A stretch of DNA of 64,000 nt from Yaniella halotolerans DSM 15476 (GTDB taxonomy: Bacteria > Actinomycetota > Actinomycetes > Actinomycetales > Micrococcaceae). The stretch lies in assembly GCF_000420805.1 (NCBI RefSeq), contig NZ_ATVQ01000001.1:186001-250000 (forward strand), read 5' to 3'. The translations under genes and the position numbers were made by a program. The first letter of the stretch is position 1. Every line of letters starts with the position of its first letter. Positions 1 to 64,000 of the stretch are shown here, one piece after another. The notes beneath the pieces are model-generated. The model was given only the letters and a program-made list of their open reading frames with translations, was not told where the DNA came from and searched no databases.

Positions 1-1
1 C

Positions 2-958
2 GAACAGAACCTCGCGCTCAAGGCTGCGATAGAAGACGAACTGAAACGTCGCAACATCGATCTGCCGGTCTATTTCGGAAACCGCAATTGGGACCCATAC
101 TTCACCGAAGCTATCTCAAATGCTCATGAGGAAAATCAGGTCGAAGGTCGCCCGACGAAGATCTTTGCACTCGTGACTTCTGCTTACTCGGCGTATTCTT
201 CCGATCGTCAGTACCGCGAAGACTTCGCTGATGCGCTCGAGGCATTGGATCTTTGGGACGACGTACAAATCGATGTCTCCCGTCACTTCTTCGATCACCC
301 GGGTTTCGTAAATCCGTTTATCGAGGGCACTCGGGGCGCCATTGCGGAGCTTGTGAAAGAGAATGCAGATCTTGATCTAACCAAGGACGTCGAAGTTCTG
401 TTCTCTGCGCATTCGATTCCGATCAAGGATAACGCCCTGTCTGGGGACCCAGATGAGCACGATTACGGCGAAGTCGGAGCTTATAAAGCACAGCATCTCG
501 CTCTGGGCGGACTCGTCATGGATGCCGTCAAAGAAGCGTTTGGCACGGATGTCCCCTGGAAGCTTGTATATCAGTCCGAATCGGGGCCTGCCCACATTCC
601 ATGGCTGGAACCTGATATCAACGACTACTTGGAAGAAATCTCTTCAACCCGCAAGGCGGTCGTCGTCGTTCCCGCCACTTTCCTCTCGGACCACATGGAA
701 GTCTGGTGGGATCTAGATATTGAGGCCAAAGAAACTGCAGATGAACAGGGCCTGGGCTATAAGCGTGTTTCAACTCCGGGCGTGCATCCTGAGTTCGTGG
801 CTGCCATGGTCGACCTCGTGCAGGAACGTCTGAATGGAACACCAGCCTCCGAGCGGAAGGCACTGACCAAATATGGACCTGGCTACGACGTTCGTCGCGC
901 AGGTTCCAGCCAGGGTTCAGGTCCGCTGCGTGCTGCCACAGGTGGTCTGCTGCCATAA
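2..958 (+). CDS. hemH: Ferrochelatase (coproporphyrin type), 3' part, no Fe-S cysteines
   Basis: The gene runs in from the left edge; about 318 C-terminal residues are visible. It inserts ferrous iron into the porphyrin (in actinobacteria normally coproporphyrin III, giving coproheme). The catalytic histidine is in the FSAHSIP motif, the substrate-site glutamate in SDHMEVWWDLD, and GNRNW is conserved. It is clearly paralogous to the ferrochelatase at 53197-54411. Where that copy has a cysteine before RQYRED, this one has aspartate (SSDRQYRED), and its C-terminus (YDVRRAGSSQG) has no cysteine, so all four candidate [2Fe-2S] ligands are missing. It ends just before a strong terminator. It is probably the housekeeping copy, but the upstream heme genes lie outside the window. 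Confidence 0.93.
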   Translation, partial: EQNLALKAAIEDELKRRNIDLPVYFGNRNWDPYFTEAISNAHEENQVEGRPTKIFALVTSAYSAYSSDRQYREDFADALEALDLWDDVQIDVSRHFFDHPGFVNPFIEGTRGAIAELVKENADLDLTKDVEVLFSAHSIPIKDNALSGDPDEHDYGEVGAYKAQHLALGGLVMDAVKEAFGTDVPWKLVYQSESGPAHIPWLEPDINDYLEEISSTRKAVVVVPATFLSDHMEVWWDLDIEAKETADEQGLGYKRVSTPGVHPEFVAAMVDLVQERLNGTPASERKALTKYGPGYDVRRAGSSQGSGPLRAATGGLLP

Positions 959-989
959 GGTCGATCTGAATTCACGGTAGTTCACAAAG

Positions 990-1036
990 CTCCCCGGGAC
1001 TTGAGCTGAGAATCAGGACCGGGGAGTTTTTCTTTT
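990..1036 (+). terminator. Rho-independent terminator after ferrochelatase
   Basis: An 8-bp GC stem, CTCCCCGG (990-997) with CCGGGGAG (1019-1026), is followed by a T-rich run (1027-1036). It lies 32 bp after the ferrochelatase stop. Confidence 0.85.
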
Positions 1037-1234
1037 CCCAGAGGGCCTGCCCGTTATATACCTCGCACAGGCATCGGTGTGTCAACCTGGTTTGTTGTGT
1101 TTGTGGAGAGCTTGGTTGAATGTTTGAGTTGTTGGGGTTGGGCTTATCGTGTCCTACCGGGTGTTTATGCTTGGTGTATGACGGATTCGAGACCATAACC
1201 CAACGCCTCGCTGCCTAACTAACGGTCTATTCCC
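1037..1234. other. Intergenic region with a possible orphan promoter on the minus strand
   Basis: There is no credible gene between the terminator and rsmI. Reading the minus strand, TTGACA (1085-1080) is followed 19 bp later by TATATA (1060-1055), a plausible sigma-70-type promoter that points at the terminator hairpin rather than at a gene. The segment upstream of it (about 1086-1190) is strikingly C/A-rich on the minus strand. See findings. Confidence 0.35.
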
Positions 1235-2113
1235 TTATGAATCTGCCAGTGCAGCGTTATAGAGCTCGCGTGCCGAGTGTCCAGTGCTTTGGGCTACTTC
1301 ACGGGTGACAGCTTTCAAACGCTGCCCATCGGCAACACGAGTCCGCACCTGTGCCAAGGCAACCTCGAAACTCACCTGCTCAGCTTCAGGAGCAGGTCCC
1401 ACGACAATCACAATCTCGCCCTTCAGCGTCTTAGACTGCGCCCACTCCACCAATTCCCTCAACGAGCCCCGGGCGACCTCCTCGTAAAATTTCGTTAACT
1501 CACGCGCCACGGCAGCGGGACGATCCGCTCCAAAAGCGTTCGCCATCGAGTCCAACGTGGCAGCCGTTCGGTGCGGAGATTCATAGAAAATGAGACTTCG
1601 CGTCTCATCGGCGAGCGCAGAAAGTATCTTCGTCCTGTCCCCTGTCTTGCGAGGTAAGAAACCTTCAAAAGCAAAACGATCCGTCGGCAGTCCCGACAAC
1701 ACTAGTGCTGTGATGGCAGCAGAAGCACCTGGGGCCACGGTCACGGGGATACCCGCGGCAATCGCTTCCTGAGTGAGCCGATACCCAGGATCTGAAATAG
1801 CAGGCATTCCAGCTTCAGGGACAAACACCACACGTTGACCAGCCTGAAGAGCGTCAATCAGTCCAGCCGCCGAATCAACTTCATTATGCTCGTGATGCGA
1901 TACAACCGTTGCTTCAGTTTGGACCCCTGCCGCATGCAAGAGCTTGTGCAATGAACGAGTATCTTCGGCTGCAATGATGTCTGCGTGACACAGCACCTCT
2001 TTGACCCGATCAGTCAGATCCCCCAGGTTACCGATCGGTGTTGCCGCCAGAGTCAACGGGGCCAATACCTGATCGGTAGCGTTGTCATGATGTTGTGTGC
2101 CAGATGCGTCCAT
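1235..2113 (-). CDS. rsmI: 16S rRNA (cytidine1402-2'-O)-methyltransferase
   Basis: The enzyme uses SAM to 2'-O-methylate C1402 in the decoding centre of 16S rRNA. The N-terminal signature LAATPIGNLGDLTDRV and the following AAEDTR are diagnostic of the RsmI subgroup of the tetrapyrrole-methylase fold, with GASAAITAL further on. I place the start at ATG 2113 (MDASGTQ, 292 residues). The frame stays open to 2350, but that extension would run deep into the divergent mannosyltransferase gene and is not family-like. The divergent arrangement with a protein mannosyltransferase matches the Rv1003/Rv1002c neighbourhood of mycobacteria. Confidence 0.93.
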   Translation of the reverse strand: MDASGTQHHDNATDQVLAPLTLAATPIGNLGDLTDRVKEVLCHADIIAAEDTRSLHKLLHAAGVQTEATVVSHHEHNEVDSAAGLIDALQAGQRVVFVPEAGMPAISDPGYRLTQEAIAAGIPVTVAPGASAAITALVLSGLPTDRFAFEGFLPRKTGDRTKILSALADETRSLIFYESPHRTAATLDSMANAFGADRPAAVARELTKFYEEVARGSLRELVEWAQSKTLKGEIVIVVGPAPEAEQVSFEVALAQVRTRVADGQRLKAVTREVAQSTGHSARELYNAALADS

Positions 2114-2153
2114 GTTCCCATTATCCGCTGACACCACCGGTAGCATAGCCTGT

Positions 2154-3788
2154 GTGTCAAAGAAACTCCTCCGCCAAACCCCCGATTGGTTAAGCGACCG
2201 CGACAGTGCCTTCTCCCTCACCGGACTTCGAGCACGGTTGGTGTACCCGACTTTTCGCTTAGGTACTACCGGCTGGGTGATTGCGGCGGTGCTCACCATC
2301 GCGGCAGGACTGTTGCGGTTCTGGAACTTGGCACACCCGCAAGAACTCATTTTTGATGAAACGTACTACGTCAAAGATGCTTACTCTCTATGGCACTTTG
2401 GCTATGAACGTTCCTGGAGTGATGACGCAGACGAGGCTTTTGCCGCTGGTCAGGCCCGGCCCGGGGAAGACGCCAGCTATGTTGTCCACCCGCCGGCAGG
2501 CAAATGGTTGGTCGCCATCGGCATGGCCCTATTCGGCTTCGACAATGCCTTCGGATGGCGATTCGCCGCAGCTGCCGCAGGAACCTTGGCCGTATTGCTG
2601 ACCTTCGTATTGGCCGCCAAGCTGTTTCGTTCACTGTTTCTAGCATCACTCGCAGGGCTTCTGCTCGCCGTCGAAGGCCACCACATCGTGATGTCGCGCG
2701 TAGGGCTCCTAGATATTTTCTTGATGCTGTTCGTACTGGCAGCATTCTGTGCGCTGATTGCCGACAGAACGTGGGGACGCAGGCGCATCGCTGCCGAGCT
2801 TGCGGCACGATACCGACGGATAGCATCAGGTAGCGCTTCTGCAACGGAGCGTGAGGACTGGAAACGGACCATGACCTACGGCCCCTGGTTGGGACTGCGA
2901 CCGTGGCGTATCGCAGCCGGTGTGCTCCTCGGTATTGCAGTTTCGGTCAAGCTTTCCGGTTTGGCCTTTATGGCGCTCTTTGGGCTCCTCACCGTGTGGT
3001 GGGACGCGAACGCCCGCAAAACGGCTGGCATCCGACGTTGGCTACCTGGAGCCATCGTGCTCGATGGTCTATGGGCTTTTGTATCCATCGTCGTCGTTGG
3101 TGCCCTGACCTACATTGGTACTTGGGCTGGTTGGTTGGCGACCTCGGGCGGGTACTACCGTAATTGGGGTGCTGAAAACCCCAGCTTGCTGCCCGACTGG
3201 TTGGCCTCGCTCATTCACTATCATGTGCAAGCCACGACATTCCATACCGACCTCGACAGTACCCATAACTATGCTTCGGCAGCGTGGATCTGGCCATTCG
3301 CTGGACGACCGGTCTCGTTTTATTATCGAACCGAAGAAGACGGCATCTCATGTGCAGCTGAGCAATGCTCTGCCGCAATTCTCGATCTTCCGAACCCGCT
3401 GATCTGGTGGGCTGGACTCGTCGCCATCGCAGCGATCTTCATCCGCTGGCTGATCGTTCGCGACTGGCGGGCCGGCGCGATCTTGGCCGTCTATGCGGCC
3501 GGTCAACTCGTATGGGTCTTGTGGCCAGAACGCACCATGTTCTTCTTCTACACAGTGGCCTACACACCATTCCTTATGTTGGCTCTAACCTATATCGCGG
3601 GGTTGTGGCTGGCTCGGTCCACCGATAGCGGGTGGCAGTTACCGTCACGGAACGTCGCCATCATGGGGATCGGCCTTTTTGTCCTTGCCGCGCTGGCGGT
3701 CAGTGTATACTTTTTGCCGCTGTGGACGGGCGAACCAATCCCCCATGAACAGTGGCAAAATCGTATGTGGTTTCAATCCTGGATATAG
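2154..3788 (+). CDS. Dolichyl-phosphate-mannose-protein mannosyltransferase (PMT, GT39)
   Basis: A polytopic GT-C glycosyltransferase that moves mannose from polyprenyl-phosphomannose to Ser/Thr of proteins during Sec export. The first periplasmic loop carries the essential acidic motif in LIFDETYYVKDAYSLWHFGYE, followed by VVHPPAGKW. There are about nine to ten membrane helices, including LDIFLMLFVLAAF. It ends in an aromatic tail (WQNRMWFQSWI) typical of the family. GTG 2154 (MSKKLLRQ) gives a family-like N-terminus. GTG 2097 and ATG 2112 are in frame but overlap the rsmI start, and none of the three has a good ribosome-binding site. Orthologous to Rv1002c by sequence type and context. Confidence 0.88.
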   Translation: MSKKLLRQTPDWLSDRDSAFSLTGLRARLVYPTFRLGTTGWVIAAVLTIAAGLLRFWNLAHPQELIFDETYYVKDAYSLWHFGYERSWSDDADEAFAAGQARPGEDASYVVHPPAGKWLVAIGMALFGFDNAFGWRFAAAAAGTLAVLLTFVLAAKLFRSLFLASLAGLLLAVEGHHIVMSRVGLLDIFLMLFVLAAFCALIADRTWGRRRIAAELAARYRRIASGSASATEREDWKRTMTYGPWLGLRPWRIAAGVLLGIAVSVKLSGLAFMALFGLLTVWWDANARKTAGIRRWLPGAIVLDGLWAFVSIVVVGALTYIGTWAGWLATSGGYYRNWGAENPSLLPDWLASLIHYHVQATTFHTDLDSTHNYASAAWIWPFAGRPVSFYYRTEEDGISCAAEQCSAAILDLPNPLIWWAGLVAIAAIFIRWLIVRDWRAGAILAVYAAGQLVWVLWPERTMFFFYTVAYTPFLMLALTYIAGLWLARSTDSGWQLPSRNVAIMGIGLFVLAALAVSVYFLPLWTGEPIPHEQWQNRMWFQSWI

Positions 3789-3867
3789 TGACGCAACGCA
3801 TTACGGTGTGATCGTCATGACGCTAGAATAGTACGCGGCCATTGAACGCACCCCGAGAAGAGGTCCC

Positions 3868-5679
3868 GTGCACGTCGCGACACCAGAAATTGAACGGCTT
3901 GATCCAGCATCCAATCTCACGGATCTTGTAGTGAACCGACTCGGAGCTGATCCGGCTCGTACGGTGTATTCGGTACAGCGCGGTGACGACCTCGATTCGT
4001 TGGCCTGGGATGAAGTCACCGCATTTCAATTTCTCGAGCGGGTGCGCGGCATTGCCAAGGGGCTCATCGCTTCCGGTGTACGCCCCGGGGACATGATCGC
4101 TGTCATGTCGGCGACGAGTTACCAGTGGGCGCTGGTGGATCAAGCCATTTGGTTTGCCGGGGCTATTTCAGTGCCGATCTACGAAACGTCTTCCCCGGCC
4201 CAGGTTGCCCACATCCTGGCTGATTCCGGCGCACCAACGGTCTTCGTTGCCGGTAGCTCATCGGCACGTGCTGTAGCCCGGGCCATCGAAATGCATGATC
4301 TAGGTGCTATCAATCAACTGGAGCTCACCGATGCAGGGTTGAACGGCCTGGCCACCAGCGGCTCTGAGGTGTCCGACGACGACGTCGAAACCGCCCGCAG
4401 TGTTGCGACGATGCGTTCCACAGCAACCGTCGTGTATACGTCCGGCACCACAGGTACGCCGAAGGGTGCCATGATTTCACACGGTAACCTTGCGGAGGGC
4501 GCCGTCAATATTGTTCCCTTCGCTGGTGACATTGTGCTCAGCAACCCGGATCCACGTCTGCTAATGTTCCTCCCGCTAGCGCATATTCTGGCGCGAGCGG
4601 TGCAATACTTCTGTCTGGTTGCGGGCATTCAGGTGGCCCACACGTCGGATACCAGCAATGTCACCAAGATTATGCAGGCCTATCATCCGACCTGGTTGCT
4701 CGTGGTGCCGCGCGTGCTGGAAAAGGCGTATAACGCGGTCCTAGCGCAGGCTGATGAAGCCACCGGTATGCGCAAAAATCTGCTGAGTGATGCAATCGAT
4801 GTGGCGGAACAGTGGTCCCGGGCTCGCCAGGCTGATCAGCTGCCGGTGGGTCTGCGCATCAAACATGCATTCTATAATCGGGTGGTCTATGCGAAAATTC
4901 GGGAAGTTTTCGGTGGCGAAGCCAGGGCTGCTATTTCTGGGGCGAGCCCGCTCAATGAGAAACTTGCACACTTGTTTACAGGTATTGGCTTAGAAATCTA
5001 TGAAGGTTACGGGTTGACCGAGTCGACCGCTCCTGCAGCGGTCAATGTGCCGCAGAACGCCCGGCTGGGTTCGGTTGGCAAACTCGTGCCCGGTATGGAG
5101 GCCAAACTGTCGGATTCCGGCGAACTGCTCCTGCGTGGTGTGGTGGTCTCCCCCGGTTACCTCTCCGAGGACGATACCGCTGATTCCTTTGACGAAGACG
5201 GTTGGTTCGCCACCGGGGATCTAGCAGAAATAGATGACGACGGTTTCCTGTATATCACCGGGCGCACCAAGGACCTCCTGGTCACCGCAGGCGGCAAAAA
5301 CGTCTCCCCTGCACCGCTGGAGGAGACTATTTCGACGGCGCCGATTGTCGGTCATGCAATCGTCGTTGGGGAAAATAAACCATTCGTCGGGGTCCTGATT
5401 TCGTTGGATACCGACGAGTTGAGCGCTTGGGCTGCACGTCGTGGCAAAGTGGGGCTGACTTTGGAAGAGGCTCGCACCGATGCCGATGTGCACGCGGAGA
5501 TCCAGAGCTACATTGATCTTGCAAACCAGAGTGTGTCGAAGGCAGAGTCCGTGCGCAAAATGGTCATTCTGCCGACCGAGCTGTCACAGGAAACCGGTCA
5601 TGTCACACCGTCAGAAAAACTGCGTCGGACCTCGGTCGTCGAAGATTTCGACGAGGCTATGGACGAATTGTACGGTTAG
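3868..5679 (+). CDS. Long-chain acyl-CoA synthetase (AMP-forming, FadD15-like)
   Basis: Activates fatty acids to acyl-AMP and then acyl-CoA. Adenylate-forming motifs in order: the P-loop YTSGTTGTPKGAM (about residue 190), EGYGLTES (about 377), and WFATGDLAEIDDDGFLYITGRTKD with the C-terminal domain hinge (about 450). The GGKNVSP stretch and the terminal PSEKLRRT lysine region are as in FadD15-type enzymes (about 600 residues). The GTG start at 3868 has GAAGAGG 5-12 bases upstream. The last 23 bp overlap the convergent DUF1461 gene. Confidence 0.9.
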   Translation: MHVATPEIERLDPASNLTDLVVNRLGADPARTVYSVQRGDDLDSLAWDEVTAFQFLERVRGIAKGLIASGVRPGDMIAVMSATSYQWALVDQAIWFAGAISVPIYETSSPAQVAHILADSGAPTVFVAGSSSARAVARAIEMHDLGAINQLELTDAGLNGLATSGSEVSDDDVETARSVATMRSTATVVYTSGTTGTPKGAMISHGNLAEGAVNIVPFAGDIVLSNPDPRLLMFLPLAHILARAVQYFCLVAGIQVAHTSDTSNVTKIMQAYHPTWLLVVPRVLEKAYNAVLAQADEATGMRKNLLSDAIDVAEQWSRARQADQLPVGLRIKHAFYNRVVYAKIREVFGGEARAAISGASPLNEKLAHLFTGIGLEIYEGYGLTESTAPAAVNVPQNARLGSVGKLVPGMEAKLSDSGELLLRGVVVSPGYLSEDDTADSFDEDGWFATGDLAEIDDDGFLYITGRTKDLLVTAGGKNVSPAPLEETISTAPIVGHAIVVGENKPFVGVLISLDTDELSAWAARRGKVGLTLEEARTDADVHAEIQSYIDLANQSVSKAESVRKMVILPTELSQETGHVTPSEKLRRTSVVEDFDEAMDELYG

Positions 5680-6790
5680 CCTCCGGCTGGTCTGGGGCCG
5701 GCCGCTCGACGACTACCTGTGATTCCATAAACCGCTGTGCCTGTTCATTGCGGTGACGGCGTCGACCGGTCGGTGCGGTGCACACCATGATAGTGATCAT
5801 GATCGCCAGGGTGAGCCCCGCAATCCATGCGGCTGCGTCGATCCAGAATTGACCGGGGTACAAACGTATCAGCGTATCGGTAGTCGAGAACGTCCAGGTG
5901 CCATCGGCAAAGAAGATCTGGTGGAAGCCTGCGAAGAACGCTTCCCAGCCGAATGCTGCCACGACCGCCAAGACGATCATCGCCACGGTAAACCACACTG
6001 CACCGGCAAACAGGGAACGGGCAATTGCTCCCTTACGCATGCGGTACAGCAAAATCATCAACACAACGCACACCACTGCTGCCACCAATCCGGCAATATG
6101 GGTGATGAGCATGACTTGTTTAACGTCTGCCATGTGTGAGACCTCGGCCTCGGTAAATACGACATTACCATTGGCAAATGTCAGGTCGCTCAGGTAGCTC
6201 ATTGGAGCAAAGTTGAAGAGGTAATCCAGCCCGTAGGAGCCGTAGGTCATACGCTGTTCGGTATCCATACCGAACTGATCGTCTGCAAATCCGGGACGGT
6301 GATACTCGAACCATAAGAATGCCGGCGAGGCGATGAGTCGGATAACGCCCACCAGGATGACCAATGGCGCCAAGACGGCTAGGACGACCTGCATGATAGC
6401 GGCCGCCACAGGCGATCCGACGACGGCACGGTCCCGCGCTTTCGCACGCGCAGACGCATCATCTTCAAACGAGTCAGGGAGCGGTTCGGTGATCAACGTG
6501 GCCTGCCGGCGTGGGGCAGCATGTGATCCGGGCAATGCTTTGGTTTGCTGTGTGTCGTCAAGTGGTTCTGCCGGTGGCTCCGGAGGTGGATTCTTCGGTG
6601 GACCGCTCGTTTCAGCAGGTGGCTCTTCGGTGGGCTTTGGTTGGCGAGGCAAATCGGATGCGGTATGAAGGGTATCTCCCGCGGGATCGATTCGGCGACG
6701 GGCACGACGCGGAGAAGTCCTCGGGCGTGTAGCCGGTATTGGCTGGTCAACGGCATCTTGCTCGTCGTGTTCCGAAGATCTTTCAGACAT
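5657..6790 (-). CDS. TIGR01906/DUF1461 family integral membrane protein
   Basis: The start is ATG 6790 (MSERSSE), preceded by AAAGGTGG at 6796-6803; a longer in-frame start at 6805 lies inside that site. The first ~120 residues are a proline/charge-rich cytoplasmic tail (PPAETSGPPKNPPPEPP), then four membrane helices with a large extracytoplasmic loop between helices 1 and 2 (SPAFLWFEYHRPGFADDQFG...). This topology and the loop motif PGFADDQFGM are typical of DUF1461. Function is unknown. The 3' end overlaps the convergent acyl-CoA synthetase by 23 bp. Confidence 0.8.
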   Translation of the reverse strand: MSERSSEHDEQDAVDQPIPATRPRTSPRRARRRIDPAGDTLHTASDLPRQPKPTEEPPAETSGPPKNPPPEPPAEPLDDTQQTKALPGSHAAPRRQATLITEPLPDSFEDDASARAKARDRAVVGSPVAAAIMQVVLAVLAPLVILVGVIRLIASPAFLWFEYHRPGFADDQFGMDTEQRMTYGSYGLDYLFNFAPMSYLSDLTFANGNVVFTEAEVSHMADVKQVMLITHIAGLVAAVVCVVLMILLYRMRKGAIARSLFAGAVWFTVAMIVLAVVAAFGWEAFFAGFHQIFFADGTWTFSTTDTLIRLYPGQFWIDAAAWIAGLTLAIMITIMVCTAPTGRRRHRNEQAQRFMESQVVVERPAPDQPEANRTIRP

Positions 6791-6890
6791 AGACCCACCT
6801 TTCAAAGCGCATAACGTGGTGCTAGCCTACGACGCGCACAAGCGTGTTGGTATATGGCACACCGTATGAGCAGAAACTTGCTCCCGCACC

Positions 6891-7919
6891 CTAGCCTGTG
6901 ATGGTCGGGCGTCCACCGTCATACTCGTCCAGGTCGGCGTCCACGTTGGCCTTAGCCGCACGTGACCCCAGCACCCAGGTATACATCCAGTAGCCTGCCA
7001 GTACCAGCGCGCCGATGGTTATTTTGAGCCAGGTTGGTAAGGGCGAGGGCGTGACCAGCCCTTCGACCAGGCCGGAAATGAGTAACACTCCTACGAGTCC
7101 TGCGCCAACAAGAATGAGTTGGCGGCCCCAGTATGCCAGCGACTGCAATCGTGTTCTCCGGCCGGGGGCGACCCACGCCCAGAACACGCGAAGGCCGGCG
7201 GCTCCCGCAATGAAGATCGCCGACAGCTCCATGAGACCGTGGGGCAGGATGAAGGCGAAAAATGTGTCGAGCTCGTCATATTTATACATCAGGGCCGCTG
7301 AAATACCTAACCCTTGCGCGTTGACGAACAACACATACGGCACAAAATATCCGGTTATCCCAAAGGCCACTTCTTGCAGTGCGATCCACGCATTATTGAC
7401 CCATACCAGTGTGGTAAACGAGGCGGCGGGGTTTTCCGAATAGTAATCGACAAAATCTTCTTGAACATAGGCAAGTTGATTTTGCTCGGACATCATGGCG
7501 TCAAACATTTGTGGGTTATTGCCATACCAGAACCCATAGGCGGCAGCGATGCCGAGGAACGCTGCACCTAAGATGATGGTTAACCAGCGTATTTGGTAGA
7601 GCGCATAGGGCAGTTTGACCACAAAAAAAGCTTTAACGCCTGCAACCGGTGAACCGGTAGCTGCTGTCAGCCGTGCCCGCGCTTTCGCCACGGTCAGTGA
7701 CAAGCTATTGGCATACGCGCCATCGGGATCCTGAGCCTGGACCATGGAGAGGTGTGTGGAGACTCGACCGTAGAGTTCTACGAGTTCATCGACATCGGCG
7801 GGATGCAGTTGCCGATGGCTGGCAAGTGTTTCGAGCCGCTGCCAATCGGGGCGATGAGTTTTTGCATACGCTTCCAGATCCACCTGGCCCACACTACTAG
7901 GATGAGGGTACCCAAACAT
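6891..7919 (-). CDS. Stage II sporulation protein M (SpoIIM/DUF95) family membrane protein
   Basis: A 342-residue protein with a soluble N-terminal segment (DLEAYAKTHRPDWQRLE) and about six membrane helices. The conserved HGLMELSAIFIAGAAGLR motif identifies the SpoIIM/DUF95 family. In non-sporulating actinobacteria the gene commonly neighbours an RDD protein, as it does here (divergent, 62 bp apart). Its role there is unknown. An internal GTG at 7883 would give the more family-like start VDLEAYAKTHRP; neither candidate has a clear ribosome-binding site. Confidence 0.85.
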   Translation of the reverse strand: MFGYPHPSSVGQVDLEAYAKTHRPDWQRLETLASHRQLHPADVDELVELYGRVSTHLSMVQAQDPDGAYANSLSLTVAKARARLTAATGSPVAGVKAFFVVKLPYALYQIRWLTIILGAAFLGIAAAYGFWYGNNPQMFDAMMSEQNQLAYVQEDFVDYYSENPAASFTTLVWVNNAWIALQEVAFGITGYFVPYVLFVNAQGLGISAALMYKYDELDTFFAFILPHGLMELSAIFIAGAAGLRVFWAWVAPGRRTRLQSLAYWGRQLILVGAGLVGVLLISGLVEGLVTPSPLPTWLKITIGALVLAGYWMYTWVLGSRAAKANVDADLDEYDGGRPTITG

Positions 7920-7981
7920 ATTCTTGACTCGCGCAGACCGTCTACACTGGGCTGCGACGGTACCGAGCTGAAAGGTCCCTT

Positions 7982-8779
7982 ATGCAAGATCACACGATTA
8001 CCGGTGAAGCCGTTGTCTTGAATTTACGCGCAGCAAATTTTATGCCGCGTCTCGGGGCGGCGCTGCTGGATGCTCTCGTGTATCTGATCTGCTGGGGTTT
8101 TCTCGTTTATGGTCTTGCTCAATTCACCTCCCGGTTTGGTTTAGATGTCGCAGCTACGCAGGCGGTCATGTTACTCGCCACGATTCTGCTGGTCTTCATC
8201 GTTCCCCTGCTCGTCGAGGGATGCTCACACGGCCGTTCCTTGGGCAAGTTGGCGTTTGGGCTACGCGTCGTGCGTGATGATGGCGGTACCATTCGCTGGC
8301 GTCACGCATTTACTCGTTGTCTCGCGGGGGTTTTTGAACTCTGGATGACGTTCGGCTCCATCGCCGTGCTCTCGTCCTTATTCAATAAGCATTCCAAACG
8401 TCTCGGCGACATGATGGCGGGTTCCTATGTCATTATTTCTCGAGCTCCGCGGTTGCCTGCACCGATGCCTGACGTCCCACCTGCCATGCAGCAGTGGGCG
8501 CAGGTCGCCGACGTCGGTCGTATCCCGGCGGGTTTAGCATCGCAGACGAACTCTCTGATCCGAAATTCGGCGACCATGCATCCAAGTGCCTTAGCCACCG
8601 TGTCGCATGATGTGTACGTGCGCCTCTTGGAGTACGTGACTCCCGGTCCCCCGGCTGGCGTTGATCGGATGACCTTTATGGTCGGTGTACTAGCTGAACG
8701 ACGGAATCGAGATGCTGAAGTTTTAGGGCGACAACGTGACCGACGTGATCGCGATGCGCAGTACCTGCTGCGTCAGTGA
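7982..8779 (+). CDS. RDD family membrane protein
   Basis: A 265-residue protein. The RDD signature is MPRLGAALLDALVY (helix 1), then a second helix and HGRSLGKLAFGLRVVRDDGG; after a further helix comes KRLGDMMAGSYVII. The cytoplasmic C-terminal ~110 residues are basic and unrelated to known domains. It is divergently paired with the SpoIIM-family gene. RDD proteins are variously linked to transport or membrane stress, and no specific substrate can be inferred. Confidence 0.85.
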   Translation: MQDHTITGEAVVLNLRAANFMPRLGAALLDALVYLICWGFLVYGLAQFTSRFGLDVAATQAVMLLATILLVFIVPLLVEGCSHGRSLGKLAFGLRVVRDDGGTIRWRHAFTRCLAGVFELWMTFGSIAVLSSLFNKHSKRLGDMMAGSYVIISRAPRLPAPMPDVPPAMQQWAQVADVGRIPAGLASQTNSLIRNSATMHPSALATVSHDVYVRLLEYVTPGPPAGVDRMTFMVGVLAERRNRDAEVLGRQRDRRDRDAQYLLRQ

Positions 8780-8805
8780 CGTGTAACGGATCACGCGAAG
8801 AGAGC

Positions 8806-8844
8806 AAGCGGCCCCGGTACTGGTTTTCAGTACCGGGGCCGCTT
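8806..8844. terminator. Bidirectional terminator between RDD gene and ahcY
   Basis: A perfect 16-bp stem, 8806-8821 with 8829-8844, with a 7-base loop, between convergent genes. T-runs are short on both sides. Confidence 0.8.
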
Positions 8845-8864
8845 TGCAATGAGTTCGTTGAGGT

Positions 8865-10406
8865 TTAGTAGCGGTAGTGATCTGGTTTATATGGACCAGC
8901 GACGTCCACACCGAGATATTCGGCCTGGGTCTTGGTCAGCTCTGTCAGACCAACGCCCAGGGCATCGAGGTGCAAGCGAGCTACTTGCTCGTCAAGCAGT
9001 TTCGGCAAGACGTGCACACCGACGTCGTAGGTCTTGCCGGTAATCGAACCGGTGCCGCCTTCAGCATGGAACAGTTCGATCTGTGCCATCACCTGGTTGG
9101 TGAATGATGCAGACATCACAAACGATGGGTGCCCGGTGGCATTGCCGAGGTTGAGCAGGCGTCCTTCAGAAAGCACAATGATCGAGCGTTCTTTATCGGT
9201 GCCCTTATCGAAAACCCATTCGTGCACCTGGGACTTAATTTCAATCTTCTCGACACCTGGCACCTGTCCCAAGCCAGCCATATCGATTTCGTTATCGAAG
9301 TGGCCCACGTTGCCGACGATTGCTTTATTCTTCATGGCTAACATGTGCTCGGCCATGATGATGTCGCGGCCACCGGTCGTGGTAATGAAGATATCGGCGG
9401 AACCGACGACGTCTTCCAGCCGGGCGACCTGGTAGCCGTCCATGGCTGCTTGCAGTGCGATGATTGGATCGATCTCGGAAACAATGACACGGGCGCCTTG
9501 ACCAGCCAGGGCATCAGCAGCGCCCTTACCGACATCACCGTAACCGGCGATCACGGCGGTTTTACCACCGATCAGCACGTCGGTGCCGCGCATAATACCG
9601 TCGGGCAGGGAGTGGCGGATGCCGTATTTGTTATCGAACTTCGATTTGGTGACTGAGTCATTGACGTTGATTGCCGGGAACAGCAGTTCGCCGTTTTCAA
9701 ACATTTGGTTGAGGCGCAGTACGCCCGTGGTGGTTTCTTCCGTGACGCCACGAAGGTTCTTGGCGATACGGGTCCAGCGCTGGTCATCTTCTTCTAGTGA
9801 AGCGCGCAGCGTAGCCAAAACCACCTGGAATTCTTCGGGGTCCTCTTCGGTTGCTGCCGGAACCATACCGACGCCTTCGAATTCGACACCTTTGTGTACC
9901 AGCATGGTGGCGTCTCCGCCGTCGTCCAGAATCATGTTGGCACCAAGCGTTGGATCTTCTGCCGCACCTGGCCAGAGGAAAATCTGTTCGGCGGCCCACC
10001 AGTATTGTTCTAGCGTTTCGTTCTTCCAGGCAAATACTGGCACACCGTTTGGTTTTTCAGCGGTGCCATCACCGACGACGATCGCCGCAGCTGCTTCGTC
10101 CTGGGTGGAGAAAATGTTGCATGATGCCCAACGGATCTCTGCGCCCAGTGCGGCAAGCGTTTCGATGAGTACCGCCGTTTGGACTGTCATGTGCAGTGAA
10201 CCGGCAATACGAGCGCCTTTGAGCGGCTGTGAGTCACCGTATTGCTCGCGCAGGGCCATGAGGCCTGGCATTTCGTGTTCGGCGAGCCGGATCTGGTGGC
10301 GGCCAGCTTCGTGGGTGCTGATGTCGCGAATCGCGAAGTCAAAATCAGCGCCTGGTACGGTCGTTTTATTCGAGAAAGCCGGGTCTACGGCAGGCGAAGT
10401 AGTCAT
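8865..10406 (-). CDS. ahcY: Adenosylhomocysteinase (S-adenosylhomocysteine hydrolase)
   Basis: Reversibly hydrolyses SAH to adenosine and homocysteine, relieving product inhibition of SAM methyltransferases. The 513-residue protein contains [13 protein letters not shown] near the N-terminus, the NAD-binding [26 protein letters not shown], and the C-terminal [10 protein letters not shown] that reaches across the dimer to NAD. The window also has several SAM methyltransferases and an adenosine deaminase (48877-50109) that would consume the adenosine. There is no obvious Shine-Dalgarno sequence before ATG 10406. A TGAAA-N4-TTTCA inverted repeat lies 18-31 bp upstream. Confidence 0.96.
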
Positions 10407-10423
10407 GCGTTAAGACTACTTGT

Positions 10424-10437
10424 TGAAAGTGTTTTCA
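10424..10437. promoter_or_regulatory. Inverted repeat upstream of ahcY
   Basis: TGAAAGTGTTTTCA: the arms TGAAA and TTTCA are separated by 4 bases, 18 bp before the ahcY start codon. It may be an operator; there is no family assignment. Confidence 0.25.
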
Positions 10438-10480
10438 CCTATCAGAGTGCAACGCGGAGTCACACTCTGTCGACTGCGCC

Positions 10481-10864
10481 TTACTCTGGGCGTAGCAGGC
10501 GCAGGTTAGCCGGCTTTTCTGGCATCGGTGCCGGACGGGTCGGGGTTACCGAACGGTCTACCGGTTGGACGGTGCCGGAACTAGCGTCGAAGGGTTCTTC
10601 GACTTCTTCTGGAGCATTGACCGCATTGGCGATTGCGAGGAGGTCGTCAGCATCTTCCGGAAGTTCCTCTGTGAGGCGCAAGAATTCCCAACCCACCGGT
10701 GCGGTGAATTGTTGGGAGTGTTTGGCGCAGAGGTCGTGGGCGTGGGGTTCAGCGCGTTGCGACATGGGACCCAGCACTACGGTCGAATCGGCGTAGTTAA
10801 AGGTCAGCGTTGCCGCGGCAGTATTGGAGCAAGCGGTCTTGGTGCATAGTCGTTGAGTTCCCAC
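10481..10864 (-). CDS. DUF3499 family protein
   Basis: A 127-residue actinobacterial protein of unknown function. The N-terminal half matches the family: LCTKTAC, LTFNYADSTVVLGP, and HAHDLCAKHSQQFTAPVGWE. The paired cysteines plus histidine suggest a small zinc site. The C-terminal 50 residues are proline-rich and likely disordered. GTG start. In mycobacteria the homologue (Rv3258c) also lies next to a metallopeptidase-family gene and near whiB2. Confidence 0.88.
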   Translation of the reverse strand: MGTQRLCTKTACSNTAAATLTFNYADSTVVLGPMSQRAEPHAHDLCAKHSQQFTAPVGWEFLRLTEELPEDADDLLAIANAVNAPEEVEEPFDASSGTVQPVDRSVTPTRPAPMPEKPANLRLLRPE

Positions 10865-10915
10865 AGCACGTCAGTCTACAGCACCCGCAGATCTGGGGAT
10901 TGCTAGTCTTAGGGT

Positions 10916-11272
10916 GTGGCTGGATTCTTTTCTCGACCGCGGCATGGACGCCGGGATATACGCGCAGATCGTTTCGATCAGGCGCTCGGTGTTGCACATC
11001 GCTGGTTTCTTGACCAAGTGGGTGAAGTCGCGACCATCCAGTACGTGACGGCGCCCGCTGATTTGGACTGGTGGGATCGGGATGTCGGTCCCCCGTTGAT
11101 CACCAGCGGCATGAATGAGTCCGGCGTCGTAGCGATGACGCTGTACCGAAAATTCATTATGTTCGGCGTGACCGACGAATCGCTTCTGCCAGAAATACTC
11201 TACGAACTGTTGATCACCGAGTGGGCGACGTTGACCGGACAACGCGTCAGTGACATTGACCCGAACTTCTAG
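10916..11272 (+). CDS. Metallopeptidase-family (DUF1025/Rv3259-like) protein lacking a zinc motif
   Basis: A 118-residue protein starting at GTG 10916, divergent from DUF3499. Context and pattern (VVAMTLYRKFIMFGV...PEILYELLITEWATLTGQRVSDIDPNF) match the small zincin-like family found beside DUF3499. No HExxH is present. The position where relatives, as I recall them, have a His-Glu pair reads Tyr-Glu (LYELLITEWA). Proteolytic activity is therefore unlikely, and the role is unknown. Confidence 0.7.
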   Translation: MAGFFSRPRHGRRDIRADRFDQALGVAHRWFLDQVGEVATIQYVTAPADLDWWDRDVGPPLITSGMNESGVVAMTLYRKFIMFGVTDESLLPEILYELLITEWATLTGQRVSDIDPNF

Positions 11273-11276
11273 TGCG

Positions 11277-12989
11277 TTAGTAGCCCAGGCGTACGGGCAG
11301 CCCGGATCCAGTTTCGCTGACGGTATTCACGGGCATGGCGGAGATCCCCGCGGAGGAGTCAACCAGTACGCCGGCGTGTACATCATGAGCACCAGTTTCT
11401 AATACATAGCCTGCCGCGTCTTCGTCATCAATGGTCACCGCCGTCTCGCCCGAGAGCTCTTGGGTAAATTCTTCGCCGCGTCGGCCTTCGTCATCAATGG
11501 GCGTAATGGAAACGGTAGCTTCTTCCGCGGAGGTGAGGAGGAGCTGTGATGCCGGCTCGGCCAGCGCAGGCAGTGCGACCATCGTTTCTCCACGGATAGG
11601 AGCGGTGCTTGGCATATACGCGGTATCAACTGCTGCCGTATTCCCCGTGGCATCCTCGTTATCGCCTGCCGGGTTGAAGGCTACGGAGTCGGCCGAGGCC
11701 ACCACATTGGCGTCAGCATCAATTTCTACCGCGTAAGTACCCGGTGCAACGCCGGAAAGGTCAACGGTAGTGCTGGCGCCGGGAGCCAGATCGATGGCTG
11801 AAACCTCGGTTGGAATATCGACTGGCCCGTCTGGCCCACGCAGGGTGATAGTTGCAGATACAGCCGATCCAGTCGAAGCGACGTGCAGGGTCGGTTGCTG
11901 ACCGTCCAGACCAGATTCTTCGGCGATCGATTCAGCATCGCTCGAGATCTGCACACCGGGAACAATGACGTTGGAACCGGGGGTTGCCGGTTGTAGGGTG
12001 TCGACACCGGCGGGCACGATACCATCGAGTCGGTGTTGTTGGATATCAGCGGCAACCGGCCCGCCAGAGCTGGATACTCGGACCGCAACGGAGTCTTCGC
12101 GCGGTGCCAGTCCGGCGACTAATAGTGCTTGAGTTTGTCCAGGTGCCAGGACAATATCTGAAATACCAGATTCTTCTACCGGACCGTCGGCGCCAAATAC
12201 CGCGAGATTAACGGTCGAGTTGGTGGCCGAGGGGTTGGTGACGGTTAGGACCGAGGTTGTGCCGGTCGTGGTGGTCGCACCGGTTAGCCAGTGTTGATGG
12301 GCTGCCGGAGTACAGGCTGCTGCCGTCATGCCGGCTAGGTCGCCGTCCGTTGCAGCGTACTGGGTGCTTCCGGACACAGTACCGGGGGCGCCACCCACGG
12401 GTTCAACGCTCAAGGCAACCGGCTGACCATTTTCTGCGGGCTCGGAGATGACTTCGAAGTGTGCGCGGTTGGTGACCGTACCATCCGTGCCTGCCGTTGC
12501 CGGTGGACCCTGCTGGACCTCTTCTTCCAAGGACTCGGTGATCTGGCTGGGCGAAGGCTGGTCATCCGGGCTTGTTTCGGCCGGGAAATATGCCATGCCG
12601 GGGATATTGCCAGCCAGGTCCGAGGCTGCGGCGATACCCAAGGCTGACACAGCATCGGAGGAGGCTGCGGAAAATTGCACATCGGTGCTGTCATCGGAGC
12701 CTTCGGGAAGCATGGGGTTCCCGGGGCACACACTGAACGTCTGGGTCGCTGGAAGCTGCGCCGGACGGGCTTCGGTGTCCATGTCGGGTGACGTTGTTGC
12801 CCAGAGACTGCCGGCGACGGTCATTGCGGCGACCGCTGCAACGGCACCTATACCGAAGACGGCGGCGGCTCGTTGCGAGGGACCGGTCTTGCCAAGACGG
12901 CGCAGGGCAGCTTCACGGCGGCGGGCCCGTTCGGTGCTTGCTGAATCGTGTTCCTCAGCAGTTTGATTGGGCTCGTGTTCGTCAGTCAT
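11277..12989 (-). CDS. DUF5719 family exported/anchored protein
   Basis: A 570-residue protein with an acidic then very basic cytoplasmic N-terminus (ERARRREAALRRLGK), one membrane helix (about residues 41-65, AAAVFGIGAVAAVAAMTVAGSLW), and a long extracytoplasmic Ala/Ser/Thr/Asp-rich beta-type region. DUF5719 proteins follow the large glycosyltransferase in the whiB locus of actinobacteria. The start ATG overlaps the glycosyltransferase stop by 8 bp, with GGAGAG upstream, implying translational coupling. It is presumably a cell-envelope protein acting with the glycosyltransferase. Confidence 0.82.
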   Translation of the reverse strand: MTDEHEPNQTAEEHDSASTERARRREAALRRLGKTGPSQRAAAVFGIGAVAAVAAMTVAGSLWATTSPDMDTEARPAQLPATQTFSVCPGNPMLPEGSDDSTDVQFSAASSDAVSALGIAAASDLAGNIPGMAYFPAETSPDDQPSPSQITESLEEEVQQGPPATAGTDGTVTNRAHFEVISEPAENGQPVALSVEPVGGAPGTVSGSTQYAATDGDLAGMTAAACTPAAHQHWLTGATTTTGTTSVLTVTNPSATNSTVNLAVFGADGPVEESGISDIVLAPGQTQALLVAGLAPREDSVAVRVSSSGGPVAADIQQHRLDGIVPAGVDTLQPATPGSNVIVPGVQISSDAESIAEESGLDGQQPTLHVASTGSAVSATITLRGPDGPVDIPTEVSAIDLAPGASTTVDLSGVAPGTYAVEIDADANVVASADSVAFNPAGDNEDATGNTAAVDTAYMPSTAPIRGETMVALPALAEPASQLLLTSAEEATVSITPIDDEGRRGEEFTQELSGETAVTIDDEDAAGYVLETGAHDVHAGVLVDSSAGISAMPVNTVSETGSGLPVRLGY

Positions 12990-15900
12990 GTACTCTCCGT
13001 GCGTTCCGGTTCCGCGTCGGAATCCCTAACAACAAGGTAATGAAGCCCAAAATGGCAGGAATCCACCACAACCACTTCCCGGCGGGCGGAGCGTATTCCA
13101 TGGTCAAATTGCCACCGGTTTGTGGTAGTTCAAAGGCTTGAATCCATTCGGGATCGCTCGCGGTCGCGGTGAGTTCTTCCCCGTCGAGGTAGGCCCGGAA
13201 TCCTGGGTTAGCCCGTTCCGATATCACCAGTTCGCGTGGTCCGTCACCGTCGGGTAATTCGATGTCAATTGATCCGTCTGGTTTGGACGCAGCGATCGCA
13301 ACGGTGCTGCCATCTTCGGTAATACGTGCCCGGGCGGTGGCTGTGCCCCGCGGCGGGGTCGCCCCGTCTTCGGTAAGGACTTCGACGCCTGCCTGGGTGA
13401 CGTCCTCATCTTCGGCCTCGATGTCTTCGGGAAGCACGCGCCAGAGCCATCCTGCACTGGAATGTCCAACTGGAGCCAGTCCCGGGGCTGCGTCGATACC
13501 GGCGGCAAGCGTTGTTTCGGTGCCCGATGGGTCAGTCAAGACTACATAGCCGGCGCCGAGGGCATCCAGCGCGTCACGAGGATCAGCGTCAGCATTCGAG
13601 GTCAGCTGGGCTGCGACGGTGCGCAATGTGTCGTCGGCGTCGTCTGCTGGGGCTGCCTGGGGGTTGAAGAGTCCGCCCGTCACGGTGCGGGAAGTCCAGG
13701 TACCGGTCATATCGTCCAGCATGGTCCCGGCGCCCGAAATCAGGTGGGTGCGAATGCCTTCGGAGGTTCTCGTAATCAGCAGGGTGCGGGTTTGCAGGGC
13801 CGAGCGGGCAGAGTCAATGGCCGTAGCTGGCAGCGCCCGTTGTTGTACACCGGCCACCCCGGGATTACCGGTCGGTTGTGCCAGCACCGCATTGGTGTCG
13901 GAGTCTGCATTATCGTTAGCTGTCGGCTGCTCATCTGTCTGGGCTAGAGCGGCCGCAATGTTTCGTTCTTGCTGGGCTGCGCTGCGCGCTTCAGATAGGG
14001 GTTCGTTCGGCACCATGCGTGGGGTCAGCCATGTGCCAACGGAAATGATGCCAGACACCAGAAGCACGGTGGTGACCGTGCGCGCAGGCCAGCCGGCACG
14101 TAGTCGAACCGTGGAAGCGCTCGTGCGAAGCTGTGATCTGCCAATGGTCAGGTAGTTCACGCCGATGATGGCGGCGGTCCACCACCCCATCCACATCAGC
14201 GATACGGCAGGAGTGGTTGACAGGGCTACGGGGACGCCGGTTTGATCGACGGAGAAAATAAAGTTTGAGTTCGCGGTAGCAGCTGCCAGCCCGAGAAAGC
14301 CCGTGATTGTTCCGGCACGGGCGAGGTTTCCGCCGATCCCGGGAGCGATGGCACCGACGATCGCAACCACTAATACTGGGACGACGACAAGGCCGATAAA
14401 TATGCCGGTCCAGGGCACAGCGCCACTGAGCAGATCGAGCCATGGCAATTCTGCAAGGCCGGTGTCCATCGACGTCTCGTGTGGGAGTCCGAGCAATAAT
14501 TGCCACGTGGGCGCTGGATCGTAGCCGGCGGGTGCACCCGGATCTGCCAGGATAGCGCGCAGATTCGTACGATGGGTTACAACAGCCGGGATGAGCGTCG
14601 CCGCAGCCAAAAGCGGGGTCCACCACAAGATTTTGGCTCGGGAACGCAACACAAGTGTCGCAACTACGAGGCCTGCGGTCAGCGGGATGAACATCGACGG
14701 CGCAGCCGCGGTCATAATAGCCAAGAGGATCGCAACCCACGCTGCTGCGGTCAACGAGGTGGCGCTGTGAGTATTGCGAGCTTTGCTGCCAAAGACGACG
14801 GGACGTTGCGCAACCTCACTTTGGGAACGCAACGAACGGAAAAGCTGAATATCGTCGGCTTTATACCCGATGGCTCGCAGCAGCGCCAGTACGAACCAGG
14901 GCAGCACAAGGTGCGCTACCAACCCGCCGAAGCGACCCTCTGAAAGGGAAATCAAGAGTACCGGTGCAGCGGCCCAGAGCATGCCTGCTGCAAAACGCAC
15001 ATAGCGCGAAGACGTTATCGTCCCGGCCAAGGCCCATGCACCAATGCCCGACAGCGGCAGGGCGAGGATCCACATCCACACCAACGTTATAGAAGCACTA
15101 CTGGTCAGACCGAGTAGAGCCAGCAGCCAGCCAAATGGGGCGTCGTAGCCCGGCGCACCGGCTCCGGCGGAAGCCCAGCCGCTAGCTGCCTTGGAAAACA
15201 GGGTGGAGAGTTCGGTGGTCACCGGCAGAAGGTTTCCACCCGCCAATGCGGGTACGCCCAGCAGGTGTCGCAGACCGAGCAAGGTGATCGCCCCAAACAC
15301 GACGGCCAGCACAACGGCGCCTATGCCAACCCAGTTACGTTCCGGGGTGGCTAATTCTTCAAAATCATCGTGCCCACCGGTGGCCTGCTGTGGTGTGAGC
15401 GAACTCCCCGTACCGTCTCCGATCACCTGATCGGGTTCAGAAACTTCGAGTACCGAACGGCGATGGTCGCGCACTAGTGCACGCGATGGACGGAGTTCAG
15501 TCACGGCATCATAGGGTCGGGTTCGACTATCCCTGGCCTTCTTGCGAGACCGCCACAGGGCAACCGGTCTGGTCAACGTTCGCAAGATTCCCCTGGCCTG
15601 GGCAACCCCGGCACCTGGGTCTTTTACGAAGAGTCCGGCCAACAATACACCCAGGGTTGCAAACCAGCCCCAAATCCAACCGCTGATAAAACCGAAGAAA
15701 CCAGTGTGTTTCAGACGCAACCACCAGGAGGTCTCCCATCCCGTGGCAAGGTCCGGTTCAGCTGCAGCGGTTTGGTGCTGTACCTCGGCCGCTGGTACGA
15801 CGGCGACGCGGTGTCCGGCAAGGCGAGCCCGCCAACAAACATCAACGGCTTGAGCCCACGATGGTGTCAGGACATCGAACCCCTGCAGGTCTGTCCACAC

Positions 15901-16452
15901 ATGAGATTTCATGAGCATGCCCGGCAGTGAAACCGCAAAGGTGTCGGTGCGGTGGTCATATTGCCCCTGGTCGAGTTCACCGGGTTCGATCATCGACAGC
16001 ACATCGCCGTTATGGGCTACGGCGAGTCCCACATTGATCAGGTAACGATCCGAAAGTTGTTTGGCACCGGCTACGGCCACTGACGGAGAAATCTCTACGG
16101 CCTTGAGTTGATTGGCCAAGGTCGTTTCGGTTACCACACCGTCATCAGTGATAAACCACAGCCACGATTGAGCTTCCGCCATACGGGCGGTTTCTTCGGA
16201 GGTGGCAACCACATCAGCAAGCCCTGCGGCCAGACTCTGGCCTTCGTCGTGTACAACGTGCTGGTATTCGACGCCGGCTTCTTCAAATAACCGGCCGAGA
16301 TTCTCCAATACCGCTGGCGCAACATTGGGAGGGGTGACTACCACCGCGGCATCTACCCCGGTCTGACCGTGCAGAGCGGAGGTAAACACCTCGGTGGCAG
16401 CTTCGGTGGGATTCTCTACAACGAAGACCCCGGTGATGTGGTACTTAGCCAA
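12982..16452 (-). CDS. Large membrane glycosyltransferase (GT2 N-terminal domain)
   Basis: An 1156-residue protein. The N-terminal ~250 residues form a GT-A/GT2-like fold (ITGVFVVENPTEAATEVFTSAL, WLWFITDDGV as the DxD-like site, DVCWRARLAGHRVAVVPAAEVQH). The rest has about a dozen membrane helices and a large C-terminal extracytoplasmic domain ending in one helix and basic residues. It probably transfers a sugar from a nucleotide or lipid donor to a cell-wall glycan. TTG start four bases after the whiB stop; operon whiB - GT - DUF5719. No clear ribosome-binding site, so translation may depend on coupling. Confidence 0.85.
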   Translation of the reverse strand: MAKYHITGVFVVENPTEAATEVFTSALHGQTGVDAAVVVTPPNVAPAVLENLGRLFEEAGVEYQHVVHDEGQSLAAGLADVVATSEETARMAEAQSWLWFITDDGVVTETTLANQLKAVEISPSVAVAGAKQLSDRYLINVGLAVAHNGDVLSMIEPGELDQGQYDHRTDTFAVSLPGMLMKSHVWTDLQGFDVLTPSWAQAVDVCWRARLAGHRVAVVPAAEVQHQTAAAEPDLATGWETSWWLRLKHTGFFGFISGWIWGWFATLGVLLAGLFVKDPGAGVAQARGILRTLTRPVALWRSRKKARDSRTRPYDAVTELRPSRALVRDHRRSVLEVSEPDQVIGDGTGSSLTPQQATGGHDDFEELATPERNWVGIGAVVLAVVFGAITLLGLRHLLGVPALAGGNLLPVTTELSTLFSKAASGWASAGAGAPGYDAPFGWLLALLGLTSSASITLVWMWILALPLSGIGAWALAGTITSSRYVRFAAGMLWAAAPVLLISLSEGRFGGLVAHLVLPWFVLALLRAIGYKADDIQLFRSLRSQSEVAQRPVVFGSKARNTHSATSLTAAAWVAILLAIMTAAAPSMFIPLTAGLVVATLVLRSRAKILWWTPLLAAATLIPAVVTHRTNLRAILADPGAPAGYDPAPTWQLLLGLPHETSMDTGLAELPWLDLLSGAVPWTGIFIGLVVVPVLVVAIVGAIAPGIGGNLARAGTITGFLGLAAATANSNFIFSVDQTGVPVALSTTPAVSLMWMGWWTAAIIGVNYLTIGRSQLRTSASTVRLRAGWPARTVTTVLLVSGIISVGTWLTPRMVPNEPLSEARSAAQQERNIAAALAQTDEQPTANDNADSDTNAVLAQPTGNPGVAGVQQRALPATAIDSARSALQTRTLLITRTSEGIRTHLISGAGTMLDDMTGTWTSRTVTGGLFNPQAAPADDADDTLRTVAAQLTSNADADPRDALDALGAGYVVLTDPSGTETTLAAGIDAAPGLAPVGHSSAGWLWRVLPEDIEAEDEDVTQAGVEVLTEDGATPPRGTATARARITEDGSTVAIAASKPDGSIDIELPDGDGPRELVISERANPGFRAYLDGEELTATASDPEWIQAFELPQTGGNLTMEYAPPAGKWLWWIPAILGFITLLLGIPTRNRNARRVHD

Positions 16453-16456
16453 TTAG

Positions 16457-16987
16457 TTACGAGGATTTCTTGCGTAGGCGACGGCGTTCACGTTCGGACA
16501 TGCCGCCCCAAATTCCAAAGCGTTCGTCATTAGCGAGTGCATACTCAAGGCACTGCTCCTGCACGAGGCAGGCTCCGCACACTTTTTTAGCATCGCGTGT
16601 TGACCCGCCTTTTTCCGGAAAGAATGCTTCCGGGTCGGTCTGTGCACACAGCGCATCCGCCTGCCAGGCCAGCTGACCGTCATCGGCGGTGTCGCCGAAG
16701 CCAGGAAGTGCTTCCCAAAGATCGATAGTTGACGGCGCCTCGGGTTCTTCTTTCACTCCCGGGTGTAGCGCAGTCACAGTCGCGTCTGGGGTCTCATCTG
16801 TGGCGATATCGACCATCGCGTCATGAGCCGCCAGGTAGGCGGTGGCACGATCATCCATCGTGGTGAGATCCTGTCCTGCACTAGGGTCTGCCGGGTCCAC
16901 GAACCAGTCAATAGGAACTTCTCGTCCGTTACGAGTTACGGATTGGCCCTCGCGGCCGGAACGTTCCGCCCGTTGTGCATTGTCCAT
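16457..16987 (-). CDS. whiB2: WhiB-family iron-sulfur transcription factor with a long N-terminal extension
   Basis: The C-terminal ~80 residues are a WhiB domain: four cysteines (ALCAQTDPEAFFPEKGG...KKVCGACLVQEQCLEYAL) for a [4Fe-4S] cluster, the GIWGGMSERERRRLRK turn and a basic tail. The start ATG 16987 is set by GGAAAGG at 16990-16999. The position upstream of the glycosyltransferase and DUF5719 genes and near DUF3499 indicates the WhiB2/WhmD group, which controls septation and envelope genes. The protein has about 90 extra acidic N-terminal residues compared with the usual ~90-residue WhiB2. Confidence 0.88.
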   Translation of the reverse strand: MDNAQRAERSGREGQSVTRNGREVPIDWFVDPADPSAGQDLTTMDDRATAYLAAHDAMVDIATDETPDATVTALHPGVKEEPEAPSTIDLWEALPGFGDTADDGQLAWQADALCAQTDPEAFFPEKGGSTRDAKKVCGACLVQEQCLEYALANDERFGIWGGMSERERRRLRKKSS

Positions 16988-17267
16988 AGGTTCCTTTCCT
17001 GAACTCCCATCGGGCACATAGCCCGGCACCGCGTAGAATGCCTTTCAGCGCGCCTACTCGGTGCGGTAAGTAATCTATTGTACTGCTTCCTAATTACACC
17101 GTTGTAACTTGCAGTAAGTCAAGCTGAGATCCAGGCAAACATGCGGCCTGCCAGGCAATTCACAGCCAACTTTCAGCCGGTGGTCATGGCCGCTTCGACA
17201 TCTCACCTGCGGTGATACGTGGAAGTAGCTAGCCTAAGAAGCAACACCGTTGCAGTCAAAGGACACC
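16988..17267. other. Divergent intergenic region whiB2 / TIGR03089
   Basis: 280 bp holding the promoters of two divergent genes. The only clear elements are the two ribosome-binding sites (GGAAAGG at 16990-16999 on the minus strand, AAAGGA at 17258-17263 on the plus strand). No gene or repeat is recognised. Confidence 0.5.
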
Positions 17268-17930
17268 ATGATTTCGCTGAATCCATCGCCCTCAAATCAA
17301 CCACTTGAACCTGGCACTAACCTGATCGCCCACTTAGCAGCTTCGCCACGACCCGCGATTATCCATTATGCCGAGGAGGGGCGCACTGAGCTTTCAGGGC
17401 GCGTGGCAGTCAATTGGGCAACCAAAATGACCCACCTCATCGATTCCTACGGCATTGCCGAACCCGACGAGATGTTAGTCGATCTTCCCCTTACCTGGCG
17501 ATCGCTCGCCCTGATGCTGGGTGTTGCGTGGACAGCTACCACCTGCTCAAGCGACCAGGACGAAGCTGCAGCTATCTTGACCGATCAACCAGGGCACTAC
17601 CTCAGCGTTGAGGCAGAACTCTTCGTCACGCACCGTGACGAGGTCGATGCGGCACTAGTCGATGTCGATGACGAGGTGTTGTCACACGCAGATCAGGCCT
17701 TGTTGCCCGTCCCCGACATTATTGGCAACGCACAAACAACTCAGCAGCCGTCCAAACATGTGGAGACGCATAGCTCCGGTGTAGTGATTCGGGCTTCGAA
17801 ACAGCGCCTTGACGCGGCAACCTGGTGGGCCATCATTGATGCCTGGCGCAGAACGCAACCGGTTGTACTCGTTGAAGACATTGACGATGCCCAGCTGGAG
17901 CGCATCATCACTACAGAGCGGCTCGACTAA
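17268..17930 (+). CDS. TIGR03089 family protein
   Basis: A 220-residue actinobacterial protein resembling the N-terminal part of AMP-dependent ligases but without their catalytic P-loop. The features seen are NLIAHLAASPRPAIIHYAEEGRTELSGRVAVNWATKMTHLID-type beginnings and LPLTWRSLALMLGVAW. ATG 17268 has AAAGGA five bases upstream; an in-frame start at 17250 lacks one. It overlaps the convergent gtrA-like gene by 4 bp. In actinobacteria it typically lies near envelope polysaccharide and purine (purK/purE) genes, as here. Confidence 0.8.
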   Translation: MISLNPSPSNQPLEPGTNLIAHLAASPRPAIIHYAEEGRTELSGRVAVNWATKMTHLIDSYGIAEPDEMLVDLPLTWRSLALMLGVAWTATTCSSDQDEAAAILTDQPGHYLSVEAELFVTHRDEVDAALVDVDDEVLSHADQALLPVPDIIGNAQTTQQPSKHVETHSSGVVIRASKQRLDAATWWAIIDAWRRTQPVVLVEDIDDAQLERIITTERLD

Positions 17931-18481
17931 CGACCGGTTTCAGAATCTTCATCACCGGCTTCGTCTGACGGTGATGACATACGCGGGATTGAGCCGGTGA
18001 GTAGCTCGGGATCCTGCGCTGTTTTTGGGTCCGCTTCCATCGCTTCGGTGAACACCCACAAGCGGTATGCGATAAACCGGAAAATGGTCGCAAAGCCAAG
18101 CCCAATGATGTTGCCAAAGAACACCATTCCGCCGGCTGAGGTGATACCCAAGAAGTATTTTGCGATAAACACGAAGCCTGCCTGAATGCCGGCGCCCACA
18201 GCATTCATGACCAAAAAGAGCACCAACTCGCGCACAACATTGGACTGTCGGCGGTTTCTAAACGTCCAGTAGCGATTGGCCACCCAGGAGAATATGGTGG
18301 CGACTCCGGTAGCAATCACCTTTGCCTTGACTGCGGAGTCTTCCATGGGACCGGTGATCAACCACAGGAAAATGCCGGTATCGATAAAGAAACCGATCCC
18401 GCCAACGACCCCAAATTTTGCGACTTCGCGCCACAGGAGTTGCGTCAGTGCCACGATGCGTTCCCGCATTCTCTGCAACAT
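17927..18481 (-). CDS. GtrA family membrane protein (flippase-like)
   Basis: A 184-residue protein with four membrane helices in the GtrA pattern: EVAKFGVVGGIGFFIDTGIFLWL, VIATGVATIFSWVANRYWTFR, and IIGLGFATIFRFIAYRLWVF. GtrA proteins are proposed to move or present polyprenyl-linked sugars for cell-surface glycosylation. The C-terminal ~40 residues are acidic and cytoplasmic. An excellent AAGGAGG lies just before ATG 18481. Confidence 0.88.
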   Translation of the reverse strand: MLQRMRERIVALTQLLWREVAKFGVVGGIGFFIDTGIFLWLITGPMEDSAVKAKVIATGVATIFSWVANRYWTFRNRRQSNVVRELVLFLVMNAVGAGIQAGFVFIAKYFLGITSAGGMVFFGNIIGLGFATIFRFIAYRLWVFTEAMEADPKTAQDPELLTGSIPRMSSPSDEAGDEDSETGR

Positions 18482-18656
18482 TGGTCCTCCTTGAGCTGAG
18501 CCGGGGTCGTAGATACTCTAGCGTGCTCCACCAAGATACCCTTGCACTCAATCGGTGCAGAAACATTTGGAGCAGGATAGTGCCTGTCAGACACGGACCC
18601 GTGTCGCATGCCACCCACCCGCCACGCTAGGGGTGAAAGCACGATAGTGTGGAGGC

Positions 18657-19823
18657 GTGACTTTTCCAACAGTAGGTGTAGTAGGCGGCGGCCAGTTAGC
18701 CCGCATGATGGCTCCGGTCGCGATCAATCTTGGCGTGAAATTGCATGTGCTTGCCGAGGCTGAGGATGTTTCAGCCACCACGGCAGCCACGTATACGGTC
18801 GGTAATTATAAGGATTACGACACACTGGCAGCCTTTGCCAGCGGTGTCGACGTCGTCACCTTCGACCACGAGCATGTGCCAACAGAACATTTGCAACGCT
18901 TGCAAGAGGCCGGCGTAGCCCTGGCTCCAGGCCCCGCAGCGCTGGTGTATGCCCAAGACAAGCTGGTCATGCGCACCAAGATGGCGCAGCTAGGTCTACC
19001 GCAGCCAGCCTGGCGTTCCGTCACTTCCGTTGAAGAACTCGTGAGTGCAGGCGAAGAGATCGGTTTTCCGGTAGTACTCAAAACCCCGCGTGGAGGATAT
19101 GACGGTAAGGGCGTCTGGGTGCTGGATACTGCTGACGAAGCTCGTAAGACACACGACTGGTTTAACGGTGAGCATCCAGCACTGTTGGTCGAAGCAAAAG
19201 TTGATTTTCGCAGTGAACTCTCAGCCCAGATTGCACGCTCCACCACCGGTGAGACCATCACCTATCCCGTTGTCGAGACGATCCAAACTGACGGCGTAGC
19301 CGACATTGTGAAAGCCCCGGCACCACAGTTGGCGGCCTCGACCGATCAGGCTGCGCGTACTGCTGCGGCAACTATTGCCGAGGCAGTAGGGGTCACCGGC
19401 ATGTTAGCCGTGGAGCTCTTCCACACACCAGACACTGATGCCGGGTTCATGATCAATGAGCTCGCGATGCGTCCACACAATACGGGGCACTGGACTCAAG
19501 ACGGCTCCCTGACCAGTCAGTTCGAGCAACACCTGCGAGCCGTTCTTGGTCTCCCGTTGGGCGCCACGGATCCGGTGGCACCCTACACTGTGATGAAAAA
19601 CTATTTGGGTGCCGAAAACCAAGATCTCTACGGGGCGTTTCCCCTGGCGATGCAGAAATATCCGGCTGCCAAGATTCATGCTTATGGCAAATCGGTGCGT
19701 CCCGGACGTAAAATCGGGCATGTGAATGTGCTCGCCATCGATGGTGACCTCGACGCTGCACTGTCAGCGGCCATCGATGCTGCAGAAATTATCCGTCACG
19801 GCCGAACCGACTACACTCGCTAG
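18657..19823 (+). CDS. purK: 5-(carboxyamino)imidazole ribonucleotide synthase
   Basis: ATP-grasp enzyme of purine synthesis: AIR + ATP + bicarbonate to N5-CAIR. N-terminal [20 protein letters not shown]-grasp segment [20 protein letters not shown], and [14 protein letters not shown] near the metal site. It is followed at once by purE, the next enzyme. The GTG start has GGAGG only one base upstream, an unusually tight spacing, but no later start fits the nucleotide-binding N-terminus. Confidence 0.96.
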
Positions 19824-19848
19824 AACCGTTATGCCCAAGGAGTTTCGT

Positions 19849-20385
19849 GTGACCAATACGCCCCGTACCCCTCGCGTTGCAGTTGTCATGGGATCAGATT
19901 CTGATTGGCCCGTCATGCAAGCCGCGTCAGAAGCGCTGGCCGAGTTCGGTATCGACCACCAGGTTGATGTCGTCTCTGCGCACCGTATGCCGCACGAAAT
20001 GATTGAGTTCGGGAAAACCGCTGAAGAACGCGGCCTCTCCGTCATCATTGCCGGCGCCGGCGGTGCTGCGCATCTTCCGGGCATGCTCGCGTCGACGACT
20101 TCACTGCCGGTCATCGGGGTGCCCGTACAGCTCAAAACTCTCGATGGTATGGATTCGCTTTTGTCGATCGTCCAGATGCCTGCCGGCGTACCGGTTGCTA
20201 CCGTGTCGATCAATGGTGCACGAAATGCTGGACTCTTGGCCGTCAAAATGTTGGCTGCTAACACCGGTGACGACGCCCACCAGCTCCGTGAGCAACTCAA
20301 CGATTTTTCGACCAATCTGAAAGAACAAGCCCAAGCAAAAGGGGCAAAACTGAATACACAACTGGCTCAACGCGACAACCGCTAA
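19849..20385 (+). CDS. purE: N5-CAIR mutase, class I PurE
   Basis: Rearranges N5-CAIR to CAIR. The protein begins [21 protein letters not shown]. The SDSDW motif, SAHRMP, and [12 protein letters not shown] are the PurE active-site signatures. GTG 19849 is chosen because AAGGAG lies six bases upstream; the reading frame is open further upstream into purK but that extension is not PurE-like. 178 residues, slightly longer than usual owing to a charged C-terminal tail. Lies 25 bp after purK. Confidence 0.95.
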
Positions 20386-20436
20386 ACTGTCTCATTCGGT
20401 TTCACCAGCAACTTCCCCGACCATAATCGAGTAACA

Positions 20437-22077
20437 GTGACGAACACTTCCACACGAACTACCGCAGGCAAAACTGAGCGCCAAATTCGGCGCGAACTCA
20501 ACGACCGCCTGCGCCGGTTGGAATACGGCGCTGCCCAACACGATCCTCTCAAGAATCCCTCAGAAGCGACCTTTGGCCAGCGGGCCAAACGTGCCGTCAT
20601 CTTGATCATGCTGACGGCATTGGTTCCCGGTGGCGCCCAGTCTGTAATCGGGAACCACCGACTCGGCCGCATCGGACTGTCCGTCACTCTCATCAACTGG
20701 ACTCTCATCGCCCTGACGGTTCTGGGGGTGCTCGTGGCACGTGGTTTCACCATGTCCTTGGCGTTCAACCAGTACGTCCAAAGTATCGGCATCTTCTACT
20801 TGGCAGCGATCGCAGCCGGCTGGCTCATTTTATGGTTAGATACCGCCAGGATTATCAAGTTCGTCAAACTCAAGCCCTCCGCACGCCCCATACTTGGGTT
20901 CCTACTCGTAGCACTGATGATCCTCACCTCCGGGGGCGCTGCCTACGGTGCCTACCTACTCAACGCTTCGACATCGTCACTGGGCGCAATCTTTGGCTCC
21001 GGCCCAGCCGTGGACGAATCTGATGGTCGTTATAACATTTTAATCATGGGCGCCGATGCGGGCGAAGGTCGCACCGGATTACGGCCCGATTCGATCTCAG
21101 TCGCCTCAATCAATGCGGATACCGGCAAGATCGTGTTGTTCTCGATCCCTCGCAACTTCCAAAATGCCCGCTTCGCATCCGACTCCCCGCTATGGAACGT
21201 CTACCCCGACGGATACAGCTGCGGTGACTCATGCATCGTCAATAGCCTGTACATGGATGTGACGAATAACCACAGCAGTCTCTACCCCACCTCCGACGAT
21301 CCCGGTGCAGAAGCCATGATGGATGCTGCATCGGGGATCTTGAATCTTGATGTCAGCGGGTACGTCATGGTCGACATGGACGGGTTCTCCGAGCTCATCG
21401 ATGCGATGGGTGGCGTCGAAGTGACGACCGGTGGCTGGACCCCTTATCGTGGGCAACGGCCCGACGGTGAATGGGGCAACGCATGGTGGAAGCCCGACAC
21501 CTATACCTTGGACGGTGATGACGCTCTGGGCTTCGCTCGCTCGCGCAATTGGTCCACCGACTACTCCCGTATTCAGCGCCAACAGTGTGTGCAACAAGCT
21601 ATGCTTAGCCAATTTGATGTGCCCACTCTGGTTACCAGATTCGAAGGGATCCTCGGTGCCGGAGAGCAAATGGTCGAAACATCTATTCCACAGTCCCAGG
21701 TGGGCAGTTTCTTGAATCTCGGCATCAAATCTCAGCGACAGGACATGGAGCGACTCACCATCGGCGCCCCTGACTTCGGCGACCAAGGCGAACAATTTTC
21801 CACGTATCCGGATTTCGATGAAGTCCACCAGCGCGTCGACGAGATGCTGACCGAGGATGGTACCCCGCCATCAGGAGCCCACCTCATGCAGCCTACGATT
21901 GGTATGTACTTCGCTCAAGCTGGCAGCGACGATCCCACCGCAGGCTGGGATCCCGTCCCCACCCAACCCGACGGTAGTGAGATCACCGAAGAATACTTGA
22001 TGTGGGCAGAGGATACCGGTCAAGAGAATTTGCTAAGTGATGCTGCCGAAACCAATCACCAGTGTCATCCGGGCTAG
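20437..22077 (+). CDS. LCP (LytR-CpsA-Psr) family cell-wall glycopolymer ligase
   Basis: A 546-residue protein: cytoplasmic basic N-terminus, about four membrane helices to residue ~180, then the extracytoplasmic LCP domain with ILIMGADAGEGRTGLRPDSISVASIN, the arginine-rich FSIPRNFQ, and RSRNWSTDYSRIQRQQ. LCP enzymes move polyprenyl-phosphate-linked glycopolymers onto peptidoglycan. The GTG start lies 51 bp after purE, so it is probably co-transcribed with purKE. Actinobacterial LCP genes often sit beside purE and manA-type sugar genes. Confidence 0.9.
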   Translation: MTNTSTRTTAGKTERQIRRELNDRLRRLEYGAAQHDPLKNPSEATFGQRAKRAVILIMLTALVPGGAQSVIGNHRLGRIGLSVTLINWTLIALTVLGVLVARGFTMSLAFNQYVQSIGIFYLAAIAAGWLILWLDTARIIKFVKLKPSARPILGFLLVALMILTSGGAAYGAYLLNASTSSLGAIFGSGPAVDESDGRYNILIMGADAGEGRTGLRPDSISVASINADTGKIVLFSIPRNFQNARFASDSPLWNVYPDGYSCGDSCIVNSLYMDVTNNHSSLYPTSDDPGAEAMMDAASGILNLDVSGYVMVDMDGFSELIDAMGGVEVTTGGWTPYRGQRPDGEWGNAWWKPDTYTLDGDDALGFARSRNWSTDYSRIQRQQCVQQAMLSQFDVPTLVTRFEGILGAGEQMVETSIPQSQVGSFLNLGIKSQRQDMERLTIGAPDFGDQGEQFSTYPDFDEVHQRVDEMLTEDGTPPSGAHLMQPTIGMYFAQAGSDDPTAGWDPVPTQPDGSEITEEYLMWAEDTGQENLLSDAAETNHQCHPG

Positions 22078-22107
22078 ACTTATCACGAGAAAGAAAGGCC
22101 AATCCAC

Positions 22108-23298
22108 TTGACCAATCGTGTTCCGTCCGGTCAACAAACCACGATGTATCGTCTCACGGCTCCTGTGAAAGATTACGCCTGGGGTTCCACCACCCTACTG
22201 GCAGACCTCACAGGTACTGCTCCCTCTTCTACCCCGCAGGCTGAACTGTGGTTCGGCACTCACCCCACCACCCAGACCACCTTGTCCGATGGCCGCGCAC
22301 TAGCGGACCTCATCGATCTTCCTTATTTGGTGAAGTTACTAGCCGCAGCGCAACCACTATCGATCCAGGCTCACCCAACTATCATTCAAGCCGAAGCGGG
22401 GTTCGCCGCGGAGAATGCGGCCGGTCTCGAGCTCGACGATCCGCAGCGCACCTACCGGGACGCTAACCATAAGCCAGAGATGCTCGTGGCGCTGACCGAC
22501 TTCACGGCGCTGGCCGGTTTCCGCGATCCTGCAGCGTCGGCTCAAACATTTGGGGCTCTTGCCCAACTTGTTGAGCTCCCTGAACTTGCCGTCGCCTTAA
22601 GCAATATGGCGACCCAGCTAGCCGAAGGAAAGATCAAAGAAGTCTTTGGCCAACTCGTCGACACCGAATCACCATTTTGGCAATCTGATGGGTGGACCAA
22701 GACCATCTTCGATGCGGTCGAACACGCAAATCTCGATGACGACGCCCTTGTGAATGCCTTGGCGGCATCAAAGATTCACCCCGATGATCCTGGTGCGCTT
22801 GTCACGCTGCTTATGAACTTGGTTCGATTGTCCCCCGGTGAATCGATGTTCATTCCGGATGGCACCATTCATGCCTATGTCTCGGGGCTCGGCCTGGAAA
22901 TCATGGCCACGTCGGACAACGTGATTCGTGGCGGGCTGACCATCAAACATATCGATCTTGAAGAACTCGACCGGGTGGTTCGGTATCAGCCTGATCCTCC
23001 ACCTCTGCTCAGCCCACGAGTTGACCAGTCTGCAACCATGACAGTCACGCATTTCGAACCACCTGTCGATGATTTTGCGCTCACCCGCTATGACCTGCAC
23101 GGCGACCAGCGATTGGCCGTGGTGCCCGACAGACCCCGTATTGCGATATGTACCGGTGGCACGGGCCAACTGATAAGCCAAGACGACACCATCGGAGTAA
23201 CGCCTGGCACCGGGATCTACCTTCTTGGAAATGACCTGCCTGTCGAACTGTCCGCAGGCCCCAACGGTGTGACCATGTTCATAGCCTTCCAACCATGA
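22108..23298 (+). CDS. manA: Mannose-6-phosphate isomerase, class I
   Basis: Interconverts fructose-6-P and mannose-6-P, feeding GDP- and polyprenyl-mannose for envelope glycans and the mannosyltransferase at 2154-3788. Zinc-binding signatures: LSIQAHPT (Q, H), KPEMLVAL (E), and the C-terminal FIPDGTIHAYVSGLGLEIMATSDNVIRGG. TTG 22108 follows AGAAAGG with normal spacing; ATG 22144 (MYRLTAPVKDYAWGS) is the more family-like start but has no ribosome-binding site. Confidence 0.93.
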   Translation: MTNRVPSGQQTTMYRLTAPVKDYAWGSTTLLADLTGTAPSSTPQAELWFGTHPTTQTTLSDGRALADLIDLPYLVKLLAAAQPLSIQAHPTIIQAEAGFAAENAAGLELDDPQRTYRDANHKPEMLVALTDFTALAGFRDPAASAQTFGALAQLVELPELAVALSNMATQLAEGKIKEVFGQLVDTESPFWQSDGWTKTIFDAVEHANLDDDALVNALAASKIHPDDPGALVTLLMNLVRLSPGESMFIPDGTIHAYVSGLGLEIMATSDNVIRGGLTIKHIDLEELDRVVRYQPDPPPLLSPRVDQSATMTVTHFEPPVDDFALTRYDLHGDQRLAVVPDRPRIAICTGGTGQLISQDDTIGVTPGTGIYLLGNDLPVELSAGPNGVTMFIAFQP

Positions 23299-23316
23299 CA
23301 CCGCACGGGCCCCAAG

Positions 23317-23523
23317 ATGCTTGCCCAACCGGACTCTGCCACAGCTGTGATGCTCCTTGTTGGTGTTCGGGCACTGGTCACCCTTTGGTTGCGTGGCACA
23401 TCCCCCATCTGGGTCACCGGACCGGTCCTGGCGGTCGTTGTAGCATCGGCAACCTGGATGATGCCAAAACGGCAAGAAAAAACCGCGGCCACTGACAACG
23501 AATCGTCAGCAACCGCGGCCTAG
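23317..23523 (+). CDS. Possible small membrane protein
   Basis: A 68-codon reading frame directly after manA, in the same frame beyond its stop codon. It predicts two hydrophobic stretches (ATAVMLLVGVRALVTLWL and VTGPVLAVVVASATWMM) and a charged tail. There is no clear ribosome-binding site and it runs through the glpX terminator hairpin, so it may be fortuitous. A competing 66-codon frame begins at ATG 23295, overlapping the manA stop as ATGA. Confidence 0.3.
   Translation: MLAQPDSATAVMLLVGVRALVTLWLRGTSPIWVTGPVLAVVVASATWMMPKRQEKTAATDNESSATAA
23473..23518 (-). terminator. Terminator of glpX
   Basis: Read on the minus strand, a hairpin formed by CCGCGG/CCGCGG (23513-23518 with 23483-23488) and CTGAC/GTCAG (23505-23509 with 23492-23496) is followed by TTTTTTCTT. 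Confidence 0.75.
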
Positions 23524-23534
23524 CACAGCAGCGG

Positions 23535-24539
23535 CTAGTTCGCTTTCTTCCACTTCGCCGGGCGGTGCTCAGCCTCAATGGTTCGCACCGTACCGGTCTG
23601 ACCGCGCATCACGATCGATTGGGTTTCAACCCGGTTGGAGAAATAACGAGTACCACGCAACAGGTCGCCATCAGTAATACCTGTTGCCGCAAAGTAGCAG
23701 TTCTCGGTCGAAACCAAATCATTGGTGGTCAAAATAGCGTCTAAATCGTGGCCGGCGTCAATGGCCGCCTGGCGCTCTTCATCATCGACCGGGGCGAGAC
23801 GTCCCTGAATCATGCCGCCGGTTGCTTTAATGGCACACGCGGTAATGATGCCCTCCGGTGTTCCGCCGGTGCCCAGCAGCATATCGACGTCAGTGTTGTG
23901 ACGTGCTGCGGCAATACCTCCGGCGACATCGCCGTCCATGATGAATTTTACGCGCGCACCAGCTTCGCGGATTTCACGCACCAGGCTCTCGTGCCGTGGC
24001 CGATCGAGCACACACACGTTGAGCTGTGAGACTTTCTTGTCCAGCGCCTTCGAGAGCAGCTGCAGGTTCTGCTTGACCGGCAGACGAAGATCCACCATAT
24101 CTGCGGCTTCCGGGCCGACTACCATTTTATCCATGTAGAACACGCTGGAAGCGTCATACATTGAACCGCGTTCAGCAACCGCCATCACAGAAAGGGCGTT
24201 GTTGTAGCCCATCGCGGTCAGCATGGTGCCATCAATCGGGTCTACAGCGACGTCGACCTTCGGACCCAGACCGTCACCAACCGATTCACCGTTGTACAGC
24301 ATCGGGGCTTCATCTTTTTCGCCTTCCCCGATGACCACGGTGCCGTCCATGTGCACGGTGTGCAGAAATGCTCGCATGGCATCCACGGCAGCACCATCCG
24401 CAATGTTTTTCTCACCGAAGCCCACCCATTCGGAAGCACCGATGGCCGCGGCTTCGGTAACGCGGACGAGTTCCATTGCGAGGTTGCGGTCTTGCGTACC
24501 CGCACCTTCAAATTGTTGTGCCGAAGACTTATTCGTCAT
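23535..24539 (-). CDS. glpX: Class II fructose-1,6-bisphosphatase
   Basis: The gluconeogenic phosphatase of actinobacteria. Metal and substrate motifs: [38 protein letters not shown], and [21 protein letters not shown]. 334 residues, standard length. ATG 24539 with GGAG upstream. It is monocistronic, ending at its own terminator, and divergent from the DUF4245 gene. Confidence 0.95.
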
Positions 24540-24738
24540 GTAGCTACTCCAAAAAAAACAGACTGTGCGGAGGAAAATTACTTCCCTATTCTAGCGCGAA
24601 TATGGTCGCGGGTGAGTTTGGTGGCACAATAGAGTCGAAGAGTAAAAATTCTGGTGTTGTTGCAAAGGAAAAACCATCACTACCGAACACGATGAGGCTG
24701 TTGCCAAGCCAAAACTCACCAAGTCGCAGAGCAACCGA

Positions 24739-25308
24739 ATGAGCCAGTCGGCTAAGGCGATGACCTACTCGGTGCTGGCAACTTTGGCGATCGTTCTGGG
24801 CTGGATGGCCCTCAACCCCCAGGCGGATAATGAATTTGATCCCGGTGTGGATGTCGCCGTTGCCGAAGAAGAAGTTGCCAAGGTGGCACCGTTTGTTCCA
24901 GCCAGCCTCAATACATCCGATACTTGGCGGGCAAACTACGCTCGCTGGGATTCTGGCGCCCAAGACGACATTCCTTCTTGGGAAGTAGGCTATTTGACCG
25001 AAGATGAAGAATTCTTTGGCATCGCACAAACCTCAAATGCGACCACAGGATGGGTTGATGACGAGGTCAATCCGGTCGGCGAAGCGACAGAAACCACTGT
25101 GGCAAACCATGACGTCACCCGCTGGGTCGGCGAAGATGAACACATCTATTTTGTTGCTGAATTAGAACAGCAGGCCAACTCTAACGAGAATGCCCAAGCG
25201 GAGCATAGAATCGAGCCGTCGGACACCATGACGTTGATCCTGTCCGGCTCCATGGACGAGGAATCGCTGCGCCAGCTGGCTGCTGAAGTTCTGAACCAAT
25301 ACCAGTAA
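24739..25308 (+). CDS. DUF4245 family protein
   Basis: A membrane-anchored protein with one N-terminal helix (YSVLATLAIVLGWMALNP) and an extracytoplasmic acidic domain. DUF4245 genes sit beside glpX and fumC in actinobacteria; function unknown. The first in-frame ATG is 24739, but it has no ribosome-binding site. AAAGGA at 24664-24669 sits exactly six bases before an in-frame ATC at 24676, and the residues read from there (TTEHDEAVAKPKLTKSQSN) look like a normal N-terminus. The true start is probably at 24676. See findings. Confidence 0.82.
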   Translation: MSQSAKAMTYSVLATLAIVLGWMALNPQADNEFDPGVDVAVAEEEVAKVAPFVPASLNTSDTWRANYARWDSGAQDDIPSWEVGYLTEDEEFFGIAQTSNATTGWVDDEVNPVGEATETTVANHDVTRWVGEDEHIYFVAELEQQANSNENAQAEHRIEPSDTMTLILSGSMDEESLRQLAAEVLNQYQ

Positions 25309-25354
25309 TTGCTTTACTGCATCGAGTAAACGACCCTGATCAAAGGAGCCCAAA

Positions 25355-25975
25355 ATGCCCTCATCGTTATCGCCTCAAGAAGCCTGGGGGCTGCTCAAAG
25401 CCGGCAACGATCGGTTCGTAGAAGGCTCTGTCGATCATCCGCATCAGGATGCAGGATGGCGTGCAGCCCTAGCGGAGTCCCAAAGTCCACACGCAGTGAT
25501 CTTCGGTTGCGCAGACTCGCGTCTAGCCGCCGAAATCATCTTCGACGTTGGCCTCGGCGATGTGTTCGTTATTCGTACCGCAGGACAGGTCATTGATGAT
25601 GCGGTCCTCGGGTCGCTGCAGTTTGCGATCGAAGAAATCGATGTCCCGCTCATCATTATTCTCGGCCACGATAACTGCGGGGCTGTCACCGCAGCCGTCG
25701 AATCGATGGAAACTTCTGTGATGCCAAAGGGATTCATGCGTTCACTGGTCGAACGCATTATGCCGTCGGTTATGGCTGCCCGCTCCAAGGGAGTTACGGA
25801 TGTCAATGGCACGGTCAAAGAGCACACCGACCAGACAGTCCATCGCGTCGTCGACACGTCCTATGCCGTTGCACAAGCGGTTGCTGACGGGAAAACCGCG
25901 GTTATGGGTATAACCTATTCTCTGTCCGATGGCACCGTCCAAATTGGCGATATTTTGGGTCCCGTCGAAGCGTAA
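25355..25975 (+). CDS. Beta-class carbonic anhydrase
   Basis: Reversible hydration of CO2, supplying bicarbonate, for example to purK-type carboxylations. Zinc ligands are visible as CADSR (Cys; Asp-Arg dyad) and GHDNCGA (His, Cys). 206 residues, normal length. AAAGGAG seven bases before ATG 25355. Probably transcribed with the DUF4245 and fumC genes (47 and 68 bp gaps). Confidence 0.95.
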   Translation: MPSSLSPQEAWGLLKAGNDRFVEGSVDHPHQDAGWRAALAESQSPHAVIFGCADSRLAAEIIFDVGLGDVFVIRTAGQVIDDAVLGSLQFAIEEIDVPLIIILGHDNCGAVTAAVESMETSVMPKGFMRSLVERIMPSVMAARSKGVTDVNGTVKEHTDQTVHRVVDTSYAVAQAVADGKTAVMGITYSLSDGTVQIGDILGPVEA

Positions 25976-26043
25976 ACAGCCACAGATTTGACCAAAGCAG
26001 AAATACGCATCAACAAGGGTAGTTCCCAACTAGGATAAGGATT

Positions 26044-27465
26044 ATGACAACGAAGTCTGATAATCAACAATTCCGTATTGAACACGACACCATGGGTGAA
26101 GTCCGAGTACCAGTAAATGCACTGTACTCCGCACAAACCCAGCGTGCTGTAGAAAATTTCCCGATCTCGGGCCAGGGTCTTGAACCAGCCCACATTCATG
26201 CTCTGAGCCTCGTGAAGAAGGCGTGCGCTGTTGCTAATAACGAATTGGGTGTTATTAGCGATGATCAGGCACAGGCCATCAAGTCCGCCGCTGATCAAGT
26301 CATCGCCGGCGAACACGATGATCAGTTCCCCATCGATATTTTTCAGACCGGTTCCGGCACCTCATCAAATATGAACACCAACGAGGTGTTGGCCAACCTG
26401 GCGAACCAGGCGTTGAAGGCAGCAGGCTCAGATGCCACGGTTCATCCGAATGACCACGTCAATGCTTCACAGTCCTCCAATGATGTATTCCCGACGTCGG
26501 TACACGTTGCTGTGACCAACGCGCTGATCAACAACCTCAAGCCAGCGCTTGTACACCTCGCCGAATCGCTAGAACGCAAGGCCAAAGAATTTGAAACCGT
26601 GGTGAAAGCCGGTCGCACCCACCTCATGGATGCAACCCCGGTGACCATGGGCCAGGAATTTGGCGGTTACGCCGCACAGGTTCGCTACGGCATTGAACGC
26701 ATCGAGTCGGCTTTGCCTCGCGTGGCAGAGGTGCCGTTGGGCGGTACTGCTGTTGGCACCGGGATCAACACACCACTTGGATTCTCTGAGCGCGTCATTG
26801 AAATTCTGTCCGAAGAGTCTGGATTGCCGATCACTGAAGCTCGCAATCACTTTGAGGCCCAAGCAAACCGTGACGGGCTGGTCGAAGCGTCCGGACAGTT
26901 GCGCAACATTGCCTACTCACTGTTGAAGATTAATAACGATCTCCGCTGGATGGGCTCCGGCCCGAACACCGGCCTGGGTGAGCTGGCTATTCCTGATCTC
27001 CAGCCTGGTTCATCCATCATGCCGGGTAAGGTCAACCCTGTCATCGTTGAAGCCGTTTCGATGGTGTGTGCGCAGGTTATCGGAAACGACACCACTATCT
27101 CGCTGTCCTCCACCAATGGTGCATTCGAACTCAACGTAGGCATTCCCGTCATGGCTTCTAACCTCTTGGAGTCCATCCGCTTGTTGACCAACTCGTCGCA
27201 CGTGATGGCCGATAAGATGATCGACGGTCTCGAGGCAAACGTCGAACGTGCCGCCTTCCTGGCTGGTGCCTCACCGTCAATTGTGACCCCGTTGAATAAG
27301 ATCATCGGTTATGAGGCCGCCGCTGAAATCGCTAAATATTCGGTGGCAGAAAAAGTTACCGTTCGCGAAGCAACCATCGCGCTAGGCTACGTCGAACGCG
27401 GTGACATTAGTGAAGAGCAGCTTGATAAGGCACTCGACCCAATGTCGATGACCCGCCCAAGCTAG
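26044..27465 (+). CDS. fumC: Class II fumarate hydratase
   Basis: TCA-cycle enzyme, fumarate to malate. The superfamily signature [11 protein letters not shown] (about residue 322), [14 protein letters not shown], and [16 protein letters not shown] are all present. 473 residues. Followed by a perfect terminator. Confidence 0.96.
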
Positions 27466-27479
27466 TCCAACACGTTTCC

Positions 27480-27512
27480 GGTGATCCTCGCACGTTTTGT
27501 GCGAGGATCACC
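27480..27512. terminator. Bidirectional terminator between fumC and the flavin monooxygenase
   Basis: A 14-bp perfect stem, 27480-27493 with 27499-27512, with a 5-base T-rich loop. The genes are convergent. Confidence 0.85.
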
Positions 27513-27533
27513 TATTTAACAACGCGGCTGCTG

Positions 27534-28664
27534 TTAGCCGGGCTGATTCCACGATTGCAGTTGGTGCGACGCCAACCCGGCAATCCTTCCCGGTGTCATA
27601 CGCATCCCGAAATCCCGTATTCCCGCGGTCAATGGCCCAGAGGCTTGCGCAATCCTACCCATCCAGCGGGACTGCCGCCATAATGCAGTGGTGCGTTGAC
27701 GTCGCAGTTTGCTATAACGCTCGAGAACACCGCCAAGGTCGTTGCCGTCTACACCGCGCAACAGCATGGTGAGGGTAACTGCGTCTTCAATGCCTTGACC
27801 TGCGCCCTGGCCCAGGTTCGGGGTCATAGCATGGGCAGCGTCTCCCAATAGCGCCGTGCGGCCCAAGGTGAAACTAGCCAACGGCTTGGCGAGCTCATAG
27901 ACATCATGACGCATGATATTTTCAGCTGGTGTTGCGGCCAGGCATGCAGGGATCGGAGCATGCCACGCACCAAATATATCGTGGACCACTTGCCGCTCAT
28001 CAGCAAATACTCGATCTGCTTCAGTCGTCAGCGTCCCAAACCAATAGAGCCGGTTGTCAGGCAACGGCACAATCCCAAAGATGGCGCCACGTCCCCACGT
28101 CTCCCCCGCGGCATTGTCAATCTCGACAGGGGTGGTGGTAACGCCTCTCCAAGCGGTATAGCCTGCATACGATAACCCGGTTTCAAGGCCCAAACGTTCA
28201 CGATTTTTGCTACGTAGCCCGTCGGCTACAATCACGAGATCAAATTCTTCGCTTACCCCGTGTGTCGAAATATTCGGTGCACCGTTGGTCGCGACATGTG
28301 CGGTAGTACCCGAGCGCAGCGTATCAGCGGCTAACTGGGCGACTAGTGCGTTGTGAAGGGCCACCCGGTGAGCGCTACGCAAAGTGGCAACCGAGGCCCT
28401 AGGCAAGGTAAGTAGCCAACTTCCGTCGGGTGCCCGTTGTCCGGCGTGCATCGTGGCAATTGCCCCACTTGAAACACTCTTGACCGTCTCAGACAGGCCC
28501 ACAGCAGTCAGCGCGTCAAAGGCGTTACCGAATAACGTCAGGCCGGCTCCATCAGCCCCGGGGTGATCACGCTGTTCATACACGATAACCTCGTGCCCGT
28601 CACGCTGTAACCCACAGGCCGCTACAAGTCCGGCGATGCCGGCCCCAATCACTGCAATCCGCAC
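27534..28664 (-). CDS. FAD-dependent aromatic-type monooxygenase
   Basis: A 376-residue flavoprotein of the p-hydroxybenzoate hydroxylase fold: N-terminal dinucleotide motif IAVIGAGIAGLVAACGL, then EQRDHPGADGAGLTL, and the second FAD motif ALLGDAAHAMTPNLGQGAGQGIEDAV. The family covers salicylate, kynurenine, urate and zeaxanthin-type oxygenases, and the substrate cannot be told from sequence. Monocistronic, with no pathway neighbour. Confidence 0.85.
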   Translation of the reverse strand: MRIAVIGAGIAGLVAACGLQRDGHEVIVYEQRDHPGADGAGLTLFGNAFDALTAVGLSETVKSVSSGAIATMHAGQRAPDGSWLLTLPRASVATLRSAHRVALHNALVAQLAADTLRSGTTAHVATNGAPNISTHGVSEEFDLVIVADGLRSKNRERLGLETGLSYAGYTAWRGVTTTPVEIDNAAGETWGRGAIFGIVPLPDNRLYWFGTLTTEADRVFADERQVVHDIFGAWHAPIPACLAATPAENIMRHDVYELAKPLASFTLGRTALLGDAAHAMTPNLGQGAGQGIEDAVTLTMLLRGVDGNDLGGVLERYSKLRRQRTTALWRQSRWMGRIAQASGPLTAGIRDFGMRMTPGRIAGLASHQLQSWNQPG

Positions 28665-28703
28665 TGAACCTAGCCTTTCTGACGTTTACTGTGAGTCTAG
28701 GCG

Positions 28704-29234
28704 TTACATCAACAGGGTCAGCAAACCGCCTACGAGCATTGCTGGTCCGAACGCGATACGAGTATTCTTCTTGGCTCCTTTGAACAGCACAAGATAGATG
28801 GCCTGGAGACCTCCTGCCAAAAACGCTAAGACGAAGCCCGCAATGACAGCTTCCCACCCGAGAAATCCCGTATACAACCCGATCCCGGCAGCTAATTTTA
28901 CGTCTCCCATACCAAGCCCGGCACGCGTTAGCACATGCAGGATCAACATCGCAGCCAAGTACCCTGCCGAACCACCCACGATCATGAGCCAGCGATCGGC
29001 AAATATAGAATTCGCCGAGGCCGTCAGGGTTGTGGCGAGCAAAAGACCAGCGCCACCGATGAAAAGTAGCCCGGTCCAGCGATTGGGCAACCGGTGCTCG
29101 CGAATATCAATCACGAACAAAACGATGGAGCACATAAGAAACCAGAGCAGTGCACAGCTCAACAACATCACGGTCAATGGTGATGCGACAGTGGATGAGA
29201 AGTATTCGGTTAGCAGCTGAGTCACGAATGACAC
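28704..29234 (-). CDS. Prepilin peptidase, A24 family (peptidase domain only)
   Basis: A 176-residue membrane protein. Both catalytic aspartates of A24 aspartyl peptidases are present: VIDIREHRLPN and GLGMGDVKLAAG. It lacks the N-terminal methyltransferase domain of PilD and so resembles the short TadV/CpaA-like forms. GTG start. No pilin or secretion genes are seen in the window, so its substrates lie elsewhere. Confidence 0.85.
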   Translation of the reverse strand: MSFVTQLLTEYFSSTVASPLTVMLLSCALLWFLMCSIVLFVIDIREHRLPNRWTGLLFIGGAGLLLATTLTASANSIFADRWLMIVGGSAGYLAAMLILHVLTRAGLGMGDVKLAAGIGLYTGFLGWEAVIAGFVLAFLAGGLQAIYLVLFKGAKKNTRIAFGPAMLVGGLLTLLM

Positions 29235-29295
29235 ATTAGCTAATCACGCGTCTTGGAATGCAGTGTGTCGCAGCAGACTGTGGAGAATGGCGTAC

Positions 29296-30093
29296 TTAGG
29301 AACCGTAGCGTCGGTTGCGAGTTGCGTAATCACGCAGTGCACGAATGAAGTCTACGCGGCGGAATGCTGGCCAGAGCGCTTCGCAAAAGTAGAACTCGGA
29401 GTATGCCGATTGCCACATCAAAAATCCTGACAGGCGCTGTTCACCAGAGGTGCGGATCACGAGATCAGGATCAGGCTGTCCTCGGGTATAGAGGCGAGCT
29501 GATATGGCATCAACGTCGAGCGTTTCGATGGCCTGGTCTAATGTGTAGCCCAGCTCGGATGTATCGGTCAGGAACGACTTTGCGGCGTCAACAATTTCTT
29601 CGCGGCCCCCATAGCCGATCGCTACGTTGACGTGGAGACCGGTGTTGTACCGTGTGGTTTCGGCGGTTTCGTTCAGCAGGTCGACAAGCGACTGAGGCAG
29701 AACGCGCTGGTCCCCCACCGGATGGACTTTCAGTTGTGTGCCGTCCTTGAGTCCAGAACCGAGCTGACGCAAAGTTTGGGCAATGATTTTTATCAGTGGT
29801 TCGAGTTCGGTTTTATCCCGGTTGAGATTTTGGGTCGATAGCATGTAGAGCGTGACGACCGGGATGTTAAATTCTGCAACCCAGTGCAAGAACTCGTGAA
29901 TCTTTTCTGCCCCCACTTGATGTCCGTATGCGGTGGAGGCGCCCGTTTGTTTTGCCCAACGACGATTACCGTCCAGTACTACACCGATATGACCGGGTAG
30001 TTGGGCTTTCGTGAGGCTACGCGCTAGTCGACGTTCATAATACCGATAGACGACGTCTGGGACTCGCAGTGCACCGAATACAGATGTGGCCAT
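29296..30093 (-). CDS. uppS: Isoprenyl transferase (undecaprenyl/decaprenyl diphosphate synthase)
   Basis: Cis-prenyltransferase that makes the polyprenyl carrier for peptidoglycan and glycan synthesis. GVVLDGNRRWAKQTG holds the diphosphate-binding Asp. The YMLSTQNLNR, IGYGGREEIVDA and DLVIRTSGEQRLSGFLMWQSAYSEFYF blocks follow in order. The polyprenyl carrier links it to the mannosyltransferase, GtrA and LCP genes in this window, and it competes with crtE for isoprenoid precursors. Confidence 0.94.
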   Translation of the reverse strand: MATSVFGALRVPDVVYRYYERRLARSLTKAQLPGHIGVVLDGNRRWAKQTGASTAYGHQVGAEKIHEFLHWVAEFNIPVVTLYMLSTQNLNRDKTELEPLIKIIAQTLRQLGSGLKDGTQLKVHPVGDQRVLPQSLVDLLNETAETTRYNTGLHVNVAIGYGGREEIVDAAKSFLTDTSELGYTLDQAIETLDVDAISARLYTRGQPDPDLVIRTSGEQRLSGFLMWQSAYSEFYFCEALWPAFRRVDFIRALRDYATRNRRYGS

Positions 30094-30105
30094 GCGCTAC
30101 CGTAC

Positions 30106-30477
30106 CTAGTCGTTGCGTCCGGAATCGGGTTCTTTGGCTTCCAGTGTGGGCATATCCAGGTAGCCTGGATACTTCTTGCGTAGAAGTTCAGTCTGGCTTT
30201 CTGCCAGGTCGTCTATTTCAGAACGCTCACGATCTTCTTCAGACAAATCCGGTTGGTTGCGTTCTACCAGCATGTCTTCGGCTGTGGTGGAGCGCAGTTT
30301 GACGCGACGAATCTGCCGGATCATGATGCGGAAAACTACGATCGCGGCCAGCACGAAGGCAAACGTTGCCAGGAACCCTAAGATGCCTGGGGTGACGTCT
30401 TCATCGCGGAGTCCCTCGCGTAGCGTGGGATCTTGGACGCCGGTTATGACCGCAGTGGATAAAATCGTATAGAGCAT
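30106..30477 (-). CDS. Small conserved membrane protein between mca and uppS
   Basis: A 123-residue protein with an N-terminal extracytoplasmic stub, one helix (ILGFLATFAFVLAAIVVFRIMI), a basic stop-transfer segment, then an acidic cytoplasmic tail (LSEEDRERSEIDDLAESQTEL). No named domain recognised. It starts 7 bp after mca, with AAGGTC before the ATG, so it is co-transcribed. Small proteins of this layout occupy the same slot in related actinobacteria. Confidence 0.7.
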   Translation of the reverse strand: MLYTILSTAVITGVQDPTLREGLRDEDVTPGILGFLATFAFVLAAIVVFRIMIRQIRRVKLRSTTAEDMLVERNQPDLSEEDRERSEIDDLAESQTELLRKKYPGYLDMPTLEAKEPDSGRND

Positions 30478-30484
30478 GGTGACC

Positions 30485-31444
30485 TTAGTCTAGCGGGGTG
30501 TCTCGTAGCCCGGCGAATAAATCGTCTTCGGGCTGGCTGGTTTGCACCCGGGAGTCAATCAGCACGTAGTCTTCCCAAGGCCAGTGCTTGCGCAATAACT
30601 CATTTGGCGTAAAGAAAAACCCGCCGTGAGTATCAACCTGGGAGCGATGCGCACGCAGCGCCGCGTCACGATATTCCAGAAACGCATCCGTTTTGACCTG
30701 CGTGGTGACTTCGTGGTGAGTCAGTCGCCAGGCGTCCGGATCATCTTCGCCCGCGGCTACCCGATCGTACCAATCCAGACGGTCAGCATATGGGGAGTCC
30801 ATATCGCTTTCCAGCATCGCGTTGTGGATGGCACGGATCTTTTCCGGATTGAATGCCCGGTCATAGTAGAGCTTAGATATTTCCCACGGTTCTCCAGTTC
30901 CCGGATAGGCATCTGGGTCGCCCGATTTCTCATAGGCTTCCATTGAGATGGCGTGGGTGCGCAGGTGATCCGGGTGAGGATAACCACCGATTTCGTCATA
31001 TGTCACCATGACGTGGGGTTTGAATTCCCGAATCACGCGCATCAAAGGCGCAGTAGCATCGTGAAGAGGGATGGAAGCGAAAGATCCGGGTGCCAAGAGG
31101 TCCATAGGGTCCCCTGATGGGAAACCCGAGTCACGGAAGCCCAACCAGCGGTGCTCGATGTTCAGAATACGTGCGGCTTCGGCCATCTCATGGAAACGAA
31201 CGGCAGTAATGTCCCGTTCCACTCGAACCGAGTCACCGTAATAGGGGTTGTTCAGGTCGCCCATGGCACCGTCAGTCGCAGTAGCCACCATGACCCGAGC
31301 TCCTGCATGAACATAGGCCGCCATTGTGGCTGCACCTTTTGAGGCTTCATCATCGGGATGGGCGTGGACGGCCAATAACCGCAGCCCCGTAGAATCAGGT
31401 AGACCTGAGTCGGTGACAGCTGGCAGCTGTGGATTGGACGACAT
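30485..31444 (-). CDS. mca: Mycothiol S-conjugate amidase
   Basis: A zinc amidase that cleaves mycothiol-toxin conjugates to a mercapturic acid for export; specific to mycothiol-producing actinobacteria. Metal-binding motif AVHAHPDDEASKG near the N-terminus, the second site GGYPHPDHLRTH, and WLGFRDSGFPSGDP. The presence of LYYDRAFNPEKI and the ~320-residue length favour Mca over the MshB deacetylase. AAGGAG precedes ATG 31444. Confidence 0.92.
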   Translation of the reverse strand: MSSNPQLPAVTDSGLPDSTGLRLLAVHAHPDDEASKGAATMAAYVHAGARVMVATATDGAMGDLNNPYYGDSVRVERDITAVRFHEMAEAARILNIEHRWLGFRDSGFPSGDPMDLLAPGSFASIPLHDATAPLMRVIREFKPHVMVTYDEIGGYPHPDHLRTHAISMEAYEKSGDPDAYPGTGEPWEISKLYYDRAFNPEKIRAIHNAMLESDMDSPYADRLDWYDRVAAGEDDPDAWRLTHHEVTTQVKTDAFLEYRDAALRAHRSQVDTHGGFFFTPNELLRKHWPWEDYVLIDSRVQTSQPEDDLFAGLRDTPLD

Positions 31445-31532
31445 GGCGTGGACTCCTTACATGCTAAGTTCTGGGGCTTAGGGCGTACAGAATTCGGACG
31501 ACGGTGGGGGCTGTATTAGGCTATAACTCGAT

Positions 31533-32018
31533 ATGAATGCCAACTTGAATCAGGCAGCGTCTGCCGACAACAGTGTAGCTACCCGATATGGTGGCACCAA
31601 AAAGTCTCGCGTCTCGAAAAAAACCGGACGTATCATTGCTATTATCGCCCTTCTGGCAGCCATATTGGTGACGTTTTGGTTCGCTTTTTCTGGCAGCTCA
31701 AGTATGTTGGCTTATAAGAGTGTTGGCTACCAGATTCATGATGACTCGTCAGCCTGGGTTGAGTTCGAAGTTACCAAGGAACCAGAAGAAACTGTGGCCT
31801 GTGCCGTACGCGTCCTCTCCGATAATGCGGCCGTTGCAGGATATCGCACCGTTGTCATAGGTCCCGAAGAGGACACCGACCAGGCTGGTAAAGACTTGAC
31901 GAAATATTATGACGCCGATATCCGCACCGATCAATTGGGCTCATCCGGTGAGGTCGAAAACTGCTGGTATGTCGAAGACGAGGAAGCACCCAACCTGACA
32001 AACCTGCGGGACTACTAG
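31533..32018 (+). CDS. DUF4307 family membrane-anchored protein
   Basis: A 161-residue protein: basic N-terminus (RYGGTKKSRVSKKTGRI), one helix (IIAIIALLAAILVTFWFAF), and a ~100-residue extracytoplasmic domain with VWVEFEVTK-like beta strands and two cysteines. DUF4307 lies divergent from mca and upstream of greA in many actinobacteria. Function unknown. Confidence 0.82.
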   Translation: MNANLNQAASADNSVATRYGGTKKSRVSKKTGRIIAIIALLAAILVTFWFAFSGSSSMLAYKSVGYQIHDDSSAWVEFEVTKEPEETVACAVRVLSDNAAVAGYRTVVIGPEEDTDQAGKDLTKYYDADIRTDQLGSSGEVENCWYVEDEEAPNLTNLRDY

Positions 32019-32105
32019 CCGCTGATGGATGGCATAGAGCTTGAACCCTTGCCATTGGCAATCGCTTCGATGCTATGATGAGCACCGGTATATTCCAGAA
32101 CTGTC

Positions 32106-32141
32106 GCCCCGTTTGCACATATTTGGTGCCACGGGGCTTTT
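32106..32141 (+). terminator. Hairpin with T-run between DUF4307 and greA
   Basis: Stem GCCCCGT (32106-32112) with ACGGGGC (32131-32137), followed by TTTTAG. It ends 34 bp before the greA ATG, so it either terminates DUF4307 or acts as a leader terminator of greA. Confidence 0.65.
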
Positions 32142-32174
32142 AGTTTGATGAATGAGACAAGTAAGGAGGCCGGA

Positions 32175-32663
32175 ATGGCCACAACCAACGGCACACCATG
32201 GCTGACGCAAGCAGCCTATGACCGGTTGAAAAATGAGCTCGACGAAATTTCCGGTCCATACCGTCAAGAAATCGTGGACCGCATTGAAGCGGCTCGCGAT
32301 GAAGGCGACCTGCGTGAAAACGCCGGCTACCACGCTGCTCGTGAAGAGCAGTCTAAGAATGAGGGCCGCATCCAAGAACTCAAAGCCCTGCTGGAAAACG
32401 CTGAAGTTGGCGAGTCAGCAGCCGATGATGGCATCGTCAAGCCTGGCATGCTCGTTGAGTGCAAGCTTGCAGGCAATGAAATGAAGTTCATTCTTGGCTC
32501 CCGCGAAATCGCCGGTGACGGCAACACCGAAGTGTATTCCGTTGCCTCACCATTGGGTGCTGCTATCGAAGGTCATAAGGCCGGCGATACCGTGAGCTAC
32601 AAGGCGCCAAATGGTAAAGACATCGAAGTAGAACTGGTGTCGGTCACTCCGTACGACGGCTAA
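32175..32663 (+). CDS. greA: Transcription elongation factor GreA
   Basis: Rescues backtracked RNA polymerase by stimulating transcript cleavage. N-terminal coiled coil with the acidic tip IEAARDEGDLRENAGYHAAREEQ, then the FKBP-like C-terminal domain (LGAAIEGHKAGDTVSYKAPNG). AAGGAGG at 32163-32169 sets ATG 32175 (162 residues); an in-frame start at 32145 would place that site inside the gene. Confidence 0.95.
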   Translation: MATTNGTPWLTQAAYDRLKNELDEISGPYRQEIVDRIEAARDEGDLRENAGYHAAREEQSKNEGRIQELKALLENAEVGESAADDGIVKPGMLVECKLAGNEMKFILGSREIAGDGNTEVYSVASPLGAAIEGHKAGDTVSYKAPNGKDIEVELVSVTPYDG

Positions 32664-32711
32664 TTTTTGGGCGCTCTTCTATAGACGCGTCAATTAGATA
32701 ACCTCGCTTAC

Positions 32712-32745
32712 AGGTGGTCTTTCCTCATTGGAGAGGCCACCTTTA
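32712..32745 (+). terminator. Terminator of greA
   Basis: AGGTGG pairs with CCACCT (32712-32717 with 32737-32742), with inner CCTC/GAGG pairing, then CTTTAG. Confidence 0.55.
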
Positions 32746-32782
32746 GCGGCTTAAATGCCTGTTTTGGTGTTAGCCTGGTGTT

Positions 32783-33448
32783 GTGTTGAACATCGAAAAA
32801 TTTATGCTGCTCACCGTCCCACACCGTTCAGTCCTGAACGGGGTTGAGTCGTTGTTCGTCAAAGCACGGACGGCTCTAACCCTCCTGGAGTTTGAACGCT
32901 CTGAGACCCTTTCCTTCGCGCCGGCGGATGCCACCAAGGCTTGGGATTATGAGAATCCCTTGATCAAAGTGGATGAAGCGCGCACTCCAGAAGCTGTAGG
33001 GCTCAATGGCGCTTTCAAAAAGCTGGGTAAATTTCATGACAAGCGGGTCTCGGCCGCGCTCGGCAACAAGAAATTGGATCCTGCCGACGGCGTGCTCGAA
33101 GAATTCGCTCGTCAAGGCATACTGACCAAAGACTCCAAAGACTACAAGCTGGTCGCAGACGATGCGCTCGAGGTCGTTCTTGATGATCTCGGCTTAGCAT
33201 TGCGCGGGCAACGTTCCGTTGGAAAACAAGACCGGGTCTTGCTGGAAGTGATCGAGGCGATCAACGCGACACAACTGCTTCTGGGCTCGACGCAACCCAG
33301 TTGGTCGATGCAACAGTTCAGTGAACAGGTCCACCAGACGCCGTCAGGTCACCCTGTGGTAGCGCAACTCGTGCGTGATACCTCGTCAATGACGGGGCTG
33401 ATGGAACAGTCCAAATTGGTGGCAGTATCCGAGAAATCTCCAGCCTAG
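32783..33448 (+). CDS. GPP34 (GOLPH3)-like family protein, divergent
   Basis: A 221-residue soluble, helical protein. The arrangement of blocks (EKFMLLTVPHRSV at the N-terminus; KLDPADGVLEEFARQGILTKDSKDYKL in the middle; VLLEVIEAINATQLLLG towards the C-terminus) resembles the bacterial GPP34 fold that binds phosphoinositide-like lipids in eukaryotes. The match is weak and the bacterial role is unknown. GTG start. The stop overlaps the convergent ilvA by 4 bp. Confidence 0.5.
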   Translation: MLNIEKFMLLTVPHRSVLNGVESLFVKARTALTLLEFERSETLSFAPADATKAWDYENPLIKVDEARTPEAVGLNGAFKKLGKFHDKRVSAALGNKKLDPADGVLEEFARQGILTKDSKDYKLVADDALEVVLDDLGLALRGQRSVGKQDRVLLEVIEAINATQLLLGSTQPSWSMQQFSEQVHQTPSGHPVVAQLVRDTSSMTGLMEQSKLVAVSEKSPA

Positions 33449-34701
33449 AGCTGAACTGAGGGATCGTAGCCGGCTTCGCGCAGTGCTTCAAGCACTTGCT
33501 CGGAGTGGCCTTTCCCGCGGATCTCCATGTCGATAGTGATATGCACTCCGCCCATCGTGAGCCCTGCTCCCACGCGTGAGTGATCTACACGCGTCACATT
33601 CGCATCATTTTCAGCGATGATGCGTGAAATATTCTGTAGCTCACCTGGTCGATCACGCAGGGCAATCTTGACCGTGAGGAACCTGCCTGCTGAACTTAGC
33701 CCGACTTGAATAACCTTCAGCATGAGCATCGGGTCAATATTGCCGCCCGATAGGACGGCGACGGTGGAATCCGATTCGATGCCGAGTTCTTGTAGCTTAC
33801 CGGTCATCAATGCTGCGACAGGTGCTGCACCTGCTGGTTCAACCACCATCTTTGACCGTTCCAGCAAGAACACGATGGCTGCCGCAATTTCATCGTCGGT
33901 GACGGTTACAACCTCGTCACAGTACTCTCGGATGATGTCGAAAGGCACTTCGCCAGGTCTACCGACCGCGATACCGTCAGCGATGGTTGCTACGTTGTCG
34001 AGTGAGACGGGCTTGCCCGCTACGAGCGACGGCGGATATGCAGCAGCCTTTTCTGCTTGCACCCCGATCACGTTGATGTGGCGTCCTTGGTGGCGTGCGT
34101 ATTCTTTGATGGCGATCGCTGTTCCAGCCAGGAGACCACCACCTCCGATGCTCAGGAGCACGGTATCGACATCAGGCTGTTGTTCTACGATTTCTAACCC
34201 AACGGTCCCCTGACCGGCCACGATCTGTGGGTTATCGAAGGGGTGAATAAACGTGGCACCGGTTTCCTCGGCGTACCGTGCGGCGAGTTCCAAGGCTTCG
34301 TCCACGTTGTTGCCTGCCAGAACGACGGTCGCGCCATGATCTCGGGTTGCCTGAACTTTTGGCAGGGCTGCACCTAGCGGCATGTAGATGCGTGCTTCGA
34401 TACCTAGCTTCGAGGCTGCCAGAGCAACACCCTGTGCGTGGTTACCAGCAGAGGCAGCGACCACGCCTTTGGCTTTTTGCTCGGCGGTCAGAGATGACAT
34501 GTGTACATAGGCGCCACGGACTTTGAATGATCCGGCACGCTGGAGGTTCTCACATTTGAGGTGAACCGTTGAATCAGCAATTCGGCCCAGTGCACGCGAA
34601 TGGTCCATTGAGGTTGCTCGGATGACATCTTTGAGGGTTTCGCGGGCTGCTTCGATATCTTCATATCGAACGTTTGGGATTCCGGTTTCACGAGTTTGCA
34701 A
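33445..34701 (-). CDS. ilvA: Threonine ammonia-lyase (threonine dehydratase)
   Basis: PLP enzyme converting threonine to 2-oxobutyrate for isoleucine synthesis. The PLP lysine is in RAGSFKVRGAY; the phosphate-binding loop is LSIGGGGLLAGTA; the serine/threonine site is AGNHAQGVA. A C-terminal ACT domain (LQNISRIIAENDANVTRVDHSR...GGVHITIDMEIRGKGH) gives allosteric control. 418 residues places it in the single-ACT, short IlvA/TdcB-like group. TTG start with GGAG nearby. Confidence 0.93.
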   Translation of the reverse strand: MQTRETGIPNVRYEDIEAARETLKDVIRATSMDHSRALGRIADSTVHLKCENLQRAGSFKVRGAYVHMSSLTAEQKAKGVVAASAGNHAQGVALAASKLGIEARIYMPLGAALPKVQATRDHGATVVLAGNNVDEALELAARYAEETGATFIHPFDNPQIVAGQGTVGLEIVEQQPDVDTVLLSIGGGGLLAGTAIAIKEYARHQGRHINVIGVQAEKAAAYPPSLVAGKPVSLDNVATIADGIAVGRPGEVPFDIIREYCDEVVTVTDDEIAAAIVFLLERSKMVVEPAGAAPVAALMTGKLQELGIESDSTVAVLSGGNIDPMLMLKVIQVGLSSAGRFLTVKIALRDRPGELQNISRIIAENDANVTRVDHSRVGAGLTMGGVHITIDMEIRGKGHSEQVLEALREAGYDPSVQL

Positions 34702-34777
34702 TTATTTCTCCTGCACAACAATATTCGTCTACGGTCACGCTACCGGTCGGCCGGTGATCGGGAATGCTTTATGGCGA

Positions 34778-35959
34778 CTATGTCGCCGACGGGTCGCTAA
34801 GAATTGGGCCAGGGTCGGGGTCCTTTAGCCATGGTTTCCGGGATAGATACTTCACGAACTCATTGATGAATGCCATGACCGGTACCGCAAAGACTGCACC
34901 AATCAGTCCCATGGTTGCCGTACCTGCTGCAACAGCCAAGAACACGGCAAGCGGGTGCAAGTTCACAGCTTTACCCATGATCAACGGTTGCAGAACGTTG
35001 GACTCTAGCTGCTGTACGCCAAGCACGACAGCCAACATTAGGAGTGCATTCCCCCAATCATTAGCCACCAGTGCCAGCAGTACCGCGACCGCGCCGGTAA
35101 GGACTGCACCAACAATCGGGATGAAGGACCCAAGAAAGACGAGGACGCCGAGCGGCATGGCTAAAGGCACACCGAGTAACCAAGCACCCACGCCAATGCC
35201 TAATGCATCGACAAAGGCTACGAAGATTTGCACCCGAACATAGGATCCCAGTGCACCCCAGCCGGCATAACCTGCACCATCAACGGCGCGGCGGTGATGC
35301 TTTGGAACAAAGTTGAGTAGGAAGCTCCAGATTCTGGGACCGTCTTTGAGAAAGAAGATCAACGAGAACACAGCCATAGCAAAGCCTGCCAGGATGTTAG
35401 TCGCGGTGGACCCGAAATCTAGCGCTCCCGATACGATGGCGCCAGAGTTTTCTTGGAGTGTTTGTGCAAGATCAGACAGTAACTCTTGATAGTCCAACGC
35501 CTCCAACGACAGCCCCCAGGATTCAATCAGCGCGATAAAGTCACGAACTCCCGCTGCCACTGAAACCTGCATGGTGGCGAATCCCACAGCAAGTTGCTGA
35601 CCGGCTAGCGTCAATAAGGCCGCAACCACCAAGATCAAGGCGGCTGTCAGGAGCAGCGAGGATAAGACCGCTGGGACTTTGAGTTTGAGAAAAAACCTGT
35701 GTGCCGGTTGCAAGAGAGTGGCTAGTAGTGCTGCAACGAGCACCGGAATGATGAGCAGCGAAATATGTGACAACAACCAGATGGCTACCGCACTCATTAT
35801 AATGATCAGCAGCATCCGCCATGACCATCCGGCAGCGACGACGACACCGTAGGGCAAATCCGCCGCGAGTTTTTCTTGAACACGCGTTGACAGTGACGCC
35901 TTCTGCTTCGGGGCGTCCGACTGTGGCTGGTCGCCCGGTGAGGTTGATGGGGTGGTCAA
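34778..35959 (-). CDS. AI-2E family transporter (PerM/TqsA-like)
   Basis: A 393-residue protein with about seven to eight membrane helices in the family pattern: paired N-terminal helices, a long amphipathic segment (residues ~130-190), GVPLAMPLGVLVFLGSFIPIVGAVLTG, and the C-terminal LQPLIMGKAVNLHPLAVFLAV. Members export autoinducer-2 or act as ion/solute exporters; the substrate is not predictable. TTG start with AAGGAG upstream. Confidence 0.88.
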   Translation of the reverse strand: MTTPSTSPGDQPQSDAPKQKASLSTRVQEKLAADLPYGVVVAAGWSWRMLLIIIMSAVAIWLLSHISLLIIPVLVAALLATLLQPAHRFFLKLKVPAVLSSLLLTAALILVVAALLTLAGQQLAVGFATMQVSVAAGVRDFIALIESWGLSLEALDYQELLSDLAQTLQENSGAIVSGALDFGSTATNILAGFAMAVFSLIFFLKDGPRIWSFLLNFVPKHHRRAVDGAGYAGWGALGSYVRVQIFVAFVDALGIGVGAWLLGVPLAMPLGVLVFLGSFIPIVGAVLTGAVAVLLALVANDWGNALLMLAVVLGVQQLESNVLQPLIMGKAVNLHPLAVFLAVAAGTATMGLIGAVFAVPVMAFINEFVKYLSRKPWLKDPDPGPILSDPSAT

Positions 35960-36033
35960 GCATTCTCCTTATATCCAGCTACTGTCAAGAGACATCCTCG
36001 GGCTCTTGACGACAAGCTATATTCCCTCAGAAT

Positions 36034-36073
36034 ATAACGGTGGCCGGTCCACGTTGGAACCGGCCACCGTTAT
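36034..36073 (-). terminator. Strong hairpin after Bax inhibitor-like gene
   Basis: A perfect 15-bp stem (36034-36048 with 36059-36073) immediately downstream of the minus-strand gene. The T-run is poor. Confidence 0.65.
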
Positions 36074-36101
36074 CAAAGAGAACTGGCAAACGCGAGGAGT
36101 C

Positions 36102-36992
36102 TTAGTCCTGGTTAAAGATTGCCAAGATGCGCAGAATCTCAATGTAGAGCCAGATCATGGTTGCAGCCAGGCCGAAGGCAGCAGTCCAGGAGTAACGCTC
36201 CGGTACGCCTGCACGAACTCCCTCTTCGATCGAGGTGAAGTCCATAACCAGTGAGTACGAGGCCATCACAACGGCCAGCAGGCCGATGACAATACCGAGC
36301 CAGCCGGAACGCATACCGAACATACCGTCGATAGCGCCGGTGATCATCAAAACGAAGTTCAGGAGGCTAAAGACCAGGTAGGAAACCATAGCGATCATGA
36401 AGATGCGGTTCATCTTCGGTGTCGCACGCACCTTGCCAGAACGGAAAAGCGCCAGAACCACGGCGAATACCGACAGGGTTGCAAGAACCGCTTGGAATAC
36501 GATTCCTGGCCACTGCAGCTCAAACATCGCGGAAATCCCACCAAGGAAGATTCCCTGTGCGACCGCATAGATGGAAATCATGACTGGTGAGGGTTCGCGT
36601 TTAAACGCATTGATCAGTCCGAAGATGAAACCAACTGCGAGCGCGAGGAAGTAAATACCAGCGTTATTAACTGGGTTGGCGAAGGTCCAGCCGAAGACTG
36701 CACCTGCCACGATCATCAAGAAGACGAGGCTTGAACGGTTGATGACCGAGCCGAAGGTCATACGACCTGTGTCGGCGGCGGTGGCCGAAGGCTGCTGGTA
36801 CATCTGGGACAGCTGGTCCGAGCTCATGGTGGCCCCAGCTTGTTGTGGGAGACCAGCGGCTGACTGCCCACCTGCAGCACCGTATGGCTGCTGTTGGTAG
36901 CCTTGTGCCTGCTGGTAGCCAGCGTGCTGCTCTTGTTTAGCCTGCTGAACGGGGCCTTGAAAAGCCTTGGAACGGAATACGGGGTTGGGCAT
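36102..36992 (-). CDS. Bax inhibitor-1/YccA family membrane protein
   Basis: A 296-residue protein: Gln/Ala/Gly-rich cytoplasmic N-terminal ~90 residues (QQAKQEQHAGYQQAQGYQQQ), then seven helices. TMBIM hallmarks include AGVPERYSWTAAFGLAATMIWLYIEILRILAIF at the C-terminus, the region of the proton-sensitive Asp/Glu latch in BsYetJ-type calcium channels. ATG 36992 (MPNPVF) has AAAGG at correct spacing; ATG 36998 overlaps that site. Role in bacteria is uncertain, possibly Ca2+ leak or membrane-stress tolerance. Confidence 0.88.
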   Translation of the reverse strand: MPNPVFRSKAFQGPVQQAKQEQHAGYQQAQGYQQQPYGAAGGQSAAGLPQQAGATMSSDQLSQMYQQPSATAADTGRMTFGSVINRSSLVFLMIVAGAVFGWTFANPVNNAGIYFLALAVGFIFGLINAFKREPSPVMISIYAVAQGIFLGGISAMFELQWPGIVFQAVLATLSVFAVVLALFRSGKVRATPKMNRIFMIAMVSYLVFSLLNFVLMITGAIDGMFGMRSGWLGIVIGLLAVVMASYSLVMDFTSIEEGVRAGVPERYSWTAAFGLAATMIWLYIEILRILAIFNQD

Positions 36993-37258
36993 GCCCATCC
37001 TTTCTCGACAATCCCACCGACTAGTTGTTCAGCGGGCATATCACAATCTTCCTCTAGCCTACTGTGACAACCTGGGTATTGCACACCAATCGGTCATGAT
37101 TTTCACAGAAATTGCACTGCCAGTCGCTGTTTGTAGGTCGCTAGTGCCACGTAAGCTAATGGCGTGCTTGTTCGTCTCGCTGTACGCAGGTTGCAGACCT
37201 GCATGCGGCAGACCTTTACAGTGGATTTCTTCTGCCCGTAGCTCTTCGAAGGATCACC
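36993..37258. other. Intergenic region with a small hairpin in the leader of the 55-residue gene
   Basis: 266 bp between divergent genes. A 6-bp hairpin GCAGGT/ACCTGC (37186-37191 with 37197-37202) lies about 60 bp before the small gene. No other element recognised. Confidence 0.35.
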
Positions 37259-37426
37259 ATGACTCAGCAGACCGGCGGCCCAAAACGGAAGTCGAAAGTC
37301 CCCCGGTACATCGGGCCGATCGTCATTTTGCTTCTGGCAATTGCTGGAGCGGTCTACGGAGTGTTATGGTCGCAATCTTATAATCAGCCTGACTGTTGCC
37401 CGGTTGACGAAGAATACCTTCAATAA
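37259..37426 (+). CDS. Small single-helix membrane protein (55 residues)
   Basis: A short gene starting at ATG 37259 with GAAGGA six bases upstream and ending TAA 37426. It encodes a basic N-terminus (TGGPKRKSKVPRY), one clear membrane helix (IGPIVILLLAIAGAVYGVLW) and an outside tail with adjacent cysteines (QPDCCPVDEEYLQ). Followed by a strong terminator 20 bp later, which supports a real, monocistronic gene. No family recognised; the Cys-Cys could be a thiol or metal site. Confidence 0.7.
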   Translation: MTQQTGGPKRKSKVPRYIGPIVILLLAIAGAVYGVLWSQSYNQPDCCPVDEEYLQ

Positions 37427-37445
37427 AGACACTTCGCATGAAAAT

Positions 37446-37486
37446 GCAGGGTCTCACACCCGTGTGGCACCGCTGTGAGACCCTGC
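37446..37486. terminator. Bidirectional terminator
   Basis: A perfect 12-bp stem, GCAGGGTCTCAC (37446-37457) with its complement at 37475-37486, between the small membrane gene and the convergent 3-hydroxyacyl-CoA dehydrogenase. Confidence 0.8.
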
Positions 37487-37511
37487 TATAAGACCTACTG
37501 TGAGTTAGCTA

Positions 37512-38375
37512 CTACTTGCTGTAGTTGTAGAATCCTTTGCCACTCTTACGCCCGAGATTGCCTTCCTCAACGAGCTTGGACAATACGGGGCTGACTTCTT
37601 TGACCAGGTCGTCATGTGGTTCGGCTGCAGCAAGCGATTGGATTCCGTGGTTGATGTCGACACCCACCAGATCCATGAGCGTAAACGGTCCCATCGGGTG
37701 GCTGAGGCCTTCTTTAACCGCGGTATCAATGTCTTCGATCGACGCATAGCCTTCTTCATAGAGGTGGAGCGCCTCGCCCACGATAGCCATCAGAATGCGG
37801 TTCACAATGAAACCGAAAATTTCTTTTTCTACCACCACTGGAGTTTTCCCGAGGGCTTTGACCAATTCCAGAGAACGGTCCATGGTGTCTTTACCGGTGT
37901 GCTCTCCTCCAACAACTTCGACCAGAGTCATTTGTAGGACCGGGTTGAAGAAGTGCACATTGCATACTCGTTCGGGATGTTTCAGTCCCTGAGCCAACTT
38001 CGACGAAACAATCGACGACGAGTTGGAAGCCAGCACAGTCTCTGGTGCCGCTACAGCATCAAGTTCGGCGAAAAGCTGCTGCTTAATCTCGAGATCTTCA
38101 ACGATCGCTTCCACCACAAAGGAAGAGTTCTGTACTGCATGATCGCGGTCGGTGGTGAACTCGAGGTTCTGGAATCCAGCGTCAACGGCTTCTGTGCTCA
38201 TGCGTTGGCGCTCAATCAAACGGGCGGTGGACTTCTGCAACTGTTGGTGTGCTGTGTCGAGGACGCGTTCTTCAACATCGACCAGATAGGTATGAAAACC
38301 GCTCATCGCCGTGACGAAGGCTATCTCGCGGCCCATCGTGCCGCCGCCAATAACTGTGATTGCAGATTCTTTCAT
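37512..38375 (-). CDS. 3-hydroxybutyryl-CoA (3-hydroxyacyl-CoA) dehydrogenase
   Basis: NAD(P)-dependent oxidoreductase acting on short-chain 3-hydroxyacyl-CoA. N-terminal VIGGGTMGREIAFVTAMSG, catalytic VCNVHFFNPVLQMTLVEVV (His-Glu pair), GFIVNRILMAIVGEAL, and GPFTLMDLVGVDINHG. 287 residues matches the stand-alone PaaH/Hbd type. AAGGAAC precedes the ATG. Forms a fatty-acid patch with the thioesterase and acyl-CoA dehydrogenase genes that follow. Confidence 0.92.
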   Translation of the reverse strand: MKESAITVIGGGTMGREIAFVTAMSGFHTYLVDVEERVLDTAHQQLQKSTARLIERQRMSTEAVDAGFQNLEFTTDRDHAVQNSSFVVEAIVEDLEIKQQLFAELDAVAAPETVLASNSSSIVSSKLAQGLKHPERVCNVHFFNPVLQMTLVEVVGGEHTGKDTMDRSLELVKALGKTPVVVEKEIFGFIVNRILMAIVGEALHLYEEGYASIEDIDTAVKEGLSHPMGPFTLMDLVGVDINHGIQSLAAAEPHDDLVKEVSPVLSKLVEEGNLGRKSGKGFYNYSK

Positions 38376-38487
38376 GTGGCTGTTCCTTCTTTCGCTATCA
38401 ATTCTTCGAGCATCATTCTACGAACCGAGTCTGGATACAACACTTCACACACTGAGTATTATCTGACAGACGGGTCTGCAAAGACGC

Positions 38488-38883
38488 CTACTCACCGGGA
38501 GTTTTGTGTTGGTTTAAGAATACTTTTCCGTCTTCCGGAATCGGTGCAGGCCTACCGTCCGCTCCAACGTAGATATAGACGACTTGCGACTCTGCGCTGA
38601 GTTTGCCCGACTGGAACGCAGACTCGCGCAGCGTGAACGAACTGTTTCCAATACGCTCTACCTCGACGCTGATTTCAACGTCCGGCGTCAAGACAAGTTC
38701 CCGGTGAAACGTGACGGTATATTCTTTGATGAGCAAGGGTGGTAGCTCACCTGACTCAGGGTCATGAAACGCAGCGAGCAGTTCTTGTCTCGCTTGCTGA
38801 AACCATGCTGGTAAAACCGTGTTATGGATGTGTCCGGCCGGACCGAGGTCATCAATTCTTGGTCGAATAGTTGCCGTGAGCAA
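38488..38883 (-). CDS. Acyl-CoA thioesterase (hotdog fold, 4HBT type)
   Basis: A 131-residue single hotdog domain. The motif DDLGPAGHIHNTVLPAWFQQARQEL corresponds to the active-site region of YbgC/4-hydroxybenzoyl-CoA thioesterases, although Gly replaces the usual Tyr (xxGHVNN). FHRELVLTPDVEISVEVERIGNSSF follows. TTG start with AGGAG five bases before it. Lies next to the 3-hydroxyacyl-CoA dehydrogenase and a divergent acyl-CoA dehydrogenase-like gene. Confidence 0.8.
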   Translation of the reverse strand: MLTATIRPRIDDLGPAGHIHNTVLPAWFQQARQELLAAFHDPESGELPPLLIKEYTVTFHRELVLTPDVEISVEVERIGNSSFTLRESAFQSGKLSAESQVVYIYVGADGRPAPIPEDGKVFLNQHKTPGE

Positions 38884-39070
38884 AGAAGCTCCTTCTGTGT
38901 GTGGTCAGTGATCCATAAAACCAACTACGATCCAAAAATACTAGTCACCATCCTCGAAGAGTTTGGATTCCAGGGACCTCCTTTTTGAATGCTCTTCCGT
39001 CTCATCGTCAAGCAGCAGTCCAGCTCCACTAGGATTGCTATCGCACCCCCGTCTGACAGAAGAGGTACGT

Positions 39071-40168
39071 GTGACAATGGAAGCAATCAGAACCACCATG
39101 GCTCAGGTGGAAATTTCGCAGATGCTACAGACATGGATTGCAGACAATGCTCAGCGCATAGATTCCGGGGAAGTGAATGCACGTGAGGCGCTGCCACAAC
39201 TTGCAGACGAATTGCTTGTTGATATGGGAGCTCCACTCAATAAAGAGGGCGGGCTTGTAAAGCAGGCCGAGGTCTTAGCCTCACTGGCGCAGCGTTCGCT
39301 CAGTGTCCCCTTTGGGCTGTGGGGCCACCGCATGGTGATCGAGTTCCTCGAGCTGGCTGGTGGCATCTATGCGCAGTCGGTACTTCCCGGATTACGTGCG
39401 GGTACAACTCCAGGAGCTTCGGCGATGGCGCCTGGCTATAAGTCACTGGCCGGTGCTGGCGATCTCCATCTACGACTATCTGCGGGCGAGGGCGCAAAGC
39501 TGCGCCTATCAGGTCACATTGGTTGGGCTTCCAACCTCTATGAGGACGCCATCGTTGTTGCGCCCGCCTATGGCCCCAACGTCATCGACCGGCACGGCGT
39601 GCAGGGTGGTGTGATCGTCGCATTTGCACTCAATGCGCCCGGCATAGAGATCGGTCCACAGCTCGATATTTTGGCAATGCGAGGTACCGCTTCCACCTAT
39701 GTGACACTTCAGGATGTCGAAATCAGCACAGACCAGATCCTGACCCGTGACTTCTCCGCGTTCCTGCAACAAACCCGTCCAACACTGAGCATATTGCAGG
39801 CCAGCTTGTGTGTAGGCTTGGCCACCGCAGCCTATGAAAGCGCCCTGCACAATGCAACGGGTTTCAACGATGTCTTACTGGATGAAATCCAGGACCATGG
39901 CGACCAGTTGGCTTCAGCGAAACGGCAGCTGATACAGCTTGCCACGTACGTGGGTACAGACCAACCACCGCATCCCCGTGATGTCTTAGCACTACGGCTA
40001 CAAGCCGGGCAGCTTGCCGGAGCGCTGGCGACTTTGGAATTGAAGACCGCTGGCGGACAGGGCTTCGTGACGACCTCGGATACGAATCGTCGGTACCGCG
40101 AGGCAACGTTCATTCCCTTGCAAGCACCGTCCGAAGCACAGCTTCGCTGGGAACTGGCCCGAGCATAA
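39071..40168 (+). CDS. Acyl-CoA dehydrogenase-like flavoprotein
   Basis: A 365-residue protein with the helical-beta-helical architecture of acyl-CoA dehydrogenases: GYKSLAGAGDLHLRLSAGEGAKLRLSGHIGWASN for the FAD/substrate lid, LDILAMRGTASTYVTLQDVEIS, and a C-terminal YREATFIPLQAPSEAQLRWELA. The catalytic Glu of classical members is not evident, so it may be a monooxygenase-like or divergent member. GTG 39071 follows AGAAGAGG by five bases; the frame is open back to 38963 but that part is Ser-rich and unlikely coding. Confidence 0.75.
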   Translation: MTMEAIRTTMAQVEISQMLQTWIADNAQRIDSGEVNAREALPQLADELLVDMGAPLNKEGGLVKQAEVLASLAQRSLSVPFGLWGHRMVIEFLELAGGIYAQSVLPGLRAGTTPGASAMAPGYKSLAGAGDLHLRLSAGEGAKLRLSGHIGWASNLYEDAIVVAPAYGPNVIDRHGVQGGVIVAFALNAPGIEIGPQLDILAMRGTASTYVTLQDVEISTDQILTRDFSAFLQQTRPTLSILQASLCVGLATAAYESALHNATGFNDVLLDEIQDHGDQLASAKRQLIQLATYVGTDQPPHPRDVLALRLQAGQLAGALATLELKTAGGQGFVTTSDTNRRYREATFIPLQAPSEAQLRWELARA

Positions 40169-40170
40169 GA

Positions 40171-40207
40171 AAGCCCCTTCGCCACAAAACTTGGGACGAA
40201 GGGGCTT
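40171..40207. terminator. Bidirectional terminator
   Basis: A perfect 11-bp stem, AAGCCCCTTCG (40171-40181) with CGAAGGGGCTT (40197-40207). On the minus strand it is followed by TCTTAT, so it can serve the tRNA gene as well as the plus-strand gene. Confidence 0.8.
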
Positions 40208-40217
40208 GAGGTGTTCG

Positions 40218-40291
40218 TGCCTCCGATGGGACTCGAACCCATAACACAGCGATTTTAAGTCGCTTGCCTCTACCTATTGGGCCACGGAGGC
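40218..40291 (-). tRNA. tRNA with UAA anticodon (nominal tRNA-Leu) but a short variable loop
   Basis: A 74-base cloverleaf on the minus strand: acceptor GCCTCCG/CGGAGGC (7 perfect pairs), D-arm GCC...GGC with GG in the loop, anticodon stem AGCGA/TCGCT enclosing CTTAAAA (anticodon TAA, U33 present), variable loop GTGTT, T-arm ATGGG-TTCGAGT-CCCAT, discriminator A. CCA is not encoded. A UAA anticodon reads UUA (Leu), but tRNA-Leu normally has a long class II variable arm, which is absent here. See findings. Confidence 0.85.
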
Positions 40292-40364
40292 TGAATCGAA
40301 CATTACGAGTTTAGCGCATTTCCTACCATTGAGCACAAAATGCAAATCGCTCTGTTCGACCACG

Positions 40365-40400
40365 CATCGCGGTCCAGCAATTTGTGAGTGGACCGCGATG
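40365..40400 (-). terminator. Hairpin after ndh
   Basis: A perfect 12-bp stem, CATCGCGGTCCA (40365-40376) with TGGACCGCGATG (40389-40400), 18 bp downstream of the ndh stop. No T-run. Confidence 0.6.
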
Positions 40401-40417
40401 TTCGTGTCAGCTAGTGC

Positions 40418-41824
40418 CTAGACATTTTGCGATGTTTTGGCTTCCAAGCTGGTTGGAATGCGTTCAAGACCTGCTGCTTCACGGAAAGCATTATGCGGGG
40501 TCTCAAGTTCTTTCAGCTGGGTGGTGTCTTTGCCCCAGATGAGTTCATTGATCCAACCACCGAGAACGCGTGAACTGCGCTCAAAGGTTGGCAGCGCGTA
40601 GTTGTGGTAAACACGGTGTCCCAACCAGGCAGCAACGCCAGACAGTTCGATACCCAGTGGGTTACCGACACCTTTACCAACACCCATGCCGGCAACAGTA
40701 CCGAGGGACTTGTGGTAGTACTCTTCAACGGCGCCTTCACCAAAACGTACAGCCATGAGGTTGTCTGCCAGACGAGTTGCCTGACGACCGGCATGCTGGG
40801 CGTTCGGTACGCAAAAGCCGCCTGGGCCATCACCGGTGAGGTCTGGAACGGCGGCGACGTCGCCACAAGCCCATGCGCCTTCGGCTACGCCACCTTCACC
40901 GTCAGAAACCTGCAGCGTTGGCGTGACTTCAATGCGGCCACGATCTTCTACCGGGAAGTCCGTCGAGCGTGCCAGTTTGTTGGCTGCCACACCGGCGGTC
41001 CACACCAAGGTATCGGCGTAGAACGAGCCAGCATCGGACTGGTCTGACATATTGACCAGCTTCATATGGTTGCCCACAGCCGAGGACAGTGAGGTGTTGA
41101 GCAGAACTTCGATGCCGCGTGACCGGAATTCCTCGACCACCGCTTCGGCTTGTTCTTCGGTCACCTCAGGCATGATGCGTCCCATGGCTTCGATCAGCAC
41201 AATGCGGGCGTCCGACTGAGCAAGACGTGGGTTCTTCGAGATTGCGGTGCGCACGAGGTCTTCGATTTCACCGATGAGTTCGGCACCTGCGAAGCCACCG
41301 CCTACTACCACGAAGGTCAGTGCACGGCGACGCTGGTCAGCGTCAGTCATCAGGGCTGCTGATTCGATCCGCTCCAGGATTTGGTTGCGCAAGTAAACAG
41401 CTTCTTCAATACGCTTGAGACCGATACCGGCTTCACCGAGGCCTTCAATTGGGAAGACGCGTGAATCGGCACCTGCGGTGACGATGACATCTTGGTACGG
41501 CAATTCGAAAGTGGCGCCTTCTGGGCCTTCAATGATCGCTGTTTTCTGAGCGTGCTGAATTTCAACGACCTTGCCCTGCACAACCTCCGACTGGCGCAGG
41601 TGACTGCGCAGGTCAACGACTGCGTGACGGCCCTCGATGGAGCCACCAACAACTTCTGGGAGGAAAGGCTGATAGGTCAGGTAGGAGTTTGGATCGACCA
41701 CGGTGACGATACCGCCGCGGTCGCGAATTTTCTTCTGGAGGCGCTTGGCGATGTTGTAACCGCCGTAACCACCGCCAACAACGAGGACGCGAGGTTTAGG
41801 AGATAGATGTGGAGTAATAGCCAT
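40418..41824 (-). CDS. ndh: Type II NADH dehydrogenase (NDH-2)
   Basis: Single-subunit, non-proton-pumping NADH:menaquinone oxidoreductase at the membrane face. Two dinucleotide-binding folds: VLVVGGGYGGYNIAKRL (FAD, N-terminus) and LTFVVVGGGFAGAELIGEI (NADH). AWACGDVAAVPD and the C-terminal amphipathic region (GVAAWLGHRVYHNYALP) complete the NDH-2 pattern. ATG 41824 with AAGGTGG upstream; a GTG at 41833 overlaps that site. 468 residues. Confidence 0.93.
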   Translation of the reverse strand: MAITPHLSPKPRVLVVGGGYGGYNIAKRLQKKIRDRGGIVTVVDPNSYLTYQPFLPEVVGGSIEGRHAVVDLRSHLRQSEVVQGKVVEIQHAQKTAIIEGPEGATFELPYQDVIVTAGADSRVFPIEGLGEAGIGLKRIEEAVYLRNQILERIESAALMTDADQRRRALTFVVVGGGFAGAELIGEIEDLVRTAISKNPRLAQSDARIVLIEAMGRIMPEVTEEQAEAVVEEFRSRGIEVLLNTSLSSAVGNHMKLVNMSDQSDAGSFYADTLVWTAGVAANKLARSTDFPVEDRGRIEVTPTLQVSDGEGGVAEGAWACGDVAAVPDLTGDGPGGFCVPNAQHAGRQATRLADNLMAVRFGEGAVEEYYHKSLGTVAGMGVGKGVGNPLGIELSGVAAWLGHRVYHNYALPTFERSSRVLGGWINELIWGKDTTQLKELETPHNAFREAAGLERIPTSLEAKTSQNV

Positions 41825-41874
41825 AGGCACCACCTTAGTAGGGTCGGATCAAGTTTGTGAAGTTTTTACCAAAG

Positions 41875-43218
41875 TCACGAGTCGGTCTGTTGACCAGTTC
41901 GTTTTTGACGGAGGAATATGGCGGCCGCGATGGCCGCGAACACCAGCACACCAAAGCCAATGACGACGATTGGCTGCACAATATTCGTCTCGTCTGGTTG
42001 GTCTGCGGCGACCGGCGGTTCGCTTGGGTACTCGACCGGGCCGGCGACTTCCCGATCCTCGTCAGAACCGCTAGTATCTTCGATTTCACCGCGACGGTGC
42101 ATCGTGATCCACTCTTGGATGGATCCCATGGGATTGGCATTGGTCTGTTCAACGTCGGCCGTCAATGCCTCGTGGGCGTCGACGATACCGCGACCATAGA
42201 GCTTGTCTTGGCCTGCATCACCGGTATCTTCTGCGGTGGAAAGAATGCGATTGATGACTTGGTGGGCAGACATATCGGGATTCTCAGCACGGATGAGTGC
42301 AGCAAGTCCCGAAACTAATGGAGCAGCTCCCGAGGTCCCCGACCATTCGGCGTATTCGTCACCGGGAACGGCCCCGATCAGCGGATCTGCGGGCGCGGCG
42401 ACACCGATGGTAATACCTTGAGTCGAAGCATCCCAGGAGGCGGTCCCGTCTTCGTCAAGGCCGGCTACGGTCAGCACGCCAGGGATCGTCGCTGGCGCAC
42501 CAACCACATCAGAGCCGGATGCCCGGTTGCCGGCGGCAACTACCACCACTACGTCGTTTTGCTCAGCGTGGAGAAAGGCGTCATCCCAGGATTCTGGCCA
42601 GTCTTGTTCGGTGGATGCCAGGGAAATATTGATGACGTCGACGCCCTGGTCCACAAGCCAGGTCACCCCGTCGGCAATTTGCTCGTCGACGGAGGGAACA
42701 TCTTCCACGGTGTCGTCCAACAGGACCGAAACAGACAGCAGTTCAACTTCTGGTGCGGTGCCTAGAATTCCATCGGTGCCGTATTCATCAATGGGGGCGA
42801 GTTCTTCTGGTTCCTCGGAGGCTTCATCATCCGATTCCTCGTCAGATTCGTCGCCTTCAGAATCTTCGTCGTCTTCGGTTTCGGGAGGATCACCGTGGCC
42901 GTGTCCAGCAATCAGTGAGGCAACCATGGTGCCGTGATTCGGGTCCGGGCCCATGGATGTGGTGCCGTCGGCCTCTCCGGTGCCGGATGCGTCATAGCCT
43001 CCGGCAACCTGTCCTGTGAGGTCCTGATGTGAATCGTCAATGCCGGTATCAATGACGCCAACGGTCACGTCTTCACCGCGTGAAGTCTCCCACGCAGTGG
43101 TAAAGCCGTAGTCGTCCAACCAGTACTGTTCGTCGCGCCAGGAGTCTGCAACGGCGGGGGTGGCAAGTAGCGTGGTCAGCGCAATACCGGTCAACCCAGC
43201 AAGTGCCTTTTTGTACAT
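41875..43218 (-). CDS. Secreted, membrane-anchored subtilisin-like serine protease (S8) with acidic insertion
   Basis: Signal peptide (MYKKALAGLTGIALTTLLATPAVADS), catalytic Asp57 in GVIDTGID, His95 in DPNHGTMVAS, oxyanion Asn231 in AAGNRA and Ser296 in SGTSGAAP. A C-terminal helix (IVQPIVVIGFGVLVFAAIAAAIFL) and basic tail anchor it, as in mycosins. Residues ~112-140 form an insertion made almost wholly of Asp, Glu and Ser. No type VII secretion genes are nearby, so it is not assigned to an ESX system. GAGGTAAC just upstream of the ATG, 2 bp after the Ppx gene. Confidence 0.9.
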   Translation of the reverse strand: MYKKALAGLTGIALTTLLATPAVADSWRDEQYWLDDYGFTTAWETSRGEDVTVGVIDTGIDDSHQDLTGQVAGGYDASGTGEADGTTSMGPDPNHGTMVASLIAGHGHGDPPETEDDEDSEGDESDEESDDEASEEPEELAPIDEYGTDGILGTAPEVELLSVSVLLDDTVEDVPSVDEQIADGVTWLVDQGVDVINISLASTEQDWPESWDDAFLHAEQNDVVVVVAAGNRASGSDVVGAPATIPGVLTVAGLDEDGTASWDASTQGITIGVAAPADPLIGAVPGDEYAEWSGTSGAAPLVSGLAALIRAENPDMSAHQVINRILSTAEDTGDAGQDKLYGRGIVDAHEALTADVEQTNANPMGSIQEWITMHRRGEIEDTSGSDEDREVAGPVEYPSEPPVAADQPDETNIVQPIVVIGFGVLVFAAIAAAIFLRQKRTGQQTDS

Positions 43219-43220
43219 CG

Positions 43221-44813
43221 TTACCTCAGCAGTGACAGGGCGATGCCGTCCAGAATGTCTTTCTCACTGGTGATTGCCGTTGTCACGGTGTTGTTTGTGG
43301 CTGTGCGGATATGGTCCAGCAGCTGGGCCCAGATGACGGCTCCTGCACCGATGACGTCGATGCGACCTTCATGCATGAAGCCATACTGGCTACGCTCGGT
43401 GGTGGTTTCACCGATGAGTTGCTGAGCAGTCTCGGCCAGCTGTTCGATGTCGATTTCTACGCCGTGGATGGCTTCGGGATCATAGCTTTCAAGCCCGAGT
43501 GCTGCCGCGGTGATCGTGGTGATCGTGCCCGCCACACCCACAACGGCATCGAGGTTCGTGAAATCGAATTCATCCGGTGCCAGCTCAGCCAGTCGCTGTG
43601 TCAGATCATTTTGGGCCGCTGTGATCTGTTGTTGGGTTGGCGGGTCATCAAATTGGTACCGTTCGTGAAAGCGCACACAGCCAACGTCCATTGAAGTCTG
43701 CGCGGTAATCTGTGCGGTACCATCGCCCGGATCGATGGTTCCCAAGACGATTTCGGTAGATCCGCCCCCGAGGTCTACGACGGCTACTCGAACGGGGCGG
43801 TCCCAGCTCGAAGTATCCAGCGCGGACGCAGCACCAGAGAAAGTCAGTTGAGCTTCAACTTCACCGCTGACGACTTCGGGAGTCGCATGGAGGCGTTGGC
43901 GGATACCAGAAACAAACTCATCACGGTTTGAAACGTCCCGGGACGCCGATGTGGCGATAAAGCGGGTGGGGTGAGCGCCATGCCGGGTGATTTCACGAGC
44001 ATACTCATCCACCGCAGCAAAAGTGCGTTCCAGTGCTTCCGGTGCGAATTCACCGGTTTCGTCGACACCTTGGCCAAGGCGCACAATACGCATATCCCGG
44101 TGGAGCTCTTCAATGCCCTCCTTGGTTTCGCGTGCAATCAGGAGGCGAATCGAGTTTGTGCCAGCATCAATGGCCGCAACTGGGCCGGTACCAGCCTCGT
44201 CATACTGGATGGGGTTGGTTTTCCCTGCCCTACGCAGACGACGCGTGTGCCGTGACAGGTCTTTTTGTGGAGCGTCACCTTCGATGTTCCAGGCACCCTC
44301 GCAACGGCAGACCGTCGGATCAAATTCATCACGCATCATAGCGAGAGCTTCGTCGCCCAGCGGGTTCGCTCCAGGCCCTTCGGCCAGGGCATGGCCAACA
44401 AGTACGTGCACACATTTCACACGTTCCGGCATGCCACCAGCGGTGATCCCGGCAATTTCTGGGACTGGTCCAACGCCGGCGGCTTCGCCGACCCGAGCGC
44501 GTGCGGATAAGTACTGTTCATGAGCAGAGCGGTACGCCTGTGCAAGTTCTGCGTCGTCGGCCAGCCGTTGTGTCATATCGTCCATCACTCCGGCGTTTTC
44601 CAACCGAGATGCAGCTGCGGTGGCGTGCGGGTGGGACAGATAAAACGTGGTCGGAAACGGTATCCCATTGCTCAGTCTGGGAGCGGTGGTGGCTACCAAC
44701 GGATTACCACAGACACAGCGAGCACCGATTTCAGCGACATCACGAACGGGGCGCCCGAGTTGCCTCGATAAGGTATCAAGATCTTGGGCGGTTGGTTGTT
44801 TCTGGTTGGTCAC
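43221..44813 (-). CDS. DUF501-Ppx/GppA phosphatase fusion
   Basis: One 530-codon frame holds two families that are normally separate neighbouring genes in actinobacteria (Rv1025 and Rv1026 type). Residues ~9-190 are DUF501 with paired cysteines (RCVCGNP, TVCRCEG) and SRQLGRPVRDVAEI. From ~211 comes the exopolyphosphatase/pppGpp phosphatase domain: VAAIDAGTNSIRLLI, FIATSASRDVSNRDEF, VVDLGGGSTEIVLG, GVAGTITTITA. The linker is basic (HTRRLRRAGKTN). GTG start. Lies directly after ftsB, as in other actinobacteria. Confidence 0.9.
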   Translation of the reverse strand: MTNQKQPTAQDLDTLSRQLGRPVRDVAEIGARCVCGNPLVATTAPRLSNGIPFPTTFYLSHPHATAAASRLENAGVMDDMTQRLADDAELAQAYRSAHEQYLSARARVGEAAGVGPVPEIAGITAGGMPERVKCVHVLVGHALAEGPGANPLGDEALAMMRDEFDPTVCRCEGAWNIEGDAPQKDLSRHTRRLRRAGKTNPIQYDEAGTGPVAAIDAGTNSIRLLIARETKEGIEELHRDMRIVRLGQGVDETGEFAPEALERTFAAVDEYAREITRHGAHPTRFIATSASRDVSNRDEFVSGIRQRLHATPEVVSGEVEAQLTFSGAASALDTSSWDRPVRVAVVDLGGGSTEIVLGTIDPGDGTAQITAQTSMDVGCVRFHERYQFDDPPTQQQITAAQNDLTQRLAELAPDEFDFTNLDAVVGVAGTITTITAAALGLESYDPEAIHGVEIDIEQLAETAQQLIGETTTERSQYGFMHEGRIDVIGAGAVIWAQLLDHIRTATNNTVTTAITSEKDILDGIALSLLR

Positions 44814-44822
44814 GTGTTTCCT

Positions 44823-45560
44823 TTATTCCTGACCGGATGACAGGACTGAACCCCAGAGGCGGTCTGCCCAGCCCTTCTCAACGTCTTCATCGAGCGGAGC
44901 AATCCCTGGTTCGGTTTCCGCTAGTTTGTCTTCTTCTTGTTCATCATCGAGCACCAGGTACTTCCGCTCCCCCGGCATCACCATGTTGAAGCGTTCTCTG
45001 GCCTGCTGTTGCACAAAAGCAGGATCATTCCAGCGCTTTAGTTCGGTCTCGAGTTCTTCCTGGCGTTCTGTTTCTTGTTTCAACTGCTGCTGAGCGTGTG
45101 TGATATCAGCCTGCTGCTCTAGTAACAGTTGCAGGGGTTGTGCCATGATGAGCGCGGCAATAAACAGCACTGCGAGCAGCGCCACGGCACGTCCTGAAAA
45201 TTGGCGAGCCGGTTCGGGGCGATCTTCGAATGATTCAGCCCGGTCGGCTCGATCCCAAATATCGTCATCGATCCGTTTGGTCTTGCGCTGCTTTGATGTG
45301 CTCTTCGTATTTTTCGACGAAGCTAGCAGTCGTTCACGCATTTTAGAGCGCGGCGCAGGTTGTATTCTTTCGTCAGTTTCTGGCTCTGGTGTGCGTTCCC
45401 GTTTCCCCGGCTTCTTTTCCGGGTCAGTCCCGGCATTAATTTTGGTGACGGATGCGGGTTTATCAATGATGACTGCCTCGTCCGCGGCGTCTTCTTCTGG
45501 CGTGTTCTCCGCGGGTTGTTCCGGCGGCACATTTTTTGGCATGCGCGGTTTCTTCGGCAC
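44823..45560 (-). CDS. ftsB: FtsB/DivIC-type septum formation initiator
   Basis: A 245-residue bitopic division protein: long charged cytoplasmic N-terminus (~125 residues), one helix (VALLAVLFIAALIMAQPLQLLL), then an extracytoplasmic leucine-zipper coiled coil (EQQADITHAQQQLKQETERQEELETELKRW) and ARERFNMVMPGERKYLVL, the DivIC hallmark. Partners would be FtsL/FtsQ at the septum. GTG 45560 has GGGAGGTGA upstream. Gene order eno-ftsB-DUF501-ppx is the conserved actinobacterial arrangement. Confidence 0.9.
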   Translation of the reverse strand: MPKKPRMPKNVPPEQPAENTPEEDAADEAVIIDKPASVTKINAGTDPEKKPGKRERTPEPETDERIQPAPRSKMRERLLASSKNTKSTSKQRKTKRIDDDIWDRADRAESFEDRPEPARQFSGRAVALLAVLFIAALIMAQPLQLLLEQQADITHAQQQLKQETERQEELETELKRWNDPAFVQQQARERFNMVMPGERKYLVLDDEQEEDKLAETEPGIAPLDEDVEKGWADRLWGSVLSSGQE

Positions 45561-45690
45561 CGTATCGTCACCTCCCAGCAGCTGGTTGCAGTCTAACTAG
45601 TGTAGTCGCCACCGAGGCGATTCAGCTGGCTCCAACACCGTATGTGCCAGGTATTCTCAGTCAGCGTTCAGAATTGCTATGTGTTCTTAA

Positions 45691-45739
45691 CAGACCGACA
45701 CCGCGTCTGGAGGTTTTCCAGCCGCGGTGTCAGGGTCTG
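45691..45739 (-). terminator. Hairpin after eno
   Basis: Nested stems: GACACCGCG (45697-45705) with CGCGGTGTC (45723-45731), with outer CAGACC/GGTCTG pairing, 7 bp downstream of the eno stop. Confidence 0.65.
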
Positions 45740-45745
45740 GACGTC

Positions 45746-47083
<1,338 letters not shown>

Positions 47084-47210
47084 TCAAGCCCTAGTGTATC
47101 GACTGCCGGCTACCTTGCCGATATTTTATGAGGTTGTGGCAGACCTACTGGTTCGTCTTGCCAGTTTTGTTCGCAATATCACACTGCAAGTGGCGACTGT
47201 AGTGCAACAA

Positions 47211-47432
47211 CTACTCGACAACGAATAACTCTCCTGGTGTGCATGCGAGTTCATCGCATAGTGCCGTCAGCGTAGTGAACCGGATAGCTCGTGCACGGTT
47301 ATTTTTCAGAACTGATAAGTTCACAACACTGATATTTACACGTCTTGAAAGTTCAGCAAGCGTCATTTGACGTTGCTGCAATATTTCATCCAATCGGCAC
47401 GTAATGCGATGTTCTTCGGCGTCAGAGGTCAT
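47211..47432 (-). CDS. Small Cro/CI-type HTH regulator (YozG-like)
   Basis: A 73-residue protein that is essentially one helix-turn-helix: CRLDEILQQRQMTLAELSRRVNISVVNLSVLKNNRARAIRFTTLTALCDELACTPGELF. It overlaps the upstream DUF2975 stop by one base (TGATG), with AAGGAA before it. The HTH/DUF2975 pair is a recurrent two-gene unit. A cluster of TCGATAT repeats lies just upstream of the operon and may be its operator. Confidence 0.85.
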   Translation of the reverse strand: MTSDAEEHRITCRLDEILQQRQMTLAELSRRVNISVVNLSVLKNNRARAIRFTTLTALCDELACTPGELFVVE

Positions 47433-48046
47433 CAAATTGTTCCTTGTTGGTCGCGCGCCAGCTGCCCGGCGCTATGGAACGCCACCTTCACGGCGCCGAG
47501 CACCACAATCGCTAGGGCAAATAACCAGAAATGGGCGGGGCTCAAACCCCAGCCATCTTGTGCCTCTAAACCAAGTTCTTGCATAGCGATTCTGGCACCG
47601 AGGTTCTGAGCAACACTGGGCAGCACCATCCAGATAACAACACTTGCCAACATCAGGTTGAGACGACGATTAAACGCCATATCAAAAAGTCGTCCTGTTG
47701 CGATCCTGCGGATGAACAACGCTGCTGTGATCAAGACAAAGACGAGGCAAAGAGTTTCTAATAGCTGAGCAGATCTGAGCCAGCTGATTGCTGCCATGCC
47801 GACTTCCGAGGTGGCCACGTTTAATTGTGTTTCGCCGGCTACAATCAGATTCGAGCCGCTTGGCGCTTGAGATGAGATAGCTCCAGCACCCGCGGTAATG
47901 TCTATCGGTACGATCCGCTCTGTGACCTGATGCCAGAATCTGGTCACGCCATCCAACAGCACAAGAATCACCGCAATACCAAACAGCACGATGGTCACAT
48001 CTAACTTGCGTCGATCGGTCCGGCGGACTGTAAAGGTCGTCTCCAT
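47432..48046 (-). CDS. DUF2975-like membrane protein
   Basis: A 204-residue protein with four membrane helices: VTIVLFGIAVILVLLDGV, LLETLCLVFVLITAALFI, LMLASVVIWMVLPSVA and FWLFALAIVVLGAVKVAF, and an extracytoplasmic loop of ~60 residues after helix 1. The topology and coupling to a YozG-type HTH match the DUF2975 family of unknown function. The second gene is translationally coupled. Confidence 0.75.
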   Translation of the reverse strand: METTFTVRRTDRRKLDVTIVLFGIAVILVLLDGVTRFWHQVTERIVPIDITAGAGAISSQAPSGSNLIVAGETQLNVATSEVGMAAISWLRSAQLLETLCLVFVLITAALFIRRIATGRLFDMAFNRRLNLMLASVVIWMVLPSVAQNLGARIAMQELGLEAQDGWGLSPAHFWLFALAIVVLGAVKVAFHSAGQLARDQQGTI

Positions 48047-48054
48047 GCATCAAG

Positions 48055-48089
48055 CATATCGACTTTCGATATTAACGACAATCGATATG
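48055..48089. promoter_or_regulatory. TCGATAT repeat cluster upstream of the DUF2975-HTH operon
   Basis: CATATCGA (48055-48062) and TCGATATG (48082-48089) form a perfect 8-bp inverted repeat, with a third TCGATAT between them (48066-48072). The cluster sits 9-43 bp upstream of the operon start codon, a typical place for a repressor operator. Confidence 0.5.
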
Positions 48090-48159
48090 CTCAAATTCTT
48101 AAAAGTGTATCGAGGACAAAGTTCAGACTTCAAGCGCATGCGTGGCGCGATGCCGAAGG

Positions 48160-48867
48160 CTATCCTTGTCGATCTATTCGCCCAAGGTGCTGACGTAACT
48201 CTGCTTCCAAATCAACGCCGCCCGATCTCGCAATGCGCACAAGTTCAAAGAGCTGCGCCCCAATATCGTCTTGTGTGACGTCGATTTCCAACGTTGTCGC
48301 GTCGGGCGATTCGCCGAGTGGATTCTGAGGTTGGCGGCCGGCACGGTCGACGATCTTTCCGGCTGCTGCCAGCGCAGGCAATCCCGGTGGTAGGTTATAT
48401 ATCGATGACGAAGCCGCTGCAAAAGGTTCGTCGGACTTCTCTGCCTGTTTGATCTGTTCCCAGTTCTTCTCGACTTGTTTTACCGTAATCGCCCCGAGCT
48501 TGGCATCTGACAGTAATTTTCCGTCTGAAGCAAAGACATGTGGATTGCGGCGAATCATTTTTTCACTGATCGCATCGGCAACATCATTGACGTCGAAAGC
48601 CCCAGCTTGCTGCGCGATGGCAGAATGCAGGGTCACTTGAAACAGCACATCTCCGAGTTCTTTACGAAATTCCTCGTAGGTGCCAGATTGCTTCGCGGAT
48701 TCATCCCATTTGCCGGCTGGGAGCGATTCGATGACCTCAACGGCTTCGTATGCCTCTTCAATGAGGTATTCGGTCAACTGATGATGTGTCAGATCCTGGG
48801 TCCAGGGACAGTACTCACGCAGCTGAGCGGTGATCCATACGAGCCGTTGTAGTCCAGTTTCAGACAT
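48160..48867 (-). CDS. mazG: MazG nucleoside triphosphate pyrophosphohydrolase
   Basis: Hydrolyses (d)NTPs to monophosphates and pyrophosphate as a house-cleaning enzyme. The all-alpha motif PWTQDLTHHQLTEYLIEEAYEAVEVIE carries the EExxE metal site, with RKELGDVLFQVTLHSAIAQ following. About 235 residues: one MazG domain plus a C-terminal tail, rather than the two-domain E. coli form. Nine bases after add, so co-transcribed with it. Confidence 0.9.
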   Translation of the reverse strand: MSETGLQRLVWITAQLREYCPWTQDLTHHQLTEYLIEEAYEAVEVIESLPAGKWDESAKQSGTYEEFRKELGDVLFQVTLHSAIAQQAGAFDVNDVADAISEKMIRRNPHVFASDGKLLSDAKLGAITVKQVEKNWEQIKQAEKSDEPFAAASSSIYNLPPGLPALAAAGKIVDRAGRQPQNPLGESPDATTLEIDVTQDDIGAQLFELVRIARSGGVDLEAELRQHLGRIDRQG

Positions 48868-48876
48868 GAGACGAAC

Positions 48877-50109
48877 TTATTCCTGGTCCTCGTCGTCTTC
48901 AAACTCTACAAACAGTACCGGCGCATCGGGGTCGTTTTCATCGTGGACACCAGCAATCACGTCCATCCAGGAGAACTCGATAAATTCACGCAACTGGTCG
49001 CGAGCGTACTCGGTTTGGAAGGCGCCTTTGACGGCGTTGAGCTGGAACTCGAGGAGATCGATCATGGTGTAGCCATACACCGCGGCCAGGGTATATAGCT
49101 CATCGGTAAGCGAGACGCCCGAGATCAGCCGGTTGTCTGGGTTCACTGTGACCGCAAACCCAGAACGATATAGCAGGTCGAACGGGTGATTCTCGAGGGG
49201 CGCGTCTTCCGGCCCCATTTCCACGGCTGCCGTTTGTAGGTTGGAGGTCGGGCAGAGCTCCAGCACGGTGTTGTTGTAGAGCGTGCGGTTCGCAATGTCG
49301 CCCCACACCAAGATGTCTTGTTCATCGTCTAATTCGACCGAAGAGAGATCCTGAATCATGTTGACTCCGTGGCCGATGCGCAGCGCTCTGCCGGCTGTGA
49401 GTGCACTCCCGATGGAGTCAACACCATCAGCTTCTCCAGCGTGAATGGTGATGGGCACAAAACGATCATCGAGCCAGGCGAAGACATCAGCGAAATTACT
49501 GACGGGGAACCCGAGTTCTGGTCCGGCAATATCAAAGGCCACGACTGACCCGTGAGGGCGGTGACGGTGGGTCAGTTCAGCAATTTCTTGGGCGTTTTCG
49601 GCAGAGTTTTGCCGCATGGCGCAAAGAATTTGATGTACTTGTAATCCGCCGTCGAGTGCTTGCATCGCTCGTTCGAGGCCGGCTGTGACGGCATTGACGG
49701 TTTCGTCCAGGCTCAAGCCTTGTTGGGTATGCTGCTCTGGAGCCCAGCGGACTTCGCCGTAGACGACGCCGTCGTCTACTAAATCCATGGAAAATTCGTA
49801 GGCTATACGTTCTAGCGCCTCAGCGGTTTGCATGACCGCCAGAGTGTGGTCGAACATTTCAAGATATTTTGGCAGTGAACCGGCGTTGGCTGCCTCAGAA
49901 AACCAAGTGGCTAGATCCTGCTCGTTGTCTGCTGGGAGCTGGTGTCCGACTTCAGCGGCAAGTTCCACAATGGTTGCTGGGCGTAGTCCACCATCGAGGT
50001 GATCGTGTAGCGATACTTTGGGCAATGCTCCCAAATCAAGGGCAAACGGGTCCAATTGGAGTTCGTCTTCTGGGGCGGTGGCTTCGGCGTCTGTGGCTTC
50101 CTGATTCAT
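48877..50109 (-). CDS. add: Adenosine deaminase
   Basis: Zinc enzyme converting adenosine to inosine. Metal ligands in KVSLHDHLDGGLRPATI and ITIHAGEADGVDSI; GHGVNM and LELCPTSNLQT follow as in the family; the distal Asp is in TVNPDNRLISGVSL. 410 residues from ATG 50109. It would consume adenosine released by ahcY. Forms an operon with mazG. Confidence 0.93.
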   Translation of the reverse strand: MNQEATDAEATAPEDELQLDPFALDLGALPKVSLHDHLDGGLRPATIVELAAEVGHQLPADNEQDLATWFSEAANAGSLPKYLEMFDHTLAVMQTAEALERIAYEFSMDLVDDGVVYGEVRWAPEQHTQQGLSLDETVNAVTAGLERAMQALDGGLQVHQILCAMRQNSAENAQEIAELTHRHRPHGSVVAFDIAGPELGFPVSNFADVFAWLDDRFVPITIHAGEADGVDSIGSALTAGRALRIGHGVNMIQDLSSVELDDEQDILVWGDIANRTLYNNTVLELCPTSNLQTAAVEMGPEDAPLENHPFDLLYRSGFAVTVNPDNRLISGVSLTDELYTLAAVYGYTMIDLLEFQLNAVKGAFQTEYARDQLREFIEFSWMDVIAGVHDENDPDAPVLFVEFEDDEDQE

Positions 50110-50112
50110 CAC

Positions 50113-50600
50113 GAGTACGAGTCTAGATGATTAATTCCTAGGTCGCTTCCCGAGATACGTGTGGTATTCAGCATGTACGCTAACTTAGTATTCGTTGAGT
50201 TCGTCAGGCATCTTAACCAGCACCGCACACAGCCGCTTGCTAATGCTGTCTACAAACCGTGGTGCGTCTTCGTCAATGACTCGCGGGCAAAATAGTGGGG
50301 CAAAACATGTACAGACATCCCGGTTTATGGCTCTAAGCAATCCATCTCAGGGTGTCTGACTGCACTGGCATGACTTATCGTCTTCTCTTAGCCAAGACCA
50401 ATGACGCAGCGGTTTTGCATGACCTACTTCGCATTGAGCAGCAGGGTGGCTCCTCTTGCCCAACTTTGACTGCCTGATTCAACCGCGGGATTCCACCTAC
50501 AGCAGTAAGACCGCAATATCAAACTGAAAAGGCTGTCCAAGAGATACAAGAATCTTGGTGCAGTACTATCTTCTGAACCACACGACCTTATCCGGTGGCC
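50113..50600. other. Gene-poor region before the carotenoid island
   Basis: 488 bp without a full-length gene. It holds one short coding-like stretch on the minus strand (listed separately). No repeats or terminator were recognised. Confidence 0.4.
50185..50340 (-). pseudogene. Short coding-like remnant
   Basis: A 51-codon minus-strand frame from a possible TTG at 50340 to TAA 50185. The C-terminal half reads like real protein (PRFVDSISKRLCAVLVKMPDELNEY), with codon choice like the neighbours. A stop codon lies just upstream of the frame and there is no ribosome-binding site, so it is best seen as the decayed 3' end of a lost gene. Product unknown. Confidence 0.25.
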
Positions 50601-52148
50601 TCAGTCGGTCATTCCCTGAGAAGTCTCACGCTCAGCAGCTGCAAGAATATTCTTCGCCATGGCGGGAAAAACCAGAGCGTGGAAGGGTTGGATGACCCTC
50701 CAATAAGCTCGTCCGACCAGACCTGTGGGGAAAAATACTGCGCGTTGATATAACCGGCTACCACCATCAGTGTTCTGTTCAACTTGGAATTGCAACCATG
50801 CGCGACCGCCGGCGCGCATTTCAGCTCGCAGGGTCACCATGCGACCGGGCTCCACAGATTCAACCCGCCACCAATCAACGTGATCATTCACGCGCAGTCG
50901 ATCCGCATTTTTTCGACCGCGGGCTAAGCCGTAACCACCAAGGGCTTGATCCAAGAGACCGCGGAGCCGCCAAAGAACCGGCGTGGAATACCACCCCCGC
51001 TTTCCCCCAATAGTCTCTATAATCTCCCAGACAGCTTCAACGGGCGCATTGCCGTCACGTTTACGCGTATCGGTATATACCGTGTGCCCTGCCCATACTG
51101 GGTCTGAAGGTAACGGATCAGCAGGATTCCGAGCTTCGTCGGTCAACACATCGTCGTCCCACGTGACATCTAATGGGCCACTCCTTTGGCGTCCAAGAGC
51201 CCTTCTGCAGGCCGTCCTGTAGTCAGTCAATCCGCCTGGCGGATCGGAAATAAGATCACCAATATCATGTTCCTCGGTCACTGCGTCCTCTGCCATCGAC
51301 GCTGCCAATGGCATAGCTATACCACGTGGAATTGGCGTGACCATGCTTATCCAAAAACCCGACAAACGTTGGGCCGGAATGGGAAGGGCCAAGACTCTAC
51401 GCCGCGCTAAACCTGCGACTTGAGCATACTGTTCTAACATCGACGCAAAGGTCTGAGCTCTGCCACAACCAATGTCATACGCTCGGTTGGTTGAGCTCGC
51501 CAGTGCGCAAGCATGAGCTAGATAGTACAGCACATCGCGGATCGCTATGGGTTCAATTTGGTTGCCCAACCAGCTGGGACCTGGCATGAGCGGAAGCCGT
51601 TCGGCAAGGTGGCGGATGATTTCAAACGACACTGAGCCGGACCCGATCACTATGCCGGCGCGAAACACTATGGTGGGCACAACTCCGGCTAATAAGATCT
51701 GGGCAACTTGTTCGCGTGAACGCATGTGGGCAGATAGCTCGTCGGCCGGCTTATCAGGGTGCAAACCACTTAGATAGACGATTTGGTGCACACCGGTGGC
51801 CGCGGCGGCTGATGTGACGTTTCGAGCTATATCGGCTTCACGCTGCTCGAAATCAGCAGTAGAGCCCATCGAATGCACCAGATAGAGCAGCGTATGTACA
51901 CCTTTGAACGCTTCTGATAAATCATCAAGATTTTGGAGGTCACCTTGGGCCGTTTCAATGCAATGAAACCATGCTCTCCCCTCAAGATCTTTCACATTGC
52001 GCGCTAAAGCACGTACCCTAAACCCGGCCGCGAGTAATTCAGGTATCAGTCGGCCACCAACGTAACCGGTGGCACCAGTGACTAGTACGAGCCGGTCATC
52101 ACCGGATGGAAGTTGCAGTTCAAGAGGTGATGCGGACGTTGAGTTCAT
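50601..52148 (-). CDS. SDR-type NAD(P)-binding protein with C-terminal DUF2867 domain
   Basis: About 515 residues. N-terminal Rossmann domain of the atypical/extended SDR group (LVLVTGATGYVGGRLIPELLAAGFRVRALAR; VYLSGLHPD; AFRAGIVIGSGSVSF), then DUF2867 from about residue 330 (PVEAVWEIIETIGGKRGWYSTPVLWRLRGLLDQALGG; RVESVEPGRMVTLRAEM). Such fusions are frequent next to photolyase, MarR and carotenoid genes, but the reaction is unknown. ATG 52148 (MNSTSASP) fits the family better than the in-frame ATG at 52181. It ends the stress island on the left, same strand as marR. Confidence 0.85.
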   Translation of the reverse strand: MNSTSASPLELQLPSGDDRLVLVTGATGYVGGRLIPELLAAGFRVRALARNVKDLEGRAWFHCIETAQGDLQNLDDLSEAFKGVHTLLYLVHSMGSTADFEQREADIARNVTSAAAATGVHQIVYLSGLHPDKPADELSAHMRSREQVAQILLAGVVPTIVFRAGIVIGSGSVSFEIIRHLAERLPLMPGPSWLGNQIEPIAIRDVLYYLAHACALASSTNRAYDIGCGRAQTFASMLEQYAQVAGLARRRVLALPIPAQRLSGFWISMVTPIPRGIAMPLAASMAEDAVTEEHDIGDLISDPPGGLTDYRTACRRALGRQRSGPLDVTWDDDVLTDEARNPADPLPSDPVWAGHTVYTDTRKRDGNAPVEAVWEIIETIGGKRGWYSTPVLWRLRGLLDQALGGYGLARGRKNADRLRVNDHVDWWRVESVEPGRMVTLRAEMRAGGRAWLQFQVEQNTDGGSRLYQRAVFFPTGLVGRAYWRVIQPFHALVFPAMAKNILAAAERETSQGMTD

Positions 52149-52181
52149 GTAGTTCAACCTATAAATGGAGTCTGGTCGCAT

Positions 52182-52502
52182 GCTGAGTGTGGGCTGGGAT
52201 ATGGCTTTCTGTCGGGCACCAAGGCATCAATGGCCAGTGGTGTCGTGTCAGCCTGGCTACACGCAAGCATTTCACGTAAGTGTGAACCAAACGGCTGCCA
52301 TAGGCACCCTCAAAACAATTATGACACCAGATAATCTACGGAGGGAAACTTGAAACACCCAAGTGCAAACGGCGATCAGAAAAGGCCAGCAGCAACATGC
52401 CATAAATGATCACTAGGCAGTCTTTTGCTTGCCCATGCATAGTTCCGACCGCACTCGAGGTACCAGCACTAGACGGGCTGTGGCTCTCAGAGTGACTCGC
52501 CA
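52182..52502. other. Intergenic region between marR and the SDR-DUF2867 gene
   Basis: 320 bp. It contains TTCACGTAAGTGTGAA (52271-52286), an inverted repeat with arms TTCAC/GTGAA, about 125 bp before the SDR gene: a possible regulator site. No convincing gene, though two very short plus-strand frames were examined and rejected. Confidence 0.35.
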
Positions 52503-53066
52503 TTAAGATCCCGTGGCGATCATGGCAGCGTAAAATTTGATGACTGCCGCACGTTCATGCGGAGTGAGCTCTGCTATCGCGTAAAAGCGTTTGGCATGGT
52601 TGTTTCCAACCGACTGCCGCGCAACAGTCTGGGTTGCTTCAGTGACTTCCAAAACCGTACTCCGCCGATCTTCAGGGTGCTGAAGACGTCGAACATGACC
52701 ATTTGCGACCAGTCGATCAATCATGCGAGACACCGATGCCGTGGTAATCCCAAGATGTTTGGCGACATGACTTGCTGTGGCCAGCTCGCCATGGCGCTGC
52801 GACGCGATCATGAATCGGACTGCGCGCATGTCATTCTCACCGAGTCCCATATACTTTTGTGACGCCTCGTTGAGCTTGCGCTCGGTCAGTCGCCACTTGC
52901 GCATCGACTCCATGACTTCAACAATTTGATCAAGGTCTTGGGCATTAAAATCGGCTGTTGAGACCAACTCTTGGTCTGGGTCTATTGTCCTCGGATCCAG
53001 CAGCGACAGCTTTCGGAATGCAGCTGCATTCGACGAGTCCGGGGTTTTTCCAGTATTGTTAGCCAC
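52503..53066 (-). CDS. MarR-family transcriptional regulator (CrtR-like role proposed)
   Basis: A 187-residue protein with a winged helix: MRAVRFMIASQRHGELATASHVAKHLGITTASVSRMIDRLVANGHVRRLQHPEDRRSTVLEVTE, including the wing DRRS. GTG start. It is divergent from hemH2 and lies in the carotenoid island, like CrtR, the MarR repressor that senses geranylgeranyl diphosphate in Corynebacterium. An inverted repeat in its own promoter recurs at crtE/tspO. A role as local repressor is therefore inferred. Confidence 0.85.
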   Translation of the reverse strand: MANNTGKTPDSSNAAAFRKLSLLDPRTIDPDQELVSTADFNAQDLDQIVEVMESMRKWRLTERKLNEASQKYMGLGENDMRAVRFMIASQRHGELATASHVAKHLGITTASVSRMIDRLVANGHVRRLQHPEDRRSTVLEVTEATQTVARQSVGNNHAKRFYAIAELTPHERAAVIKFYAAMIATGS

Positions 53067-53087
53067 AGTAACTATTAGCCATTCTAA
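53059..53087. promoter_or_regulatory. Candidate MarR operator in the marR/hemH2 promoter region
   Basis: TTAGCCATTCTAA (53075-53087) is an inverted repeat with arms TTAG/CTAA and 5-base centre. A second TTAGCCA begins at 53059, 16 bp away, overlapping the marR start codon. A related 13-mer occurs at 62758-62770 between crtE and tspO. Confidence 0.55.
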
Positions 53088-53137
53088 CTAAATTGTTTTC
53101 TCGTTGCGTGAGAACTCTACGTTCCTGATGCTTTACT

Positions 53138-53143
53138 TATAAT
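53138..53143 (+). promoter_or_regulatory. Putative -10 element of hemH2
   Basis: TATAAT, a perfect -10 hexamer, 53 bp before the hemH2 ATG. No convincing -35 hexamer at standard spacing, which fits a regulated or weak promoter. Confidence 0.45.
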
Positions 53144-53196
53144 ACGCCCCATCGAAGCGTCCCGATAGAACGATCCTGAACTCATAAAGGAATACC

Positions 53197-54411
53197 ATGC
53201 CTGAATCCCGTCATCCCACGGCCGCAATCAGCAGTGACGCCGTCGACGACGTCCCTTTCGCATCTCCGGCCTCACAATCCGGTGCACCACATGCCATTCA
53301 ACCACAGCATTATGACGCGATCATGCTTGCGGGTTTTGGCGGCCCAGAAGGCCAAGAAGACGTCCTGCCCTTTTTGCGCAACGTTACTGCCGGCCGAGGC
53401 ATCCCCGATGAGCGGCTAGAAGAAGTGGCCACCCACTACCGACACTTCGGCGGTGTTAGCCCGATCAATGAGCACAACGCCCAACTACGGAAGGCCTTGC
53501 AAAAAGAACTCACCAGCCGTGGCATTGAACTGCCTGTGTATTGGGGCAACCGTAACTGGTCACCGTATCTGGAAGATGCGGTCCAGCAAGCCGCCGACGC
53601 CGGTCATGTGCGGCTCTTAGGATTGGCGACCAGCGCGTACAGCTCTTACTCCAGTTGCCGACAGTATCGTGAAGATTTTGCCCGTGCGCTGGTCGATACC
53701 GGCTTGGCAGGGACGGTAACCATCGATAAGGTTCGCCAATACTTTGATCATCCAGGGTTTGTCACACCCTTTATTGAGGGCGTGGACACGGCTCTGCGTA
53801 GCTTTGAAGCGCAGGGCTTGGCGCCGTCGGAAATTCGCGTGCTCTTTGCCACGCATTCGATCCCGATGACCGATGCGAGCCGTTCAGGTCCAGCAGACCT
53901 TGAGCTGGGCGAAGGCGGAGCTTATGCTGCCCAGCACATGGCGGTAGGCGGCGTGATCATGGATCACCTGCGCTCCGAATTACCAGCCCGGGCTGACACT
54001 GCGTGGGAGCTGGTGTACCAATCGCGCTCGGGTCCAGCATCGCAACCCTGGTTAGAACCTGATGTGTGCGACCGGATAGCCCAGCTGCCTCATGAAGGTG
54101 TCAAGGCCGTGGTCATTGTGCCACTCGGTTTTCTCAGTGACCACATGGAAGTGTTGTGGGACTTGGATGAAGAAGCGATGGAAGCTGCAGCAGAGGCCGG
54201 CCTCCTCGCGGCACGCACCCCGACTCCGGGGGTGCACCCGGAGTTTGTCTCAGGTCTGGTGGATCTTATTTCCGAGCGAATCGAAGCTCGGGCAGTCTCT
54301 GAACGAGAGCACGTGACACCTCTGGGCCCCTGGTATGACGTCTGTCGGCCCGGATGCTGTGAGAATGTGCGACGGGGCTTCAGCCCCGCTGCAGCAGGGT
54401 TGCAGCCCTAA
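53197..54411 (+). CDS. Second ferrochelatase (coproporphyrin type) with [2Fe-2S] cysteines
   Basis: A 404-residue complete paralogue of the ferrochelatase at the window start. It has a ~38-residue unconserved N-terminal extension, then YDAIMLAGFGGPEG, YWGNRNW, catalytic His220 in FATHSIP and Glu318 in SDHMEVLWDLD. Cys154 (SSCRQYRED) and the C-terminal Cys383, Cys387, Cys388 (DVCRPGCCENV) are where actinobacterial ferrochelatases bind a [2Fe-2S] cluster; the other copy lacks all four. AAAGGA precedes the ATG. It is transcribed with the DNA glycosylase gene (TAATG overlap) in a light-stress setting, so it may guard against photosensitising porphyrins. Confidence 0.93.
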   Translation: MPESRHPTAAISSDAVDDVPFASPASQSGAPHAIQPQHYDAIMLAGFGGPEGQEDVLPFLRNVTAGRGIPDERLEEVATHYRHFGGVSPINEHNAQLRKALQKELTSRGIELPVYWGNRNWSPYLEDAVQQAADAGHVRLLGLATSAYSSYSSCRQYREDFARALVDTGLAGTVTIDKVRQYFDHPGFVTPFIEGVDTALRSFEAQGLAPSEIRVLFATHSIPMTDASRSGPADLELGEGGAYAAQHMAVGGVIMDHLRSELPARADTAWELVYQSRSGPASQPWLEPDVCDRIAQLPHEGVKAVVIVPLGFLSDHMEVLWDLDEEAMEAAAEAGLLAARTPTPGVHPEFVSGLVDLISERIEARAVSEREHVTPLGPWYDVCRPGCCENVRRGFSPAAAGLQP

Positions 54412-54887
54412 TGCGGCTGTGGTCTTTACACCCATGTCTGCTGGACCGACAGGGTCTTGTCGCCGGATGGCGCGAGGCCCTGCTTGCCCAAGCGGTGCTG
54501 TTGGGACACACCCGCGGCTATACAGCACATCCTCAGGTGGAACGCTTTCGGGCACACCCGGAACCCGAAGCTGCTATCGGCGCGTATCTGGTGGGAATCC
54601 ACGAAGAATCCCTGGCCCGCGGGTACCGTTTCGATGCCGGGAAGATCGCCCAGCCGCCGGATCAGCACGTCGACGCTTTCGGGCATATCGGGCGGATTGA
54701 CGTGACGTTTGGCCAGCTAGGCTTCGAGCTTTCCCATTTGCGGGCTAAGCTCTTTCAGCGCTCCCCCGAGTTTTTAGCTGAGCATGCCAAAGCGTTGGAG
54801 ACGACCGACGAGCTGGTACCGGTGCATCCATTATTCACACCGGTTGCCGGTCCGATTGCCACCTGGGAACGCCCCAGAGCATCATGA
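54411..54887 (+). CDS. Pyrimidine-dimer DNA glycosylase (endonuclease V-like, Pyr_excise family)
   Basis: A 158-residue protein beginning MRLWSLHPCLLDRQGLVAGWREALLAQAVLLG, then GYTAHPQVERFRAHP and HLRAKLFQRSPEFL, the pattern of small bacterial pyrimidine-dimer glycosylases that excise UV photoproducts. Start and hemH2 stop share one base (TAATG), so translation is coupled. The stop codon region overlaps the P450 stop on the other strand by 6 bp. UV repair fits a light-protection island. Confidence 0.85.
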   Translation: MRLWSLHPCLLDRQGLVAGWREALLAQAVLLGHTRGYTAHPQVERFRAHPEPEAAIGAYLVGIHEESLARGYRFDAGKIAQPPDQHVDAFGHIGRIDVTFGQLGFELSHLRAKLFQRSPEFLAEHAKALETTDELVPVHPLFTPVAGPIATWERPRAS

Positions 54888-56114
54888 CCCGACGCTGAGG
54901 GTCAGCCCTCTGATCTTGTACCCTTCGATCAAGTCATCCCAGCTGATGGTTGGTTCTGACTCCCTGGCGACGGGCAGTGCGAGCAGCCGATGCAACAGGG
55001 CATCGGTTTCACGTAGTGCTAGCGGTTGACCCGGGCAGCCGTGGGCGCCAAAACCGAAACTCAGGCCGACATCCTGGACTCCCTCGCTGCGCTCACGGTC
55101 GGGGCAGACCCGAAGTGGATCGTGGGCAAACGCGTCCGCGTCAGCATTGGTTTTGCGAATATCAAGATCCACGAGCTCCCCGGTTGCCAGCGTGTAGGTG
55201 TCGTCCCTATCTGTGACGTCAAAATTTTCGGTGACGCGACGGTAGAGATGTCCCACGGGTGGTTCCAACCGGATCAGCTCGGCCAAGATGCTCAAGCGTT
55301 CGGCTTCTTCGGCGGCCACATAACGCTGACGCAATGCCGGGTTGTCTAGCAGATGCCAGCAGGCCATGGTGATGAATTCACGGGTGGTCACCATCCCGGC
55401 GGTGCCGTAGGTAACGCACTCGACCAGAATGTCTGCCAGGTTGTAATCCTGCTCAATCAGGTGACTGATAACATCCTGACGCGGGGCTTTAGTACGCGAA
55501 CAAACAGCCGGTAGGACGTCAAAGATCAACAGGCCAAGTACCGGTCCGATGCCGTTATGCGCGGCGGACATCCACTGACGTTTGGTACGCCCGAGCTGGG
55601 GTTTGCTGCGGTCTAACGGCGGTTGGCGGAAGAATTTTTCTAACCGGCGGGCCAGTGCTGGGACTCTTGCGTGGGTGAGGCCAACGATCGACGCGGTGAC
55701 TTCGACCGTGTAATAGAGCGCCACCTGATCGAAGGTGATGCTCCCGGTGCGTTGAGCCTGGTCAAGGATCTTATCGACGACCGCCTCCATGAGTGTGCCA
55801 TACCGGGATGCCACAACTTTGGGTGCGAAAAATCGGGCAACGTTGCGCCGTTGTTGATCGTGTTGGGGGCCGTCGGAAATGAGGATCGGATGGTTGCGGA
55901 AAACATTGCGAGGAATGTACTCGGCAGTAAAACCAGCCTGCAGTGTGGAATGCCGTGCCAACAACACTTCCTTGGCCGCTGCCAACGAGCCGATGTGCCA
56001 CATCTTGTTCCGCTGAGTGACGCGGCCGGTGGCCGTTTCGCCGGGTTTGCTTGCCTTCCGATCGCTACCCGGCGCAGAGCCATGCATGGGGCAGCCGGAT
56101 TGTTCAGTCGTCAA
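54882..56114 (-). CDS. Cytochrome P450, putative carotenoid ring hydroxylase
   Basis: 410 residues from TTG 56114, chosen because AAAGGGG sits six to ten bases upstream and the frame begins two bases after crtU. P450 signatures: the I-helix YGTAGMVTTRE (about 236-246), ExxR at Glu279/Arg282, and the heme loop LSFGFGAHGCPGQPLAL with Cys360. As the last gene of an isorenieratene operon it is the likely enzyme for 3,3'-dihydroxylation of the aromatic rings, as P450s do in Brevibacterium. The substrate is inferred from context only. Confidence 0.87.
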   Translation of the reverse strand: MTTEQSGCPMHGSAPGSDRKASKPGETATGRVTQRNKMWHIGSLAAAKEVLLARHSTLQAGFTAEYIPRNVFRNHPILISDGPQHDQQRRNVARFFAPKVVASRYGTLMEAVVDKILDQAQRTGSITFDQVALYYTVEVTASIVGLTHARVPALARRLEKFFRQPPLDRSKPQLGRTKRQWMSAAHNGIGPVLGLLIFDVLPAVCSRTKAPRQDVISHLIEQDYNLADILVECVTYGTAGMVTTREFITMACWHLLDNPALRQRYVAAEEAERLSILAELIRLEPPVGHLYRRVTENFDVTDRDDTYTLATGELVDLDIRKTNADADAFAHDPLRVCPDRERSEGVQDVGLSFGFGAHGCPGQPLALRETDALLHRLLALPVARESEPTISWDDLIEGYKIRGLTLSVGS

Positions 56115-56115
56115 T

Positions 56116-57702
56116 CTATCCCCTTTCTGTGAGTTCTGTAAGCGCGAATTTTCGAAGCAACCGGCCCGGCGCACTGCGTCGCAATAAGCCGCGGCGTGGT
56201 GGCGACTCCAGATCATGACCGGTGACATCCCAACCCGCCAGTAATTGGTTGGCAGCCAAGAAGCCGGTGGTAGCGGCCCGTTCCATCAGGGCCACGGGCA
56301 GCTCACAGCGGATCCAGTCCCCCGCCAGCACGAGTCCTGGGATGCCGGTGGTGACTTCCGGGTGGTCATGCCACGGTGAAACGTCCGCTAGTCCGCAATC
56401 ATCATGCACGAGGTATTCTTCGGCCACGATCTCCAGGTGCTGGGTCTCGGGGTAGACCCGCACCATGTCGTCGAGCAGAGCTGCGCGAATGGCCTGAGCG
56501 TCCTGGGAGGTTGGATCAGCCGGCGTATCGACGGCGTAGGCGTGTAGTTCCACCACTGAGCCACCGTGTTCGTCGGTCCATGTCTTGGCGGTGGCTTCAT
56601 AACGCTCCAGGACCGAAATATTATCGAGCACAGCATAGCCACTCGTACCCAGAAACTCCGCCCTGTCGTCGGCAACAGTATCGGATAACCACAGTCGCAG
56701 GATGGCAAACGCAGGCGCGTTTCGACGACGTTTGGCTCTGTGCTGAAGACTGATCAGTTCGCGGGTTGCATCCTCGATCTGGGCGATCAGGCGTCTCGAC
56801 GAACGCGGATCGGCCGCTAACACCACCGCATCAACGGTCACAGTGGTCTGCTCAGTGGTCACATGCCAGCCGTCTGGGTCCTGGTGTAGTTGCGTTACCG
56901 ATTGCTCAGTATGGATGCTGACGCCGAGATCTTCGAGGTAGGTTCCAAGTGGATCCCACAGGCTGGTGTTGAAGTCATCGATGGGCACATCGAACAGCAG
57001 ACCTTCTGCCGAACCGGTGAAGTAGGTGTGGAACATGGTCACCAGTTCCCGGGCGGAAAAGTCTTTAGGGTGGGCGAAGAATGAGCGTGCGAAGACCTCG
57101 AGCGCCAGGTGGCGGGCGCCGTCCGGGAAGCGTAGCCGGTCCAGGAAATCGGCGGCCGATTCGTGATCGTAGCGGCTCAGGCCTTCCGGGAAGTCCAGAT
57201 CGATCAGCTCAAAGGCGCTAGCTAGGTCGACTTCGGCAAGCCCGGTTAGTGGAAAGGTCGGACTGTTCAGCACAAACGCGGCCAGGTTCCACGGTGGGGT
57301 GCGGGGAATTGACTCGAAAGAGTCGGTCAGACCCTGCTCGGTTTGCAGCGGATAGTCGGCAACCGGGGTCAACCGGTCCAGTGCGGGGTCGGTGCGCCGC
57401 AGCAGCGCACGGAGGTTGTAGTACTGGCGGAAAAATGCGTGAAATCCGCGACTCATATTTCGCCCGTCACCGGTGGGCCAGGATCGCACCCGGCCGCCAA
57501 GTTGCGGGGCGGCCTCGTAGAGCGTCACGTCAACGCCGCGTTCTGCTAGACCGGTGGCCGCAGCAAGTCCGGCAATCCCGCCGCCGATGACCGCTACGGT
57601 TCGAGGAGTGGTTACGGCGTCATGGCCACGATGAGCTCGAAGCGTCTCGGCATACGGGTCTCGTGGCGCGTTGGGTGCAGTGTGCTTGTTGAATCGGCTC
57701 AT
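56116..57702 (-). CDS. crtU: Carotene desaturase/methyl-shift enzyme (isorenieratene synthase)
   Basis: A 528-residue FAD enzyme that desaturates the beta-rings of beta-carotene with a methyl shift, giving aromatic chi-rings. N-terminal FAD motif TVAVIGGGIAGLAAATGLAERGVDVTLYEA; the CrtU-type block RGFHAFFRQYYNLRALLRRTDP; C-terminal GLVLAGDWIRCELPVALMERAATTGFLAANQLL. ATG 57702 overlaps the methyltransferase stop as ATGA. The longer open frame to 57945 runs antiparallel-free through the previous gene and is not coding. Differs clearly from CrtI-type desaturases. Confidence 0.88.
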   Translation of the reverse strand: MSRFNKHTAPNAPRDPYAETLRAHRGHDAVTTPRTVAVIGGGIAGLAAATGLAERGVDVTLYEAAPQLGGRVRSWPTGDGRNMSRGFHAFFRQYYNLRALLRRTDPALDRLTPVADYPLQTEQGLTDSFESIPRTPPWNLAAFVLNSPTFPLTGLAEVDLASAFELIDLDFPEGLSRYDHESAADFLDRLRFPDGARHLALEVFARSFFAHPKDFSARELVTMFHTYFTGSAEGLLFDVPIDDFNTSLWDPLGTYLEDLGVSIHTEQSVTQLHQDPDGWHVTTEQTTVTVDAVVLAADPRSSRRLIAQIEDATRELISLQHRAKRRRNAPAFAILRLWLSDTVADDRAEFLGTSGYAVLDNISVLERYEATAKTWTDEHGGSVVELHAYAVDTPADPTSQDAQAIRAALLDDMVRVYPETQHLEIVAEEYLVHDDCGLADVSPWHDHPEVTTGIPGLVLAGDWIRCELPVALMERAATTGFLAANQLLAGWDVTGHDLESPPRRGLLRRSAPGRLLRKFALTELTERG

Positions 57703-58415
57703 GCGAGTCCTTCTTGGTTCACGGCGGTGTAGGTGTGGAGGACTTCGCGGTGCCAGCCCTTTGCTGTAGTCACCGATGCGTGATGGAATCCGGCCTGTAC
57801 CAGACGTTGCAGTACGGTAGCTGTGGCCTCGTTGTCCAGCACCGATTTCCATAAGTAGGTGAACAGGCTGGTTTTGGCGCCGGCGAGTGTTGCGAGTGGG
57901 ATGATGATCGCAAAGCATACAATCGTCCATTTGGCTTGTGCCCACCGGGATTCGGAGACCGAGTAGTCGTGCAGCACCAGTGGTGTGCCGGGTTTCATCA
58001 ACTCGCGAATGCTGGTCAGCACCGCAGTACGCTCTGCCTCGGGCACGTTGCGCAACAGGTACGCTGCGAACACGCCGTCCGGAGCATTGTCGAAGGCGTC
58101 GTTGGACGCGAGGTTTTCAACTGATTCCAAAATGAACTCGGTACCGTTGGGCCAGGATTTTTCACGGGCAAAGTTCAACATGCCGTCGGAGGCATCAACG
58201 CCGATGACGTGTGCGTCCGGCACCGTGTCCAGTAGAGCTTGGGTGCTGAGTCCAGTTCCGCACCCGAGATCCCAGATGACCGGCGATTCCTTGTTGGTTA
58301 GCCCATGGGCTAAGGCTTTGGCGGCACGGCGCAGCTCGCGTCGATACCCGGGGTTCAATCGGGTCAACAGATCGTAGCGGCGTGCAGAACGTGAGAAGGC
58401 TTCACTGAGTGACAT
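57699..58415 (-). CDS. SAM-dependent methyltransferase (CrtT-like) in the carotenoid operon
   Basis: A 238-residue class I methyltransferase of the UbiE/MenG type: VIWDLGCGTGLSTQALLDTVPDAHVIGVDASDGMLNFAREK (motif I and the acidic loop), then ESVENLASNDAFD and LLRNVPEAERTAVL. It overlaps crtYd by 14 bp and crtU by 4 bp, so it is an integral member of the operon. A similarly placed gene, crtT, lies between crtY and crtU in Streptomyces isorenieratene clusters, where its function is unsettled. It may methylate a carotenoid or quinone. Confidence 0.82.
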   Translation of the reverse strand: MSLSEAFSRSARRYDLLTRLNPGYRRELRRAAKALAHGLTNKESPVIWDLGCGTGLSTQALLDTVPDAHVIGVDASDGMLNFAREKSWPNGTEFILESVENLASNDAFDNAPDGVFAAYLLRNVPEAERTAVLTSIRELMKPGTPLVLHDYSVSESRWAQAKWTIVCFAIIIPLATLAGAKTSLFTYLWKSVLDNEATATVLQRLVQAGFHHASVTTAKGWHREVLHTYTAVNQEGLA

Positions 58416-58749
58416 CGACTGTGACCTCCTGCGCTTGGCGCTCGCGACGATTTTTTAAACCCTGCCACACCATCAACACGGTGGTGAGCATGGCAAAGCC
58501 GAAGCCGAAATCTTCGATGGGAATGTCCCACGGGAAGCGGAGACCCAGCATGTGGTCGGGGTTGTACAAGACAATGGGGTTGGACAGTTTGGTCAGATAG
58601 CCGTCGACCAGGATTTGGAAGCTCAAGCAAATGGCCATTGCCAGCCAGTAAGCCGGTTTGCGGAAGATTCCGCTGCGAACCACGAACAGTTCGATAAGCA
58701 CCACAACGATGATGCCCACAACGGTCAATACGGTGTATTCAGGCCACAT
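58402..58749 (-). CDS. crtYd: Lycopene beta-cyclase subunit d
   Basis: A 115-residue three-helix membrane protein from ATG 58749 (MWPEYTVLTVVG); the frame is open to 58815 but overlaps crtYc. IPIEDFGFGFAMLTTVLMVW holds the acidic cyclase motif and HMLGLRFPWDIP the conserved loop. Works with CrtYc as a heterodimer that cyclises lycopene ends. Because crtU is in the operon and a lycopene elongase is not, the beta-ring (CrtYc/CrtYd) assignment is preferred to the epsilon (CrtYe/CrtYf) one. Confidence 0.85.
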   Translation of the reverse strand: MWPEYTVLTVVGIIVVVLIELFVVRSGIFRKPAYWLAMAICLSFQILVDGYLTKLSNPIVLYNPDHMLGLRFPWDIPIEDFGFGFAMLTTVLMVWQGLKNRRERQAQEVTVDVTQ

Positions 58750-59092
58750 CGGAGTTGCTCCCTTCGGTTTGTTTGCGTTTGGCCGCCCAGCGCAGCACCG
58801 TGGACACACCTTCATAGCTGAGCAGCGCGCACAGCGAGATAACGACGAAGAACACGAGCTCTTCTAGCGGCATGATGCCCAGGTGGATGCCGGTGATAAA
58901 TTCGGGGTTATAGGTCCAATGACCTCGGGCGATCCCGAATACATCCCAGATCCCGAACACGAGGAGGACGACGCCAACGGAGGGCAACATCAACGGGAGC
59001 CGTCGATACACCCGGGCGCGGAGCAGAAATTCCAGGGGTAGGGTGATCGCCACGCACGCGGCCATCAGTATCAGGTATTCATATTGCGCCAA
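58739..59092 (-). CDS. crtYc: Lycopene beta-cyclase subunit c
   Basis: A 117-residue membrane protein with three helices: YLILMAACVAITLPLEFLL, LMLPSVGVVLLVFGIWDVF, and the loop ITGIHLGIMPLEELVFFVVISL carrying the PLEE cyclase motif. TTG start preceded by GGAAGGAA. It overlaps crtYd by 11 bp. Heterodimeric cyclases of this kind are typical of Gram-positive actinobacteria and are unrelated to CrtY/CrtL. Confidence 0.87.
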   Translation of the reverse strand: MAQYEYLILMAACVAITLPLEFLLRARVYRRLPLMLPSVGVVLLVFGIWDVFGIARGHWTYNPEFITGIHLGIMPLEELVFFVVISLCALLSYEGVSTVLRWAAKRKQTEGSNSDVA

Positions 59093-59104
59093 AGTATTCC
59101 TTCC

Positions 59105-60718
59105 CTAACGGTTGTGAGTAGGACGGGTTGTAGTCGGTTGCAGTGGTGTTGCCAGCGGTCCGGTTGAGGTGTCATCACGCAGCCGCTTGATAATGTTTTC
59201 TGCCGAAATTAAACACATTGGTAGTCCGACGCCGGGTGCTGTGGTCGCCCCGGCAAAGTACAAGCCATCAATATGTCGTGACGCGTTGGAACCGCGGAAG
59301 AACGCAGACTGCGCCAGGGTGTGAGCCAACCCCAATGCGTTGCCTTGCCAGGCGTTGAAGCGTTCTTGAAAATCTCCGGGACCTACCGTGTGGCGAGCGA
59401 CAATGCGTTGTGCCAGGTCATCCACGCCGATACGTTGGGCAATCAGGTCAATGGCTGCATCCACGATGGCCGTGGTGTCTGGATCTTCGTCGTGGTTGAG
59501 ACTGCCGACGATCCCATCTTTGGTGGCCTGTACAGGGATAAGGACGAAGACGTTTTCGTGTCCTTCCGGCGCCACGCTCGGATCGGTCGCACTGGAACGG
59601 CACACGTACAGCGATTCCGAGTATGCACCTGGGTCGTGCTGCGCGGTGCGAGATGACAGCTTCGGGAAGACCGCCTCGAAGTCTGGATCCCAATCCTGGC
59701 TGAAGAATAACGAGTGGTGGGCTAGCTGCGGTAGGTCGCCTTCAACTCCGAGGTACGCCAGCACGCAACTGAGGCCCGGGTTTCTGCGCCGCCAGTACTT
59801 CGGCCTGGCCGAACGGGGATCTGACACCAGTTGTGTTTCGGTGTGGTGCCGGTCTGCACCGGATACCACAACGTCAGCGGCCAGATAGTGCTCACCGGTG
59901 TCATCACGGTATGTGACACCGTTGACCCGTTGTGGCTTGCCGGCGTCGTGATGAATCTCTTCGACCGTTGCGCTGGTATGAATTCGCACTCCAGCGTTAA
60001 CCGCGAGCCGGCGCAAGGAATCAATGAAGGTTGCGAAACCGCCCATTGGGTAGGCAACCCCTTCAACCAAAGTCGTGTAGTTCATAATCCCGTAGAACGC
60101 GGGGGTGATTTTCGGTGCGGAGGATAAAAATACTGCCGCATACGTGAGGAGTTGTCGCAGCTGAGTGTGGTCGAACTGGGCCGCTACATCAGCATCGAGC
60201 GACCGAGTAAATTTGCGTGCCAATCGGCCGAGTCGCCGCATGATTTGGGCGGAGGTCAGTCCCCGCAGCTCTGTGAAGTTTGTGTATAAGAACCGCTCGA
60301 TGGACAACCGGTAATCCGTTTCCATACCTGCCAGGTAGCGCTCGACCTCGGCACCGGCACCAGGTTCTAACTGGTCAAACAGCTCGATAACATTCTGTGC
60401 CCCCGTGGAGACATCGAGAGGCTGATACCCCTCGGTAAAGACTCGGAAGGCGGGCTCATTGAGCTGTACAAGGTCGAGTTCGGCCTCGACCGACGTCCCC
60501 ATCAGCTCATAGAAATGTTCGAATGCGCTGGGCATCAACCACCAGGACGGCCCCATATCCCAGCGGAAACTGTCGTCCTTGAGGACTCCGGCTCGACCGC
60601 CAACATCATCTTGTTTCTCTAAGACGGTCACGTCGTACCCGTCTTTGGCCAGTAGGCCTGCGGTGGCTAGTCCGGCAACACCGGCTCCAATCACCACCGC
60701 GGACGTTGTGTGTGTCAT
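59105..60718 (-). CDS. crtI: Phytoene desaturase (CrtI type)
   Basis: A 537-residue FAD enzyme that converts phytoene to lycopene in four steps. N-terminal VVIGAGVAGLATAGLLAKDGYDVTVLEKQDDVGGRAG, FRWDMGPSWWLMP, YPMGGFATFIDSLRRLA, and the C-terminal carotenoid-desaturase signature DGLYFAGATTAPGVGLPMCLISAENIIKRL. Three bases separate it from crtB; 12 bp from crtYc. Confidence 0.94.
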   Translation of the reverse strand: MTHTTSAVVIGAGVAGLATAGLLAKDGYDVTVLEKQDDVGGRAGVLKDDSFRWDMGPSWWLMPSAFEHFYELMGTSVEAELDLVQLNEPAFRVFTEGYQPLDVSTGAQNVIELFDQLEPGAGAEVERYLAGMETDYRLSIERFLYTNFTELRGLTSAQIMRRLGRLARKFTRSLDADVAAQFDHTQLRQLLTYAAVFLSSAPKITPAFYGIMNYTTLVEGVAYPMGGFATFIDSLRRLAVNAGVRIHTSATVEEIHHDAGKPQRVNGVTYRDDTGEHYLAADVVVSGADRHHTETQLVSDPRSARPKYWRRRNPGLSCVLAYLGVEGDLPQLAHHSLFFSQDWDPDFEAVFPKLSSRTAQHDPGAYSESLYVCRSSATDPSVAPEGHENVFVLIPVQATKDGIVGSLNHDEDPDTTAIVDAAIDLIAQRIGVDDLAQRIVARHTVGPGDFQERFNAWQGNALGLAHTLAQSAFFRGSNASRHIDGLYFAGATTAPGVGLPMCLISAENIIKRLRDDTSTGPLATPLQPTTTRPTHNR

Positions 60719-60721
60719 GAA

Positions 60722-61600
60722 CTATTTCTTCTTCAACAAGTTGGCGGATACGGTTTGCGCTGCAATGGCGAGTTTTCGTGCATTCTTGACGCGTACCCGG
60801 CGTGTCAACAGTTCCGCGGCGGGGCGGTGCTCCAGTGCGTCAGTGAGTTCGCTAAATAATCGGTGGGCCATCTCCACACCGATGCGGGCCCGACGATCGA
60901 GTTTTTTCATACCGGGTTCAGCTGCGGCAAGGTCGGCTCGAATCTCATCGACCAGGCGTTGTTTCCGGGCCTCACCAAAATTCGCCGGATCGACGCCCGG
61001 GAAATAGGATCGGCCCAGCCCCTGGTAATCGGTCGCTAGATCCCGCAAAAAGTTCACTTTTTGGAATGCTGCACCGAGCCGTCGCGCTGACGCCGAGAGA
61101 AGTTCATCGTACTGGGTATCGGTCCCGGGCATGTGGCGAAATACCTCCAGACACATCAGCCCTACCACTTCGGCAGAACCATAGATATAGTCTTCTAGAC
61201 TTTCGGCCGTGTGTTTTTGACGGTACAAATCGGCCCGCATGGATCGAAAGAACGGCCGCGTCAGCTGGGTGGTAATACCGTGGTGCTGGGCAGTGGTCGC
61301 AAAGGCATGCACCACCAGATTTGTGCTGTACCCGGTGGCAATGGCGGTTTCTGTTTGTGCTTCGAGTCCTTCAAGTTCGGTTGCGATAGTCTGGTGATCC
61401 AGGCCTGCTTCTTCTGCGACGCCGTCGACAATTTCATCGGCCAGTCTGACTAAGGCGTAGATGTTGTCGATGTCGCGGCGTGCCGCTCTACCGAGAAATC
61501 GGCGGGCTAGTCCAAATGAGGTGGAATACGCGTCAATGACTTTACCTGAGCTTGAAATGGCTGCTTCGGTGTACAGGTGCAGTGCAGTGCGGTGTTTCAT
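60722..61600 (-). CDS. crtB: Phytoene synthase
   Basis: A 292-residue head-to-head prenyl condensing enzyme: two GGPP to phytoene. The two Asp-rich motifs are LVRLADEIVDG (about residue 50) and FLRDLATDYQGLGRSYFPG (about 185); YIYGSAEVVGLMCLEVF is also conserved. Its ATG directly abuts the crtE stop codon, showing tight coupling. Confidence 0.94.
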   Translation of the reverse strand: MKHRTALHLYTEAAISSSGKVIDAYSTSFGLARRFLGRAARRDIDNIYALVRLADEIVDGVAEEAGLDHQTIATELEGLEAQTETAIATGYSTNLVVHAFATTAQHHGITTQLTRPFFRSMRADLYRQKHTAESLEDYIYGSAEVVGLMCLEVFRHMPGTDTQYDELLSASARRLGAAFQKVNFLRDLATDYQGLGRSYFPGVDPANFGEARKQRLVDEIRADLAAAEPGMKKLDRRARIGVEMAHRLFSELTDALEHRPAAELLTRRVRVKNARKLAIAAQTVSANLLKKK

Positions 61601-62668
61601 TTAGTGTTTCCTCTGCAACAGCTCATTGATCAGATGCCGGAACGAAGCGTGGGCCTCTGGCCGGATCGCCAAACCATCGACCTGTTGTTGAGCTTGTGCG
61701 CAGTATTGATCAGCAAGATTTCGAGCTCGTTGTTCAATGTTCAGGTCGATCAGCAGTTGTCGCACGGTATCGTTGTCGATGGTTCCGGCACGCCACCCGG
61801 CGATGGTCGGTGCTGCGGTCTCAATGTTTTTTGCCAGGGCGATGAGCACGGTTGCTTTGCCTTCTCGCAGATCGGAATCATTCGGTTTACCGGTAGTTGT
61901 GGAGTCTCCAAAGGTGCCCAGGACGTCGTCAATGATTTGATAACAGCTGCCGAGCAGGCCGGCGAGTTCACTCAGGCGCGTCAGCAGTTCGTCGGTTGCG
62001 CCAGCCAGTAGTGCTCCGATGACCAGAGGCGTTTCAAACGAATATGCCGCGGTTTTGAGTCGGTGCATACGCAGCACTTCATCAAGATCCGGTGTACCAA
62101 AATCCGCACTGAATAACACGTCATCGAGTTCTCCGGCCGCTGACTGCTGGATTGCCGCCTGAAACAAGTCGACCACCCGGTTGCCGCAAGCCAGATCGTG
62201 GCATGCATTGTGGAGGAGCTGGATGGCTTGAGAGATCAGAACGTCACCAGCTAACAGCGCAGCAGCATGACCGATATGTTCGGCAGCGTGCTGTGCTTTG
62301 CCTTCAGCAAGCGCGGCATCACGATAATGCGCTGACAACGTTGGCTCACCGCGGCGTACGAAATCTTGATCGATAATGTCGTCATGGATGATTAAGGCCG
62401 TGTGCAACAATTCAAAGGCGCAACCGATCTCGATCAAGCGGGGTTCGGGATCTTCGCTGACGGTGCGGTACCCCAGATACACGAGCATGGGCCGGGCACG
62501 TTTGCCACCATCGATTGCTTTGGAAATCTGCTGCCAAAGTTGGGCCATGTGTGGGGTTGGGGCCGTGGCTGTCTGCTCCTTGAACAGTTGCTCCAGGCGC
62601 TGCTCGAGTGCGTTATGGAAGTTCTTGCCAGGTTCGGTTTGTGGGATGAGTTGGGCTTGAATGCTCAT
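61601..62668 (-). CDS. crtE: Geranylgeranyl diphosphate synthase
   Basis: A 355-residue trans-prenyltransferase, first gene of the carotenoid operon. First Asp-rich motif IIHDDIIDQDFVRRGEPT (about 112), second YQIIDDVLGTFGDSTTTGKPNDSDLREGKATVLI (about 255-290). AGGAGGAGCG before the ATG is an excellent ribosome-binding site. Divergent from tspO with the candidate MarR operator between them. GGPP, its product, is the effector of CrtR-type repressors. Confidence 0.93.
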   Translation of the reverse strand: MSIQAQLIPQTEPGKNFHNALEQRLEQLFKEQTATAPTPHMAQLWQQISKAIDGGKRARPMLVYLGYRTVSEDPEPRLIEIGCAFELLHTALIIHDDIIDQDFVRRGEPTLSAHYRDAALAEGKAQHAAEHIGHAAALLAGDVLISQAIQLLHNACHDLACGNRVVDLFQAAIQQSAAGELDDVLFSADFGTPDLDEVLRMHRLKTAAYSFETPLVIGALLAGATDELLTRLSELAGLLGSCYQIIDDVLGTFGDSTTTGKPNDSDLREGKATVLIALAKNIETAAPTIAGWRAGTIDNDTVRQLLIDLNIEQRARNLADQYCAQAQQQVDGLAIRPEAHASFRHLINELLQRKH

Positions 62669-62757
62669 CGCTCCTCCTGATCACATCGTGGCACCTGCAA
62701 CACACGGAACTGTTGCGTAGATAAAAACAGACTTTACCTGCGCGGTGACTTAAATTA

Positions 62758-62770
62758 CTAGCTTGGCTAA
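62758..62770. promoter_or_regulatory. Candidate MarR operator in the crtE/tspO promoter region
   Basis: CTAGCTTGGCTAA; its reverse complement TTAGCCAAGCTAG matches TTAGCCATTCTAA of the marR/hemH2 region at 10 of 13 positions, and the flank continues with TAA...TT in both. It lies 90 bp before crtE and 52 bp before tspO. Confidence 0.5.
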
Positions 62771-62821
62771 CTATGATAGCAGCTGTGACCACTGATTCAT
62801 GTCCCAGAGAGGAAGGCAGCA

Positions 62822-63619
62822 ATGGAGCAGCAGAAGAATAGTTGGGTCATGCCGATCGTGACCATCGTGTCCGTCGTCGCAGCAATCGTACTGTCATTTA
62901 TTGGCAGCGGGGCGCTGGGCGGCACACCAATTAGCGAAGCGGCCGATGGAGCGCTGTCGGCAGATGCGACACCGTTCGCCCCGGCTGGAACCGCATTTAG
63001 TATCTGGAGCGTGGTATACGCCGGCCTTGCTGCGTATGCGATCTTCCAGTTACTGCCCGCTCAACGGGCTTCGGCCCGGCAGGCACAGCTGCGACCTTGG
63101 GCATCACTCTCAGCCATCTTAAATGCTGCCTGGATTGGTTCGGTGCAACTGGAGTTGTTACTGGTCAGCGTTGCGGTCATCGTCGTGCTCCTGGCGGTCC
63201 TGATTCGTATCCTGTTGATCTTGCGGGCAACATCGCCATCCTCGACGACCGACACGCTGCTCACGCACGGCACGTTCGGAGTGTACCTGGGCTGGGTATG
63301 CGTTGCCGTCACGGCGAATGTGGCAGCGTGGGTGGCCACGCTCGGCGTCGACAGGTTCGCGGGGTGGGAATGGGCTGCCATTGGGATTTTGGCTGTGGTC
63401 GTGGCCGTTGGACTGGGCTTAGCTGTCTTCACCCGAGGCTACATTGCCCCGGCCTTGGCGATCAGCTGGGGTCTTTCCTGGTTGGCCGTTGCGCGAACTG
63501 ACGGCGATTACGAGTCGAGCATCATTGTCTGGAGCGCTGTGATTGCCGCGGCTCTTGTTCTGCTCGGCACCGTCGTTATTCGAGTGCTCACGCAGCGTCG
63601 CACAGCTTCAAACTGGTAG
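62822..63619 (+). CDS. TspO/MBR (tryptophan-rich sensory protein) family membrane protein
   Basis: A 265-residue membrane protein of about seven helices. The TspO block APAGTAFSIWSVVYAGLAAYA, followed by LSAILNAAWIGSVQLELLLVSVAVIVVLL, resembles the WxxxW/NxxW ligand-pocket region of TspO, though the protein is ~100 residues longer than classical 160-residue TspO. TspO proteins bind and can degrade porphyrins and regulate carotenoid genes in Rhodobacter. GAGGAAGG precedes ATG 62822. Divergent from crtE. Confidence 0.8.
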   Translation: MEQQKNSWVMPIVTIVSVVAAIVLSFIGSGALGGTPISEAADGALSADATPFAPAGTAFSIWSVVYAGLAAYAIFQLLPAQRASARQAQLRPWASLSAILNAAWIGSVQLELLLVSVAVIVVLLAVLIRILLILRATSPSSTTDTLLTHGTFGVYLGWVCVAVTANVAAWVATLGVDRFAGWEWAAIGILAVVVAVGLGLAVFTRGYIAPALAISWGLSWLAVARTDGDYESSIIVWSAVIAAALVLLGTVVIRVLTQRRTASNW

Positions 63620-63934
63620 CTCGTTACGCGCTGATTCCCTAGAGAGCTGCAACCACGTCGGCAGGGTCTTGGCCTGCCAGCGGTAACACCGGGTGGTGCC
63701 AATGACTGAATCACCGGACTGTCTACGCGAACGCCGCAGTCGTCTCCAACCGCAATCCGGTCCACGGGGTTGGCCTCGGACTCGACGTGGAGGCGATCCA
63801 CTCGCCCAGAGAGGATCTTGAACCCAGTAGCTGACAGTTTTCAGCCTTTAACGCCCACGCTTAACAGGTCTCAAGCGCCCGATAAGACACAATTTCCTCG
63901 CCCAGTAGCCCCACGAAAATTAGGACTTACTCAT
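63620..63934. other. Gene-poor tail region with a frameshifted coding-like fragment
   Basis: About 315 bp downstream of tspO without an intact gene. On the minus strand near 63642-63705 a short frame ends HHPVLPLAGQDPADVVAAL-stop, a plausible protein C-terminus, while the adjoining upstream coding-like segment is in another frame, suggesting a decayed gene. Not assigned to a family. Confidence 0.25.
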
Positions 63935-64000
63935 CTAGGCCAGTTGGTCATCAACGGCATCTTGTGGAGTCGTTTTGTTCATTCGCGACCATATCAACTT
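63935..64000 (-). CDS. Possible 3' end of a gene entering from the right edge
   Basis: The minus strand is open from the window edge to TAG at 63937-63935 and reads IWSRMNKTTPQDAVDDQLA at the end. Only 21 residues are visible, so coding status cannot be judged. Confidence 0.2.
   Translation of the reverse strand, partial: KLIWSRMNKTTPQDAVDDQLA

Follow-up and report, generated by a model that had tools for sequence, protein, structure and literature searches.

The window analysed here, a stretch of 64 kb from the genome of Yaniella halotolerans, contains a tRNA gene with the leucine anticodon UAA and a variable loop that is too short for a bacterial leucine tRNA, which raises the question of what this tRNA does at UUA codons. 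A 2023 review places the long variable arm in tRNA-Leu everywhere except in animal mitochondria, and tRNA-Leu is listed under class II in a review on non-canonical tRNAs (PMC7609411, in part). A preliminary description of the locus suggested that such a tRNA could be poorly charged, charged by another synthetase, or a regulatory or decoding oddity at UUA. Our results do not support these suggestions. It is instead highly probable that the gene encodes a genuine and functional tRNA-Leu(UAA), probably the only one of the organism, which would be charged by a single LeuRS and take the place of a class II gene. The case is built on sequence data, namely the structure of the tRNA, the failure to find another UAA tRNA, leucine at UUA sites, retained identity determinants and a complementary distribution of the two classes. 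Judged by these data, the gene is a counter-example to the long-arm rule of the 2023 review, and the preliminary observation, most likely of a working class I tRNA-Leu(UAA), was right and more general than thought.

Table 1. Position of the tRNA gene and of neighbouring features in the window.
Feature	Coordinates	Strand	Evidence and remarks
tRNA-Leu(UAA), class I	40218..40291	minus	ARAGORN, Rfam RF00005, comparison with the tRNAs of the genome
Hairpin, probable intrinsic terminator	40171..40207	minus	RNA fold; starts 10 nt past the tRNA
TGCGCTAAACTC, possible -10 region of the tRNA promoter	40307..40318	minus	Ends 15 nt before the tRNA
Pyridine nucleotide-disulphide oxidoreductase ORF ("ndh" in the preliminary description)	40418-41833	minus	Pfam PF07992, E 7.3e-39; outside the tRNA unit
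Gene order: oxidoreductase, mycosin-like S8 protease, DUF501 + Ppx/GppA (one frame), DivIC-like, enolase	40418-47026	minus	
Carotenoid-type genes: crtI family, squalene/phytoene synthase	59105-61600	minus	

ARAGORN places a tRNA-Leu(taa) at c[40217,40291], the lone tRNA gene within the window, and the full RF00005 model matches from 40291 to 40218 on the minus strand, scoring 62.6 bits where the gathering score is 29. With E = 3.4e-11, this match is not a chance event. Read directly, the gene is intact and 74 nt long, with an acceptor stem GCCTCCG/CGGAGGC, discriminator A73, the D segment TGGCCCAATAGGTAGAGGCA, an anticodon arm AGCGA-CTTAAAA-TCGCT that holds UAA in a 7-nt loop with U33, a variable loop GTGTT of 5 nt, and a T arm ATGGG-TTCGAGT-CCCAT. 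The 74 bases, anticodon loop, variable loop and A73 of the preliminary description were thus confirmed. Class II tRNAs are defined by a variable region of at least 10 nt (PMC7609411, in part), so the 5 nt found here place the tRNA outside that class, and it is right that a leucine anticodon on a class I body goes against the textbook. In the Rfam alignment, three pairs of the D arm are standard and one is not; in our own reading the latter would be C13:A22, in the style of class II leucine tRNAs. In the minimum-free-energy fold alone the D arm is absent and the anticodon arm only partial, and the cloverleaf is therefore taken from the covariance model and from conservation. CCA is not encoded, unlike in some relatives. 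As it is also not encoded in other tRNAs of the genome, its absence says nothing about pseudogene status. A sequencing or assembly error was considered and rejected, as the genes are 97-100% identical in seven other genomes of the genus.

The genome (2.78 Mb in 6 contigs, rated 100% complete) yielded 47 RF00005 matches, and reading all of them gave 43 distinct tRNA sequences. The window gene is the only one among the 43 with a UAA anticodon, and the search for a normal class II tRNA-Leu(UAA), proposed in the preliminary description, found no second UAA gene of either class among the 47 matches. With six contigs, a class II gene hidden in a gap remains a slight possibility, even though the assembly is rated complete. 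The two marks of a pseudo-tRNA, i.e., a degraded fold and redundancy with a normal isoacceptor, are both missing, as the RF00005 match is full-length and no other UAA tRNA was found. The leucine isoacceptors CAA, CAG, GAG and UAG are all class II and measure 83-87 nt as printed; together with four serine tRNAs and one tyrosine tRNA they make up the nine tRNAs of the genome above 80 nt. One frame exceeds the cut-off of the LeuRS model NCBIfam TIGR00396, with 981.9 bits. A second LeuRS was set aside, since the remaining TIGR00396 matches lie below the cut-off and look like other synthetases.

The tRNA could also be of another isotype (e.g., lysine) with a switched anticodon, charged by another synthetase and placing that amino acid at UUA. 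We find this very unlikely, even though the body of the tRNA is 73.1% identical to Lys(CTT) of the same genome and 74.6% identical to its Leu(CAA); with values so nearly equal, descent from a leucine tRNA is left undecided. The residues found at UUA sites in homologues speak against this explanation. As the preliminary description stated, genes in the window use UUA, which makes up 121 of 1846 leucine codons in ORFs that were picked mechanically and may include some that are not genes. A tRNA-Leu(UAA) therefore has work to do. Two genes were chosen for a test of UUA, one of the crtI family (NCBIfam TIGR02734 above its cut-off) and purK (PDB matches). A search of 39 genomes of the order, including that of Y. 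halotolerans, returned loci from which 25 (crtI) and 29 (purK) homologues passed the identity limits. At the 8 UUA codons of these genes, the aligned homologue residue is leucine in 65.7% of 207 cells, compared with 59.8% of 1930 cells at their other leucine codons. Leucine is the commonest homologue residue at each of the 8 sites, and at codon 14 of purK it is found in 29 of 29 homologues. The homologues write these sites with leucine codons other than UUA in 135 of the 207 cells and with UUA in one, which means that the test is not circular. Taken as indirect evidence, this indicates that UUA is decoded as leucine in Y. halotolerans. The PDB comparison gave matches for purK and ilvA of the window and, at the limits applied, none for two window proteins rich in UUA codons.

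The identity determinants point in the same direction. For E. coli LeuRS, PMC9976931 reports that A73 matters and that the anticodon and the long arm do not, and lists A15:U48, G18G19 and A20a among the leucine elements. The window tRNA has U8, A14, A15:U48, G18G19, A20a and A73, although A20a is read loosely, on the strength of the 20-nt D segment. Both poor charging and charging by another synthetase are disfavoured by these retained elements together with the indifference of E. coli LeuRS to the long arm (PMC9976931, in part). Across three chromosomal sets of class I tRNA-Leu(UAA), A73 is kept in 30/30, 27/27 and 120/120 members and A15:U48 in 30/30, 26/27 and 118/120. The pair is not strictly kept in phages, as only 81 of 121 members of the viral set with AGAGGC in the D segment have it and 27 have G:C instead. 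U8 and A14 were each read in 109 of these 121 tRNAs, which is likely an understatement because some sequences are probably off by one through a base added by ARAGORN. Ala(TGC), Lys(CTT) and Gln(TTG) of the genome likewise attain the loose count of six determinants, which is thus not leucine-specific by itself. The combination of A15:U48 with a 20-nt D segment, however, occurs only in the five leucine tRNAs among the 43. This, the leucine at UUA sites and the lack of another UAA tRNA in the genome all argue against a switched isotype, as does the presence of the class I form in many genera.

In the family, 134 of 149 genomes (Y. halotolerans included) gave a BLAST match at E <= 0.01 and 15 did not; some of the 134 matches are probably other tRNAs. 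A tRNA-Leu(taa), with a printed ARAGORN length of 75-78 nt, is present in each of the best 30 family loci. Four patterns were run over the same 296 genomes sampled from the phylum and gave 61 with class I, 140 with class II, none seen with both and 95 that the patterns did not assign, where the class was judged by eye according to how long the matched stretch was. If the two classes were independent, both would be expected in 28.9 of the 296 genomes, with kinship ignored, against the zero seen. From the first pattern table, G402, G150, G429 and one of two rows of G245 were dropped as not being tRNA, the first two because ARAGORN printed no tRNA at the loci and the others by eye; G179 was reassigned to class II. 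In the later tables, G163 and one of two G346 rows were dropped (anticodon AAG by eye), as was a G245 row. The preliminary description had named class I leucine tRNAs being common in the clade as an outcome that would speak against an anomaly, and in substance this is what the 61 genomes and the 30 family loci show.

Four families (f18, f9, f16 and f47) have class I in some species and class II in others. In f18, where 16 genomes have class I and 5 have class II, three genera contain both kinds in different species. Mixed classes within families, and in f18 within genera, suggest repeated gene replacement or loss of the arm. Among named genome contigs, at least 119 stretches match the class I pattern, and ARAGORN sees a class I tRNA-Leu(taa) in each. 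Based on titles and taxonomy, we take 72 of the 80 stretches with titles to be Actinomycetota, with Mycobacterium, Nocardia, Gordonia, Corynebacterium, Microbacterium and Arthrobacter among the titles. The other eight are presumably two Planctomycetota, Rokuibacteriota, Chloroflexaceae, Deltaproteobacteria, Cylindrospermum, Acidobacteria and one of no clear group. Two of the stretches outside Actinomycetota, from Cylindrospermum NIES-4074 and a Chloroflexaceae MAG, each have 26 tRNA genes in 8 kb, including the class I tRNA-Leu(UAA). Sets such as these were selected by pattern and are no measure of frequency.

The same tRNA form is frequent in phages. BLAST with the window tRNA found matches in 13 phage records, and the four that were examined (Myxococcus phage Mx1, Bacillus phage P59, Vibrio phage phiKT1024 and Enterobacter phage KKP_3711) hold a tRNA-Leu with a class I body, AGAGGC in the D segment and a UAA anticodon, like the window gene. 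These four genes sit on phage genomes, with further tRNA genes in three of the four stretches, and the records are silent on their structure. At least 120 viral contigs match the class I pattern, and ARAGORN reads 121 short Leu(taa) among the matches listed. Short leucine tRNAs with other anticodons also occur in the listed viral contigs (CAA 11, UAG 11, GAG 3, CAG 1). In L122, L124, L134, L164, L170, L175, L233, L237 and other viral contigs, short non-UAA leucine tRNAs sometimes number several per stretch, and some leucine tRNAs are class II. A second pattern, with a D stem of class II type and a short variable loop, was found in 49 viral contigs (L241-L289), 48 of which read tRNA-Leu(taa) of 73-79 nt. 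The D stem of this second type is AGACGC, in the manner of class II, and its variable loop measures 5-8 nt; the arm was perhaps lost independently here.

A tree was built with the anticodon and variable region removed; it is weak, being midpoint-rooted and resting on about 70 columns and a random subset of the loci from viral and genome contigs. In it, chromosomal and phage class I tRNAs group together (54 tips, support 0.94) with other class I tRNAs outside, and the second phage type falls partly with class II Leu(UAA) (23 tips, 12 and 11, support 0.96). These groupings hint at two or more losses of the arm and at movement of the main class I lineage between phages and chromosomes. Both the intermingling in this tree and the frequency of the form in phages would fit a recent extra copy from a phage or plasmid instead of a chromosomal housekeeping gene. 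Such an origin is nevertheless improbable to a high degree, as the gene stands alone in the window, no second UAA tRNA was found, and all 30 best-matching Micrococcaceae loci (L046-L075, including that of the window) have an oxidoreductase homologue no more than about 1.5 kb from the tRNA. An ancient replacement from a phage is possible.

The tRNA starts 126 nt downstream of the stop codon of the oxidoreductase ORF, for which no NCBIfam model was above its cut-off. Further out, Ppx homologues were seen in 50 and S8 homologues in 29 of the 119 genome-contig loci (within 8 kb around the class I tRNA), and the location is thus partly conserved across genera. Upstream of the tRNA, TGCGCTA[AC]ACTC is present in all eight loci of the genus (L046-L053, where L048 is that of the window) and in none of the 22 other Micrococcaceae loci (L054-L075). 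Downstream, the end of the 3' arm of the hairpin and the following TCTTAT are T-rich, and the RNA fold of 40165-40213 has -24.7 kcal/mol (z = -5.83), with 0 of 200 shuffles equally stable. In the five other loci of the genus with the 3' flank at hand, a hairpin was seen by eye at the equivalent place in three (L046, L049 and L051) and was not evident in two (L050 and L052). Least likely of all is a pseudogene, decoy or regulatory tRNA-like RNA outside ordinary translation, for even though the gene breaks the class II rule and consensus scans around it found no promoter or terminator, it scores 62.6 bits with RF00005, is the only UAA tRNA found, has the upstream element shared by its genus and a stable downstream hairpin, and has intact relatives in many genera.

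For a working class I tRNA-Leu(UAA), we infer charging, expression and history as follows. The tRNA would be transcribed between the oxidoreductase gene and the terminator hairpin. Judging from the retained determinants, the single canonical LeuRS would attach leucine by recognising A73 and A14, the tertiary pair A15:U48 and the D loop with G18G19 and A20a, and the charged tRNA would then read UUA. The compact class I form, widespread in Actinomycetota and phages, would stand in for the class II gene, and loss of the long arm would be tolerated because a LeuRS of E. coli type does not read it.

The tRNA of Streptomyces bldA is class II, and the window tRNA would resemble such class II tRNA-Leu(UAA) in its anticodon and in reading UUA. 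With the class II leucine tRNAs compared, it shares the loop CTTAAA, A73 and the 20-nt D segment, but its D stem is GCC/GGC instead of GCG/CGC, and the variable regions of the class II leucine tRNAs of the genome are 13-17 nt. Another parallel is the animal mitochondrial tRNA-Leu(UUR), the human one being leucylated via A73 and A14 without a long arm (PMC9976931, in part). The mitochondrial tRNA belongs to another lineage, however, and the present gene is a chromosomal bacterial one in a genome whose other leucine tRNAs are class II. A leucine anticodon with a short variable loop has also been reported in an actinobacterium, as tRNA-Leu(TAG) of the Mmuc/Mpho mycobacterial tRNA gene cluster, which is thought to be horizontally acquired and for which the authors find a phage origin plausible (PMC6582537, in part). 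That gene is supernumerary, sitting in a cluster next to a normal TAG tRNA with a long loop, in contrast to the lone window tRNA, the only UAA tRNA found. A 2024 paper on a tRNA toxin of M. tuberculosis attributes a long variable loop to tRNA-Leu-2, 3 and 5; this would fit short-arm forms among the others, though it does not say that they are short (PMC11541572). In the open-licence PMC literature searched, we found no description of a class I tRNA-Leu(UAA) in bacteria. Such genes are public, as phage records and ARAGORN name them without remark, and the structural exception seems to have been little noticed.

We tentatively propose, while regarding it as rather less than an even prospect, that class I tRNA-Leu(UAA) forms a lineage of its own, common to phages and Actinomycetota, and has repeatedly taken the place of the class II gene, perhaps via phage transfer, so that UUA is read by a structurally distinct leucine tRNA and the statement that bacterial tRNA-Leu is always class II is wrong. 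If this is true, factors that read the long arm, such as toxins, nucleases and modification enzymes, would treat the UUA-reading tRNA differently from the other leucine tRNAs. Records of Mycobacterium, Corynebacterium, Nocardia and Arthrobacter are among the Actinomycetota that break the long-arm rule for the UAA isoacceptor. A needed tRNA could be misjudged where models or filters insist on a long arm. Additionally, a UAA isoacceptor without the arm beside other leucine tRNAs with it is a natural experiment on what LeuRS needs. The finding also bears on UUA decoding, which in Streptomyces acts as a developmental switch through bldA, the tRNA-Leu(UAA) of that genus (PMC4932002, in part).
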